Shown here: piece by piece, positions 1-49,257 of the stretch
Position numbering within the stretch: position 1 is the first letter of the stretch
Layout of the letters: every line of letters starts with the position of its first letter
Assembly: GCF_015207665.1 (NCBI RefSeq)
Contig: NZ_JADEWL010000042.1
Span: 1-49,257, forward strand
Direction: 5' to 3'
DNA: 49,257 nucleotides
Source: Plectonema cf. radiosum LEGE 06105
GTDB lineage: Bacteria > Cyanobacteriota > Cyanobacteriia > Cyanobacteriales > Nostocaceae
The notes under the pieces: generated by a model
The model's database searches: none
The model's input: the letters and a program-made list of their open reading frames with translations, nothing else
Told to the model about the DNA's origin: nothing
Translations under genes and position numbers: made by a program

Positions 1-15
1 CTCCCCATCCCCCCT

Positions 16-1329
16 TCAAGCCGCACAGCGAAATCCAGCGAACATCTGACGCATATGAGGATGATACCAGTTACGAAAACTACACCGTAATGCCCAGGGA
101 CGAGTTGCCCAGCTTCCACCTTTAAGAACTTTATGCTCGTTGTCGAAGTAAGTTTGGGAGTAGCCTTTGTATGGATAATGCTGAAAATCTGGATAGCGAT
201 CGAACCAGCTATCAGTCCATTCCCAAACGTTTCCTAGAGTATCGTATAAACCGTAGGCACTTTGTCCGGATGAGTAAGCGTTTACTGGTGTTGTCTGATT
301 ATGAATATTATTGTGGTTGCAGTGTTCGGCTGTAGGTGGTTCATCTCCCCAAGGATAAATACGACGGCATTTTACTTTTTCATCCCAACTCGCGGCTTTC
401 TCCCATTCTGCTTCTGTAGGTAATCTTTTACCGACAAATTTTGCGTAAGCTTCTGCTTCGTAATAACTTACACCCCAAACTGGGTGATTGTACCAATCTG
501 GATTATCTTCCCAATAAAGTGGTTGTGTCGCTTGTTCTGTTTGCAACCATTCCCAACCTGCTTCCGACCACCACTGTTTGTTTTTATAACCCCCAGATTC
601 CGTAAATATTCGATATTGCTTGCAGGTTACGGGATAGCGATCGATTGAGTATGTATCTAAATAAACTTTATGGGCAGAGCGTTCGTTATCGAGAGCATCC
701 AAAGAATTATTACCCATTTCAAATTCACCTGCCCGAATTTGAATCATCTCATTGAGAGGGTTGGAGAATAAAGGAGAAGAATAAGCAAAATGCCAAGAAT
801 TTTCTTTTTCTTGATTTGACTGCTGATTTCTTATCAGTTCCAAGACAAAGCTAATGGTTTCGCTATGCTGACTTTCATGTTGTAGTAAAAACCGCCATAA
901 ACGTTCTTGCTGTTTTAAATCAGTTCTTTCCATACAATAAAGAACTTTCTCTCGGATTGTATCAAGGTAATCGCGAGTTTCTGCGAGCGTAGGTAATTTA
1001 ACCCGCTGATTTTTGGGTAAACCGTCTGCTGCATAAAGTTGACGGTATTGGGGAAACAAACAAGGTTCACCCGCATTACGTTCTAGTATCCATAAAGATT
1101 CAGTGTAGCCAATATGCCCCAAATGCCAGCCTACGGGGCTAAAATCTGGATGAGCTTGAAGACAAAAAGTAGCTTCATCCATATTTTTAAATAACTCAAG
1201 AGTTTTAGCACGACATTCCACAAAAGCGCGGATAATGCTCTGTTTTGTACTATTGACCGGGGAAAGCCGGTCGTCGCACGGCGGAGTACCGGCGACTTTT
1301 AAATTAGATTTGCTCAATTCTGAGATCAC
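16..1329 (-). CDS. egtB: Ergothioneine biosynthesis sulfoxide synthase EgtB
   Basis: EgtB is a non-haem iron enzyme that joins hercynine to a thiol (gamma-glutamyl-cysteine or cysteine) with oxygen, forming the C-S bond of ergothioneine. The 437-residue protein has an N-terminal DinB-like domain (about residues 35-180) carrying the iron-ligand motif HxxxHxE, seen as HESQHSE near residue 151. A C-terminal FGE-sulfatase-type domain follows (from about residue 195), with the family signatures RLPTEAEWEKAA, GNVWEWTDSWF and a terminal AGFRC. The start is a GTG lying 26 bases inside the end of egtC, so the two genes are translationally coupled on the minus strand. The methyltransferase gene egtD is not in the window; it may lie just beyond the left edge, downstream of egtB. 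Confidence 0.93.
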   Translation of the reverse strand: MISELSKSNLKVAGTPPCDDRLSPVNSTKQSIIRAFVECRAKTLELFKNMDEATFCLQAHPDFSPVGWHLGHIGYTESLWILERNAGEPCLFPQYRQLYAADGLPKNQRVKLPTLAETRDYLDTIREKVLYCMERTDLKQQERLWRFLLQHESQHSETISFVLELIRNQQSNQEKENSWHFAYSSPLFSNPLNEMIQIRAGEFEMGNNSLDALDNERSAHKVYLDTYSIDRYPVTCKQYRIFTESGGYKNKQWWSEAGWEWLQTEQATQPLYWEDNPDWYNHPVWGVSYYEAEAYAKFVGKRLPTEAEWEKAASWDEKVKCRRIYPWGDEPPTAEHCNHNNIHNQTTPVNAYSSGQSAYGLYDTLGNVWEWTDSWFDRYPDFQHYPYKGYSQTYFDNEHKVLKGGSWATRPWALRCSFRNWYHPHMRQMFAGFRCAA

Positions 1330-2092
1330 AATCTTCTCTCACACTAAGAATGCTATTTTCTGGAAATGAATTCCAATTACCTTTAAACAGTGGTTCAGAA
1401 GCAATAATTACCGAGTTGGAAAAATTAGCATCATTTTGCAGCCAATATAGAGTTGGGGATGGAGGTTTTGTACTAAACCGAGAAGCAACAAGACGGTTTC
1501 CGTCACTCACAACTAAGTTAGCCAAAATATAAGTATTATGACGTTCCGCCAACTCTTTTAATTTAAGTAAAATTAGATGCATAGCTTGCTCTAAACTTTT
1601 ACCTGGGTTGTTTTGCAACTCGTTAAGTAGCAAAGCAAAAATATGCTCTGAATCCGTAGTTCCATTTACCCACTGATAAATTTCATCATTTAATAAACTG
1701 CGTATAGGTCTATATAAAGTCTGACGAAACTGATCAATTTTACCATTGTGAAGAAATAATAAGCGCTGATATTTGAATGGCTGGCAATTACTTATATCGA
1801 GTGCTTGCCCCAAAGTCGCACTACGAACGTAAGAAACTACGCATCCAGATTCTACGTAGCGGCTGAGACTGGGTAAATTAACATCATTCCAAATCGGTAG
1901 CGTGCTTTTGTAGGTAAAAGGTTCAGTATCCTTTTGAATATGATACCAACCCACACCAAAACCATCAGCATTCACAGTTCCAGACATCATTTCCTGGGGT
2001 TGATAGCTTTGGGTTATCAGTGAATGTTCGTGGTTGTAAAGTAGCTTTTCTAATGAAACAGGCGAACCAAGGTAGGCAAGTAATCGGCACAT
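1304..2092 (-). CDS. egtC: Ergothioneine biosynthesis amidohydrolase EgtC (class II glutamine amidotransferase fold)
   Basis: EgtC removes the gamma-glutamyl group from the EgtB sulfoxide product. The protein (262 aa) begins MCRLLAYLG, so after Met removal Cys2 is the N-terminal nucleophile typical of Ntn-type glutamine amidotransferases. NADGFGVGWY and the FLHNGKI segment are further class II landmarks. It is upstream of egtB and overlaps it by 26 bases, so the pair form an operon. No clear Shine-Dalgarno site is visible: a GGTTAAA repeat array ends within a few bases of the ATG. Family assignment is firm; the exact thiol substrate used in cyanobacteria is not shown by the sequence. Confidence 0.92.
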   Translation of the reverse strand: MCRLLAYLGSPVSLEKLLYNHEHSLITQSYQPQEMMSGTVNADGFGVGWYHIQKDTEPFTYKSTLPIWNDVNLPSLSRYVESGCVVSYVRSATLGQALDISNCQPFKYQRLLFLHNGKIDQFRQTLYRPIRSLLNDEIYQWVNGTTDSEHIFALLLNELQNNPGKSLEQAMHLILLKLKELAERHNTYILANLVVSDGNRLVASRFSTKPPSPTLYWLQNDANFSNSVIIASEPLFKGNWNSFPENSILSVREDCDLRIEQI

Positions 2093-2095
2093 AAA

Positions 2096-2218
2096 AAAGG
2101 TTAAAGGTTAAAGGTTAAAGGTTAGAGGGTAGAGGTTAAAGGGGATGGGGAGATATTTATAATCTAAAATCTAAAATCTAAAATTCCTAACTCCGGTGGT
2201 ACTAACTCCTAACTCCTC
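2096..2218. repeat. Short tandem heptanucleotide repeats (GGTTAAA, ATCTAAA and CTAACTC types)
   Basis: Three successive arrays of 7-base units fill the gap between egtC and the DUF423 gene: GGTTAAA copies, then ATCTAAA copies, then ACTCCTA copies. The motif GGTGGTAC, part of a GTACCACCGGAGTT block also found near 16406 and 35647 on the other strand, sits between the last two. These are STRR-type arrays characteristic of heterocyst-forming cyanobacteria. Confidence 0.8.
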
Positions 2219-2594
2219 ATTGATAATTGAATGCGGCGATCGCCAATGCACCCCAAGCAGTGATAAATGCTACACCACCGATTGGGGTAATGGCTCCTAA
2301 TATTTTAATGTCGCTTAAGCTTAGGGCGTATAAGCTGCCTGAAAAAATAAATATGCCGATAATAAATAACCAGCCACTGGCAATTAAATTTGGTGATGGT
2401 GATTTGGTTTGACTGAGCAAGATTGCGACAAGTAAAAGTGCTAAAGCATGATACATTTGATAGCGAACCCCAACTTCAAAAATTTCCAAAGCGCGAGCGC
2501 TAAGTCTTTCCTTTAAAGCGTGAGAACCAAAAGCACCAGCAGCCACCGATAAACCTCCGAACAAGGCTGCTAGGCTCATAAATATTTTTGTCAT
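2217..2594 (-). CDS. DUF423 family small integral membrane protein
   Basis: A 125-residue, very hydrophobic protein with about four predicted membrane segments. The N-terminus reads SLAALFGGLSVAAGAFGSHAL, followed by KERLS and a YQMYHALALL segment; this pattern is diagnostic of DUF423 (YgdD-like) inner-membrane proteins, whose biochemical role is not established. The length is normal for the family. It stands alone on the minus strand, with repeat arrays on both sides; the TGA stop touches a TAGGAG heptamer array. Confidence 0.85.
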   Translation of the reverse strand: MTKIFMSLAALFGGLSVAAGAFGSHALKERLSARALEIFEVGVRYQMYHALALLLVAILLSQTKSPSPNLIASGWLFIIGIFIFSGSLYALSLSDIKILGAITPIGGVAFITAWGALAIAAFNYQ

Positions 2595-2651
2595 CTGATG
2601 GATAGTTGATGGTTGTTAGTTGATAGTTGATGCTTGTTAGGAGTTATCACC

Positions 2652-2710
2652 TTAAACCTTTGACCTTTAACCTTAAACCTTTAACCTTAAACCTTTAACC
2701 TTAAACCTTA
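2652..2710. repeat. Heptanucleotide array (CCTTTAA / CCTTAAA units)
   Basis: About eight degenerate units alternating CCTTTAA, CCTTTGA and CCTTAAA. The array runs into the stop codon of the minus-strand gene that ends at 2708 (TATATAAGGTTTAAGG on that strand). Confidence 0.8.
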
Positions 2711-3190
2711 TATATCAAAGTGATAAGAAACTGCACCATCTTCAGTTACTTTGAAGTTAGCATTAAATTGCTTGGCTTGGTCGTCTAGGAATTGTCTAGC
2801 GGTAGCTGGTGGTAGCTGTGATTGCATTGCAAAGCCTAAAACTGTGATGCGTCCTTCATTTTCGGCTATCATGCGATAAAACATCGATTGTAAATGAAGA
2901 TTCATTTGTTGGGCGATCGCGTTTTCTTCTTGTTTGCTTTGACGACGCATTCCCAATGCTAACCATCCACCCAAAACTAAACTGGGTAAACCAAATATCA
3001 TCCCATTGAGGGCTGTCATATCTAGAAGAGTTACTGCTTGATGGTTGACGAAATCCTGTTCGGTATAGGCACCAAGCGGTATTTGCTTATACATTAAATC
3101 TTTATCTCTCATTGCCTGGCCCGATATTGTCATCAGCATAAACCCTAATGTAATCAACCAACCGGCAGCTAACTTCTCAGCAGTTTTCAT
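2708..3190 (-). CDS. Conserved membrane protein of unknown function, paralog A
   Basis: 160 residues. Two hydrophobic segments (about residues 8-26 and 58-80) are separated by a charged loop and followed by a cytoplasm-like C-terminal domain of about 75 residues. That domain (LQSMFYRMIAENEG to the end, YHFDI) closely matches the C-terminal domain of the next gene upstream (LQSTFYRLVEEQRG ... YHFHL), so the two are tandem paralogs about 265 bp apart. The C-terminal domain has a helix-turn-helix-like feel (short helices, then a strand pair), but I cannot assign a family. Start ATG at 3190. Confidence 0.7.
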   Translation of the reverse strand: MKTAEKLAAGWLITLGFMLMTISGQAMRDKDLMYKQIPLGAYTEQDFVNHQAVTLLDMTALNGMIFGLPSLVLGGWLALGMRRQSKQEENAIAQQMNLHLQSMFYRMIAENEGRITVLGFAMQSQLPPATARQFLDDQAKQFNANFKVTEDGAVSYHFDI

Positions 3191-3284
3191 AAGATTTTGA
3201 AAGTTTTGAGTTTAAGAACGATTCTAACCCTACTTCCATCAAAGCTTCCAGTCTTAAATCATCAAATTATCACTCGTTGAACCA

Positions 3285-3378
3285 AGAAGTCGGGTAACTT
3301 TCACGAAACCCGACTTCTGAACCCTAATTACTATTTACTGGGGTAAGAAGTGGGGTTTTTGATAAAAACTCGACTTCT
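3285..3378. repeat. Two copies of the AGAAGTCGGG...CCCGACTTCT dispersed palindrome
   Basis: Two adjacent hairpin-forming units (3285-3318 and about 3346-3378). Arms are AGAAGTCGGG / CCCGACTTCT in the first; the second is degenerate, with AGAAGTGGGG / CTCGACTTCT. They sit in the 265-bp gap between the two paralogous membrane-protein genes. The same palindrome recurs at about 9083, 9313, 11341, 15584, 20788, 20860 and 23076-23136. No other gene is seen in this gap. Confidence 0.8.
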
Positions 3379-3455
3379 CATAGTGGGAACTCACGTTAAT
3401 AAAACGTTTCCACAATCTAATTAAAACAAAACAAAATTAAAATAAATACACCCGA

Positions 3456-3875
3456 TCAAAGATGAAAGTGATAATAAACGCCACCCTCTCGACTATGGTC
3501 AAAGGTAGCATTGAATTCCTTGGCTTTGGAATCTAAGAATAATTTGGCTTCTTCTCCTGTGATTTCGGCTTCTTTAGCAAAGCGCAATAAGGAAATTTGT
3601 CCTCTTTGTTCTTCGACAAGACGATAAAAGGTAGATTGAAGATGACTCATTAGCTGTTTTTGATGTTGCTGACGCAATCCCAATATCAGCCAGGTTCCAA
3701 ATCCGACACCAGATAAACCCAAAGCTAAACCAGCAAAGGCTTGATCTGCGATTTCTTGTTTTTGCTCTTGAGTCTCTTGATTATTAGTCGATAATGCCTC
3801 CACAGTTACGTGCATGAGAAGAATAGATCCGAATGAAAGTAGCAAACCAGCGGAAACTTTTGTGAGAAACTTCAT
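3456..3875 (-). CDS. Conserved membrane protein of unknown function, paralog B
   Basis: 139 residues; a shorter relative of the protein encoded just downstream. It has an N-terminal signal-anchor-like segment (about residues 5-25), a short polar loop rich in Gln and Glu, a second membrane segment (about 46-68, ending WLILGLRQQHQKQ), then the shared C-terminal domain beginning LQSTFYRLVEEQRGQISLL and ending YYHFHL. The arrangement predicts a hairpin in the membrane with both main soluble parts on the same side. Function is unknown; the tandem duplication with conserved C-terminus implies that the C-terminal domain carries the activity. Confidence 0.7.
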   Translation of the reverse strand: MKFLTKVSAGLLLSFGSILLMHVTVEALSTNNQETQEQKQEIADQAFAGLALGLSGVGFGTWLILGLRQQHQKQLMSHLQSTFYRLVEEQRGQISLLRFAKEAEITGEEAKLFLDSKAKEFNATFDHSREGGVYYHFHL

Positions 3876-3916
3876 AGAAACACGACAAGATGTGATATCT
3901 TGCCGCGATCTTAACC

Positions 3917-4603
3917 TTACTTACGCGCAGCTTCCAGTATACGGGAAAAGTAAAAGCGGGTGCGTGTCATGGCTTGACGTTGGATGCTAAAGCCGTTTTT
4001 TTGCAAAAAATTGACAATATCGGCTTCACGATGCTGATATGCACGGGTAGTTTTACTTGGCCCTGGAAAGAAACTGCCGATTTTCTTGAGTATAGTCAGA
4101 GCAAAGGTTTTAGGTGCGAAACTGAGAATTATTCGTTCTGTAGCGGTACTGCATAAATGAGATATCATTTCGCTGGCTTTTTCTTGAGGATAATGAATCA
4201 AAACATCCAAGCAAACAACTGTATGATAGTTACCACTCAAGGCTTCTAAGTCTTGTACGGTAAAAATGGGATTATCCGCGTTCCCTAAAATTTGCTCGGC
4301 TCGCTCCTTTCCTTCTTCGACCATTTTTTCGGAAATATCGCTGGCGTAAACCTTGGCTCCGGCTTGAGCTAAAGGTATGCTCAAACTACCCACACCACAT
4401 CCAGCATCGCATATTGAGATTTCTGACAAATTTTCGTTACTCTTTAACCAGCTAAGTACCGTATCTACGGTTTTTTGATGTCCCTTGCGGATATCAAGCT
4501 GAACTGTGTTTACTTCACCATTGCCGTAAATGCGTCTCCAACGATCAAAGCCGGTGGAATTGAAATATTCTTTAACAATGGTCTTATCGTCTACTACGTT
4601 CAT
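3917..4603 (-). CDS. chlM: Magnesium-protoporphyrin IX methyltransferase ChlM
   Basis: Methylates the C13 propionate of Mg-protoporphyrin IX using S-adenosylmethionine, a step of chlorophyll synthesis at the thylakoid/plasma membrane. The characteristic cyanobacterial/plant N-terminus is clear: YFNSTGFDRWRRIYG followed by VQLDIRKGHQKTVDTVL. The class I SAM-binding motif is ICDAGCGVGSLSIPLAQ, and VVCLDVLIHYP and the LSFAPKT segment follow. The reading frame extends 23 codons further upstream to 4672, but homologous proteins start near MNVVDDKTIVKEYF, so I use the ATG at 4603 (228 aa). It lies downstream of nagA on the same strand, separated by a hairpin terminator. Confidence 0.93.
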   Translation of the reverse strand: MNVVDDKTIVKEYFNSTGFDRWRRIYGNGEVNTVQLDIRKGHQKTVDTVLSWLKSNENLSEISICDAGCGVGSLSIPLAQAGAKVYASDISEKMVEEGKERAEQILGNADNPIFTVQDLEALSGNYHTVVCLDVLIHYPQEKASEMISHLCSTATERIILSFAPKTFALTILKKIGSFFPGPSKTTRAYQHREADIVNFLQKNGFSIQRQAMTRTRFYFSRILEAARK

Positions 4604-4689
4604 AGATTTATATAATTTAATATTTAACGATTCCAAATCGAGAAAATGCTTATTATCGGTACAATACACCAATTGAGGACGATAAAACG

Positions 4690-4747
4690 CATAAAAAAGC
4701 AGAAAACCACAAATCTGTAGCGGTAGCTTTGTGGTTTGTTGTGAAAT
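4690..4747 (-). terminator. Rho-independent-type terminator after nagA
   Basis: On the minus strand a perfect 10-bp stem, AAACCACAAA / TTTGTGGTTT (4738-4747 with 4704-4713, 24-base loop), is followed by a T-rich tail TTTTCTGCTTTTTT. It lies about 25 bases beyond the nagA stop, so nagA and chlM are probably separate transcription units or linked only by read-through. Confidence 0.65.
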
Positions 4748-4772
4748 ATATTCAGTTTTATCTCAATACTGT

Positions 4773-5957
4773 TTAAGGTAATAGCCGTTGCCAAGTTAAT
4801 TCTTTAGTTGATTCGTCATAATTCCAACGTAACAAATTACTAGCATGAGCGCCTTCAATTCCCGATAAACCAATTGCTTGTCGCGGTGCGGATGTTGCCA
4901 GTGCGATCGCTATTTCTACATCACATATTCCCCATTTCACCAAATTTTGTACTCCTGCGAGCAGTGGTAAAGTAGTTCCTGATAAAGTTCCATCTGCTAA
5001 CCGTGCAGTACCATCAGTAACTGTAATTTCTCGACTATCCCAAGGATAAGTTCCATCTGGTAATCCTAAAGGAGCCAAAGCATCGCTGACTAAGAAAAGT
5101 CCTTGAGCATAATCGCTTGCTCGTAACAATAAATCTATCATCATCGGTGAAATGTGCTTACCGTCAGCAATAAAACCACACATAACTTGTTTGTGGGTAA
5201 TAGCAGCAGCTAATAAACCAGGTTGGCGGTGATGTAACGGTGGCATTGCATTGAAAGCATGAGTTACCATCGTCGCACCGGCATTAAAGGCGCTTTGTGC
5301 TTGTTCTGCGGTGGCTTGAGAGTGTCCTAAACTAACGGTGATACCCTGTTGACGCAAATAAGAAATTACTTCGTGATCACCATCCAATTCCGGCGCTAAA
5401 GTAATTATTTTAATAATCTCTGTGAAATCCCCTATAACTCTTCTCACTTCTGCAAGTGATAAGTTTAATAGATACTCTTGAGGATGTGCGCCGCGTTTTT
5501 CGGGATTCAAAAATGGTCCTTCTAAATGCACTCCTAAAACTTTCGCTCCCGAAGTTTGATTTTGCATAAAATCGGTAATAACTTTAAGGGAACGTTGAAT
5601 ATTTTCCACAGAAGTTGTTACCAGAGTAGGTACAAATGCGTCAACACCACTATCCCAAAGATAATCGCAAATTTTTGCTAAATTACCGGCATTTTCTGCA
5701 TTTAATTCGGGAAACGCAGTTCCCAAAGCACCGTTAATCTGTAAATCCACACCACCCAAAGAAAGGCGATCGCCCTCGGCATCCAATACTTGTAAATTAG
5801 TCAGGGGAACCCGTTTGATAATTTTATCCATGGACACTATTTGTTCAATAATCCCATCACGGTTAATAAACAACATCTGTCTATCTTTGTAACCGGGAAC
5901 CAGAGCATTAATTATATTTAATGGAGTAGTAAAATTGCTTAGTGTTTTGAGATTCAT
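4773..5957 (-). CDS. nagA: N-acetylglucosamine-6-phosphate deacetylase
   Basis: Amidohydrolase that deacetylates GlcNAc-6-phosphate, feeding recycled amino sugar to glucosamine-6-phosphate. The 394-residue protein shows the expected metal and substrate residues: LGGVDLQINGALG in place of the usual HxH, HLEGPFLNPEKRGAH (metal-binding Glu), SLGHSQATAEQ (His), THAFNAMPPLHHRQPG (His, substrate loop), FIADGKHISP and the catalytic Asp in LVSDALAPLG. Length is slightly above the usual 380. It is divergent from purE, with 174 bp between; that gap contains GGTAATT heptamer copies. The start ATG at 5957 is the only one that keeps the N-terminal strand. Confidence 0.92.
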   Translation of the reverse strand: MNLKTLSNFTTPLNIINALVPGYKDRQMLFINRDGIIEQIVSMDKIIKRVPLTNLQVLDAEGDRLSLGGVDLQINGALGTAFPELNAENAGNLAKICDYLWDSGVDAFVPTLVTTSVENIQRSLKVITDFMQNQTSGAKVLGVHLEGPFLNPEKRGAHPQEYLLNLSLAEVRRVIGDFTEIIKIITLAPELDGDHEVISYLRQQGITVSLGHSQATAEQAQSAFNAGATMVTHAFNAMPPLHHRQPGLLAAAITHKQVMCGFIADGKHISPMMIDLLLRASDYAQGLFLVSDALAPLGLPDGTYPWDSREITVTDGTARLADGTLSGTTLPLLAGVQNLVKWGICDVEIAIALATSAPRQAIGLSGIEGAHASNLLRWNYDESTKELTWQRLLP

Positions 5958-6131
5958 GGGATTTACGAGATATTAGTTAAAGCTGATTCGATTTTGATAG
6001 AAACTAGCACTATTAATCAAGAATAAAAATATCATTTTTGGTAATTGGTAATGGGTAATTGGCAATGGGAGGTAGACAAAGGAACGATTTAGAATTTTAA
6101 TTACTTATAACTCCTAACTCCCAACTCTCTT

Positions 6132-6647
6132 ATGACTCCCCTAATCGGCATTATCATGGGTAGCGACTCCGATTTACCTACTATGAATGCGGCGATCGCA
6201 ATTTGTGAAGAATTTGACGTGACTACTGAAGTTGCGATCGTCAGCGCTCATCGTACCCCACACCGCATGGTGGAATATGCTCAGTCTGCTGTTTCTCGCG
6301 GAATTAAAGTGATTATTGCTGGAGCCGGCGGTGCAGCACATCTTCCCGGTATGGTTGCTGCTTTAACCCCGCTTCCAGTTATTGGAGTTCCCGTTGCCAG
6401 TCGGTATTTAAAAGGTGTCGATTCTTTACATTCTATCGTGCAAATGCCAGCAGGTATACCTGTAGCAACTGTGGCTATCGGTAATGCCAAAAATGCTGGA
6501 CTTTTAGCAGTACAAATACTCGCTACTTATCAACCAGATTTACTCGAAAAAGTGATTTTATATCGTCAAAATCTCCGGGATTCTGTGATTGCAAAGCAAG
6601 AAAAGTTAGAAAAATTAGGCTACCAAAAATATTTAGAACAAATGTAA
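6132..6647 (+). CDS. purE: N5-carboxyaminoimidazole ribonucleotide mutase PurE
   Basis: PurE moves the carboxyl group of N5-CAIR to C4 in de novo purine synthesis. The 171 residues carry all class I PurE signatures: [13 protein letters not shown] near the N-terminus, [10 protein letters not shown] (catalytic His), [15 protein letters not shown], and [21 protein letters not shown]. Size and start (ATG 6132, after an AACTCCC heptamer array and no strong ribosome site) match orthologs. Single-gene unit divergent from nagA. Confidence 0.95.
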
Positions 6648-6998
6648 AGCCGTTATAAACATTATACAAATTGTGATGAGAGAAAAAGGTACTCAAACTA
6701 ACTTGCCCGCACAGGTATTTTTACTCTTATTTATTCAATTAAAAAATAAATTGAAAAAATAAATACTAAATCACAAATTTCTGCATTACAAAAAAAATCT
6801 CAAAAATAAGTAGTTACATTTCTTATAAAATATTCATATTATTCTACGTAAGTAGAAAGATAGTTTATTCGTATAAAAAATAATAATTACCATGTTTATT
6901 TGCAATCATAAAATTATGATATATTGACAAAATACTAATTACAATGGTGATTTAGAGCTTCAAGAACCGTCGCAAATGATCTGAAATAGTAAAAAATA
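6648..6998. other. Non-coding stretch between purE and the first ammonium-transporter promoter
   Basis: Very AT-rich DNA with no reading frame that resembles a gene and no clear hairpin terminator. The gap continues as promoter and leader to 7483. Confidence 0.6.
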
Positions 6999-7040
6999 GT
7001 AACAACAGTTACAGAATTTACAAAGAGTGTCCTGTAAATT
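6999..7040 (+). promoter_or_regulatory. NtcA-activated promoter of the ammonium transporter gene
   Basis: GTAACAACAGTTAC (6999-7012) is a perfect GTAN8TAC NtcA operator. Exactly 22 bases downstream is TAAATT (7035-7040), matching the TAN3T -10 box. GTAN8TAC-N22-TAN3T is the standard layout of class II NtcA-activated promoters, in which NtcA replaces the -35 contact under nitrogen limitation. Transcription would start near 7047, leaving a leader of about 435 bases before the amt start. The motif and spacing are seen directly; regulation is inferred. Confidence 0.8.
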
Positions 7041-7483
7041 TTGTTTCTTAACCGTTGTAACTTTTTTAAATCTAGCAAATTCCTCAATGAAAAGGCTTTT
7101 AGATAAACATCGAATTGTTAAAGAATTTATGAGGCGACTTGAGAGGTTTCCAAAAATACATAATAATAATCTTTAATAGTCTTTTAAGAAAAACTAGTTA
7201 CAGCGACATATGTATCATTGCTTTGTTGACTGTTAACTAGATTGTTTGATTTCCTAGTTGTTTAATAGGCTTTTCGAGGAACATCTTTACATAGGTATAA
7301 AAATCAAGCATTAATTACCGAAAAGCTAGTTATGGGATTCGGGAAAATGATGTTTTTGATATCGGGTCTAGCTAAAAAGCTGATAGTTAAGAGGCTAGTT
7401 TCAGCTTAGTAGTAAGATTGTTTTACCATAAAGAAAGCGGTGTTTTTCCAGTCAAGGAAAGTTAAGGAAGTTTTGGAGTGAAG
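7041..7483 (+). other. Long 5' untranslated leader of amt
   Basis: About 435 bases between the predicted NtcA start and the amt ATG, AT-rich and without a credible gene. It ends in a purine-rich segment with GGAG at 7475-7478. A second weak NtcA-like half-site pair, GTAN9TAC, occurs at 7412-7426 but has the wrong spacing. No known riboswitch was recognised. Confidence 0.5.
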
Positions 7484-9076
7484 ATGCAAAAACTAACGCG
7501 AAAAAGAATTAATAGAAAAAGTCGAATAGGTAATTCAAAACAGCCGCGAAGCGGTACAGGTAATAGCTCATTTGTCAAGCAAATAGAGCGAGGAATCAAA
7601 GGTTTAAACCCTAGTTTACGTGCTTCTTTACCTATTGCAGGCTTAATTGTATTGGCTTGGAGTTATGCCGCAGTTGCTCAGGCTCCTGCTGCCGAAGGAC
7701 CAACCACAGCGGAACTCAAAGTTGCATTAGATACGCTTTGGGTGGCAATTGCCGCATTTTTGGTCATCTTCATGAACGCTGGTTTCGGAATGTTAGAAAC
7801 CGGAATGTGTCGTCAGAAAAACGCCGTCAATATTCTGACTAAGAACTTGATTGTGTTTGCTTTGGCTACCCTGGCATTTTGGGTAATTGGGTTTGGTATT
7901 ATGTTCGGTGATGGAACCCCATTCTTTGGTTTAAATGGGTTCTTATTGCAAGGTGCAGATAACAGCCCCGTAACAGGTGATGCTTATCAAGGTGTTTTCA
8001 GTTCTCTGAACTGGGCTGGTGTGCCTTTGTCGGCGAAATTCTTATTCCAATTAGCATTTGCTGGAACCGCTGCGACAATTGTATCTGGAGCCGTAGCCGA
8101 ACGAATCAAGTTTATTGACTTCTTAATTTTCAGTCTGTTACTAGTTGGTATTGCTTACCCAATTACCGGACATTGGATTTGGGGTGGTGGCTGGTTAGCC
8201 GCAGCCGGTTTCTGGGATTTTGCTGGTTCTACAGTTGTACACTCAGTTGGTGGTTGGGCTGCTTTGATGGGTGCAGCCATACTTGGTCCTCGTATTGGTA
8301 AGTATAGCGACAGTAGAATCAATGCCATACCTCCGCATAATTTGAGCATCGCTACCTTGGGATGTTTGATTTTGTGGTTGGGCTGGTTTGGTTTCAACCC
8401 CGGTTCTACAATGGCTGCTGATGCAAATGCCATTGCTCACATTGCATTAACCACTAACTTAGCTGCTGCTGCTGGTGGAACTGTTGCTTGTTTTGTAGCT
8501 TGGGGTTATTTAGGTAAGCCAGATTTATCGATGATCATCAACGGTATTTTGGCTGGCTTGGTGGGTATCACCGCAGGTTGTGCTTGGGTAAACTTGGGTA
8601 GTGCGGTAATTATTGGTGCAATTGCCGGAGCTTTGGTCGTATTCTCTGTCACCTTCTTCGATAAAATCAGAATTGATGACCCTGTAGGTGCGCTTTCCGT
8701 TCACTTGGTGTGCGGTTTATGGGGTACTTTGGCTGTAGGTTTATTTGCTGTGGGAGCAAATCCCGACGGTATTTATGCAGCTGGACCAAATGCAGGTTTA
8801 TTCTTTGGTGGTGGTATACAACCTCTATTCATTCAATTTGCAGGTGCTTTGGCTGTAGGAGGAATGACTGTCTTGCTCAGCACCATCTTCTGGGTAGCGT
8901 TAAAAGCGACATTGGGTATTCGTGTAACCCGCGAAGAAGAATTGGAAGGTTTGGATATTGGTGAACACGGAATGGAAGCTTATAGCGGTTTTGCGAAAGA
9001 AGTTGACACCATTGGATATGGTGAAATAGATAGACCTGGAATTTCAACACAAGGAGATATGCCTACAAGTTTGTAA
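7484..9076 (+). CDS. amt: Ammonium transporter (Amt/Rh family), long form with signal peptide
   Basis: Membrane channel that takes up ammonium. After a basic N-terminal extension (about residues 1-45) there is a signal-peptide-like segment ending AAVAQAPA. Eleven hydrophobic segments of the Amt fold follow, with [19 protein letters not shown] (TM1-TM2), the family block [17 protein letters not shown] (pore His), and WFGFNPGS. The C-terminal regulatory tail has the typical [18 protein letters not shown] at 7478 is in frame, but GGAG sits five bases before the ATG at 7484, so I choose 7484 (530 aa). The basic extension contains a copy of the dispersed sequence CCGCGAAGCGGTAC (7544-7557, again at 23251). 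Regulation by NtcA is indicated by the promoter at 6999. Confidence 0.93.
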
Positions 9077-9082
9077 AAAACT

Positions 9083-9147
9083 GAGAAGTCGGGTTTTTAG
9101 AAACATTTTCTTGTCTAAAGGATATTTAGCCTAAAAACTCGACTTCT
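9083..9147. repeat. Dispersed palindrome AGAAGTCGGG...CTCGACTTCT after amt
   Basis: Left arm AGAAGTCGGGTTTTT at 9084 and right arm AAAAACTCGACTTCT at about 9133-9147, just after the amt stop. A third, lone arm (AAAAACCCGACTTCT) lies at about 9314-9328, just beyond the antiporter stop. It could act as a bidirectional terminator-like hairpin. Confidence 0.75.
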
Positions 9148-9175
9148 GATTACTCCTACGCCATTCTCTGAAAAA

Positions 9176-9263
9176 CCTCTTTCCTCTGCGTTCTCTGTCT
9201 TGAAAAGTTGTTCATGGGGGAAACCCCCAAGACCACACTTTTCGCTGCGTCTCTGCGGTTTTT
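9176..9263 (+). repeat. Long inverted repeat, copy A
   Basis: About 80 bases running from CCTCTTTCCTCTGCG through GTTCATGGGGG, AAACCCCCAAG and CACACTTTTCGC to CTCTGCGGTTTTT. The same sequence in reverse orientation occurs at 11173-11258 with only about two differences (CTCTGCG/CTTTGCG and CTGCGTC/CTGTGTC). It contains an internal GGGGG-AAA-CCCCC hairpin. The two copies enclose only the antiporter gene. Confidence 0.85.
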
Positions 9264-9335
9264 ATAAAAAGTCTGGTTTTTACCAGATTATCGGTAAAAC
9301 ACAAAATAGTCATAAAAACCCGACTTCTTACCACA

Positions 9336-10967
9336 CTATTTAACAATACTTTCATTCTCAACTAAAATTACAGGAATTGAACTAGATTCTAATACAGCTT
9401 GGGAAACTGAACCCACCAAAAGCGTCTTCCAAGGTTGATGTCCTCGTTTACCCATGACAATATCAGTAACTTGATAATCCTTAGCTACCCGGATAATTTC
9501 CTCTGGAACTGAACCTGTAATTGTAATAAACTGATGGCGAATGTCTGCTAAAAGTCGTTGAGTTTTTTTCTCTAAAAATTCTATTGCTTGAGCATCGCTG
9601 GTATTAATTACGTGGAGTACAATGACTTCACCATTACTACGACGAGCAAAATCGGCAGCTTTAATTAATACCTGAGTAGCCATAGCAGAAGTATCAACCG
9701 CAGCTAATATGATAATCCTACTGGCGATCGCCACCTTTGTGGGGTCTACTTCACCCCGCTCTAACAACTTTGGTGCAAAAGTGGGAATTGCCCAAGCTCC
9801 TAAAGGTGCAGTTACTAAAATAGATAAAGCGGCGATCGCCAATATTGTCTCTCCACCATCAATTCCTTGTGCTAGGGGAATCGCTCCGATTGCGGCTTGC
9901 ACTGTGGCTTTTGCTGAGTTTCCAGGTAGTAAAAATAACTTTTCTTGCCATTTCCAATTACTTCCTAATGTAGATAAATACCATCCAAGAGAACGTCCGA
10001 TAAGCGTTCCAATGGCTATAATTATCAAGCCAGGTACCAGAGTTTTTTCTAATACTTGTATTTGAATACTTGCTCCGAGCAACACAAACAAAATGATTTC
10101 TGCTATAACCCACAAACTATCAAAACCAGAGCGTAATCTTCTAGCTAAAGGAGCATCCAACTCAATCAAGAAAAATCCCGTTGCCATGACTGCTAAATAA
10201 CCAGAGAAGAAGGGGAATTTCTCCGCTACTACTACCAGCGACAATGCTAAACTTGCTGCAACTAGGGTATCCTGTACCACATTTTGAGTCCAACTCTGCT
10301 TTACCAGTAACAAAACTAATAATTTTGCTGTAACTAAACCAAATAATATTCCTAAAACAATTTGACAAATAATTTGAATCGGTAGGAATTGAATTGCACT
10401 CAGAGTAATACCAAAAGGTAAACTTACCCCAGAAGTTGCTCCTTGTGTCAAAAAATTTAATAACAAACTAAACACTAATAATAGTAAAACATCAGACAGA
10501 GCGCTGCCGGTGAGGATAGCATCAGGAATTCCCTTTGTAACACCCCAACCCAGACTTTTGAGGCGTAGCATTGCCGGTACAATTACCGCAGGTGATTCGG
10601 CTCCAATGATACAACCGAGTAATAATCCAGTAGCAAAATCGAAATTTAATAACCAAATTGCAGTTAAGGCAATAATTAAAGCTTCACAAGTTGCAGGAAG
10701 GAAACCTAACCGTAGCGCTACAGTTCCTTGTTGTACAAGTTTTTCCCGATCTAAACCCAACCCAGCCTTCATCAAAATTATCATTACAGCTGTGGTTCGC
10801 AAAGCAGCAGATGCTGTAAGTATATCAGCAGCGATGAGATTAGTAACTTGAGGACCGAGGATAATTCCTACCAAAACCATACCTACTAATGCAGGAGCTT
10901 TGATACGTCGAGCAATTTGTCCGATGAAAAAGCCTATAAGTAGGATTAAGATAAAGCTTGTTAACAA
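9336..10967 (-). CDS. Cation:proton antiporter (CPA2-like) with C-terminal universal stress domain
   Basis: 543 residues: about 12-13 hydrophobic segments over residues 1-400 in the Kef/NhaS-like CPA2 pattern (GQIARRIKAPALVGMVLVGI, LGCIIGAESPAVIVPAML, PGNSAKATVQAAIGAIPLA). A cytosolic UspA domain (about 410-540) follows, with the ATP-binding G-x2-G-x9-GS signature seen as GKRGHQPWKTLLVGS. Expected role: exchange of Na+ or K+ for H+ at a cell membrane. The start is a TTG at 10967 with no obvious ribosome site; heptamer repeats begin five bases upstream, so the original start may have been altered. It is on the opposite strand to the two flanking amt genes. Confidence 0.85.
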   Translation of the reverse strand: MLTSFILILLIGFFIGQIARRIKAPALVGMVLVGIILGPQVTNLIAADILTASAALRTTAVMIILMKAGLGLDREKLVQQGTVALRLGFLPATCEALIIALTAIWLLNFDFATGLLLGCIIGAESPAVIVPAMLRLKSLGWGVTKGIPDAILTGSALSDVLLLLVFSLLLNFLTQGATSGVSLPFGITLSAIQFLPIQIICQIVLGILFGLVTAKLLVLLLVKQSWTQNVVQDTLVAASLALSLVVVAEKFPFFSGYLAVMATGFFLIELDAPLARRLRSGFDSLWVIAEIILFVLLGASIQIQVLEKTLVPGLIIIAIGTLIGRSLGWYLSTLGSNWKWQEKLFLLPGNSAKATVQAAIGAIPLAQGIDGGETILAIAALSILVTAPLGAWAIPTFAPKLLERGEVDPTKVAIASRIIILAAVDTSAMATQVLIKAADFARRSNGEVIVLHVINTSDAQAIEFLEKKTQRLLADIRHQFITITGSVPEEIIRVAKDYQVTDIVMGKRGHQPWKTLLVGSVSQAVLESSSIPVILVENESIVK

Positions 10968-10971
10968 GAGA

Positions 10972-11003
10972 ATTGATAATTGGTAATTGGGGATTGGGAA
11001 TAG
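10972..11003. repeat. Heptanucleotide array (AATTGGT type) at the antiporter start
   Basis: Copies of AATTGATA, AATTGGTA, AATTGGGG and ATTGGGAA immediately upstream of the TTG start of the minus-strand antiporter gene. Confidence 0.6.
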
Positions 11004-11069
11004 TAGTAGGTTGGCTTAGATGCACCACAAGATTGAATTATAAATCAAATTTTATGGATAAGCGAAATC

Positions 11070-11100
11070 TGTGTAGAGACGTTACACTGTAACGTCTCAG
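11070..11100. repeat. Palindromic dispersed repeat GTAGAGACG...CGTCTC
   Basis: GTAGAGACGTTACACTGTAA followed by CGTCTC forms a hairpin. Related GAGACG/CGTCTC palindromes occur at about 14005-14030, 23294-23322 and 23420-23446. Confidence 0.6.
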
Positions 11101-11172
11101 AATCTAAATTCATACCCGGATTCTGCAACGTTAAACAATTACTCCGTTCTCGTTGAAAGATTACTGAAAAAA

Positions 11173-11258
11173 AAACCGCAGAGACACAGCGAAAAGTGTG
11201 GTCTTGGGGGTTTCCCCCATGAACAACTTTTCAAGACAGAGAACGCAAAGGAAAGAAG
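11173..11258 (-). repeat. Long inverted repeat, copy B
   Basis: Reverse-orientation partner of the repeat at 9176-9263: AACCGCAGAGACACAGCG ... GAACGCAAAGGAAAGAAG. About 80 bases with roughly two mismatches to copy A. Confidence 0.85.
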
Positions 11259-11658
11259 ATAAAGAGAAATAGGTAATTTTCGAGCGGGATAGATAGGAGT
11301 AATTGATATATTCCCGAAAACCTTAATTTTTCGTGGGGTAAGAAGTCGGGTTTTTATAATGTTTATTCCTAATCCCACAAAACACTCATAAAAACCCGAC
11401 TTCTGTAATAGTCGAGATGAAATCAAGTTAATCACATTTGTCTATCTCAAACAAAACTCATTAAATAAAAAGCTAAAAAAACACATATGAATTGATTTGT
11501 TAAAACTAAAATCATCGTAAATCATAGCTAAATCTCAACTAATTTGAGATGATTACTGCAATTAAAAATCTATAACTAATTATTCCCAATTACCAATTAC
11601 CAATTCCCAATTACCAATTACCTATTACCTATTACCAATTCCCAATTCCCAATAACAA
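11259..11658. other. Intergenic stretch upstream of the second amt, repeats only
   Basis: Contains one AGAAGTCGGG/CCCGACTTCT palindrome (11341-11404) and, at 11580-11655, a long CCAATTA/CCAATTC heptamer array that ends just before the amt start codon. No gene and no GTAN8TAC NtcA site were found here. Confidence 0.6.
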
Positions 11659-12987
11659 GTGTTAAAAAAAACCACATTGATATTAATCATAACTTTGCTG
11701 CTTGTAAATCGAACAATGGATAATGCCTTTGCTCAAGTACAATCACCAGGGTTTCCACCTGCTACGAATAATGGTTCTATCGCGTTTATATTAATTTGTG
11801 CAGCTTTGGTGTTACTCATGACACCGGCACTTGCCTTTTTTTATGGTGGATTTGTCCGCAGCCGTAATGTCCTCAATACATTGATGATGAGCTTTGTGAC
11901 CATGGCTATTATCGGTGTTACTTGGGTTTTATGGGGTTATAGCTTGGCTTTTTCACCTGGTAATGCATTCATTGGTGGATTTGAATGGCTGGGCTTAAAT
12001 GACGTTGGTTTAGAACCCAGCGAATACGCACCACAAATTCCCCATTTAGCATTTATGGCTTATCAAGGAATGTTTGCCATTTTCGCCCCAGCCTTAATTT
12101 CCGGCGCGATCGCCGAACGCATGAGTTTTACCGGATACTCAGTATTCGTAGTTTTGTGGTCAATTTTTGTTTATTCCCCAATCGCCCATATGGTTTGGGG
12201 TATAGGTGGATTATTAAGTTTATCTGGTGGTTGGGGTGCCTTGGATTTTGCGGGCGCTACAGTTGTACATATAAATTCTGGAGTGTCTGCTTTTGTTGCC
12301 GCGATGTATCTCAAACCCCGGAAAACTTATCCCGATAAATTAAGTCCACCGCACAATATCGCTTTTATTTTATTAGGTGCTGGTTTACTATGGTTTGGTT
12401 GGTTTGGCTTTAATGCAGGTAGTGCTTTGGAAGCCAATAATTTAGCAGTAATTGCCTTTGTAAATACCAATACCAGCGCCGCAGCGGGAGCTTTAACATG
12501 GTTAATTCTAGAAAAAAGCCTGCGGGGTAAACCGACAGCAGTAGGTATAGCAACCGGAAGCGTTACAGGATTAGTTGGTATTACCGCAGCTGCGGGATTC
12601 GTCACACCCATAGCAGCAATTTTAATTGGTAGTATCACCACTTTTATTTGCTTCTACGCCGTCAGCATCAAGCATAAAATGCAGGTTGACGATGCTTTAG
12701 ATACTTATCCCATACATGGAATTGGTGGTACAGTTGGTGTGATATTGACAGGTATCTTTGCCAGTAGAGCAGTAAATCCAGGAGCAAGAAACGGTTTATT
12801 ATTTGGCAACCCCGACGAATTACTTTTAGAATTGGCTGCGATCGCCCTTACCTATTTTATCGCCGGATTTGGTACCTGGATTATTCTCAAAGTAGTTGAT
12901 GTCACAGTCGGATTACGAGTGCATGAAAACGCAGAATTACAAGGAATGGACATCAGCGAACACGGTGAAGAAGCTTATAGAGGTTAA
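11659..12987 (+). CDS. amt: Ammonium transporter (Amt family), second copy
   Basis: 442 residues with an N-terminal hydrophobic signal segment (residues 5-17, then NAFAQVQ) and the Amt core. Landmarks are FILICAALVLLMTPALAFFYGG (TM1), RSRNVLNTLMMSF, MAYQGMFAIFAPALISGAIAER, DFAGATVVHINSG with the pore His, WFGFNAGSA, and the C-terminal GMDISEHGEEAYRG. It is closer to the standard AmtB size than the first copy. The start is taken as GTG at 11659, because the signal segment lies between it and the next Met. The TAA stop falls inside a GGTTAAA heptamer array, so the last residues may be repeat-derived. No NtcA site is seen in front. Confidence 0.9.
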   Translation: MLKKTTLILIITLLLVNRTMDNAFAQVQSPGFPPATNNGSIAFILICAALVLLMTPALAFFYGGFVRSRNVLNTLMMSFVTMAIIGVTWVLWGYSLAFSPGNAFIGGFEWLGLNDVGLEPSEYAPQIPHLAFMAYQGMFAIFAPALISGAIAERMSFTGYSVFVVLWSIFVYSPIAHMVWGIGGLLSLSGGWGALDFAGATVVHINSGVSAFVAAMYLKPRKTYPDKLSPPHNIAFILLGAGLLWFGWFGFNAGSALEANNLAVIAFVNTNTSAAAGALTWLILEKSLRGKPTAVGIATGSVTGLVGITAAAGFVTPIAAILIGSITTFICFYAVSIKHKMQVDDALDTYPIHGIGGTVGVILTGIFASRAVNPGARNGLLFGNPDELLLELAAIALTYFIAGFGTWIILKVVDVTVGLRVHENAELQGMDISEHGEEAYRG

Positions 12988-13075
12988 AGGTTAAAGGTTA
13001 GAGGTTAAAATTCATAACTCCTAATTCATTACCAATTACCAATTACCAATTACCAATTACCAATTCCCTATTCAT
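12980..13075. repeat. Heptanucleotide arrays after the second amt
   Basis: GGTTAAA units overlapping the amt stop codon, then AATTACC units from about 13028 to 13070. Confidence 0.8.
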
Positions 13076-13129
13076 CCGACAAAGTGTAGATTACAATCTT
13101 ATGCAAATAATAGATTTATCTCGCTACCC

Positions 13130-13942
13130 GTGTCTAGTTCTGTTAAAACCTTTCCTGCTTGGGCATTTTTCTCTTTATTAAGTAACGGCATACTTTTATT
13201 AGCGGTAATCTTGCTGATCGGAAAACAGCAGGGTTTTACCGCTTTTTTCGGTACTGTAGTTTCTCCTACCCCTCCACCTACTTCTAATAGTCAGACTCAA
13301 CCAGGTAAACGTCATCAATTTGACTATCAAAAATGGGTAAATATTTTGAAACAAGAGGCTGAAGTCGCAGCAGAGAAAAAGCCCCGCGATTTAACTATAT
13401 TGGCTGGAGATTCTCTAAGTTTGTGGTTTCCTGTAGAATTATTACCAGATAATAAAACATGGTTAAATCAAGGAATTTCTGGAGAAAAAACGGCTGGTTT
13501 ATTAAAAAGATTAAGTTTATTCGATCAAACCACACCGGAAACCGTTTTTGTGATGATAGGCATTAATGATTTAATTGCTGATGTCGATGATCAAACAATT
13601 TTAGATAATCAACGGCAGACTATGGCTTATTTGCGTCAAAAGCATCCCAAAGCACAAATCGTGATTCAGTCTATTTTGCCACATCAAGGAGAAGAAGCAA
13701 CTTGGGAAGGAAAAGAAAAACTTGTCGCAATTCCTAATAGTCGTATTCGCAACTTAAATCAACAGTTACAAACCATAGCAGCAAAAGAAAACGTAAAATA
13801 CTTAAATATATATCCTTTGTTTGCTGACAAACAAGGAAATCTCCGTTCAAATTTGACAACTGATGGATTACATCTTAATCCTAATGGTTATTTAGTTTGG
13901 AGTTCTGCTTTACAGTTATACTCTCAAATGAGTAGGCAGTGA
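13130..13942 (+). CDS. SGNH/GDSL-type hydrolase with N-terminal membrane anchor
   Basis: 270 residues. An N-terminal hydrophobic segment (about residues 10-30) anchors or exports the protein; a Pro/Ser/Thr-rich linker follows, then an SGNH hydrolase domain. All four blocks are visible: Ser in ILAGDSLSLWFP, Gly in NQGISGEKT, Asn in VMIGINDLIAD, and the Asp-His pair in TDGLHLNPNGY. The substrate (an ester or an acetylated glycan) cannot be told from sequence. Start GTG at 13130. The TGA stop lies within a degenerate CAGTTGA heptamer array. Confidence 0.85.
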   Translation: MSSSVKTFPAWAFFSLLSNGILLLAVILLIGKQQGFTAFFGTVVSPTPPPTSNSQTQPGKRHQFDYQKWVNILKQEAEVAAEKKPRDLTILAGDSLSLWFPVELLPDNKTWLNQGISGEKTAGLLKRLSLFDQTTPETVFVMIGINDLIADVDDQTILDNQRQTMAYLRQKHPKAQIVIQSILPHQGEEATWEGKEKLVAIPNSRIRNLNQQLQTIAAKENVKYLNIYPLFADKQGNLRSNLTTDGLHLNPNGYLVWSSALQLYSQMSRQ

Positions 13943-14060
13943 ACAGTGGACAGTTGACAGTTGACAGTTGACAGTTATCAATTCCTAACTCCTAACTCCA
14001 GTACAGACGTAGCAATACGCCCCGTCTCTACAATTCCTAACTCCTAACTCCTATCCACTA
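13938..14060. repeat. Heptanucleotide arrays and a GAGACG palindrome between SGNH hydrolase and ispH
   Basis: CAGTTGA units (13940-13978), ACTCCTA units (13983-14000 and 14037-14052), and between them AGACGTAGCAATACG / CCCCGTCTCTAC of the dispersed GTAGAGACG family. Confidence 0.75.
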
Positions 14061-14072
14061 ACAACTAATATT

Positions 14073-15281
14073 ATGGATACAAAAGCTTTTAAACGTGCAT
14101 TACAACATTCGGAAAATTACCACCGTCGAGGATTTGGACATCAAGAAGAAGTTGCGACTCAGCTACATTCAGAATATCAAAGCGGTTTAATTCAGGAAAT
14201 TCGAGATAATAATTATACTTTAACTCGCGGTAATGTTACTATTCGTCTAGCGGAAGCTTTTGGCTTTTGCTGGGGAGTTGAACGTGCTGTAGCGATGGCT
14301 TATGAAACTCGTAAGCATTTTCCTTTAGAAAAGATTTGGATTACTAATGAGATTATTCATAACCCATCCGTCAATCAACGTTTACGAGAAATGCAGGTGG
14401 GATTTATTCCTGTAGAAGCTGGTCAAAAAGACTTTTCTATGGTTCAATCTGGAGATGTTGTGATTTTACCTGCATTTGGAGCAAGCGTTCAAGAAATGCA
14501 GTTACTTAATGATAAAAGTTGCAAAATTGTTGATACAACTTGTCCTTGGGTTTCTAAAGTTTGGAATACAGTTGAAAAACATAAAAAAGTTGATTGTACT
14601 TCTATAATTCACGGCAAATATAAACACGAAGAAACTATTGCGACTAGTTCTTTCGCTGGTAAATATCTGATTGTGCTAAATTTGCAAGAAGCAGAATATG
14701 TTGCCGATTATATTTTAAATGGCGGTAATAGAGAAGAATTTCTCGCCAAATTCAGTAAAGCTTGTTCCCCAGGATTCGATCCAGATAAGGATTTAGAAAA
14801 AGTTGGCATTGCCAATCAAACTACAATGCTCAAAGGAGAAACCGAACAGATTGGTAAATTATTTGAGCATACCATGATGAAAAAATATAATCCTGGGGAA
14901 TTAAATCAGCATTTTCAAAGCTTTAATACCATCTGCGACGCTACTCAAGAAAGACAAGATGCGATGCTGGAGTTAGTAGAGGAAAAACTCGATCTAATGA
15001 TAGTCATTGGCGGTTTTAATTCATCGAATACTTCCCATTTGCAAGAAATTGCAGTGGAAAGAGAATTACCCTCTTATCATATTGATAGTGTGGAGAGAAT
15101 TTTGTCGGCAGATAGTATCGAGCATTGTCAGTTAAATGGCAATATCGAAATATCCAATCAATGGCTCCCAGATGAGAAAATTGTTGTCGGAATTACCTCT
15201 GGTGCTTCTACACCGGATAAGGTTGTAGAAGATGTAATTAAGAAAATTTTTGAATTGAAGCAATCACCAGTAACAGTTTAA
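14073..15281 (+). CDS. ispH: 4-hydroxy-3-methylbut-2-enyl diphosphate reductase IspH (LytB)
   Basis: Last step of the MEP isoprenoid pathway, making IPP and DMAPP with a [4Fe-4S] cluster. The three cluster cysteines are in [30 protein letters not shown] and [12 protein letters not shown]. The conserved [10 protein letters not shown] and [16 protein letters not shown] segments are present. At 402 residues it is the longer cyanobacterial/plastid form, with an extra N-terminal ~65 residues compared with E. coli. Start ATG at 14073 after an ACTCCTA repeat array. Confidence 0.96.
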
Positions 15282-15360
15282 AGCTGAAATTTGTATTGTG
15301 TTTTAATTTACAAACGAGTTGTGTTGCAACATCTTTCCATTGCATAACTAATTATTAGAA

Positions 15361-15412
15361 ATGCACCTGAAGTCCCTTGAGAAAGCGGGCTTCATTTCTT
15401 TATAACTGAAAG
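15361..15412 (+). terminator. Possible terminator hairpin downstream of ispH
   Basis: TGAAGTCCC (15369-15377) pairs with GGGCTTCA (15388-15395) with one bulged base, and outer GAAAT/ATTTC also pairs. A TTTCTTTATA stretch follows. It is 80 bases after the ispH stop. Confidence 0.45.
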
Positions 15413-15869
15413 GGAACATAGCTCAAGAATTAAGTGTCTTTCATTTCTATAAAGTCAAGACTATTAAGCACATTTTTATCAAAAATTAGAATTAGAACTA
15501 TAGAATTAGAACTTCTACAAAAGATAAACTGAAAACTTTACTAACTATTGAATCTAGTAATTACGTAATTAAGAGTTAGGTTTAGAAGTCGGGTTTTTTC
15601 ATGAAAACCCGACTTCTGATGGAAATGACTTCTCAATTAAGAGTTGATTCTATCAAGCTAAATACCAATAAAGTTGTATGATAATTAACACTGATGTCTA
15701 AGTTACTTTTATAGATAAACATTCAATTGTAACACAGGAACATTGTTTTATTCAGTAAAAACTAGTACAAATAGTAAAAGCTAACTGCTATTGCTAGCCA
15801 AAATTTAGGTATATAAAGACTATTCCTTTCTCTGCTAATTTTCGGATCAGAGTAAGGAATTATCCTTAT
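15413..15869. other. Gene-free stretch with one dispersed palindrome
   Basis: AT-rich DNA; the only recognisable item is an AGAAGTCGGG...CCCGACTTCT hairpin at 15584-15617. No gene supported. Confidence 0.5.
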
Positions 15870-15908
15870 ATGTCTAAGTATCTACTCAAATCAAAAAGGT
15901 TAGGAATT

Positions 15909-16214
15909 ATGATGAGGATGACTCGTAAATTAGCATTCGCAACTGCTTGTTTAGCGATATTTTCTGCTGTAGTTGTGAAACCGACGAGTGCTATCGAAAA
16001 TAATTTATCAGGGAAATTAATAGCACAATCTTTCAATAATGAACCATTTACTAAAGAAACGTTAGAGAAATCTGATTCAAGTCGAAAAGATGAATCTTGG
16101 CTAATACCAGTCTTATGGGGATTAGGTGGATACTTGATTGGGAGTATGATCGGAACACAGAAAACTTATACCAAAATGAACAAGGGAGAACGGAAAACTC
16201 CTCCCTTCAGCTAA
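15909..16214 (+). CDS. Small exported or membrane protein of unknown function
   Basis: The frame is open from an ATG at 15870 (114 aa), but AGGA lies five bases before the ATG at 15909, which starts a good signal peptide (MMRMTRKLAFATACLAIF, then VVKPTSA), so I prefer 15909 (101 aa). After the signal there is a polar middle part and one further hydrophobic segment, LIPVLWGLGGYLIGSMIG, near residues 72-89, then a basic tail. No family recognised. The Gly-rich segment resembles the glycine-zipper type of membrane helix, which is a description and not an assignment. Confidence 0.6.
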   Translation: MMRMTRKLAFATACLAIFSAVVVKPTSAIENNLSGKLIAQSFNNEPFTKETLEKSDSSRKDESWLIPVLWGLGGYLIGSMIGTQKTYTKMNKGERKTPPFS

Positions 16215-16352
16215 CAGTTATGCATCTCTAACGATAATATCTCTAAACTAAAACAGTGTGCTTCTCTTCAAATAGCTTGGCTTAAATATATAGATACGTG
16301 ATTCCCTATAGTTGTTCAACGGTGGATAATGATTTTATCCACCATTTATTAG

Positions 16353-16460
16353 AAAATTTTAGATTTTAGATTTTAGATTTTAGATTTTAGATTAAAGGAG
16401 TTAGGAATTAGTACCACCGGAGTTAAGAATTGATAACTGTCAACTGTCAACTGTCAACTA
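16353..16460. repeat. Heptanucleotide arrays (ATTTTAG and AACTGTC types)
   Basis: ATTTTAG units at about 16355-16392, a block with GTACCACCGGAGTT at 16411-16424, then AACTGTC units at 16434-16458 that run into the stop codon of the minus-strand phosphatase-like gene. Confidence 0.8.
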
Positions 16461-17793
16461 TTTCCTTACCAAATAAGGTTAAATACATCAAACGATAAAT
16501 ATCAGTATTGTCTACAGTATTAGCTAATTTATCCGCATTTAATCCGTGTGCTTTAGCAACAATAGAACCAGTAAAATCATTAAAACCTCCCCAGGCGATC
16601 GCAAAGGGATAACTGTTTCCTTGTTTATCTGGTGCAGAAACAAAAGGTAATGTACCTGTCCCTTCTTTACCATCCCATGGTGCGCCGTTTTCACCTTTTT
16701 CTGGTAAAGGTTTATCTAAGGGAAAATCTTTAGTGGTAACTCCAATTACTTCTAAACCACTTGCATCGCTATCAGCAGCAGTCACTAATAAAGTGTTAGG
16801 ATTTTGCTCGATAAATTCCATCGCTACACCAATCGCATCATCGGCGCGTTTGACTGCTTCTATACAGCCTTTGGCGTTGTTATAATTACAAAAATTATCA
16901 GTACCTTCTTCTTCTAAAACAATAAAAAAACCATCCTTATCTTGTGAGACAATTTTTAAAGTTGCTTGCAACATTTGGGAAACTGTCGGCGCTTCTGCAA
17001 AATACAAGGGTAAATTTTTCTCCTGTAAATCTTCTTCCGATTCGTCATTATAAATATCTGTTGCTGCAAAAATTCCTAATACTTTTTTAGTATCTGGAGG
17101 TAAATTCAACAGTTCGTCGCGATTGTAAACTACGGTATAACCTTTTTGTTTCGCAACTTCAATTAAATTTATTCCGTCTTCCCGCAGACTTTCTTCAGAA
17201 GAAGCATATCTTCCCGCTGTTCCTTTAGGCAGATACAATACTTCACCACCACCTAAAATTACATCGACTCCAGATTCAACTATTTGCTTGGTAATTTCTG
17301 CAAAGTCTCTACGACTTTTAGTTTTAGCGACAAAAGCACCAGTTCCAGGTTCGACTATTATCCCTGAATTAATTATCGCCGTAGCTTTACCAACAGCTAC
17401 AGCTTCTTCCATTATCGTTTGTGGTTTACCCGAAGCTGCTACTATAGCTTGTCCATTTTCATCTAATCCAAAGGAATCCGCGTTTACTTTCACTCCTGTA
17501 GCGTGAACTACTGCACCTGCGTTAGAAGTTCCTGTAAGTTGGTTTTTCAAATGTCCTAAATACACACCCAAATTAGACATCTTATCCCAATTAAGTCTAC
17601 CATCTGGACCATAATGCAGCATCCGCGCCGCACCCCAATGAGATGGACTAGTACCATCTGGGTGAATGAATATTACGTTCCCTTGGTTGCCTTGATTTGC
17701 AGTAGTTTGAGTTGGTGTCGAAGTGGTACATCCAACTAAAGCTAGTATCACTAAGACTGTCAAAGAAATTATTTTTCTGTTAATTTGCAACAC
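16447..17793 (-). CDS. PhoA-type alkaline phosphatase-like lipoprotein with altered metal site
   Basis: 448 residues with a lipoprotein signal (hydrophobic residues 9-20, lipobox LVGC), so probably anchored to a periplasmic face. The alkaline phosphatase fold is recognisable: IFIHPDGTSPSHWGAAR corresponds to the GDGMG metal Asp region, and LTGTSNAGAVVHATGVKV to the nucleophile loop, with Ser kept. However, in the ligand segments DNFCN replaces DxxxH, TAADSDASG replaces TADHxHxS and DFTGS replaces HTG, so three canonical zinc histidines appear as Asn, Ser and Phe. It may be a divergent phosphatase or a non-catalytic relative. Start GTG at 17793 (TTG at 17790 possible). The TGA stop lies inside a GTTGACA heptamer array. 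No convincing Pho box was found upstream. Confidence 0.8.
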   Translation of the reverse strand: MLQINRKIISLTVLVILALVGCTTSTPTQTTANQGNQGNVIFIHPDGTSPSHWGAARMLHYGPDGRLNWDKMSNLGVYLGHLKNQLTGTSNAGAVVHATGVKVNADSFGLDENGQAIVAASGKPQTIMEEAVAVGKATAIINSGIIVEPGTGAFVAKTKSRRDFAEITKQIVESGVDVILGGGEVLYLPKGTAGRYASSEESLREDGINLIEVAKQKGYTVVYNRDELLNLPPDTKKVLGIFAATDIYNDESEEDLQEKNLPLYFAEAPTVSQMLQATLKIVSQDKDGFFIVLEEEGTDNFCNYNNAKGCIEAVKRADDAIGVAMEFIEQNPNTLLVTAADSDASGLEVIGVTTKDFPLDKPLPEKGENGAPWDGKEGTGTLPFVSAPDKQGNSYPFAIAWGGFNDFTGSIVAKAHGLNADKLANTVDNTDIYRLMYLTLFGKEIVDS

Positions 17794-18174
17794 GGTTTTT
17801 AGCTACTCTATATATTGAAATTAATTGAATTACGACTTTTACAATGTCAAGTCTGGGCTAGATATATCAATGTATTGGAGAAAAGTAAATATCTTTTTCG
17901 GAAATTTTTAACTGTTATGTAAGCTAAATTACTTTTTTTTATAACTTTTTTATAAATATAATTTTGCTCATTTGAATTATCTGGTAATACCAAAAATTCA
18001 AAACACCCAACTTAAACAGTTAATTTATAATTGAAAACAATTATAAACTGATAAACTTTAGCGATTATAGCGATTAATCCAAAAGTTAGAAAATTCCACA
18101 GCTAAAGAATTAAAATTCATATACACAATTGCTAAGAGGATGTTTTGAAAGTCTAATTTAATACTTCAACTGGC
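17794..18174. other. Gene-free AT-rich stretch
   Basis: Upstream of the phosphatase-like gene on the minus strand. No gene, no clear operator; only AT-rich DNA. Confidence 0.5.
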
Positions 18175-18292
18175 GACTATAAGTCGCGGCTACACAAACA
18201 AAACCCGCCTGCGCGGGTTCTAAACTAATTAGTCCACGCAGGTGGACTTTGTTTTTGTAGTAGCGGTTTAAACCGCCGGATACTTTTAAAAC
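18175..18292. repeat. Dispersed REP-like element with two hairpins
   Basis: Starts GACTATAAGTCGCGGCTACA, then hairpin AACCCGCCTGCGCGGGTT, then hairpin AGTCCACGCAGGTGGACT, then GTAGTAGCGGTTTAAACCGCC. Only one copy is seen here, but it has the layout of a multicopy cyanobacterial intergenic element (established pattern, recalled rather than searched). Confidence 0.6.
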
Positions 18293-18473
18293 ATCCTCTA
18301 AGAACCTAAATTTATTTTTTGCGTTTTATCCGGTGGGAAATATCCTTTACTCGTATAAAATAAAGTGTAATTTGAGCTACCATTAAATTACTAAATAGCC
18401 GAATTATTACATAGTTTTTTTTATCTGAAAAAAATAAAAATCATTAGTTAAATTAGACAAAAGCAGGTGATTG

Positions 18474-20267
18474 ATGCGATTTGAATGGACAAATATTTTT
18501 GCAGACATTGACCCACGGTTACAAAGACTTATACAACGCCGTCGTCGTGGCATATCTACTCCACCTACAGCTTCAACAGAGGTGGGAGAAGTTGCAGTCA
18601 TTGCCAAAGTAAATGATATTGAAGCATGGCGATCGCTCAGTGAAGTCAGAGAAGGTGCAGAGATTGGTAGTACGTCTGCGGGAGAAATTATTGTGACAGC
18701 GAGAGTCCCCGTGTCGCGGTTGCAGTCGGTACGTACTTCACCTTGCGTTATTAGCTTACAAGCATCACAAGCTTTACAATTAACTGTTGATCAGAGTTTT
18801 GCAGAAGTATTAACTACTTCTAATTTGGTAGAAGTAGATTCTAGTGGAGAACAAGGAAAAAATGTAGTTGTGGGAATTATCGATGTCGGTTGCGATTTCG
18901 TCCACAAAAATTTTCGTCACCCAGATGGTTCTACTAGAATACTCGCTTTATGGGACCAAGATGGTTCCTCGGAACCCGATAGTCCTTTTGGTTATGGAAA
19001 AGTTTATCGCAGCGCAGAAATTAATCAAGCTTTACAAGCAGAAAATCCTTATTTAGCTTTGGGTTACTATCCCGGAAAGCTGGCTCATGGAACCCATGTC
19101 ATGGATATCGCTACAGGAAATGGAAACGGTACCGGAAATGCGGGTATAGCTCCGAAAGCTGATATCGTATTCGTTCACTTTTCTAACGGTGCTGTAGAAG
19201 CACTGTTAGCTGATGGTAGTTCGGCTGTTGATAATTCTTTAGGTGATACTACTGAACTTGTGGAAGCGGTAGATTTTATCTTTGACATCGCCGAGCAACG
19301 CCCTTGTGCAATCAATATTAGTTTGGCTTTACATGGCGGTCCTCACGATGGTACGGCTTTGGTGGAACAAAGTCTAGATGCTTTGGTTGCTCAAAAACCC
19401 AATCGAGCGGTAGTTATTGCGGCGGGAAATTCTTATGATAAAGGAATTCATGCTTCGGGCAAAGTTCCACAAGATGGTTTTACCGATTTGCATTGGGATA
19501 TTCCTAGAGGTCATAGACAGTACAAAGCAATGGAAGTTTGGTATAATGGTGCCGATAAATTCCTTTTGGAAATAATTCCTCCCAACGGCGAAACTTTAGT
19601 AAGTTTAAAATTAGGAGAAAATGGGGAAATTGTAGACGAAGATGATAACACCCTAATTTATTTATCTCACCGTTTTTGCGACCCGAACAACAGTGATAAT
19701 ATGATTGGTGTTTTTATGGAATCCCAACTTCCAGGAGGAATTTGGACTTTACGACTCCATGGAATGGAAGTTAGTAACGGTAATTTTCACGCTTGGATAG
19801 AACGTGAAGATGGTTCGCAAACCAGTTTTGTCCCACCTCATGATAATACTCATACCGTTAACTCTATCGGCTGCGGACGTAATATAATTATGGTTGGTTG
19901 TTATAACCCCACAAAACCCAACCAACCCTTATCATATTTTTCCAGTTCTGGCCCTACCCGCGATCAACGACAAAAACCCGATTTTATCGCTGCCGGACAA
20001 AATATATGGGCTGCTTGTTCACTTACTCAAACTAAGTCTTACCAAAAATCTGGCACCAGTATGTCTGCACCCATGGTTACTGGAATTATCGCTTTAATGC
20101 TCGCTGAAGCTCAAGCCCGCAACATTGAATTAGATATTAAACAAATTCGCAATATCTTAATCCAAAGTGCTGAAAATAATCCTCCAGAAGACCCTTTACA
20201 GAAAATGCGTTATGGCTACGGTCCAATTAATCTTCAAACTACAATTTCCATCGTCAGAACGATGTGA
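18474..20267 (+). CDS. S8 family (subtilisin-like) serine peptidase
   Basis: 597 residues from ATG 18474, preceded by AGGTGATTG (ribosome site; the upstream in-frame TTG at 18471 is less likely). The catalytic triad is complete: Asp in VVGIIDVGCDFVH (about residue 138), His in LAHGTHVMDIATG (about 206) and Ser in SGTSMSAPMVTG (about 529), with the oxyanion Asn in VVIAAGNSY. The first ~110 residues form a propeptide-like domain ending RLQSVRTSPCVISLQASQAL. A C2/beta-sandwich-like insert (about residues 340-450) separates His and Ser blocks. There is no signal peptide, which suggests a cytoplasmic enzyme or non-Sec export. A small gene 79 bp downstream encodes a protein resembling the propeptide domain. 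Confidence 0.9.
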   Translation: MRFEWTNIFADIDPRLQRLIQRRRRGISTPPTASTEVGEVAVIAKVNDIEAWRSLSEVREGAEIGSTSAGEIIVTARVPVSRLQSVRTSPCVISLQASQALQLTVDQSFAEVLTTSNLVEVDSSGEQGKNVVVGIIDVGCDFVHKNFRHPDGSTRILALWDQDGSSEPDSPFGYGKVYRSAEINQALQAENPYLALGYYPGKLAHGTHVMDIATGNGNGTGNAGIAPKADIVFVHFSNGAVEALLADGSSAVDNSLGDTTELVEAVDFIFDIAEQRPCAINISLALHGGPHDGTALVEQSLDALVAQKPNRAVVIAAGNSYDKGIHASGKVPQDGFTDLHWDIPRGHRQYKAMEVWYNGADKFLLEIIPPNGETLVSLKLGENGEIVDEDDNTLIYLSHRFCDPNNSDNMIGVFMESQLPGGIWTLRLHGMEVSNGNFHAWIEREDGSQTSFVPPHDNTHTVNSIGCGRNIIMVGCYNPTKPNQPLSYFSSSGPTRDQRQKPDFIAAGQNIWAACSLTQTKSYQKSGTSMSAPMVTGIIALMLAEAQARNIELDIKQIRNILIQSAENNPPEDPLQKMRYGYGPINLQTTISIVRTM

Positions 20268-20346
20268 TAATATAAGGTGATAAAATATAATATTATTCTA
20301 TTAAAAGAATACTTTTTTACTTAATGTAAATCAGGAATACTTATAT

Positions 20347-20658
20347 ATGCTTTACATCGCAGGTAGACCAGTGCGTATTAAAAAAAATACGCTGCACGGC
20401 TGTCACAAAAAAGAACACGGCTCTGAAATAGCGCAATCCCAACAACCAGAAAATAATGATATTTTTGGGGTTACGGTGAAAGTCGCAGAACCTGGATATG
20501 TACCCCCAGGTCTTAAATTAAGAGGTCATATTTCTGATGATTTGTTTACAGCAAATGTTACTTCACAAGATATAGAAAATTTAGAAACCGACTCTAGAGT
20601 CCTATCCATCAGTGCGCCAAGAAAATTACATGGTGCTAACAATGATTCTGTTGCTTAA
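20347..20658 (+). CDS. Small protein resembling the subtilase propeptide domain
   Basis: 103 residues. The stretch GVTVKVAEPG ... LFTANVTSQDIENLETDSRV, then LSISAPRKL, can be laid over residues 30-105 of the adjacent S8 peptidase (VAVIAKVND ... IIVTARVPVSRLQSVRTSPCV, then ISLQASQAL). Both end in the beta-strand pattern expected of I9-type propeptides. It lies 79 bp downstream of the peptidase on the same strand and probably shares its transcript. The inference is a separate inhibitor or folding helper for the protease, or a degraded duplicate of its N-terminus. ATG start at 20347 with a weak AGGAA site. I recognise no named family. Confidence 0.6.
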   Translation: MLYIAGRPVRIKKNTLHGCHKKEHGSEIAQSQQPENNDIFGVTVKVAEPGYVPPGLKLRGHISDDLFTANVTSQDIENLETDSRVLSISAPRKLHGANNDSVA

Positions 20659-20775
20659 ATATTTTTCTTCAACATCAAAGTTGTTGAAAAATATTTGACA
20701 ATAGAGCTATTGTATGCAATTGTAGCGTAATTTAAGAAAAATTAAATTAAATTTAATTAAATCAAAAATTGTTAT

Positions 20776-20884
20776 AGATATTTATCTTAAAAACCCGACT
20801 TCTGAAGCTTTTGGAACTGAGAAGTCGGGTTTTTATAATGGTTGTGTTGTATTACAGATATTTATCTTAAAAACCCGACTTCTG
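20776..20884. repeat. Tandem copies of the CCCGACTTCT palindrome with conserved flank
   Basis: AGATATTTATCTTAAAAACC followed by CGACTTCTG occurs at 20776-20804 and again at 20856-20884, with an AGAAGTCGGGTTTTT arm at 20820-20834 between them. The second copy overlaps the 3' end of the minus-strand beta-helix gene. Its rightmost partner occurs at 23086-23100. Confidence 0.8.
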
Positions 20885-22769
20885 CTAAATCCTCTAAACC
20901 CAAAGTATGATCTGAATATTTGAGCTCTTGTAGGCTATCTGGATTCCCATTCCCAAAAACAAAATAGGCATTCAATCCGTTTGGATTTAGGTTGTCAGTT
21001 GGGTTTTGAACGAGAAATTCTTCTAGATTAGCGTTTGCGATCGCGTATGGTGGGAACAATATTCCCCCGTCATTATCTACAGGCAGTTCTAACTCGGTAC
21101 GTTGGTTTAGTGCTGTTATTTCATATCCTTTCTCTCCCGGTAGAATCGGCTGATTTGTAATTGTATCAACCACCCTATCTTGCAAGTTACGGAGATTTAT
21201 GATTCCTCCATTGATAATCCCATCTTCGGTAGATGTGGGAATTGACTGGGGAGTCAGCTTACTGCCCCCCGTTACACGGCGGTATACCGCTGACTGAGGC
21301 TCGCTATTGGTAGAATTTATAGACAGTTGAGATTCTGAATTGATACCGAAATCACCAGCACTTTGAGGAACGGGATTTAACTGTAAATTTTCCACAAATT
21401 TTGCTCCAGAAATTGAAGTATCCGCACCGTTTTTATTTTGAACGATATTGCCGCCCCCATCAGTAACTTTGAAATTAACTGTACGCTCCGATTCACCATT
21501 AAACTGCGGAGAACGGTTTCCTGCAAACTTAGACTTGCTGATGGTGAGATTTTTTCCCTGTGTTTCCCCAGCAATCCAGATATTTCCTGCTTGACGATCA
21601 GCATAATTATTGACAAATGTAGTGTTGGTAATAGTCGATTTGGCTGACTTTGGAGTATTCAGAACAATGGCTCCTCCAATTTGTCCATCCTTATTAGAAT
21701 TAGTGACGCGATTACCAGAAAATATCGAATCTTTAATTGTGACTCCACCTTTAACATCCGTCCATAAACCTGCCCCTTGGGATGGAGATATATTATTAGC
21801 AATTGTGGAATTACGAATAATTAATGAGGCAGGATTTGCTTCATCTTGATACGACTGAACAGCTAAACCACCTCCTCTAGGAGCTTTATTATTGGCGATT
21901 TTGCTGTTTTCAATTACAATCTTGTCCTTTGAATATCCGCTGAGGAAAAAGGCTCCACCATAGCCTCCACCACCAACATTTTCCTCGGCGACAACATTAC
22001 GAATCAGAGTCGTTCCTCCAAGATTATCAGGTTTCTCGGTTCCATTAGCTCCATCAGTGAAGATGGCTCCACTTCCTTTCTTACCTTCGTTTTTCCGAAA
22101 GACTGAATCTTCAACTCTGAGTCCAGTTAATAAGGTGTAAACAGCGCCATAGGTACCTTTATTATTAGTAAAAGTTGTGTCACGAATGTCGAGAAAAGCA
22201 TTTCCACCGACATTGCGTTTACCGTTACTATTAACAACTGTTGCTCCCTCTCCACCTCCATAGGTTGAGATTGCACCCGCACTAAAGCCGTCTTTAGCAA
22301 CTGTTCCGTCATTTCCATCAAAAACACTGTTATTTATTGTGGCACTCGCACCGTAACCCACGAAGATTGCACCACTGCGTTCTCCCACATTCTTGATAAA
22401 GCGAGAATTTTCTACTACCAAAGTGTTAGAGTCAACCAGTTCAATAGCTCCCCCTCGTAAAGTCTTATTCGGGTTATTATCAACTGCTTTACCTTTGGTA
22501 AAAGTGAGGTTTTTTAGCACTACATCTGAATAGTTATAACTAACATGCAGAATCCTCGTTTTGTTCTCACCACTAATGGTTAAATTCGATGCATCCGCTC
22601 CATCGATAGTAAGACTTTTATCAACGACGAGTTGTTCTTTTAGACGAATGGTTTTGTTCGCAAGGGCTGAATCGAAGCGAATAGTATCACCAGAATTTGA
22701 CTTAAAGATAGCCTCTCGAAGCGTTCCTTTTCCACTGTCTGCGGTGCTAGAAACTTTAATAATTGCCAT
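20862..22769 (-). CDS. Right-handed parallel beta-helix repeat protein
   Basis: About 635 residues. The N-terminus has the CSLREA-like opening VSSTADSGKGTLREAI, with GDTIRFDSAL and LTIDGADASNLTISG. A long series of beta-helix rungs follows to about residue 430, with recurring GGAI..., N-S-x-F/I-x-x-N and TNNKG/ANNKAP motifs (for example IRNSTIANNISPSQGAGLW), then a less repetitive C-terminal region. Such proteins are usually surface or exported, but no signal peptide is seen; a C-terminal secretion signal is possible. ATG at 22769 follows TTGGGAAAT; a TTG at 22778 is the alternative. The last seven residues (AEVGFLR) and the stop come from the AGAAGTCGGG dispersed repeat, so the natural C-terminus may be lost. 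Confidence 0.8.
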   Translation of the reverse strand: MAIIKVSSTADSGKGTLREAIFKSNSGDTIRFDSALANKTIRLKEQLVVDKSLTIDGADASNLTISGENKTRILHVSYNYSDVVLKNLTFTKGKAVDNNPNKTLRGGAIELVDSNTLVVENSRFIKNVGERSGAIFVGYGASATINNSVFDGNDGTVAKDGFSAGAISTYGGGEGATVVNSNGKRNVGGNAFLDIRDTTFTNNKGTYGAVYTLLTGLRVEDSVFRKNEGKKGSGAIFTDGANGTEKPDNLGGTTLIRNVVAEENVGGGGYGGAFFLSGYSKDKIVIENSKIANNKAPRGGGLAVQSYQDEANPASLIIRNSTIANNISPSQGAGLWTDVKGGVTIKDSIFSGNRVTNSNKDGQIGGAIVLNTPKSAKSTITNTTFVNNYADRQAGNIWIAGETQGKNLTISKSKFAGNRSPQFNGESERTVNFKVTDGGGNIVQNKNGADTSISGAKFVENLQLNPVPQSAGDFGINSESQLSINSTNSEPQSAVYRRVTGGSKLTPQSIPTSTEDGIINGGIINLRNLQDRVVDTITNQPILPGEKGYEITALNQRTELELPVDNDGGILFPPYAIANANLEEFLVQNPTDNLNPNGLNAYFVFGNGNPDSLQELKYSDHTLGLEDLAEVGFLR

Positions 22770-22778
22770 ATTTCCCAA

Positions 22779-23540
22779 TGTGAATTACATCAATTGGTAG
22801 AATACACTGGTCAATATAATTACAAGATAACTTTTTGGATACTAACAATCTTTTTTCAATTTTGCAAACTTGATTCGTATAAATAAAATATTAACCTAGT
22901 AAGTAAAATTACTCTTTACGTAAAAAATATAGGTAACAAAAATATATTAATTTATGGTGCTATTTGGAATCTAAAACACAATTTTTTTATTCAAAGTATT
23001 TTTAAATATTTTTAAATATTTTAAATAATTTAAATAATTTTAATTTTGGATATTAAAAAATAGCGAACACCACAGAATTCGGGTTTTTAAGATAAATATC
23101 GCAACATCAGACAAAGGTAATAAAAACCCGACTTCTCACCCCACCTATAACCCATCAAAGGTTCTAGTACAAGTCGGCGTAAATAAGGCAACCATTAAAA
23201 ATGGCTGAAAAGACTAGAAAATCAAACTTCTTACTTCTTACTTCTTACTTCCGCGAAGCGGTACTAGTAGTCTGCCACATAAGTTATGAGGGTGCTGTAG
23301 AGACGTTATAAATAACGTCTCTAGACAATTTTGGGAAAAACTAACCATTCATATTTAATGTGGTGGAGTACTAGTCCAAATCATTTATTATGACTGGTTC
23401 GTTTATTACTGAAACAATGTAGAGACGCGAACCCTTGCGTCTCTACAAGCCATCAAAACTAATGAAATAGACTACTACTGTTGAAGTTAAACTTTGAACT
23501 GCTGATATTTTAACTATCCAACTTTCTAGCAAATCCCCAA
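22779..23540. other. Gene-free region with dispersed palindromes
   Basis: Very AT-rich from 22800 to 23070. It then holds an AGAAGTCGGG-family pair (23083-23136), CTTACTT heptamers (23228-23250), CCGCGAAGCGGTAC (23251-23264), and two GTAGAGACG palindromes (23294-23322 and about 23420-23446). No gene supported. Confidence 0.6.
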
Positions 23541-24083
23541 CTACCCTTCAATTCGCTTTTCCAAATACTGCCCAATCATCACCTGTTCCCCAGCACGAGA
23601 AATCACAGATTGACGGGTACGATATTTCTCGCCAATAAACTTTAATTCTTCTTCAAACACCGAACCGTTGTACTCGGTACGCAAACACAACGTTTTCTGA
23701 TTCGGGAAATGATACTCAGCTGTAATTGGTTTCGATGTCGCAAAACCGCGATCGCGATACAATATATTGCCCAAGGCACCAAATAAAGTAGAACCACTAG
23801 ATTCTTTTTTGCCGCTCACCGAGTTGATGCTTTCCCAAGTCACTTCGGTACCGCAAATCAATATTTTATCTGAATTTAAATCATGCATCTGAGCCAAAAC
23901 AAGCAATTCATCGCATCCCGCTTCTAAAAACCGAACTGCGATCGCGCTTTCAACTTGTTTGGTTTCTCCATCCGGTAAAGTATAGTAGCGTCGTTCCGAA
24001 TGCCATTTACCCTCTGATTCTCGAAAAAATTCCGCAATTGCCGATTCATTAGTTAATTCTGCAAGTTCTAGCGGTGATGTCAC
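23541..24083 (-). CDS. Phycobiliprotein lyase, CpcS/CpeS family
   Basis: 180 residues with the CpcS/CpeS lipocalin-like pattern: AIAEFFRESEGKWHSERRYYTLPDG near the N-terminus, IAVRFLEAG, GSTLFGALGNILYRDRGFATSKPI and SVISRAGEQVMIGQYLEKRI at the end. These chromophore lyases attach phycocyanobilin (or another bilin) to a cysteine of phycobiliproteins. Cyanobacteria often carry several paralogs (CpcS, CpcU, CpeS, CpeU), and I cannot say which this is. It stands alone, away from phycobilisome structural genes, as is common for this lyase. Confidence 0.88.
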   Translation of the reverse strand: MTSPLELAELTNESAIAEFFRESEGKWHSERRYYTLPDGETKQVESAIAVRFLEAGCDELLVLAQMHDLNSDKILICGTEVTWESINSVSGKKESSGSTLFGALGNILYRDRGFATSKPITAEYHFPNQKTLCLRTEYNGSVFEEELKFIGEKYRTRQSVISRAGEQVMIGQYLEKRIEG

Positions 24084-24730
24084 TGGTAGCCTCCCTTATC
24101 TTAAATTCAAAATCAAGTCTGGAAAGCCCTACATCATGTCTTTTCCACAAACCAGATTTTGTTACTTTTCTTAAAGTAACGCAATATTTCATAAAATACA
24201 GATAATTTGGCTACAACATTAAAAATAAAAGTTCATATATCTCGAATTCAAAAAAAGGAAGTGAAAAAAGTCACAAATTAGCGATGTAGAATTTATTACT
24301 TGCGATATAGTAAGAATTATTAAATAATATTTATAATAATTATAAAATTTCCCAGGGGATTGCATAAAAATTACACAAGTATTTATATATCATTTATATA
24401 CACAAATTGGAGTTAAAAGATATTTTTTGTATGAAAAGAGCTTGATGTAATAAAAAACGCTTTTTATTTCAACTGGTGAAAAATTATTAGTCAATTAGTA
24501 TTAATATTTGGAATTATTCTATGAATAAAATATAATTTTTATTTAGCTTTATTTAGTTTTATTGGTTATATAAAGAATGATTTGAAACATACAGTTAAAT
24601 AGACATTTTAGTTAGAGAGAAAAATAAATCCCGACCAGGGATAAAAAAAGGATTGCACGGATTACACAGATTTTAATTACCAATTGCCCATTCTCAATTA
24701 CCAATTACCCATTCCCAATTATCCAAAAAT
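24084..24730. other. Gene-free AT-rich stretch with a heptamer array
   Basis: Mostly A/T runs. From about 24640 there is a recurring motif (GATTGCACGGATTACACAGA, similar to a sequence at 32207-32240) and then an AATTACC/CCCATTC heptamer array (24675-24722) ending just before the adaptor gene. No gene or clear promoter recognised. Confidence 0.5.
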
Positions 24731-26089
24731 ATGCCTTACAAAAAGGAGATAAGCAGACAAAATAATCATGAAATACTTTATTCTTCTGGTCGATGGATTG
24801 CCTGTTTATTAAGTTTAGGACTTTTGAGTGCAAGTTGCGCCTCACTTCCCAAAGAATCAGCGGAAGCTCAATCTCAGCGTGGGGGTAGAGGAGGACAAAG
24901 AGGTGGTGCAACGGCTGTAGATGTGGCGATCGCCCGCACAGATTCGTTAAAAAAATCACAACCGCTCACGGGTACCACAACACCTTTTCGTACAGTGTCA
25001 TTGCGATCGCAAGTAGAAGGAAGGCTTTTAGGATTAAATGTAGATGTAGGGGATAGGGTTAATCAAGGACAAGTAATCGGACAGGTAGATGATACTTTAC
25101 TTAGAACAACAATAAATCAAGCAGAAGCAGAATTAGCATCTCTCAAGTCAGAAGTAGCACGTATTAACGCTCAGATCAGTAATGCTCGTGCAGAAGTGGA
25201 AAGAACACGACTGCAACTCCAACAACTACAAGCAGATTCCCAAAGACAGCAGAAATTAGCCGTTCAAGGTGCGATCGCCAAACAAGCAGCAGAGCAAGCG
25301 CGTACACAAGCGCAAACTGCGGATCAGGTTGTGCGTGCTGCTCAAGAAAGCGTTCGAGTAGAACAACAAGCCCTTGCTGCGGCTGAAAGTAGAGTTTTAG
25401 CTCAACAAGCAGTAGTTGCACAAGCACAAGAAAGACGCTCCTATGCAAGACTAACATCACCTATAACTGGTGCAATTTTAGAAAGGTCAACAGAACCAGG
25501 AAATTTGCTTCAACCGGGGAATGAAGTTTTGAAAATAGGGGACTTCAATAGAGTTAAGGTAGAAGTTCAAGTTTCAGAATTAGAATTAGCAAAAATCCAG
25601 GTTGGTCAGTCAGTAGAAGTGCGTTTAGATGCATTCCCCAATCAAACATACTATGGAACTGTCACCCGGATTTCTCCAGCAGCCGATCCAACGGCTCGAC
25701 TAGTACCAGTAGAAGTAGTTATTCCTAATAATGATCGGCAGATTGGTAGCGGTTTATTAGCACGAGTTAACTTTACATCCTCTGAACAAGCAAGTGTTGT
25801 CATACCTCAAACAGCATTACAAGAAGATCGAAAGAGTAAATCCAGCACTGAAGAAAATTCCAATCAAAATCGTCAAGGAACAATATTTGTTTTGAACTCT
25901 TCAGCAGAAAAACCCACAGTTTCAGCCAGAGAAGTCACAATTGGCAAAAAAAGTGATGGTAAAGTCGAAATTTTGTCTGGATTGCAGCCGGGAGAAAGAT
26001 TTGTGGTTCGTAGCGGAGAACCGTTGAAAGATAATGCTGCTGTACGTCTTTCAATTATTTCTGAAAAAGCCGAATCAACTCAAAATTAA
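24731..26089 (+). CDS. RND efflux periplasmic adaptor (HlyD/MFP family) lipoprotein
   Basis: 452 residues with a lipoprotein signal ending LLSASC (Cys about residue 36), then a Gly/Arg/Gln-rich linker. The barrel-sandwich and hairpin arrangement of membrane fusion proteins follows: PFRTVSLRSQVEGRLLGLNVDVGDRVNQGQ (first lipoyl half), a long coiled-coil hairpin rich in Ala/Gln (about residues 110-230), SPITGAILERSTEPGNLLQPG (second lipoyl half), then beta-barrel and membrane-proximal domains. It is the adaptor for the permease encoded 216 bp downstream. No TolC-type outer-membrane gene is adjacent. Confidence 0.92.
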   Translation: MPYKKEISRQNNHEILYSSGRWIACLLSLGLLSASCASLPKESAEAQSQRGGRGGQRGGATAVDVAIARTDSLKKSQPLTGTTTPFRTVSLRSQVEGRLLGLNVDVGDRVNQGQVIGQVDDTLLRTTINQAEAELASLKSEVARINAQISNARAEVERTRLQLQQLQADSQRQQKLAVQGAIAKQAAEQARTQAQTADQVVRAAQESVRVEQQALAAAESRVLAQQAVVAQAQERRSYARLTSPITGAILERSTEPGNLLQPGNEVLKIGDFNRVKVEVQVSELELAKIQVGQSVEVRLDAFPNQTYYGTVTRISPAADPTARLVPVEVVIPNNDRQIGSGLLARVNFTSSEQASVVIPQTALQEDRKSKSSTEENSNQNRQGTIFVLNSSAEKPTVSAREVTIGKKSDGKVEILSGLQPGERFVVRSGEPLKDNAAVRLSIISEKAESTQN

Positions 26090-26300
26090 TAGGGAATAGG
26101 GAAGAGGGAATAGCGAATAGGGAATAAATAATGATCGGGACTTAATATCATCTCCAATCCCAAACTTGCCGAAAAAACTCACTACATCTCTAACTCCCTT
26201 CTTTCCTGTTCCCAATTACCAATTACCAATTACCAATTCCCAATTACCTATTACCAATTACCAATTACCTATTACCTATTACCAATTCCCAATTCCCTCA
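26089..26300. repeat. Heptanucleotide arrays between the RND adaptor and permease genes
   Basis: AATAGGG units directly after the adaptor stop, then a long ACCAATT/ACCTATT array from about 26213 to 26296 that ends eight bases before the permease ATG. Confidence 0.8.
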
Positions 26301-26304
26301 AAAG

Positions 26305-29300
26305 ATGCAGCAAATTAATCAAAATAGCGGATTTAGTATTAGCAGTATTTCTATCCGCCAGCATATCGGTACACTGATGCTAACTCTGGCAGTAATTATA
26401 CTAGGAATCTTTTTTGTCATTAGATTACCAGTAGATTTACTGCCATCAATTACTTATCCCCGGATTGGCGCACGTATAGAAGCACCGGGAATTTCTCCAG
26501 AAGTGGGAGTTGATGAAATTACCAGACCATTAGAAGAAGCTTTCGCTGCAACAGAAGGAGTAATTCAGGTATATTCCCAAACTCGTGAAGGACAAGTCAG
26601 TATAGATTTGTACTTTCAGCCGGGGGGTAATATTGACCAAGCCCTCAATGATGCTACAGCAGCATTCAACAGAGCTAGAGGTCGTCTACCAGATAGCATT
26701 GAAGCACCGCGTATCTTCAAATTTGATCCTTCCCAACTACCAGTTTATGAATTTGCCTTAACCTCACCGACTTTAAAAGGCGTTGACCTGCGTGTATTTG
26801 CGGAAGAAGAACTCGCTCGCGAACTCGGTGTAGTTCCGGGGGTTGCAGTAGTAGATGTATCGGGAGGACTTCAAGAAGAAATTAGGATCAATATTGATTT
26901 AAATCGTTTGCAGGCTTTGGGTGTAGGGTTAACAGACGTACTAGATGAATTGAGAAATCGCAATCAAGATATTTCCGGTGGTAGAATTTTTGGGGAAAAT
27001 TCCGAGCCATTAATTCGTACAGTAGGACGTTTCCAAAATATTGAAGAAATCGAAAATCTTTCCTTTGAAGTTTCTTCTGCTTCCTCAGAATCATCTACCA
27101 CTTCCCCTAGTATTTCTCGTCGCGTTTACCTACGAGATTTTGCCCAAGTTTTAGATGGTTCCGAAGAACAGCGATTGTTCGTTTTACTCAATAGCGAACA
27201 AGCAGTCAAACTCAGTGTCCAAAAACAACCAGATGGCAATACTGTTGATGTTGTAGATAGCGTCAAAAAGCGTTTAGAACAGTTAAAACAATCCGGTTTA
27301 ATTCCAGAAGGAACAGTAATTACAACTACTTTGGATGAATCAAAGTTTATCCGTAACTCCATATCAAACGTAGCCACTTCCGGTTTAATTGGTACAATGC
27401 TTGCGGCGATCGCCGTTTTATTATTCCTTGGTTCTATCCGTCAAACAATTATCATCGTGTTGGCGATTCCCTTGGCTACCCTGGCTGCAATTATTCTCAT
27501 GGGTATATCTGGCTTCTCTCTCAACATTTTTAGTTTGGGTGGTTTAGCGCTGGGTGTGGGGATTGTTGTCGATAACTCCATTGTGATGTTGGAGAATATT
27601 GCCGAGGGCGCGGGGATGACTCCGGGTAAAAGCGCGAAAACTCGTTTGAGTCCCCATCAATTAATCATTCAAGCCGAACAAAGTAGCCGAGAAGTTGAAT
27701 CAGCATTGATTGCTTCCACCAGTACAAACTTAGTCGCAATATTGCCATTTATATTAATCGGTGGCTTTATTTCCCTGCTATTCAACGAGTTAATTCTGAC
27801 CATCAGCTTTTCGGTGGCGGCTTCGATCTTAATTGCAGTCACCGTTGTACCCATGATGACATCTCGAATGTTAGCTTGGCGTTGGTCGAGTCGCTTAAAT
27901 GAATTTTGGCTGCTACGTAAGTTTAATGGTCGCTTTGAAGCTGCAACAGAAGGATATCGGAGTTTTTTAGGGAAAGTATTGCGTTTTCGCTGGTTAGCAA
28001 TTGGACTTGCTATCTTAATTTTTGGTGGCAGCAGTTTGTGGATGATTCCTCAAATTCCTCAAGAAATTTTACCCCGCATCAGTACCGGACAAGCCAGTTT
28101 ATTTGCTCAATTTCCTCCCGGTACACCATTAGAAACAAACCGTAAAGTGATGACTGCGGTAGATAAAATTTTACTAGAACAGCCAGAAACCGAATACGTA
28201 TTTACCACTGCTGGAGGTGCGCTATTTGGTACTAATACCAGCGAAAACCCATTGCGGGGTTCCAGTACCATTACCTTAAAACCCGGTACGGATGTGGAAG
28301 CTTATGTCGAAAAAGTTACCACAGAATTAAATAAACTCAACTTAGCTGGAATTCGCTTGCGTCTGAGTCCTGGTGCAGTTCGGGGTTTAATTCTCAGTAA
28401 TTCCCCCGTCCGTGGTGCGGAAGTTGATGTAATTTTACAAGGAAACGACTCCCAATCCTTAGAACAAGCAGGTCGTCAAGTATTAGCCGCAATGGAAGAG
28501 CAAGCCACCTTAGCTAGATTCCGTCCCGATGCTGATCCCCGTCAACCAGAAATTCAGATTATTCCCGACTGGGAAAGAGTAGCGGCTGTGGGTTTAACAA
28601 CTCAAGACATTGGTGACACAATTCAAACTGCGATTGAAGGTAGTACACCGACTCAGTTGCAGCGTGGTAATCGTTTGGTAGATATAAAGGTGCAGTTAGA
28701 CGAAGACTCGATAAAATCTTCTTCCGAACTAGCAAGATTGCCTTTATTTGTGAATAATAACCGTCAAATACGTCTAAGTGATGTTGCTAATATTGTTGAC
28801 GGACAAGCACCCGGAGAAATTCAGCGGATTAACCAGCGTCAGGTTTTTATTGTTGCTGGTAATTTAACTGAAGGAGCAAGCCTTGGTGAAGCCTTAAAAC
28901 AAGTTAATTCAGTACTCGCGGATTTGGATTTACCATCGGGTGTGTCAGTTTTACCCAGTTCAGCTTCAGAAGCTAATCAGGAGTTACAAAACTCTTTGAA
29001 ATTATTAGGAGGATTAGCTGCTTTTCTGGTGTTTGTAGTCATGGCTGTGCAGTACAATTCCCTCGTAGACCCGTTAGTAATTATGTTTACAATTCCTTTA
29101 GCATTAGCTGGGGGTATTTTCGGACTTTACATTACTCAGACAGCCATCGGAGCAACAGTAATCGTTGGTGCTGTATTATTAGTGGGAATTGTCGTTAATA
29201 ACGCCATCATCATGGTAGAGTTAGCAAATCAAATTCGCGAACAAAAAGGCGTTGACCGTCAAAGCGCAATTTTGCAAGCCGCACCTCAACGCTTACGTCC

Positions 29301-29505
29301 AGTATTAATGACTACCATTACTACAGTTTTGGGGATGTTTCCCTTAGCATTAGGAATCGGAGAAGGTTCAGAATTCTTACAACCTTTGGGTGTAGTAGTA
29401 TTTTCCGGGTTATCTTTAGCAACGTTATTAACTCTATTTATTATTCCCTGTTTTTATATTTTGCTCCACGACTTTTTCAGTGGCAAATGGGCAAGAAGGA
29501 GTTAG
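26305..29505 (+). CDS. RND-family efflux permease (AcrB/MdtB-like)
   Basis: 1066 residues, full length for the HAE-RND family: TM1 near residues 20-42, a first periplasmic loop to about 345, TM2-6 (about 345-545), a second large loop and TM8-12 in the last 190 residues. Landmarks are RLPVDLLPSITYPRIG after TM1, the TM4 segment GGLALGVGIVVDNSIVMLEN with the proton-relay Asp, PQIPQEILPRISTGQ after TM7 and AAPQRLRPVLMTTITTVLG. With the adaptor upstream it forms a drug or metabolite export pump. The ATG lacks a strong ribosome site. The stop TAG lies in a TTAGGAG repeat. Confidence 0.94.
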   Translation: MQQINQNSGFSISSISIRQHIGTLMLTLAVIILGIFFVIRLPVDLLPSITYPRIGARIEAPGISPEVGVDEITRPLEEAFAATEGVIQVYSQTREGQVSIDLYFQPGGNIDQALNDATAAFNRARGRLPDSIEAPRIFKFDPSQLPVYEFALTSPTLKGVDLRVFAEEELARELGVVPGVAVVDVSGGLQEEIRINIDLNRLQALGVGLTDVLDELRNRNQDISGGRIFGENSEPLIRTVGRFQNIEEIENLSFEVSSASSESSTTSPSISRRVYLRDFAQVLDGSEEQRLFVLLNSEQAVKLSVQKQPDGNTVDVVDSVKKRLEQLKQSGLIPEGTVITTTLDESKFIRNSISNVATSGLIGTMLAAIAVLLFLGSIRQTIIIVLAIPLATLAAIILMGISGFSLNIFSLGGLALGVGIVVDNSIVMLENIAEGAGMTPGKSAKTRLSPHQLIIQAEQSSREVESALIASTSTNLVAILPFILIGGFISLLFNELILTISFSVAASILIAVTVVPMMTSRMLAWRWSSRLNEFWLLRKFNGRFEAATEGYRSFLGKVLRFRWLAIGLAILIFGGSSLWMIPQIPQEILPRISTGQASLFAQFPPGTPLETNRKVMTAVDKILLEQPETEYVFTTAGGALFGTNTSENPLRGSSTITLKPGTDVEAYVEKVTTELNKLNLAGIRLRLSPGAVRGLILSNSPVRGAEVDVILQGNDSQSLEQAGRQVLAAMEEQATLARFRPDADPRQPEIQIIPDWERVAAVGLTTQDIGDTIQTAIEGSTPTQLQRGNRLVDIKVQLDEDSIKSSSELARLPLFVNNNRQIRLSDVANIVDGQAPGEIQRINQRQVFIVAGNLTEGASLGEALKQVNSVLADLDLPSGVSVLPSSASEANQELQNSLKLLGGLAAFLVFVVMAVQYNSLVDPLVIMFTIPLALAGGIFGLYITQTAIGATVIVGAVLLVGIVVNNAIIMVELANQIREQKGVDRQSAILQAAPQRLRPVLMTTITTVLGMFPLALGIGEGSEFLQPLGVVVFSGLSLATLLTLFIIPCFYILLHDFFSGKWARRS

Positions 29506-29641
29506 GAGTTAGGAGTTAGAGGCGCGAAGAAACCAGTTTCTTCATGAAGATTTCTATAAACTGCGACAGAAAGCAACTACTAACACTTGAGTCTAAAAAA
29601 CCAAACAAAGCAACACACACAATCCCCATCTCACACGCTAA

Positions 29642-29675
29642 AATGAATAATACATAATAACGTTCATTATTCATT
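29642..29675. promoter_or_regulatory. Palindromic operator upstream of the P450 remnant and TetR gene
   Basis: AATGAATAAT (29642-29651) and ATTATTCATT (29666-29675) are perfect 10-base inverted arms separated by 14 bases. They lie just ahead of an ATG with a GAGGTACCTT ribosome-like site (29681-29693). Size and symmetry fit a TetR-family operator, and a TetR gene follows at 29945. The palindrome is seen; the binding partner is inferred. Confidence 0.6.
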
Positions 29676-29690
29676 CCAGCGAGGTACCTT

Positions 29691-29932
29691 ATGACCGTAC
29701 AAAGTCGCAAATCACCAAAGTAAATCAAAAACCAAACTTTGCTTACTTCCCTTTTGGTGGTGGAAAAAGAATTTGCATTGGTAAAAGCTTTGCTTTGATG
29801 GAAGCAACAATCATTATTGCTTTAATTAGTCAGCGATTCAAGTTAGAATTATTACCCAATCAAAACATAGAAATTGACCCAACGTTTACATTACGTCCGA
29901 AAAATGGCATTAAAGTCAAATTATGGAAATGA
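29691..29932 (+). pseudogene. Cytochrome P450 remnant (C-terminal haem-binding end)
   Basis: From about 29723 the frame reads NQKPNFAYFPFGGGKRICIG, then KSFALMEATIII, and ends LRPKNGIKVKLWK before a TGA at 29930-29932. FGGGKRICIG is the P450 haem-ligand signature FxxGxRxCxG, with the proximal Cys. Only about 70 codons of the C-terminus remain, of a family normally 400-460 residues. An ATG with a ribosome-like site at 29691 opens a different frame (MTVQSRKSPK, then stop) and may be the original N-terminus joined by internal deletion. The ATG connection is inference; the P450 end is clear. Confidence 0.8.
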
Positions 29933-29944
29933 AATTAGTATCGA

Positions 29945-30529
29945 ATGCAAAGACTTGATCCAGAAAAAAGAGCAGCAATTTTAAATGCAGCCAAACAGCG
30001 TCTCCGCAAATACGGAATTCAAAAAACAAAAATGCAAGAAATTGCTAAAGATGTAGGTATTGCTGTGGGGACGCTATATTTATACTTTAAAAATAAAGAC
30101 GATATTTTAATTGCTAGTACCGAAGCTTTTGCACAGCAACATATAGCATATACAGAAAGAATTTTAAATTCCTCGAAATCTCCCCAGGAAAAACTCAAGG
30201 CTTATATTCTCAATCGCTTCGAGGCATCTCAAGAAACGCGCAATAGTGGTTCTCATGCAGCCGAATTAGCTCGTGCTGTAATTCGTTTAAATCCACATAT
30301 AATAGAAGAACAAAGTAATTGGACTCGAAAAAACTTATTCAAGATTCTTCAAGAGGGTATTGAAACTAATTTATTTAAAATAGATAATTTAGAGCGCGAT
30401 GTAGAAGTATTTTTACATTCTATTGGTTATTTTTTCCCAGTTGCAACGACAGAGAAATATTTTGAACCAGAAGCAGAAAAGTTATTAATGGTAATTGATT
30501 GGTTTATCGAAAAGTGGTCTGAACATTAA
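29945..30529 (+). CDS. TetR/AcrR family transcriptional regulator
   Basis: 194 residues. The N-terminal helix-turn-helix (about residues 8-55) reads RAAILNAAKQRLRKYGIQKT, then KMQEIAKDVGIAVGTLYLYF and KNKDDIL, which is typical of TetR. The C-terminal ligand/dimer domain is all-helical without recognisable specificity. It lies 440 bp downstream of the RND permease, on the same strand, right after the P450 remnant; the palindrome at 29642 is a plausible binding site. It likely controls the efflux genes or the former P450 gene. Confidence 0.9.
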   Translation: MQRLDPEKRAAILNAAKQRLRKYGIQKTKMQEIAKDVGIAVGTLYLYFKNKDDILIASTEAFAQQHIAYTERILNSSKSPQEKLKAYILNRFEASQETRNSGSHAAELARAVIRLNPHIIEEQSNWTRKNLFKILQEGIETNLFKIDNLERDVEVFLHSIGYFFPVATTEKYFEPEAEKLLMVIDWFIEKWSEH

Positions 30530-30539
30530 TTTTTATAAT

Positions 30540-31631
30540 TTATTCTAATACCCTATTCCTTATTTTATATTCCCTCTTTTCTAACTCTTGATAAACTGCT
30601 ATTGTTTCTTGACAAACTCGTTTAATATTCAACCGTTCTAAATTTTGACTGGCTCGATTTTTCCACTGATTTAATGCATTTGAATCATCAAGCAAATTCT
30701 TCAATTTAACTGCTAAAGCTTGACTATCTTTTGCTGGTACTAAAATTCCAGCTTCACCATAATCTAAAGCTTCCGGAATTCCATCAACATCAGTTGCAAT
30801 AATCGCACAACCTGCTTCACGAGCTTCTGAAAGTACCAATGGACAAGGGTCACGAAAAGAAGCTAAAACAAATATATCGCAAGATTTTAAATAGCGTTGC
30901 GGTTGTGGTTGATAACCTTCAAAATGAATCCGATGATTGCAATTTAATTGTTTTGCTTGTGCTTCAAACTCTTCTTTATCAGGACCATTTCCTACTATGT
31001 AAAGATGAGTTTCGGTAAATAAATTGGCAACTTTTTCAAAAGCATCTATTAATATAGCAATACCTTTACGTTGATACATTCCCGCAACAGTGATAATTGC
31101 TGGGTGCTGCAATTCTAAATGTTCATATTCACCTTTGATGGAGTTACGCGGACTTCCTAAAGTTCCATTACAAATAACCCGTAATTTATCTTGTGAAATA
31201 CCTCTTTGTGCCAAATTCTGGGCAACCACTTTGCTCACAGCAATTACCCTGTCAGCTAAACCCATCAATATACTTTCGCGCTGAAATTCGTTGTGTACCG
31301 TGGAAACTAAACCATAGCTATTTCCAAATCTCAAAGCACTTGCTAATAGTATCCCCGTCATCATGTGAGCATGAACGATATCTGGCTGAAAATTCTTGAT
31401 AATCTGCCGATAAATGATTCCTGCTTTCAAAATATTTAACGGTGTTCTTTTTTGATTTAAATGGTAATGCTGAACACCATATTTATTAAGCAATGTCTCA
31501 TATTCTCCACCACCAGAAATCACCGCTACATCATGACCATTTTTAGCTTGTAAACAAGCAGTATCCACAGCTACATTGATAATGCCGTTACCAATTTCTT
31601 GAATATCATTTAAAATATGTATTATTTTCAT
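30540..31631 (-). CDS. Glycosyltransferase family 4 (GT-B fold)
   Basis: 363 residues from the ATG at 31631 (MKIIHILNDIQEIGNGIINV); an upstream in-frame ATG at 31673 would add 14 residues with no visible ribosome site. The Glycos_transf_4 N-terminal half includes PDIVHAHMMTGILLASALRF and LVSTVHNEF. The C-terminal half carries ITVAGMYQRKGIAILIDAFE, LYIVGNGPDKEEFE and the donor-binding E-x7-E region SFRDPCPLVLSEAREAGCAI. Acceptor and sugar are unknown; probably cell-envelope or exopolysaccharide glycan. It converges on the TetR gene, with only 10 bp between the stops. Confidence 0.88.
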   Translation of the reverse strand: MKIIHILNDIQEIGNGIINVAVDTACLQAKNGHDVAVISGGGEYETLLNKYGVQHYHLNQKRTPLNILKAGIIYRQIIKNFQPDIVHAHMMTGILLASALRFGNSYGLVSTVHNEFQRESILMGLADRVIAVSKVVAQNLAQRGISQDKLRVICNGTLGSPRNSIKGEYEHLELQHPAIITVAGMYQRKGIAILIDAFEKVANLFTETHLYIVGNGPDKEEFEAQAKQLNCNHRIHFEGYQPQPQRYLKSCDIFVLASFRDPCPLVLSEAREAGCAIIATDVDGIPEALDYGEAGILVPAKDSQALAVKLKNLLDDSNALNQWKNRASQNLERLNIKRVCQETIAVYQELEKREYKIRNRVLE

Positions 31632-31673
31632 GGAGATACTATGAATTAAAATAGGTTTTTTCGATTTATGCAA

Positions 31674-32279
31674 AGCATCAATTTATCGTAAATGCTTTGA
31701 TATACCACTTTTATTTAATAATTCAGATGTAACCTTTAAAGAATTTGTTTCCTGATTTTTTTTATTTATTTAATGATAAATATTGTGTTTCATAAATCAA
31801 TTAATAAATAAATTAATAAATAATTACCAAAAAATAATCATAGCTAGCTTTAAGCAATCAAACAATGTTTGACTACCAATTTACATATCTATCTAAATAA
31901 AAGATAGGATGCTTCGAGGAAGCAAGATATAGACCAAGTAAATTCATTGATTCTGATATTGTACACAAGCAATTTCGAGGGATAAATACATCCAGCGATA
32001 ACTACTTATTCCGTATTCTGTCCACTTTGATAATATTATATTAAAAATATACTCTAACCGCTCATAGATTGCCAATATAATATATATTGTTATCCTTAAA
32101 TGTCTTTAGTAAAACAAATACGATATATTAGATATATTAAATATATTGAAATAATCATAATTTGAATAATCTAAATAACTCTGTGAAAAAAATATAACCC
32201 GATCACAGGTTAAAAAGTATTTCACCGATTTCACGGATTTTTATTACCAATTACCAATTCCCAATTACCAATTCCCAAT
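31674..32279. other. Gene-free stretch between the two glycosyltransferase genes
   Basis: Very AT-rich. It contains only a small GCTTCGAGGAAGC hairpin (31912-31924) and, at 32238-32281, an ACCAATT heptamer array that reaches the stop codon of the next minus-strand gene. No gene supported. Confidence 0.5.
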
Positions 32280-33245
32280 TTATGATTCAATTAAGACAAT
32301 TTTACGCAAATTAGGACTATGTAAATTTCCGCGACGTGCTAAAGCTGAAGCAAATAGAAGTCGCCAAGCAGTTAAAGATAAAATAGAAGCATCTGCTAAT
32401 TTAAGAAAATGGCTGATTTTTTTTTGCTTTAATGCCACCATCGCCCAGTGCAGTTTCAAATAATTGATAATATCGTCAAAAGGCGGAATTTGAGAGCGGT
32501 ATTGTTCGTCAACTAAAGCGTAAATCTTCTCTTTCATCAAAATATTAGTATTTAAGCGCTTTTGTAGAAAGATTTTTTGGTCATATCCTCCAGACCAAAT
32601 TGTTCGGTATGCTAAACACTGATTTAAAATTAGGGCATCTCCAAATTGAGCAATGCGAATCCAAGAATCAATATCATCGCAACCCGTCAATCTGACATCC
32701 CATCCACCGCTTTTCAGAAAAGCTTCACGAGTACAAGCTACCTGAACCGGAGTCCCAAATGGTAATCTTTCTAGAAGCATACCGTAATGAATATCTTCTT
32801 GGGGTATGTAAAAAGCTAATCCCGGACCCAGTACAGGTGTACGACCCACCTCAACTTCCAACTCATTTACCTGAGAAGCAATACACGAGCAAATTACAGC
32901 ATTTTCATGAAGCGCGATCGCCCTTTGCATTTCCTCTAGACAATTGTTCGCAAGATAATCATCATCGTCTAAAAATTTAATCCACTCACCTTTAGCCTTT
33001 TCTATCCCCGCATTTACCGTTGCAGCATGACCAGAATTTATACTATTACAAAAATAAATCAATCGCTGCTGTTGTTCGAGTGGTAGCTGTTCCTTTAACT
33101 TGTTGACATATTCACAAGTACCATCAGAAGAACAATCATCAGCAACAATCACTTCACACTCAACAGTCTGGTTAAGAGCAGAGTTAATTGCTCGTTTAAG
33201 TAAATCTAAACGATTATATGTTGTAATAACAACGCTAAATTTCAT
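32280..33245 (-). CDS. Glycosyltransferase family 2 (GT-A fold)
   Basis: 321 residues. The GT2 opening FSVVITTYNRLDLLKRAINS, then EVIVADDCSSDGT and WIKFLDDDDYL (the DxD metal site) and GGWDVRLTGCDDIDSW, marks an inverting nucleotide-sugar transferase. The last ~80 residues are a helical tail without membrane segments. Acceptor unknown; it may act with the GT4 gene 650 bp downstream on the same strand, although the gap argues against tight coupling. The TAA stop abuts an AATTGGG heptamer array. Confidence 0.88.
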   Translation of the reverse strand: MKFSVVITTYNRLDLLKRAINSALNQTVECEVIVADDCSSDGTCEYVNKLKEQLPLEQQQRLIYFCNSINSGHAATVNAGIEKAKGEWIKFLDDDDYLANNCLEEMQRAIALHENAVICSCIASQVNELEVEVGRTPVLGPGLAFYIPQEDIHYGMLLERLPFGTPVQVACTREAFLKSGGWDVRLTGCDDIDSWIRIAQFGDALILNQCLAYRTIWSGGYDQKIFLQKRLNTNILMKEKIYALVDEQYRSQIPPFDDIINYLKLHWAMVALKQKKISHFLKLADASILSLTAWRLLFASALARRGNLHSPNLRKIVLIES

Positions 33246-33417
33246 ACATTCAATACTCTAAGTACATTATTTCAGCCCCGTCAACTACCGTTTGGTGAAA
33301 ATAAATTCTGGTTGATCCAAAAAATTATTGTAATCATTAAAATAATGACTTGAAATTGGTGGACTAAAACATCGATATAGATTTATTATTGGTGATCGTG
33401 ATATTTGAAGACAAACA

Positions 33418-33780
33418 ATGAACGTACAAGAAATAATCCGCAACTTAGAAGCGGAACAATTAAAAACAGACCTCCCAGTAATTTACGTAGGTGATACCGT
33501 GAGAGTCGGAGTAAAAATCAAAGAAGGTGAAAAATTCCGCGTACAGCCCTACGAAGGAGTTGTCATTGCCATGCGTAATGGTGGAATAAACGAAACCATT
33601 ACGGTTCGCAAAGTATTCCAGGGTGTTGGAGTGGAACGGGTTTTTCTTTTGCATTCTCCGCGAATTGATAATATTAAAGTCATGCGTCGCGGTAAAGTTA
33701 GACGTGCTAAACTTTATTATCTTCGCGATCGCATAGGTAAAGCTACTCGAATTAAGCAACGTTTTGACCGCCCATTGTAA
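33418..33780 (+). CDS. rplS: 50S ribosomal protein L19
   Basis: 120 residues with the L19 signatures [33 protein letters not shown] and [36 protein letters not shown] split over the chain. It binds 23S rRNA near the 30S interface. Start ATG at 33418. It heads the rplS, tRNA-Trp, secE, nusG, rplK, rplA, rplJ, rplL cluster, all on the plus strand. Confidence 0.96.
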
Positions 33781-33835
33781 CTTCAATAAATACCCGTATA
33801 AATGATACGAGCATTTACAGCTTCATCGGCATCAC

Positions 33836-33872
33836 CTTTCATCGCATCTCCTTTCGAGAGATGCGATGAAGA
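33836..33872 (+). other. Strong RNA hairpin downstream of rplS
   Basis: TTCATCGCATCTC (33838-33850) pairs perfectly with GAGATGCGATGAA (33858-33870) around a 7-base loop. An upstream CTTCATCG (33821-33828) could compete for the same CGATGAAG, and GATAGTTTGACGGG can pair imperfectly with CCCATCAACTATC just downstream. No T-run follows, so this is not a simple terminator. Confidence 0.55.
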
Positions 33873-34060
33873 CCCGATAGTTTGACGGGACACAAACCAA
33901 GCCCATCAACTATCTGACCGCTTTCTTTGAATGAGTATGCAAGTAGCTTTTCTACACTGTGGTGGCTGATTATTAATTTTTCAAAAAAAATGGATCTTAA
34001 ATGCCACAATTGAGTTAAACTAGTTAAGACCGCGACAAAATAATTACTAATAAAGCTTGT

Positions 34061-34133
34061 GCGCTCTTAGTTCAGTTGGTAGAACGCAGGTCTCCAAAAC
34101 CTGATGTCGGAGGTTCGAGTCCTCCAGGGCGCG
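34061..34133 (+). tRNA. trnW: tRNA-Trp (anticodon CCA)
   Basis: Complete cloverleaf of 73 nt: acceptor GCGCTCT / AGGGCGC with discriminator G, D-loop with AGTTCAGTTGGTAGA, anticodon loop TCTCCAAAA (CCA) and T arm GGAGG-TTCGAGT-CCTCC. The 3' CCA is not encoded. The rplS to secE position is the usual cyanobacterial location. Confidence 0.96.
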
Positions 34134-34148
34134 CTCTCAAATAAAATT

Positions 34149-34214
34149 CAGCCCGAAAGCTTTGCAGTTACAACTGCAATATCAGTTTTACTGAAAATTT
34201 CGGGTTGATTTTAT
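34149..34214 (+). terminator. Branched hairpin with T-rich tail after tRNA-Trp
   Basis: Outer stem CAGCCCGAAA (34149-34158) / TTTCGGGTTG (34198-34207) encloses GCAGTT-AC-AACTGC and a CAGT/ACTG hairpin, followed by ATTTTATATTTATA. A likely terminator or processing signal between tRNA-Trp and secE. Confidence 0.6.
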
Positions 34215-34329
34215 ATTTATAACAACTTTAGACAATTAATTATAAATAATGGTCTAAATTAAAGCTGTTAGTATTAATGGAGAACTTGGATGTAACTAAG
34301 AATATTATGTTTGGGGGAGAGTAAAGACC

Positions 34330-34554
34330 GTGGTCAAGAAAAATGAAGCACAGGTACAGGAAATGAGTAGCGGGTTTAATGCTGGCAACTTCTTAAAAGG
34401 AACCAAAGAGGAATTTGAGAAAGTCGTTTGGCCAAGTCGTAAACAGCTCGTGAGTGAATCCGCAGCGGTGCTGTTGATGGTAACCCTTTCCGCTACAGTG
34501 ATATTTTTTGTAGATAAATTCTTTGCTTGGGCAGCAACAGTGGTATTCAAATGA
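34330..34554 (+). CDS. secE: Protein translocase subunit SecE
   Basis: 74 residues with the SecE pattern: amphipathic GNFLKGTKEEFEKVVWPSRK, then one membrane helix (about residues 45-68). It stabilises SecY in the Sec translocon of plasma and thylakoid membranes. The start is a GTG (34330) with TTTGGGGGAGAG about ten bases upstream. The stop overlaps the ATG of nusG (ATGA at 34551), so the two are translationally coupled. Confidence 0.93.
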   Translation: MVKKNEAQVQEMSSGFNAGNFLKGTKEEFEKVVWPSRKQLVSESAAVLLMVTLSATVIFFVDKFFAWAATVVFK

Positions 34555-35192
34555 ATTCTGCAACAGACGAAGATCGTAATTCGCCGTTGCAGTCAGAGGA
34601 AATAGAAGCAGCGTCAAACGATGGTGTACAATCACCGCGCTGGTATGCAGTACAAGTAGCCTCTGGCTGCGAGAAGCGTGTAAAAACCAACTTGGAGCAG
34701 CGCATTCAAACCTTTGATGTAGCTGACAAAATTATCCAGGTAGAAATTCCACACACGCCAACAGTTAAAATCCGTAAAGATGGCAGTCGCTACCAGACAG
34801 AAGAAAAGGTATTTCCTGGCTATGTACTGGTAAAGATGGAAATGGAAGATGATATTTGGCAGGTGGTGCGAAACACCCCCCATGTAATCAACTTCGTTGG
34901 AGCCGAACAGAAACGTGGTGGTAGTAGAGGACGGGGTCACGTAAAACCGTTACCTCTGTCTCGAGGTGAAGTTGAAAGAATCTTCAAGCAAGCTACCGAA
35001 CAAGAGCCAGTAGTGAAAATTGATATGGCTACTGGTGATAAGATAATTGTGCTTTCAGGTCCATTCAAAGACTTTGAAGGTGAGGTAATTGAAGTAAGTC
35101 CGGAACGAAGCAAGCTCAAAGCATTGCTTTCGATTTTTGGAAGAGACACGCCAGTCGAATTGGAATTCAACCAAGTAGAAAAACAAAGCTAG
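34551..35192 (+). CDS. nusG: Transcription termination/antitermination factor NusG
   Basis: 213 residues from ATG 34551, which overlaps the secE stop; the frame is open further upstream, but orthologs and coupling favour this start. NGN domain: RWYAVQVASGCEKRVKTNLE, VFPGYVLVKMEM and NTPHVINFVG. KOW domain: GDKIIVLSGPFKDFEGEVIEV to the end. It binds RNA polymerase and Rho or ribosomal S10. Next gene rplK begins 6 bp later. Confidence 0.95.
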   Translation: MNSATDEDRNSPLQSEEIEAASNDGVQSPRWYAVQVASGCEKRVKTNLEQRIQTFDVADKIIQVEIPHTPTVKIRKDGSRYQTEEKVFPGYVLVKMEMEDDIWQVVRNTPHVINFVGAEQKRGGSRGRGHVKPLPLSRGEVERIFKQATEQEPVVKIDMATGDKIIVLSGPFKDFEGEVIEVSPERSKLKALLSIFGRDTPVELEFNQVEKQS

Positions 35193-35198
35193 TAGGAA

Positions 35199-35624
35199 AT
35201 GGCGAAGAAAATAACAGCGATTATTAAACTGGCTCTGCAAGCTGGGAAAGCTAACCCAGCACCTCCTGTAGGACCTGCTTTAGGTCAGCACGGTGTTAAT
35301 ATCATGATGTTCTGCAAGGAGTACAATGCCAAAACAGCTGATAAAGCTGGGACGGTTATTCCAGTAGAAATTTCGGTTTATGAAGACCGCAGTTTTACAT
35401 TTGTCTTAAAAACTCCTCCAGCATCGGTATTAATCACCAAAGCAGCCAAGATACCAAAAGGTTCTGCCGAACCAAATAAAGCCAAAGTTGGTTCTATCAC
35501 AAAAGACCAATTGCGAGAAATTGCCGAAACCAAAATGCCTGATTTGAATGCTAACGACATCGAAGCAGCAATGAAAATTATTGCGGGTACCGCTCGTAAT
35601 ATGGGTGTAACGGTAACAGAGTGA
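35199..35624 (+). CDS. rplK: 50S ribosomal protein L11
   Basis: 141 residues, normal length. Signatures: [20 protein letters not shown] (N-terminal thiostrepton-region domain), [18 protein letters not shown], and the C-terminal rRNA-binding helix ending in [12 protein letters not shown]. Part of the GTPase-associated centre. Confidence 0.97.
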
Positions 35625-35727
35625 AAAGAACGGGAGTTATGAGTTAGTACCACCGGAGTTATGAGTTAGGAGTTATGAGTTAACAACCAACAACTAACAA
35701 CCAACAACCAACAATTAAAATTTATTT
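35625..35727. repeat. Heptanucleotide arrays between rplK and rplA
   Basis: GAGTTATGAGTTAG units with an embedded GTACCACCGGAGTT (35647-35660), then AACAACC/AACAACT units to about 35713. These separate two genes that are otherwise expected to be co-transcribed. Confidence 0.75.
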
Positions 35728-35757
35728 GGGGGAGAGAATGAATCTCGTTAAGTACCC
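35728..35757 (+). promoter_or_regulatory. Possible L1-binding leader hairpin ahead of rplA
   Basis: GGGG...CCCC outer stem (35729-35732 / 35754-35757) with inner GAGA/TCTC and an asymmetric GTTAAGTA strand, immediately before the AGGAG ribosome site and rplA ATG. This resembles the bulged helix that L1 binds in 23S rRNA and in autogenous operators. Seen: the hairpin; inferred: L1 feedback control. Confidence 0.45.
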
Positions 35758-35769
35758 CAGGAGTAAAAA

Positions 35770-36489
35770 ATGGCAAAAAATAAATTATCGCGTCGTTTGA
35801 GAGAGCTGCACGAAAAAGTAGAAGATAAAGACTATCAACCGATAGAAGCTTTAAGTTTGCTCAAAGAAACAGCAACGGCAAAATTTCCCGAAGCCGCAGA
35901 AGCGCATATTCGCTTGGGAATAGACCCCAAATATACAGATCAGCAGTTGCGGACAACAGTAGTACTACCCAAAGGTACCGGACAAAACATCAGAGTAGCA
36001 GTAATTGCACGAGGTGAGAAAGTAGCCGAAGCAACTAGTGCAGGTGCTGATGTAGTTGGGTCAGAAGAACTGATTACCGAAATTCAGCAAGGAAGAATGG
36101 ACTTTGATAAGCTAATTGCGACTCCTGATGTTATGCCGCAAGTAGCAAAACTTGGTAAATTATTAGGTCCGCGTGGTTTGATGCCATCCCCCAAAGGTGG
36201 AACCGTGACATTTGACCTCGCAGGTGCGATTGAGGAATTCAAAGCTGGTAAATTAGAATTTAGAGCCGACCGTACTGGCATAGTTCATGTTATGTTTGGT
36301 AAGGCATCTTTTTCTCCAGAAGATTTATTAGTAAACTTGAAGGCGTTGCAAGAAAGCATTGAACGTAACCGTCCTTCAGGAGCAAAGGGTCGCTATTGGC
36401 GGACTGTATATGTATCTGCCACCATGGGACCATCCATAAAAATTGATGTCAATGCTTTACGCGATTTAAAAATTGGTCAAGCAGCTTAA
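35770..36489 (+). CDS. rplA: 50S ribosomal protein L1
   Basis: 239 residues with L1 family segments [40 protein letters not shown], the [19 protein letters not shown] motif, [18 protein letters not shown] and [12 protein letters not shown]. It forms the L1 stalk and commonly represses its own mRNA. Ribosome site AGGAG at 35759-35763. Confidence 0.97.
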
Positions 36490-36624
36490 CTGAGAAAAAA
36501 ATTAATCAATCAAGTTTGATTAGTTTTGAGTTATGATTTGTAAGTTATGGGTTAATCAAAGAAAATTATTTTTAACTCCTAACTTCATGTCCTAACTCTC
36601 AACTTGAAACCTTAAAAATAAATA

Positions 36625-36690
36625 GGTAACAGCCAGAGACAGCAGGTGCTTTAACAAAAGCTTAATTTCCTGCCTAGGTTAACATCCCAA
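36625..36690 (+). promoter_or_regulatory. Ribosomal protein L10 leader (rplJ autoregulatory RNA)
   Basis: ACAGCAGGTGCTTTAAC...AAAGCTTAATTTCCTGCCTAGGTTAAC carries the conserved L10-leader layout split here in two halves: GCAGG pairing with CCTGC, an AAGCTTAATT internal loop and an outer GTTAAC/GTAAC closing pair. L10 (with L7/L12) binds this RNA to control rplJL expression. It sits about 160-220 bases before rplJ, as is usual. Confidence 0.8.
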
Positions 36691-36776
36691 CTTCCCTCTT
36701 TTTCCACTCTTAGTAGTAAGAATTAGATGATGTAAGGATTTTGTAATCACTTATCAACAAGTTATTACAAATGTTA

Positions 36777-36812
36777 AACCCTGGCTGTTGCAGTCGGGGT
36801 TTTGTTGTTTGA
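36777..36812 (+). terminator. Attenuator-like hairpin in the rplJ leader
   Basis: AACCCTGGCTG (36777-36787), loop TTG, CAGTCGGGGTT (36791-36801) pair along all 11 positions (two G-U pairs) and are followed by TTGTTGTTTG. Its position between the L10 leader and rplJ suggests transcription attenuation that is controlled by L10 binding. Confidence 0.6.
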
Positions 36813-36847
36813 AAGGTCGATAAAAACCATGAAGGAGGTGATATAAA

Positions 36848-37408
36848 ATGGGTAGAACGCTAGAAGATAAAAAGGCGATAGTCGCCGACCTCAAAGAAGT
36901 TTTGAGCGAGTCTTCTCTGGCATTGATAGTTGACTACCAAGGGCTGAGCGTATCGGAAATTAGCGACTTGCGGAATCGGATGCGTCCAACTGGTACTGTT
37001 TGTAAAAGAGCCAAAAACACCTTGATGCGGATTGCTGTTCAAGAAGATCAGCAATGGCAGCCAATGACACAATACCTTCAAGATTCTTCAGTCTTTTTAC
37101 TAGTTAAAGAAGACTTAAAAGAAGCCATCAAGGCTTACGAAGAATTTCAAAAAGTCACCAAGAAAACAGAAATTCGCGGTGGAGTACTTGAAGGACAGGC
37201 TTTGACGTTAGATCAGGTCAAAGCACTTAAAGACTTGCCTTCCAAGCAAGAACTTATGGCTCGCATCGCTGTTCGTTTGAATGCAGTTGCCACCAAATTG
37301 GCCAAAGGTATCAACCAAGTACCAACCAAATTGGCCAAAGGTATCAACGAAGTACCCAGTTCTTTGGTACGTGCAGTCAAAGCAGTATCCGAAAAAGAAG
37401 ATTCTTGA
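36848..37408 (+). CDS. rplJ: 50S ribosomal protein L10
   Basis: 186 residues. N-terminal L10 domain: LEDKKAIVADLKEVLSESS, LIVDYQGLSVSEISDLRNRM, VCKRAKNTLMRIAV and LPSKQELMARIA. The C-terminal part holds an internal duplication, TKLAKGINQVP / TKLAKGINEVP (11 residues each, nearly the same in DNA), before the L7/L12-binding helix end. Excellent ribosome site AAGGAGGTG ahead of ATG 36848. The stop is followed at once by a GATTTTG heptamer array. Confidence 0.95.
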   Translation: MGRTLEDKKAIVADLKEVLSESSLALIVDYQGLSVSEISDLRNRMRPTGTVCKRAKNTLMRIAVQEDQQWQPMTQYLQDSSVFLLVKEDLKEAIKAYEEFQKVTKKTEIRGGVLEGQALTLDQVKALKDLPSKQELMARIAVRLNAVATKLAKGINQVPTKLAKGINEVPSSLVRAVKAVSEKEDS

Positions 37409-37462
37409 GATTTTGGATTTTAGATTTTGGATTTTAGATTTTGGATTTTAGATTTTGGATTA
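37408..37462. repeat. Heptanucleotide array (GATTTTG/GATTTTA)
   Basis: About seven alternating GATTTTG and GATTTTA units between rplJ and rplL. Confidence 0.8.
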
Positions 37463-37559
37463 TATGCAAAGAAACCGAATCTAATTTGAGAAATCTAATT
37501 ATCTAGTTATCTAGACAAATTTTTGATTTAACAACAACGACAACAACAGGAGTAAATTA

Positions 37560-37970
37560 ATGTCTGCTAAAACCGATGAAATCATTGAAAGCTTGAAGTC
37601 TTTGAGCTTACTCGAAGCTTCCGAACTAGTTAAGCAAATTGAAGAAGTGTTTCAGGTAGATGCTTCCGCTTCTGGTGGCGGCGGTATGATGATGATGCCT
37701 GGAATGATGCCCGGAATGGGTGGTGGTGGTGCTGCTGCTGAACCTGAAGAAGAGAAAACCGAGTTTGACGTAGTACTTGAAGACGTACCAGCCGATAAGA
37801 AGATTGCTATCCTCAAGGTTGTACGCGGTATTACCGGCTTAGGTTTGAAAGAAGCCAAAGATTTAGTAGAATCTGCACCCAAGCCAGTTAAAGAAGCCAT
37901 TGCCAAAGATGCTGCTGAAGATGCTAAGAAACAGCTTGAAGAAGCTGGTGCTAAGGTGTCGATTAAGTAA
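37560..37970 (+). CDS. rplL: 50S ribosomal protein L7/L12
   Basis: 136 residues: N-terminal dimer domain ([24 protein letters not shown]), a hinge rich in Met, Pro and Gly ([18 protein letters not shown]), and the factor-binding C-terminal domain ([39 protein letters not shown]). Ribosome site AGGAG at 37548-37552. Last gene of the cluster; only heptamer arrays follow, and no clear terminator is visible. Confidence 0.97.
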
Positions 37971-37974
37971 TTAA

Positions 37975-38160
37975 TTTGGTAATTGGTAATTGGTAATTGG
38001 TAATTGCTAATTGGTAATTGAGGATTGAAGTATATATTTGAAAGGGCAATCGCTCCGCGTGTTCGTCAAAATTCCCTCATTATTAATTATTTTACCCATC
38101 ACCGATTACCGATTACCGATTACCGATTACCTATTACCTATTACCTATTACCTATTACCC
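37975..38160. repeat. Heptanucleotide arrays downstream of rplL
   Basis: TTGGTAA units (37975-38025) and GATTACC/CTATTACC units (38101-38160), opposite in orientation, so the transcript could fold on itself. Confidence 0.75.
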
Positions 38161-38162
38161 AA

Positions 38163-39971
38163 TCAATGTAACTCCGCATCCCAAACAGCAATATAGATGC
38201 GGTCTTCTTTATTACGTTGGATTATTCCTTTTAAACCGCCGGTTTGAAAGGAATATTGGTTTGTTTGGCGTTGGTAAACTCGCTGCAATCCTTGTTGGAT
38301 ATCGCCATTCATATTACCTGCTAACATTCCTTGTAAAGCATTTTGCATTGTATTTTCTCCCACCGATTGAGCGAGAGATGCTTCTGTTTGTCGCAATATT
38401 CCAGACTGACGGTCAAAAAGTAAACCGAGGTCTACGCGATTGGGTTGTAATCTATAAAGATAAGCACGAGTATTCCATAAACCATTAGAAACTTTGCTTG
38501 GTTGTCCTAAATTTGCTTTAACGTTGTTTTCTGAAACTCCTGTAGGAAATACTGGAAAAGTACGATTATTAGTATTATTAACAAGTGGTTTTTCAATTTC
38601 TTTTGGAGGTGTTGGAGGTTGAGGAATAGGGCTAGGGATAGGAGTGGAAATTATTTGCGGTTGCGGCTCTGATGTTGGAATCAACGACGGCTGATTGTTT
38701 TCCGGTGTAGGTTGCGGTGTGAATTCTGGAGTTGGTTCTGGAGTTGGTTCAATTGTCAATTGCTGCTGCGGTTGCGGTGGAGCAATTTGTGGCTGTGAGG
38801 GAGGTTGAATTTCTGCTGGTTGGGGTGGTTCTACTTCGCTAAAAATTGGTTCGGGAGTAGCAATTGAATTATTCTCACTCTTATCAATTGATTCTCGTGG
38901 TAGAGGAGTTTCAGATATGACGACCTTTTCTTCTGGTTGTTGACGATTAAAATTAGCAATTGCTATTCCCCCAATTAATCCTACAGTAAGTAAACCACCG
39001 AAAATTAAAGCGGGTTTTAACCTGTTTTTGGAAGTTGGAGAAACTGGAGTATTTCCAGGAATTCCGCCTACAGGAGATACTGCGACTGTTTTTTGAGTAT
39101 TTTGGGTATTTTGTGTTTTGAATCCGGGTAAAGTAGTAGTAGAATTACTAGATTGCAAAGCATAAAGCATTTTGCTTGCAGTGCTGAAGCGAATTCCTAG
39201 ATTTGGATTAATTGCTTGATTGAGAACTGTTTTGAAACCAGTAGATAATTCTTCAGGAGCATAATTTTCCCATAAAATTTCACCTGTTTGCGGATTGGTT
39301 TCTAATTCTTGGGGGTGTTTACCAGTTAATAAATAAATCGCTGTTAAACCCAAACTATAAATATCGGTTGCGAAAACCGCACGCCCTACAGCTTGTTCGA
39401 TTGGCATATATCCCGGTGTACCTATTACCATCGATTTTGTGGGGTTGCCTGAAGAAGTGATGGTATTACGAATCGTTTCTTTTACTGCACCGAAATCAAT
39501 TAGAACTGGCTTATTATTTGAACTGCGGAAAATAATATTATCGGGTTTAATATCGCGGTGAATAATTCCTTTCGAGTGGACGTATTCTAAAACTGATAAC
39601 AAACTGAGTAAAATTTCTCTTACAGCTTTTTCATCCAAACATCCTTGAGTTTCAATAATATTTGTTAAAGTTTGTCCTTGAATCCATTCTTGAACCAAAT
39701 AAAACAACCCATTTTCCGAAAAATAAGCGAAAAGATTAGGAATTTGGTCACTACCTTCACCGAGAAATTCTAAAGTTGCTGCTTCTCGTTCAAAACGTTG
39801 CTGAATATGCAGATAGGTTTTTGGATCATCTACCAGTGGTTTAAGTTGCTTAATCACGCAACGACGACGAGAAGGAAGATGAGTATCTTCTGCTAAAAAG
39901 GTTTCACCAAACCCCCCAGCACCTAACACCTGGATAACTTGATAACGATTGTTCAGTAACTTTGTTGTCAT
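38163..39971 (-). CDS. Serine/threonine protein kinase with membrane segment and Pro-rich linker
   Basis: 602 residues. The Hanks-type kinase domain (about 1-270) is complete: VLGAGGFGETFLAED (P-loop), CVIKQLKP (Lys), GIIHRDIKPDNIIF (catalytic loop), VLIDFGAVKE (DFG) and GTPGYMPIEQAVGRA. One membrane helix, ALIFGGLLTVGLIGGIAIA (about 320-340), is followed by a Pro/Gln/Glu-rich linker (350-470) and a C-terminal domain of ~120 residues (NVKANLGQPSKVSNGLW, ...YRLQPNRVDLGLLFD) found in other cyanobacterial kinases. The layout predicts a cytoplasmic kinase with an external sensor domain. Targets unknown. Confidence 0.92.
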   Translation of the reverse strand: MTTKLLNNRYQVIQVLGAGGFGETFLAEDTHLPSRRRCVIKQLKPLVDDPKTYLHIQQRFEREAATLEFLGEGSDQIPNLFAYFSENGLFYLVQEWIQGQTLTNIIETQGCLDEKAVREILLSLLSVLEYVHSKGIIHRDIKPDNIIFRSSNNKPVLIDFGAVKETIRNTITSSGNPTKSMVIGTPGYMPIEQAVGRAVFATDIYSLGLTAIYLLTGKHPQELETNPQTGEILWENYAPEELSTGFKTVLNQAINPNLGIRFSTASKMLYALQSSNSTTTLPGFKTQNTQNTQKTVAVSPVGGIPGNTPVSPTSKNRLKPALIFGGLLTVGLIGGIAIANFNRQQPEEKVVISETPLPRESIDKSENNSIATPEPIFSEVEPPQPAEIQPPSQPQIAPPQPQQQLTIEPTPEPTPEFTPQPTPENNQPSLIPTSEPQPQIISTPIPSPIPQPPTPPKEIEKPLVNNTNNRTFPVFPTGVSENNVKANLGQPSKVSNGLWNTRAYLYRLQPNRVDLGLLFDRQSGILRQTEASLAQSVGENTMQNALQGMLAGNMNGDIQQGLQRVYQRQTNQYSFQTGGLKGIIQRNKEDRIYIAVWDAELH

Positions 39972-40129
39972 ACTGCTTTAAACGAGTGAATAGTACTCCA
40001 ATCGATGACGCGAACCAATATTTAATTTATCTTAAAAATTCCGACGGTGTTGGGATGGAATTTATCCCGATTTTATTTTTGATTGTTTTCTAAAAGGAGG
40101 AAATTCTGTATATTGTTATTAAAGAACAA

Positions 40130-40143
40130 CTCTAGCGCTAGAG
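40130..40143. promoter_or_regulatory. Perfect 14-bp palindrome at the start of the helix-turn-helix gene
   Basis: CTCTAGCGCTAGAG is fully symmetric and lies 3-18 bases before the candidate start codons of the small DNA-binding protein. It could be an autoregulatory operator; this is inferred. Confidence 0.45.
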
Positions 40144-40145
40144 TT

Positions 40146-40601
40146 ATGGAGAAAATAATTATGATTGGGACAATAGAAGCTGCTCGATTACTCAAAATTT
40201 GTACTCAAAGAGTCCGGCAATTACTTTACGAAGGTCGAATTGTTGGAGCAAAAAAGGTTGGTAAATTTTGGCAGATTCCTCTAATCAATCAAATGCCCAA
40301 GGTTATAGAAGGTAAACGAGGTCCTAAAGGAACTTGGAGAAAACGAGTTAGCTCGGCATTAACTCGCATTCACGTTAATTCACATAAGATTAGAAGCAAT
40401 AATCATGGCACTAAAGAACCTGTAATCATAATTAGATCCGGTTCTGAAAAAATTTATGCTCATGGCGTGCAAATCAATGGAAGTTGTAATCTGATTTACA
40501 GACCCGAGAAACCTCTTGATTGTGGAGCCACGCTTTGGATTGAGGTAGAACCTGATGTTGTGGTCAAACCTTTCATTTTTGCTAATATGACTCGTTTTTA
40601 G
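40146..40601 (+). CDS. Small helix-turn-helix (excisionase/MerR-like) protein of unknown role
   Basis: The frame opens at a TTG (40083), but better starts are ATG 40146 or ATG 40161; the latter has GGAG nine bases upstream. I list 40146 (151 aa). Residues about 6-45 (TIEAARLLKICTQRVRQLLY, then EGRIVGAKKVGKFWQIP) form an excisionase/MerR-like winged helix that reads as DNA-binding. A basic linker (KRGPKGTWRKR) follows, then a ~70-residue beta-rich C-terminal domain that I do not recognise. Encoded divergently from the Ser/Thr kinase gene. Confidence 0.7.
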   Translation: MEKIIMIGTIEAARLLKICTQRVRQLLYEGRIVGAKKVGKFWQIPLINQMPKVIEGKRGPKGTWRKRVSSALTRIHVNSHKIRSNNHGTKEPVIIIRSGSEKIYAHGVQINGSCNLIYRPEKPLDCGATLWIEVEPDVVVKPFIFANMTRF

Positions 40602-40686
40602 TACAACCAGATTTAAATTTCAAAACAAAAAAACGGCAGAGAAGTTAGATTCCCCACCGCTTTCAATTAATTAAAATTTTAGATAA

Positions 40687-43179
40687 TTACCCCTCAACAG
40701 CTTGAGGCAAAGCATCATCTTGACCGCTGCTGTCTTCTGGTGTTTTCTCGGCAGTAACAAGAATATTTCCACCTTCATCCACATCAACTAAGGCTGTATC
40801 GCCTTCACCAATGCGCCCGGAGAGAATTTCTTCGGCTAGACTATCTTCCAGTAAGCGCATAATTGCTCTACGTAGAGGTCTTGCACCGTAACTAGGATTA
40901 TAACCTTCTAGAAGCAAACGCTCTTTGAAACGGTCGCTTACTTGTAGCTCAATACCTTTTTCGGTGAGTCGTCCGAATACTTCCTTGAGCATGATATCGG
41001 CAATTAACATTACCTCTTCACGGTTCAACTGACGGAAGACGATGATTTCATCCAGACGGTTGAGGAATTCCGGACGGAAGTACTGCTTGAGTTCTTCGTT
41101 AACCAAAGACTTGATCCGATTGTACTGAGACTCGCTCGCGTCTTCGGCAAACTCGAAACCGATACCACCACCACCTTTTTCAATTACCTTAGAACCGATG
41201 TTAGAAGTTAATATCAACAAGGTGTTTTTGAAGTCTACGGTGCGTCCCTTTGCATCCGTTAATCTACCGTCTTCAAGAATTTGAAGCAGCATATTAAATA
41301 CATCGGGGTGCGCTTTCTCGATTTCGTCGAAAAGTACTACTGTATAAGGTCTACGTCTTACAGCTTCCGTTAACTGACCGCCTTCGTTGTAGCCTACATA
41401 ACCAGGAGGCGAACCAATCAGCTTACTGACAGTGTGACGCTCCATGAATTCGGACATATCGAGACGAATCATTGCTTCTTCCGAACCGAAGAAGTAAGAA
41501 GCCAAAGATTTAGCTAATTCAGTTTTACCTACACCTGTGGGACCTGAGAACACAAAGCTCGCAATCGGTCGGTTGGGATTTTTCAACCCAACACGAGCGC
41601 GGCGAATTGCTCGCGAAACTGCTCTTACGGCTTCTTCTTGACCAATTAAACGCTGGTGCAAGGTGTCTTCCATGTGTAGCAATTTCTCGGATTCCGATTC
41701 GGTGAGTTTGTTCACCGGAACACCAGTCCAAGAAGCCACAATATGAGCAATATCTTCTTCAGTAACTACAGGCTCTTCCCCATCAGTACGGGAAGCACCA
41801 GCTTTACTTTGAGCAATAGCGCGAATTTCTGCTTTGATCTCCATTTCGCGATCGCGCAGTTCACCAGCTTTATCAAAATCTTGGGAACGTACTGCGTCAT
41901 CTTTCTCTTTGAGAATTTTACGCAGTTCTTTGTCCAACTCTTTAGCTGCGGGAGGCAGCTGGGAGTTAATCAAACGTACCCGGCTTCCAGCTTCATCAAT
42001 TAAGTCAATTGCTTTGTCTGGAAGAAAGCGATCGCTAATATAACGGTCAGATAATTTAGCCGCCGCTAGCACCGCTTCGTCAGAAATTTTCAATTTATGA
42101 TGTTGTTCGTAACGGTCGCGCAGACCGCGTAAAATTTCAATAGTTTCATCTACTGAAGGTTCACCCACCATCACTGGTTGGAAACGACGCTCAAGGGCTG
42201 CATCTCGTTCGATGTGCTTGCGGTATTCATCGAGCGTTGTTGCGCCGATACACTGCAATTCACCACGAGCTAAAGCTGGCTTGAGAATATTGGCAGCATC
42301 AATTGCCCCTTCTGCCGCACCAGCACCAATTAAGGTGTGTACTTCGTCGATTACTAAAATTACATTTCCCGCCTGACGGATTTCATCCATAATTTTTTTC
42401 AGGCGTTCTTCAAATTCACCCCGATATTTGGTTCCTGCCACCAGCAAGCCAATATCAAGAGTTACCACGCGCTTGTCTTCTAAGATGTCAGGTACATCTT
42501 TGTTACCAATGCGTTGAGCCAATCCTTCCGCAATTGCCGTTTTACCAACACCTGGTTCCCCAATTAATACCGGGTTGTTTTTGGTTCGACGACCCAAAAT
42601 TTGGATTACTCGCTCAATTTCCTTGGCGCGTCCCACCACAGGGTCAAGCTTGCCATCCAAAGCCATTTGGGTCAAATTAGAGCCAAACTCATCCAGAGTC
42701 GGAGTCTTATTGCGCCCAGATTGACCAGTAGCCGCAACTTCAGCGGTTTCACCAAGCATACGGATCACTTGGGTTCTGACCTTAGATAGGTCTACACCAA
42801 GGTTTTCCAGTACTCTAGCTGCTACGCCTTCACCTTCGCGGATCAAGCCTAACAGTAGATGCTCAGTACCAATATAGTTGTGACCTAATTGGCGAGCCTC
42901 TTCTAAAGATAGTTCTAGAACTCGCTTTGCCCGTGGGGTAAACGGAATTTCCACGGCTACAAAACCCGAGCCTCGACCTATAATCTTTTCGACCTCGATT
43001 CTGGCATCTTTAAGGTTAACGCCCATTGATTTGAGCACCTTAGCCGCAACGCCAGTACCTTCGCCAATTAGACCCAAGAGAATCTGTTCAGTACCAACAA
43101 AATTATGCCCAAGACGGCGAGCCTCTTCTTGAGCAAGCATTATTACTTTGATGGCTTTTTCTGTGAAGCGTTCAAACAT
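40687..43179 (-). CDS. clpC: ATP-dependent Clp protease ATP-binding subunit ClpC
   Basis: 830 residues, the class I Hsp100 unfoldase that feeds ClpP. N-domain with two Clp_N repeats ([20 protein letters not shown] and [18 protein letters not shown]). First AAA module has Walker [14 protein letters not shown] and Walker [11 protein letters not shown]. The UVR-containing middle domain has [18 protein letters not shown]. Second AAA module has [13 protein letters not shown] and [14 protein letters not shown]; the C-terminus has [20 protein letters not shown]. Normal cyanobacterial length. The left neighbour is the HTH gene (convergent). Confidence 0.97.
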
Positions 43180-43594
43180 AAGGCATTATTCCCATCGCCT
43201 GCGTCGTGCCGGTACGCTGATTTTAGCACAGGCAAATCCTATGGGTGTCTTTATAAACTTAGTAGACATCCAAATGCTTCAAACCCACTTCACAGGTTGG
43301 AACTACATAATATTTCTTACTTTGTTGTAGTCAGCATACTGAGGAGCTTATTTAAGTGTGCTATTTGACTTGACTACAATCTATATACACTTAGGTTGAC
43401 CAATTTACGGAGTTATTTTCCAACCATCACTAATAACAATTTAATTTTTTTACGTCAAGACGATTTTGAACTTTATAAAAATTATTTATCGTTTAGTTAA
43501 ATCTCATTTAAATATCATTTAGTTTTTCCCTGTTACAATTTCCTGGTAATTGTCAACCTCTAAGCTTTGACCTTCAACCTTCAACCTTTGACCT
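43180..43594. other. Intergenic region between clpC and rimI
   Basis: Upstream region of clpC. It contains no gene; a CCTTTGA/CCTTCAA heptamer array (43557-43606) overlaps the rimI stop codon at its right end. Confidence 0.5.
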
Positions 43595-44146
43595 TCAACC
43601 TTTGACTAACTGCCAACAAGATTTATCTAAACCTAAACAAACATTTACATACCAATTGGCTAAGGTTTCTGGGAAATCTGGCTTGTGTATACCTCCGAGC
43701 CAGAGAATTAAAGCATCTTCACCATTATCTTGGTAATAACGTCGTCGTCTCCCTGCTGTCTTAAACCCAAATTTTTCGTACAAAGAAATTGCAGCTTGAT
43801 TAGAAACCCGTACCTCTAACGTCGCTCGTTCCAAACCGCGATCGCGAGCTGTCTTGATCAAAGAATAAAGTAAAGCCGCGCCCATCCCTTGACGGTGATA
43901 TTGAGGATTGACTGCCAAAATTGTAATGTGGGCTTCTTCTAAAATTGACCAAAAACAACCCATTCCTAACAGTTTTTCGCCGGTATGGGAGGAAAATATA
44001 CCTTGTATCTCGCTGTTAGGACTATCCATCTCCCTTTCATAGGCAACTTTCGACCACAATCCCCCAAAACAAATTTTATCCAGTTCCAGGATTGCCTCTA
44101 GATGTTCATTAGATAAAGATTGAATTTGTATCTCAAATTTATTCAC
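43595..44146 (-). CDS. rimI: Ribosomal-protein-alanine N-acetyltransferase RimI-like (GNAT)
   Basis: 183 residues from a GTG at 44146, chosen because GAGGAGG lies five bases upstream; the longer frame to 44185 would run into the neighbouring mobile element. GNAT signatures: ILELDKICFGGLWSKVAYE, ITILAVNPQYHRQGMGAALL (acetyl-CoA loop QxxGxG), and LEVRVSNQAAISLYEKFGFK. RimI acetylates the N-terminal Ala of S18 in enterobacteria; the cyanobacterial substrate is inferred. The TGA stop lies in a heptamer repeat. It normally faces lysA, and here the IscB element lies between them. Confidence 0.88.
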   Translation of the reverse strand: MNKFEIQIQSLSNEHLEAILELDKICFGGLWSKVAYEREMDSPNSEIQGIFSSHTGEKLLGMGCFWSILEEAHITILAVNPQYHRQGMGAALLYSLIKTARDRGLERATLEVRVSNQAAISLYEKFGFKTAGRRRRYYQDNGEDALILWLGGIHKPDFPETLANWYVNVCLGLDKSCWQLVKG

Positions 44147-44227
44147 CAAACCTCCTCGCCCCGGAAGCCCCTGTTTTCTAAACATGGGGAGGAAGGGGCA
44201 GGGGAATTCATCCCCCGTCCAGGTATC

Positions 44228-45503
44228 TTAGAATGCATAGGAGTAGCCATCCTTCCCATGAATTGTTGTGCAAAATCTATAACTAATGCCTGTGATACGA
44301 CCTGTTTTGGTGGCAATATCAAAACCTCCTGTTTTACGACATAGAACTCGACCAACGTACTCGCCAATCTTTTTCCCAGAAGTGACAACAGCTTTAACGA
44401 TGTCGCCAGTTTTGAACCCAAAGTGAACTTGTTTGCGTTGCCTGTGGCGAACGGGGAATCCGTATTGATTCGTGCCGCACATCTGCCGAGTCCCCCAACC
44501 AGTACACTTGATGCGTAGTGGTTGCTGAGTAAGTAATTTAATTGTTTCGATATCCCCAACGCAAGCCGCATCAATCCAGTGTTGCTTGGGTAGTTCAAGT
44601 CTTGTTCGGTTGTATTTCGTTTGTCCACCCGTTGTGGTTGTGGTGGGTAGGATGTTTTTTAAGGTGCGAAATAATTCCCAACGAGTTGCATTGACTGCGG
44701 CTGCATCTTTTAATGGCTGCTTGGCTTGGTTTAAAATTTTCTCTAACTTTGCTGGTTCTTTTTTGAGAAAATCTTTGATATCTTTAGAACATTTCTTGCT
44801 GTTACATCGTTTGCAAGATAAGGTTAGGTTACTGACTCTGTTGCTACCTCCTTTTGACCTGGGGTGGATATGCTCAATTTGAAGTGGTACACCAACTTGA
44901 TCGCAGTAAGCGCACTTCCTGCCCCACTTTTCAAGCAAGTATTCCCGTATCTCATACCCATCAAGCTCTCCTTGTTGATACTCAATACCGTCAATTTCTG
45001 GGTTTTGTATTCTTTGGGTGTCAAACTTGACTAACTCCATCGCTATTTGAGTGATTGGGGCATAGCGACAAAGCCGTTTTACCCATGTCTCAATGGTCAG
45101 GACACGATGCATCAGCGATGGAGCAAGCCATCCCTCTTTGCGCTTGCGGTTGTTAAATCGCGGTTGACGGTAACGAGTTTTGCGATTACGACGACTACGG
45201 CTCCCGTGAACGTCTTGATTCTAAGGAATCTTTAATCTGCCATCCTCTATGTTCCAATTCCCCGGCCCAAATAACTTTGTTTTCATCCAAGATTGCAATA
45301 CCCGTAGTTTTGCTTCCAGGGTCAAACTTAATTGTTAATGGCTTGGGGCTAGAATTATCAACCACGTGCTTTAAAATGATTACAAAAGGATATATCCGAT
45401 AAATGGCTGCTTTTTGTTTTGTGAGTAATTTTCTTGCTCGTGCAGGAGGTATTGGATTGAGCGGTTGTTTGTTTTGGTCGATAACGAAAACATAATTTTG
45501 CAT
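44228..45503 (-). pseudogene. iscB: IscB RNA-guided nuclease, reading frame split by a one-base frameshift
   Basis: The first part (45503-45195, 102 aa) holds the PLMP domain (YVFVIDQNKQPLNP...ARARKLL) and RuvC-I (IKFDPGSKTTGIAI), then GELEHRGWQIKDSLESRRS, and hits a stop just after a GGG run at 45203-45205. Removing one G continues the frame into RSRRNRKTRYRQPRFNNRKR (arginine-rich bridge helix) and the second part, open to 44228. That part carries RuvC-II (AMELVKFD), the HNH domain (KCAYCDQ...LQIEHIHPRSKGGSNRVSNL...CKRCN), RuvC-III (HWIDAACVG) and the C-terminal target-interaction domain (GTRQMCGTNQYGFP, FKTGDIVKAV). Joined length is about 425 aa, normal for IscB. It may be a pseudogene, a sequencing error or a recoded gene. 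A separate 294-aa start at 45112 would lack RuvC-I. Confidence 0.88.
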
Positions 45504-45504
45504 T

Positions 45505-45836
45505 GCTGCATACTCCTTGCGGGTAAAGTTTGCTTAGACAATGTTTAGAGTCGGTGAGCCACGGCAGCTCCCCCGGAGGGGAGTCAGTTTCTGTCCCGTC
45601 ATTAGCGAAGCGTGTCCGCGCTTGACATAGTGGCGAACCCGTCTCGGGTACTATCCAAACGACACTGGTTTATTCTCTGTAAGCCTGTTTAATCGCTTGA
45701 TTCTAGAGCTTGGGACTAGCAAGCATCCCAAGGTAGGAACTTTAACTCTTGCTCTAAACGAGTAGTCGGGTCAGGTAGAGTCAACCAGCAAGCCCCCGCC
45801 TTATAGCCATGGGGTTGCTACTTAACGAGAGAACCC
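45505..45836 (-). ncRNA. omegaRNA (HEARO RNA) of the IscB element
   Basis: About 330 bases directly upstream of iscB, GC-richer than the surroundings, with no reading frame and many hairpins. Plus-strand coordinates of stems: CTCCCC/GGGGAG (45568-45573 / 45578-45583), AAGCG/CGCTT (45608-45612 / 45619-45623), ACCCG/CGGGT (45637-45641 / 45645-45649), CTTGGGA/TCCCAAG (45709-45715 / 45726-45732) and AGCAAGCCCC/GGGGTTGCT (45787-45796 / 45811-45819). Position, size and content match HEARO RNAs, the guide RNAs of IscB. Its 5' end (right side, near 45836) would run into host DNA, where the guide is copied from. Confidence 0.8.
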
Positions 45837-45929
45837 TAACTTTATTGGTTATGGTACATCGCTCTTTGTACACTGGGAAACGGGAGATAAATGTCGCCCA
45901 GAATTCAAATACAAACAACTTATATTCTT

Positions 45930-47354
45930 ATGGTATCGACTCACCCTGCTGGGGTTCAAGAAAATGGTAGTAAATATATACTATCTCAGGGCAATCAAAA
46001 AGAAACTGTTTCGCCGAATCAATCGCTTTTACCTTTGAGTGCAAAAATAAACGATCGCGATCATTTAGAAATCGGGGGTTGTGATGTCACAACCTTAGTA
46101 AAACAGTTTGGTTCTCCGCTGTATATTTTAGACGAAGAAAGCTTGCGAACTGCTTGCCGTCAGTATCGCGATAGCTTCAAGCAATACTATCAAGGTGAAT
46201 CGACAGTATTATACGCTTCCAAAGCATGGAATTGTTTGGCTGTGTGCGCCATCGTCGCATCGGAAGATTTGGGAATAGATGTAGCTTCTGGTGGTGAATT
46301 ATATACTGCGATTCAGAGTGGTGTAAATGGCGATAAAATTTATTTGCACAGCAATAATAAATCTCGTGAAGAATTGATTTTTGCTGTGGAATCCGGTTGT
46401 ACGATTGTGGTGGATAATTGGTATGAGTTGAACACTTTAGTCGAACTGGCTAGTAAAAATGGTTCTTCAAGCTGTGTGCCATACCGGATTATGCTGCGTC
46501 TGACTCCGGGTATTGATTGTCATACTCACGATTACATCCGCACGGGACAGTTAGATAGTAAATTTGGTTTTGACCCTAATGCACTTGATGATTTGTTTGC
46601 TTTTGTCAGCGAACAATCATCAGTATTTAATTGCGTTGGTTTACACGCTCACATCGGCTCGCAAATTTTTGAGAAACAACCTCATCAAGACTTGGCTGCG
46701 CTGATGGTAGAGTGGTTGAGAAAAGCCGCAACTTATGGTATTAACATTAGCGAGTTAAACGTTGGTGGCGGTTTGGGAATAAAATATATAGAATCAGATG
46801 ACCCACCAAGTATAGAAGAATGGGTAAAGCCGATTTGCCAGGTAATTGAAAAAGCTTGCCTTGATGGGAATCTTCCCTTACCAAAATTATTATGCGAACC
46901 GGGACGTTCTTTAATCGGTACGACCTGCGTTACAGCATATAGTATTGGTGCATCCAAAGAAATTCCCGGAATCCGTAAATATATTGCTGTAGACGGTGGA
47001 ATGTCAGATAATCCGCGTCCAATTACTTACCAGTCAATTTATCGAGCAGTGGTGGCGAACAAAATGACCGTACCATTGAGCGAAACAGTCACGATTGCTG
47101 GTAAACATTGCGAATCAGGGGATATTCTAATTAAGGATGCCCAACTTCCCAAAACAGAAGCGGGAGATATTCTCGTAGTGATGGGAACAGGTGCATATAA
47201 TTACAGTATGTCATCCAATTATAACCGTTTGCCTCGACCAGCAGCAGTTTTAGTTGGGAATGGGGAAGCAAGTTTAATTTTGCAACGCGAATCATACCAA
47301 GACTTGATTCGTCAAGATTGCTTACCAGAACGACTGAAAAAAAACGAACAATAA
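45930..47354 (+). CDS. lysA: Diaminopimelate decarboxylase
   Basis: PLP-dependent decarboxylation of meso-diaminopimelate to L-lysine. I take the ATG at 45930 (MVSTHPAGVQ; 474 aa); the frame is also open from an ATG at 45891. Fold type III features: the PLP lysine in VLYASKAWNCLA, LRLTPGIDCHTHDYIRTG, HAHIGSQIFE, NVGGGLGIKY, CEPGRSLIG, and the second-subunit Cys in GKHCESGDIL. The preceding DNA belongs to the IscB element, so its promoter may be disturbed or moved into the 90 bp after the element. Confidence 0.94.
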   Translation: MVSTHPAGVQENGSKYILSQGNQKETVSPNQSLLPLSAKINDRDHLEIGGCDVTTLVKQFGSPLYILDEESLRTACRQYRDSFKQYYQGESTVLYASKAWNCLAVCAIVASEDLGIDVASGGELYTAIQSGVNGDKIYLHSNNKSREELIFAVESGCTIVVDNWYELNTLVELASKNGSSSCVPYRIMLRLTPGIDCHTHDYIRTGQLDSKFGFDPNALDDLFAFVSEQSSVFNCVGLHAHIGSQIFEKQPHQDLAALMVEWLRKAATYGINISELNVGGGLGIKYIESDDPPSIEEWVKPICQVIEKACLDGNLPLPKLLCEPGRSLIGTTCVTAYSIGASKEIPGIRKYIAVDGGMSDNPRPITYQSIYRAVVANKMTVPLSETVTIAGKHCESGDILIKDAQLPKTEAGDILVVMGTGAYNYSMSSNYNRLPRPAAVLVGNGEASLILQRESYQDLIRQDCLPERLKKNEQ

Positions 47355-47521
47355 AAGATTCAGGGGTTTAGTAGTAAGAAACCATAAAAACTGATAAAAA
47401 TCAACTATTTTATGCTCTATCGTTCATGCTACCATGCCCTTAAGCTGCCTTTCTTGGCATCTATAAATCTTTTATACTTTGAGCAAAATATCCTTCAACC
47501 AAAGCGCGTAATCCAGATGTC

Positions 47522-48442
47522 ATGGGGAATTTATGGAAACAATGGCTGGCAAACCTGGGATGGTCGCAGTCCTTGTTAAAGACTCTGGATATCATGTTAG
47601 TGCTGGCGCTAACGTATATGATGCTAGTATTTATTAGCGAACGTCGCACCCTATGGATGGTGCGGGGTTTTATAGTTTTAATGCTAGCTTCAGCTGTAAG
47701 TGGTTCCTTGCAATTGGAATTGCTCAATTTTGTTTTACAAAGCTTGGTATATGGTTGTGCTGTAGCAATGGCGATAACTCTTCAGTCAGAGTTTCGCCGC
47801 TTTCTAGAGCAATTGGGACGGGGTGAATTTCGCCAATTGTTCCAAACTTCGAGCTTAGCGGTACCGAAATCCTATAGTGTAATTGATGAAATTGTTGATG
47901 CAGTTAAAGAGCTTTCAAAAAACCGAATTGGGGCTTTGCTAATTGTAGAGACCACTGGTCCAATTGATGAACGAGATTTTTCCGTACCGGGAGTAAAACT
48001 AAATGCTGAAGTTTCTAAGGAACTGCTACAAACAATTTTTCAACCAAAAACTCTTTTGCATGATGGTGCAACATTAATACGTGGTTCTCGGATTGTATCA
48101 TCGGGTATAATTTTACCGCTATCAGGGCGCAGTGCCTCCCGTCAGTTGGGAACGCGACACCGTGCGGCTATGGGAATTACTGAGCGTGTCGAAAATTGTA
48201 TTTGCGTTGTTGTATCAGAAGAAACAGGTTCTATTTCTCTAGCAGAAAGGGGAACTTTGAATAGACCATTGACAATCACGAAGCTGAGAGATTCCTTGGA
48301 GACTCGATTTTCTCCTGCTGTGGATCGGGAAGCTGTAGCTCCCGGCTTATTTAGTTTAGGTCGTCAAATTCGTGATAAGTCAACCGCATTAATTTCACGT
48401 TTACTTGGCTTAGCATCGACTGCTTCTCGGAATAAAAAATGA
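47522..48442 (+). CDS. cdaA: Diadenylate cyclase CdaA (c-di-AMP synthase)
   Basis: 306 residues: three N-terminal membrane helices (about residues 18-85), then the DAC domain with its two signature motifs, [11 protein letters not shown] (DGA) and GTRHRAAMG (RHR). It condenses two ATP into c-di-AMP, which in cyanobacteria is linked to osmotic, potassium and day/night control. A C-terminal tail of ~60 residues follows the domain. The stop overlaps the uppS start (ATGA at 48439), so the genes are coupled. No cdaR partner is adjacent. Confidence 0.94.
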
Positions 48443-49191
48443 CAGCACAATCAACAAAACTGGAAGATTTACCAAGCGACTTAAAAAAAGAACTACTACC
48501 CAAGCACGTTGCAGTAATTATGGATGGTAACGGTCGATGGGCTAAACGTAGAGGTTTACCTAGAATTATGGGGCATAAGCGAGGAGTTGATATTCTCAAA
48601 GATTTGCTCCGCTGCTGTCAAGATTGGGGGATAAAAGCCCTAACTGCTTATGCTTTTTCTACCGAAAACTGGGGTAGACCCCAAGAAGAAGTCGAGTTTT
48701 TGATGACCTTGTTCCAGCGGGTTTTACGTCAAGAACTACGAGAAATGCTAGAAGAGAACGTAAAAATTAGTTTTGTCGGAAATTTACTCGCTTTACCAAA
48801 TGCTTTACAGGCAGAAATTAACACCTCTATTGAAGAAACTAAAAATAATCACGGTATTAAATTTAATGTCGCTACCAATTATGGGGGTAGAGAAGAAATT
48901 ATCCAAGCTTGTCGTGCGATCGCCGAAAAAGTTGATAAAGGATTACTCCAACCAAATGAAATTAATGAAACTACATTTGAGCATCATCTTTACACTGCTG
49001 GAAATTGCGACCCCGATTTGATTATTCGCACCAGCGGGGAAATGCGTTTAAGTAATTTTCTTTTATGGCAATCAGCTTATTCTGAAATCTATTTTACCGA
49101 CACTTTGTGGCCAGATTTTGACCGCAGCGAATTTAAGAAGGCTTTATTTGCTTATCAGCAACGAGAACGGAGGTTTGGGAAAGTGAGTTAG
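48439..49191 (+). CDS. uppS: Isoprenyl transferase / undecaprenyl diphosphate synthase
   Basis: 250 residues. Cis-prenyltransferase motifs are all present: [17 protein letters not shown] (catalytic Asp), [26 protein letters not shown], and [20 protein letters not shown] followed by EIYF near the C-terminus. It makes the lipid carrier for peptidoglycan and glycan export. Translationally coupled to cdaA. The TAG stop is the first copy of a GTTAGGA array that runs to the window end. Confidence 0.95.
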
Positions 49192-49257
49192 GAGTGAGGA
49201 GTGAGGAGTTAGGAGTTAGGAGTTAGGAGTTAGGAGTTAGGAGTTAGGAGTTAGGAG
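49188..49257. repeat. TTAGGAG heptanucleotide array, continuing past the window
   Basis: About nine units of TTAGGAG (first ones degenerate, GTGAGGA) beginning at the uppS stop codon and running to the last base. Confidence 0.9.

What the first reader, a model, noticed from the sequence alone, without database searches (positions are those of the whole stretch)
44165..45840. IscB-omegaRNA element wedged between rimI and lysA
The full IscB domain order is readable and a densely structured non-coding stretch with the features of HEARO/omegaRNA sits directly upstream. No transposase is present. The insertion splits a pair of divergent housekeeping genes, so the element also takes over their upstream regions. 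By the known logic of IscB, the guide should be copied from host DNA just outside the scaffold end, here the plus-strand bases around 45837-45855 beside lysA.
Basis: partly seen in the sequence, partly recalled or inferred. Interest (0 to 1): 0.82.

Follow-up and report, generated by a model that had tools for sequence, protein, structure and literature searches.

The report
Broken IscB element at rimI start
A mobile IscB element with its own guide RNA has landed exactly in front of the start codon of a cyanobacterial housekeeping gene; relatives still show the empty site, and this copy's nuclease gene has since lost its reading frame.

Summary
The finding is real. An IscB-omegaRNA element lies on the minus strand at window 44147-45840 (1694 bp; a 2-bp ambiguity also allows 44145-45838). 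It was inserted between rimI and lysA: 13 of 13 aligned relatives lack it. The HEARO model matches 45523-45826 (E 5e-13) but below Rfam's gathering score (68.4 v 83). No transposase match lies on the window's contig.

Two corrections. (1) The iscB frame is broken: residues 1-101 and 101-424 lie in different frames meeting near 45201, so this copy is probably dead as a nuclease in cis. (2) The insertion point is the rimI start codon. The GTGA there fits the NTGA motif in print for IsrB, and the element's end puts GGAGG four bases before that GTG.

The guide is minus 45856-45841, joined to GTGAAT in empty alleles; no second target stands out in the genome.

Among related elements, ATG-type ends sit at start codons in 24 of 39 cases against 23.6% expected (p 5e-7), but GTG-type ends like this one in 5 of 35 against 14.3%, no excess. 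New member of a known kind.

The parts
44147..45840 (-). whole inserted element, 1694 bp (44145-45838 equally possible: 2-bp AC shared by both junctions)
   Evidence: break points of the alignment to G007 and G001 with 2-bp overlap; empty-site alignment; ends conserved in related elements
45841..45856 (-). host-derived guide segment, 5'-TACCATAACCAATAAA-3' on the minus strand (length of 16 assumed from recalled IscB systems)
   Evidence: variable in related elements right outside the conserved scaffold start; in the empty relatives L010 and L011 followed directly by GTGAAT
45504..45840 (-). omegaRNA (HEARO) region; Rfam RF02033 match 45523-45826
   Evidence: 68.4 bits, E 5.1e-13, gathering 83
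45835..45840 (-). first helix, 5' strand GUUAGG at the exact element end, able to pair with CCUGAC at 45770-45775
   Evidence: sequence; in relatives GUCAGG/CCUGAC, GUCAGC/GCUGAC, GUCAAC/GUUGAC
45556..45649 (-). 94-nt extra domain inside the omegaRNA
   Evidence: absent in 16 of 17 aligned close relatives; L043 has an extra stretch of about 58 nt at the same place
45195..45503 (-). iscB 5' fragment, 102 aa: PLMP and RuvC-I
44228..45202 (-). iscB 3' fragment in another frame: bridge helix, RuvC-II, HNH, RuvC-III, C-terminal domain (the ORF from the first ATG starts at 45112)
   Evidence: domain limits other than HNH read from the sequence
44147..44227 (-). 3' end of the element
   Evidence: 81 nt between iscB stop and GTGA; its last 22 nt recur in related elements with unrelated downstream DNA
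44151..44155 (-). Shine-Dalgarno-like GGAGG, 4 nt before the rimI GTG
   Evidence: sequence
44143..44146 (-). GTGA: target-adjacent motif; its GTG (44146-44144) is the rimI start codon
   Evidence: empty sites; in-frame GTG at this position in 12 of 13 relatives, ATG in L012
43595..44146 (-). rimI, 183 aa from the GTG
   Evidence: NCBIfam TIGR01575 above cut-off (run on the longer ORF); Pfam
45891..47354 (+). lysA (divergent neighbour, intact)
   Evidence: NCBIfam TIGR01048 above cut-off

Best explanation
This is a cyanobacterial IscB-omegaRNA (HEARO) element of the IS200/IS605-like kind that lacks its own transposase. It inserted, co-directionally, directly 5' of the start codon of rimI. By the logic of such systems (recalled, and inferred here) an RNA read from the lysA side would carry host sequence as guide and then the scaffold, and would direct IscB to the unoccupied allele, guide plus GTGA, so that the element is kept or copied back after loss. 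Shown here: precise ends, empty sites, host-derived guide position, the GTGA motif and its identity with the rimI start codon, a Shine-Dalgarno-like GGAGG at the element end. Inferred: transcription, guide length, cleavage, use of GGAGG by rimI. The iscB frame is broken, so this copy most likely no longer makes a working nuclease. It could act only as a guide RNA for another IscB, for example the intact one on contig C110.
For: Families and RNA match. The same-genus genomes G007 and G001 (96-97% identity on the lysA side, 94-95% on the rimI side) are contiguous across the site, and 13 of 13 aligned relatives lack the element. Scaffold start GT[C/T]A and a 3' end followed by GTGR recur in close elements; recurrent 3' ends before RTGR were accepted in 103 of 178 elements. 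NTGA and NTG motifs are in print for IsrB (PMC9581776, passages). In-frame start codon at the same position in relatives: GTG in 12 of 13 aligned, ATG in L012. Own genome: one intact IscB (C110), nine HEARO matches of which six are over cut-off, ten Y1_Tnp matches. The guide-plus-motif pattern has no exact or one-mismatch match elsewhere in the genome.
Against: The HEARO score is below gathering; the 94-nt extra domain could impair the RNA. No promoter-like site was found at 45500-46050 (a sigma-70 consensus scan only). No expression data. The frame break rests on one draft assembly of 323 contigs and could be a sequencing error.
Confidence: 0.85

Rival explanations
1. The element is fully active: the frame break is an assembly error, or the ribosome shifts frame there, so this copy makes a whole IscB.
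For: Both fragments are otherwise well kept, with no stop inside either match; the assembly is a draft.
Against: The aligned relatives L016 and L017 have no frame shift here. No slippery motif was recognised (by eye only).
Confidence: 0.2
2. The element is being domesticated: its end has become the leader and ribosome-binding site of rimI, and the guide RNA is a regulator rather than a homing device.
For: GGAGG lies 4 nt before the GTG; none is seen in the 12 bases before the start codon in the 13 aligned empty alleles. IscB is broken while the rest is kept.
Against: The element was seen at this place in one genome only, so there is no evidence of conservation. Across related elements a Shine-Dalgarno-like end does not predict insertion at a start codon (17 of 43 with it v 12 of 31 without).
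Confidence: 0.12
3. That the site is a start codon is ordinary chance: an insertion into a 4-base motif that happened to be a start codon, seen because insertions inside genes are lost.
For: GTG-type ends, like this one, are start-like in 5 of 35 against 14.3% expected, no excess (p 0.57). With a loose null 30.3% of non-disrupting RTGR sites are start-like and 27 of 72 is not significant (p 0.12).
Against: Over both types the excess stands with the matched null: 29 of 74 v 20.0% (p 1e-4); it comes from ATG-type ends, 24 of 39 v 23.6% (p 5e-7).
Confidence: 0.6

Closest known systems
IscB-omegaRNA (OMEGA) elements; NCBIfam NF040563, Pfam PF14239
   Same: PLMP/RuvC/HNH order, omegaRNA 5' of the gene, host-derived guide, motif on the far side of the element
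   Different: reading frame broken near the bridge helix; no adjacent transposase
HEARO RNA, Rfam RF02033
   Same: full-length model match 1-211 immediately upstream of iscB
   Different: score below gathering; 94-nt extra domain between the last hairpin and the 3' strand
IsrB (PMC9581776, passages)
   Same: NTGA/NTG target-adjacent motif; RuvC and PLMP homology
   Different: this gene has an HNH domain, which IsrB lacks
IS200/IS605 elements (features recalled)
   Same: insertion without clear duplication (at most 2 bp), short target motif beside one end
   Different: no Y1 transposase in the element; mobilisation would need one in trans

Membership tests
IscB | split RuvC with inserted HNH and N-terminal PLMP | tested here: met
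   RRXRR in both fragments, HNH in the second; NF040563 cut-off of 175 bits passed by fragment 2 alone (265 bits)
IscB | intact open reading frame | tested here: not met
   two frames
IscB | RNA-guided DNA cleavage | not testable with these tools
   needs biochemistry
HEARO / omegaRNA (RF02033) | covariance-model match at Rfam gathering score | tested here: not met
   68.4 v 83 bits
HEARO / omegaRNA (RF02033) | full-length significant model match directly 5' of iscB | tested here: met
   model 1-211, E 5e-13
IscB/OMEGA mobile element | empty site in relatives and guide equal to flanking host DNA | tested here: met
   that the RNA really carries this guide was not tested
IscB/OMEGA mobile element | target-adjacent motif NTG(A) at the far end | tested here: met
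   GTGA in the window; in the pool RTGR holds at 95 of 95 ends by construction of the rule, 87 of them RTGA
IS200/IS605 insertion sequence | Y1 transposase gene in the element | tested here: not met
   none on the window's contig C308

The most novel reading that the evidence does not exclude
Many IscB elements are start-codon dockers: their target-adjacent motif (ATGA above all) is chosen or kept because it is a gene's start codon, and many element ends bring their own ribosome-binding site, so the host gene is still translated while its promoter drives the guide RNA. ATG-type ends are start-like in 24 of 39 cases v 23.6% expected; one subfamily, defined after the fact (end TCTCCTGGAGGTTTAG before ATGA), opens frames of 60 codons or more at 15 of 16 sites. 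The window's element would be a GTG-type member of the same plan, although GTG-type ends as a group show no excess.
Probability: 0.3. Interest if true: 0.62.

Novelty: new member of a known kind. Interest (0 to 1): 0.42.

Why it matters
The site gives a clean natural experiment: filled and empty alleles in near relatives, an exact guide and motif, and a start codon as the target. It allows a direct test of whether the element's end supplies translation to the gene behind it, and of whether a guide RNA whose own IscB is broken can still be used by another IscB in the cell. If start-codon docking holds for ATG-type elements it would help explain how they persist at low cost.

Tried and rejected
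Programmed frameshifting was considered and set aside: close homologues show no shift and no slippery motif was recognised by eye. The 94-nt extra RNA domain was first taken for a recent insertion of a dispersed repeat. A search of the own genome gave 19 other places, each covering at most 32 of its 97 query bases, and L043 has an extra stretch at the same place, so a lineage-specific expansion is as likely. Shared ancestry of the two was not proven; the fold of the window stretch is not significant (z -1.23). The Python length survey of this domain (63 of 178 measured) was unreliable because the pattern caught other places, and is not used.

A Shine-Dalgarno-like end as the driver of docking was tested and not supported: 17 of 43 v 12 of 31, and for open frames of 60 codons 34 of 61 v 14 of 34, p 0.20. 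A first count with a rule that required such a motif (26 of 56) was replaced because it could pick a gene's own motif. A by-eye count (22 of 50 with 60-codon frames; decoys 106 of 287) was replaced because of reader bias. The null (12.2%, p 4e-9) used a stricter definition for the null than for the observed sites; searches use one definition for both and replace it. Because of them the odds of the chance rival were raised from 0.45 to 0.6.

Papers not held: Weinberg 2009, Meers 2023, Kapitonov 2015, each looked up by a DOI recalled from memory. That HEARO elements insert at ATGA or GTGA is my recollection of the first and comes from no call. Searches showed no title or abstract on start-codon insertion of IscB; several of these lists were cut (for example 20 of 35 papers shown), so this is weak evidence of absence.

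Full report
WHAT IS THERE. The window lies in a 7.60-Mb draft genome of 323 contigs. Some genomes of its family have contigs that match, by length, named records of Scytonema, Tolypothrix and Nostoc, so the host is a cyanobacterium of that group (inference). On the minus strand at 45503-44228 lies an iscB gene: RRXRR (PF14239) in both parts, HNH in the second, and NCBIfam guided_IscB. It is split between two frames. The first ORF ends at 45195 and the second frame is open from 45202 to 44231. The break lies in the arginine-rich stretch after RuvC-I, the bridge helix of IscB (name recalled). The catalytic motifs, read by eye, are present in the two pieces: RuvC-I in the first; RuvC-II, HNH and RuvC-III in the second. 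Chains of solved IscB structures match each piece.

THE RNA. Rfam HEARO matches 45826-45523 minus over the full model, E 5.1e-13, 68.4 bits, below the gathering score of 83; at gathering the window shows only a tRNA and an L10 leader. A 94-nt stretch (45649-45556) is extra against 16 of 17 aligned close relatives; the exception, L043, has an extra stretch of about 58 nt in the same place with a similar layout. Free energy alone is unremarkable (z -1.09). In the alignment the scaffold starts with GT[C/T]A at the element end and can pair with a TGAC-type partner downstream: GUCAGG/CCUGAC, GUCAGC/GCUGAC, GUCAAC/GUUGAC, and in the window GUUAGG/CCUGAC. These compensating pairs, read by eye, support the helix.

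THE INSERTION. Against same-genus genomes G007 and G001 the match breaks at window 44146 and 45839 with a 2-bp overlap. Of the 17 rimI-lysA loci fetched from relatives, 13 were aligned with the joined window flanks and 13 of 13 lack the element; L025 has about 185 bp of other DNA there. The other four (L022, L023, L026, L027), left out for weaker flank matches, have gaps of 274 to 385 bp between rimI and lysA matches, too short for the element. By comparison with related elements the ends are best set at 44147 and 45840. The DNA outside the scaffold start differs between elements, as expected for a host-derived guide. In the empty alleles of L010 and L011, 5'-TACCATAACCAATAAA is followed by GTGAAT.

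THE START CODON. The GTG of that GTGA is the rimI start. In the 13 aligned relatives an in-frame start codon stands at the same place, GTG in 12 and ATG in L012. In L012, L013, L014, L018, L020 and L021 it is the first in-frame start after a stop; in L010, L011, L015, L019, L024, L025 and L028 other in-frame starts lie upstream. So the element sits between rimI and its native upstream DNA, in the same direction, and its own end places GGAGG four bases before the GTG. lysA keeps its own upstream DNA. No sigma-70-like promoter was found at 45500-46050; transcription is unproven.

IS THE GUIDE SPECIFIC? In the own genome, guide plus RTGR with up to three mismatches gave 64 matches, and the reversed control pattern also 64. 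The window's own junction matches with one mismatch; three others have two mismatches, of which one (C167) keeps an RTGR motif. No second target stands out.

THE REST OF THE GENOME. Nine HEARO matches (six over cut-off), one intact IscB of 66% identity on C110, an IscB-like gene on C279, and ten Y1_Tnp matches elsewhere, two of them pieces at one place. Three HEARO loci (L003, L004, L006) are mini-elements of 464, 436 and 438 bp with an IscB-type end at ATGA and no iscB. A trans-acting system is possible but unproven.

DO RELATED ELEMENTS SIT AT START CODONS? I pooled 178 elements: the window, 77 from the loci that covered most of IscB, duplicates removed, and 100 fetched out of a longer, capped list. 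At least two elements (L050/L166, L052/L165) are in the pool twice; the later independence step deals with such pairs. The 3' end was set, without looking at reading frames, as the 3'-most RTGR whose preceding 22 nt agree on average in at least 16 bases with the best three other elements that have unrelated downstream DNA. It was accepted in 103; 95 were independent sites; a scaffold start was found in 74 of these, so 104 of 178 rows were dropped. A site counts as start-like if the RTG opens at least 60 codons and its frame is closed within 30 codons upstream of the scaffold start: 29 of 74.

The fair null uses the same definition, with a simple gene model, on RTGR sites of the flanks that lie outside genes or at gene starts. 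Expected 20.0% (241 of 1207), p 1e-4; with a minimum of 80 codons 26 of 74 v 15.7%, p 3e-5; with 100 codons 25 of 74 v 12.3%, p 1e-6. Split by type, ATG ends are start-like in 24 of 39 v 23.6% (p 5e-7) and GTG ends in 5 of 35 v 14.3% (p 0.57). Other nulls: 6.2% of all 7953 RTGR sites (27 of 72, p 7e-15) and, with a loose definition of non-disrupting sites, 30.3% (p 0.12, not significant). So the excess is real for ATG-type ends and absent for the GTG type to which the window belongs. The end rule misplaced a few ends (for example L258, L246, L251, seen by eye) and the start rule takes the outermost candidate (L045 looks misplaced); these were counted as they fell. Related elements share ancestry, so p-values overstate independence. 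Nine docked genes chosen from the start-like or open-frame sites, and rimI, match their first Pfam domain from residue 1 to 20, as expected for true starts.

WHAT IS KNOWN. IsrB nucleases use NTGA or NTG motifs, and the last hairpin of their RNA holds the Shine-Dalgarno sequence of isrB itself (PMC9581776, passages). That is at the other end from the motif described here. PMC9755519 (passages) reports only a few HEARO nucleases beside TnpA transposases, as here. PMC2775950 (passages) describes IS605 stem loops beside lipoprotein genes, at their 3' ends. That HEARO elements prefer ATGA or GTGA is recalled, not read.

VERDICT. A genuine, precisely placed, probably decaying IscB-omegaRNA element; a known kind. 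The extra interest is the start-codon target with a ribosome-binding-site-like end; across relatives docking at ATG start codons is in excess, but for GTG-type elements the place is what chance and survival would give.

Noticed in passing
L003:1501-1964 (+); L004:1501-1936 (+); L006, reverse strand (own genome contigs C208, C292, C148): Miniature HEARO elements of 464, 436 and 438 bp with omegaRNA and an IscB-type end at ATGA but no iscB; in L006 the ATG opens a long frame that reads, by eye, as the start of a kinase-like gene.
   Followed up: partly
L005 (contig C157): A second degraded IscB in the own genome (fragments, one with a stop) beside a HEARO match over the cut-off.
   Followed up: no
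L043 and window 45556-45649: Extra omegaRNA stretch at the same place in two elements, hairpin then closing stem by eye, with different sequence and length.
   Followed up: partly
window 36615-36814: Rfam L10 leader with a long internal insertion relative to the model.
   Followed up: no
L235, L247, L256: Three elements with near-identical ends followed by similar downstream DNA, perhaps a repeated target or a duplicated region.
   Followed up: no
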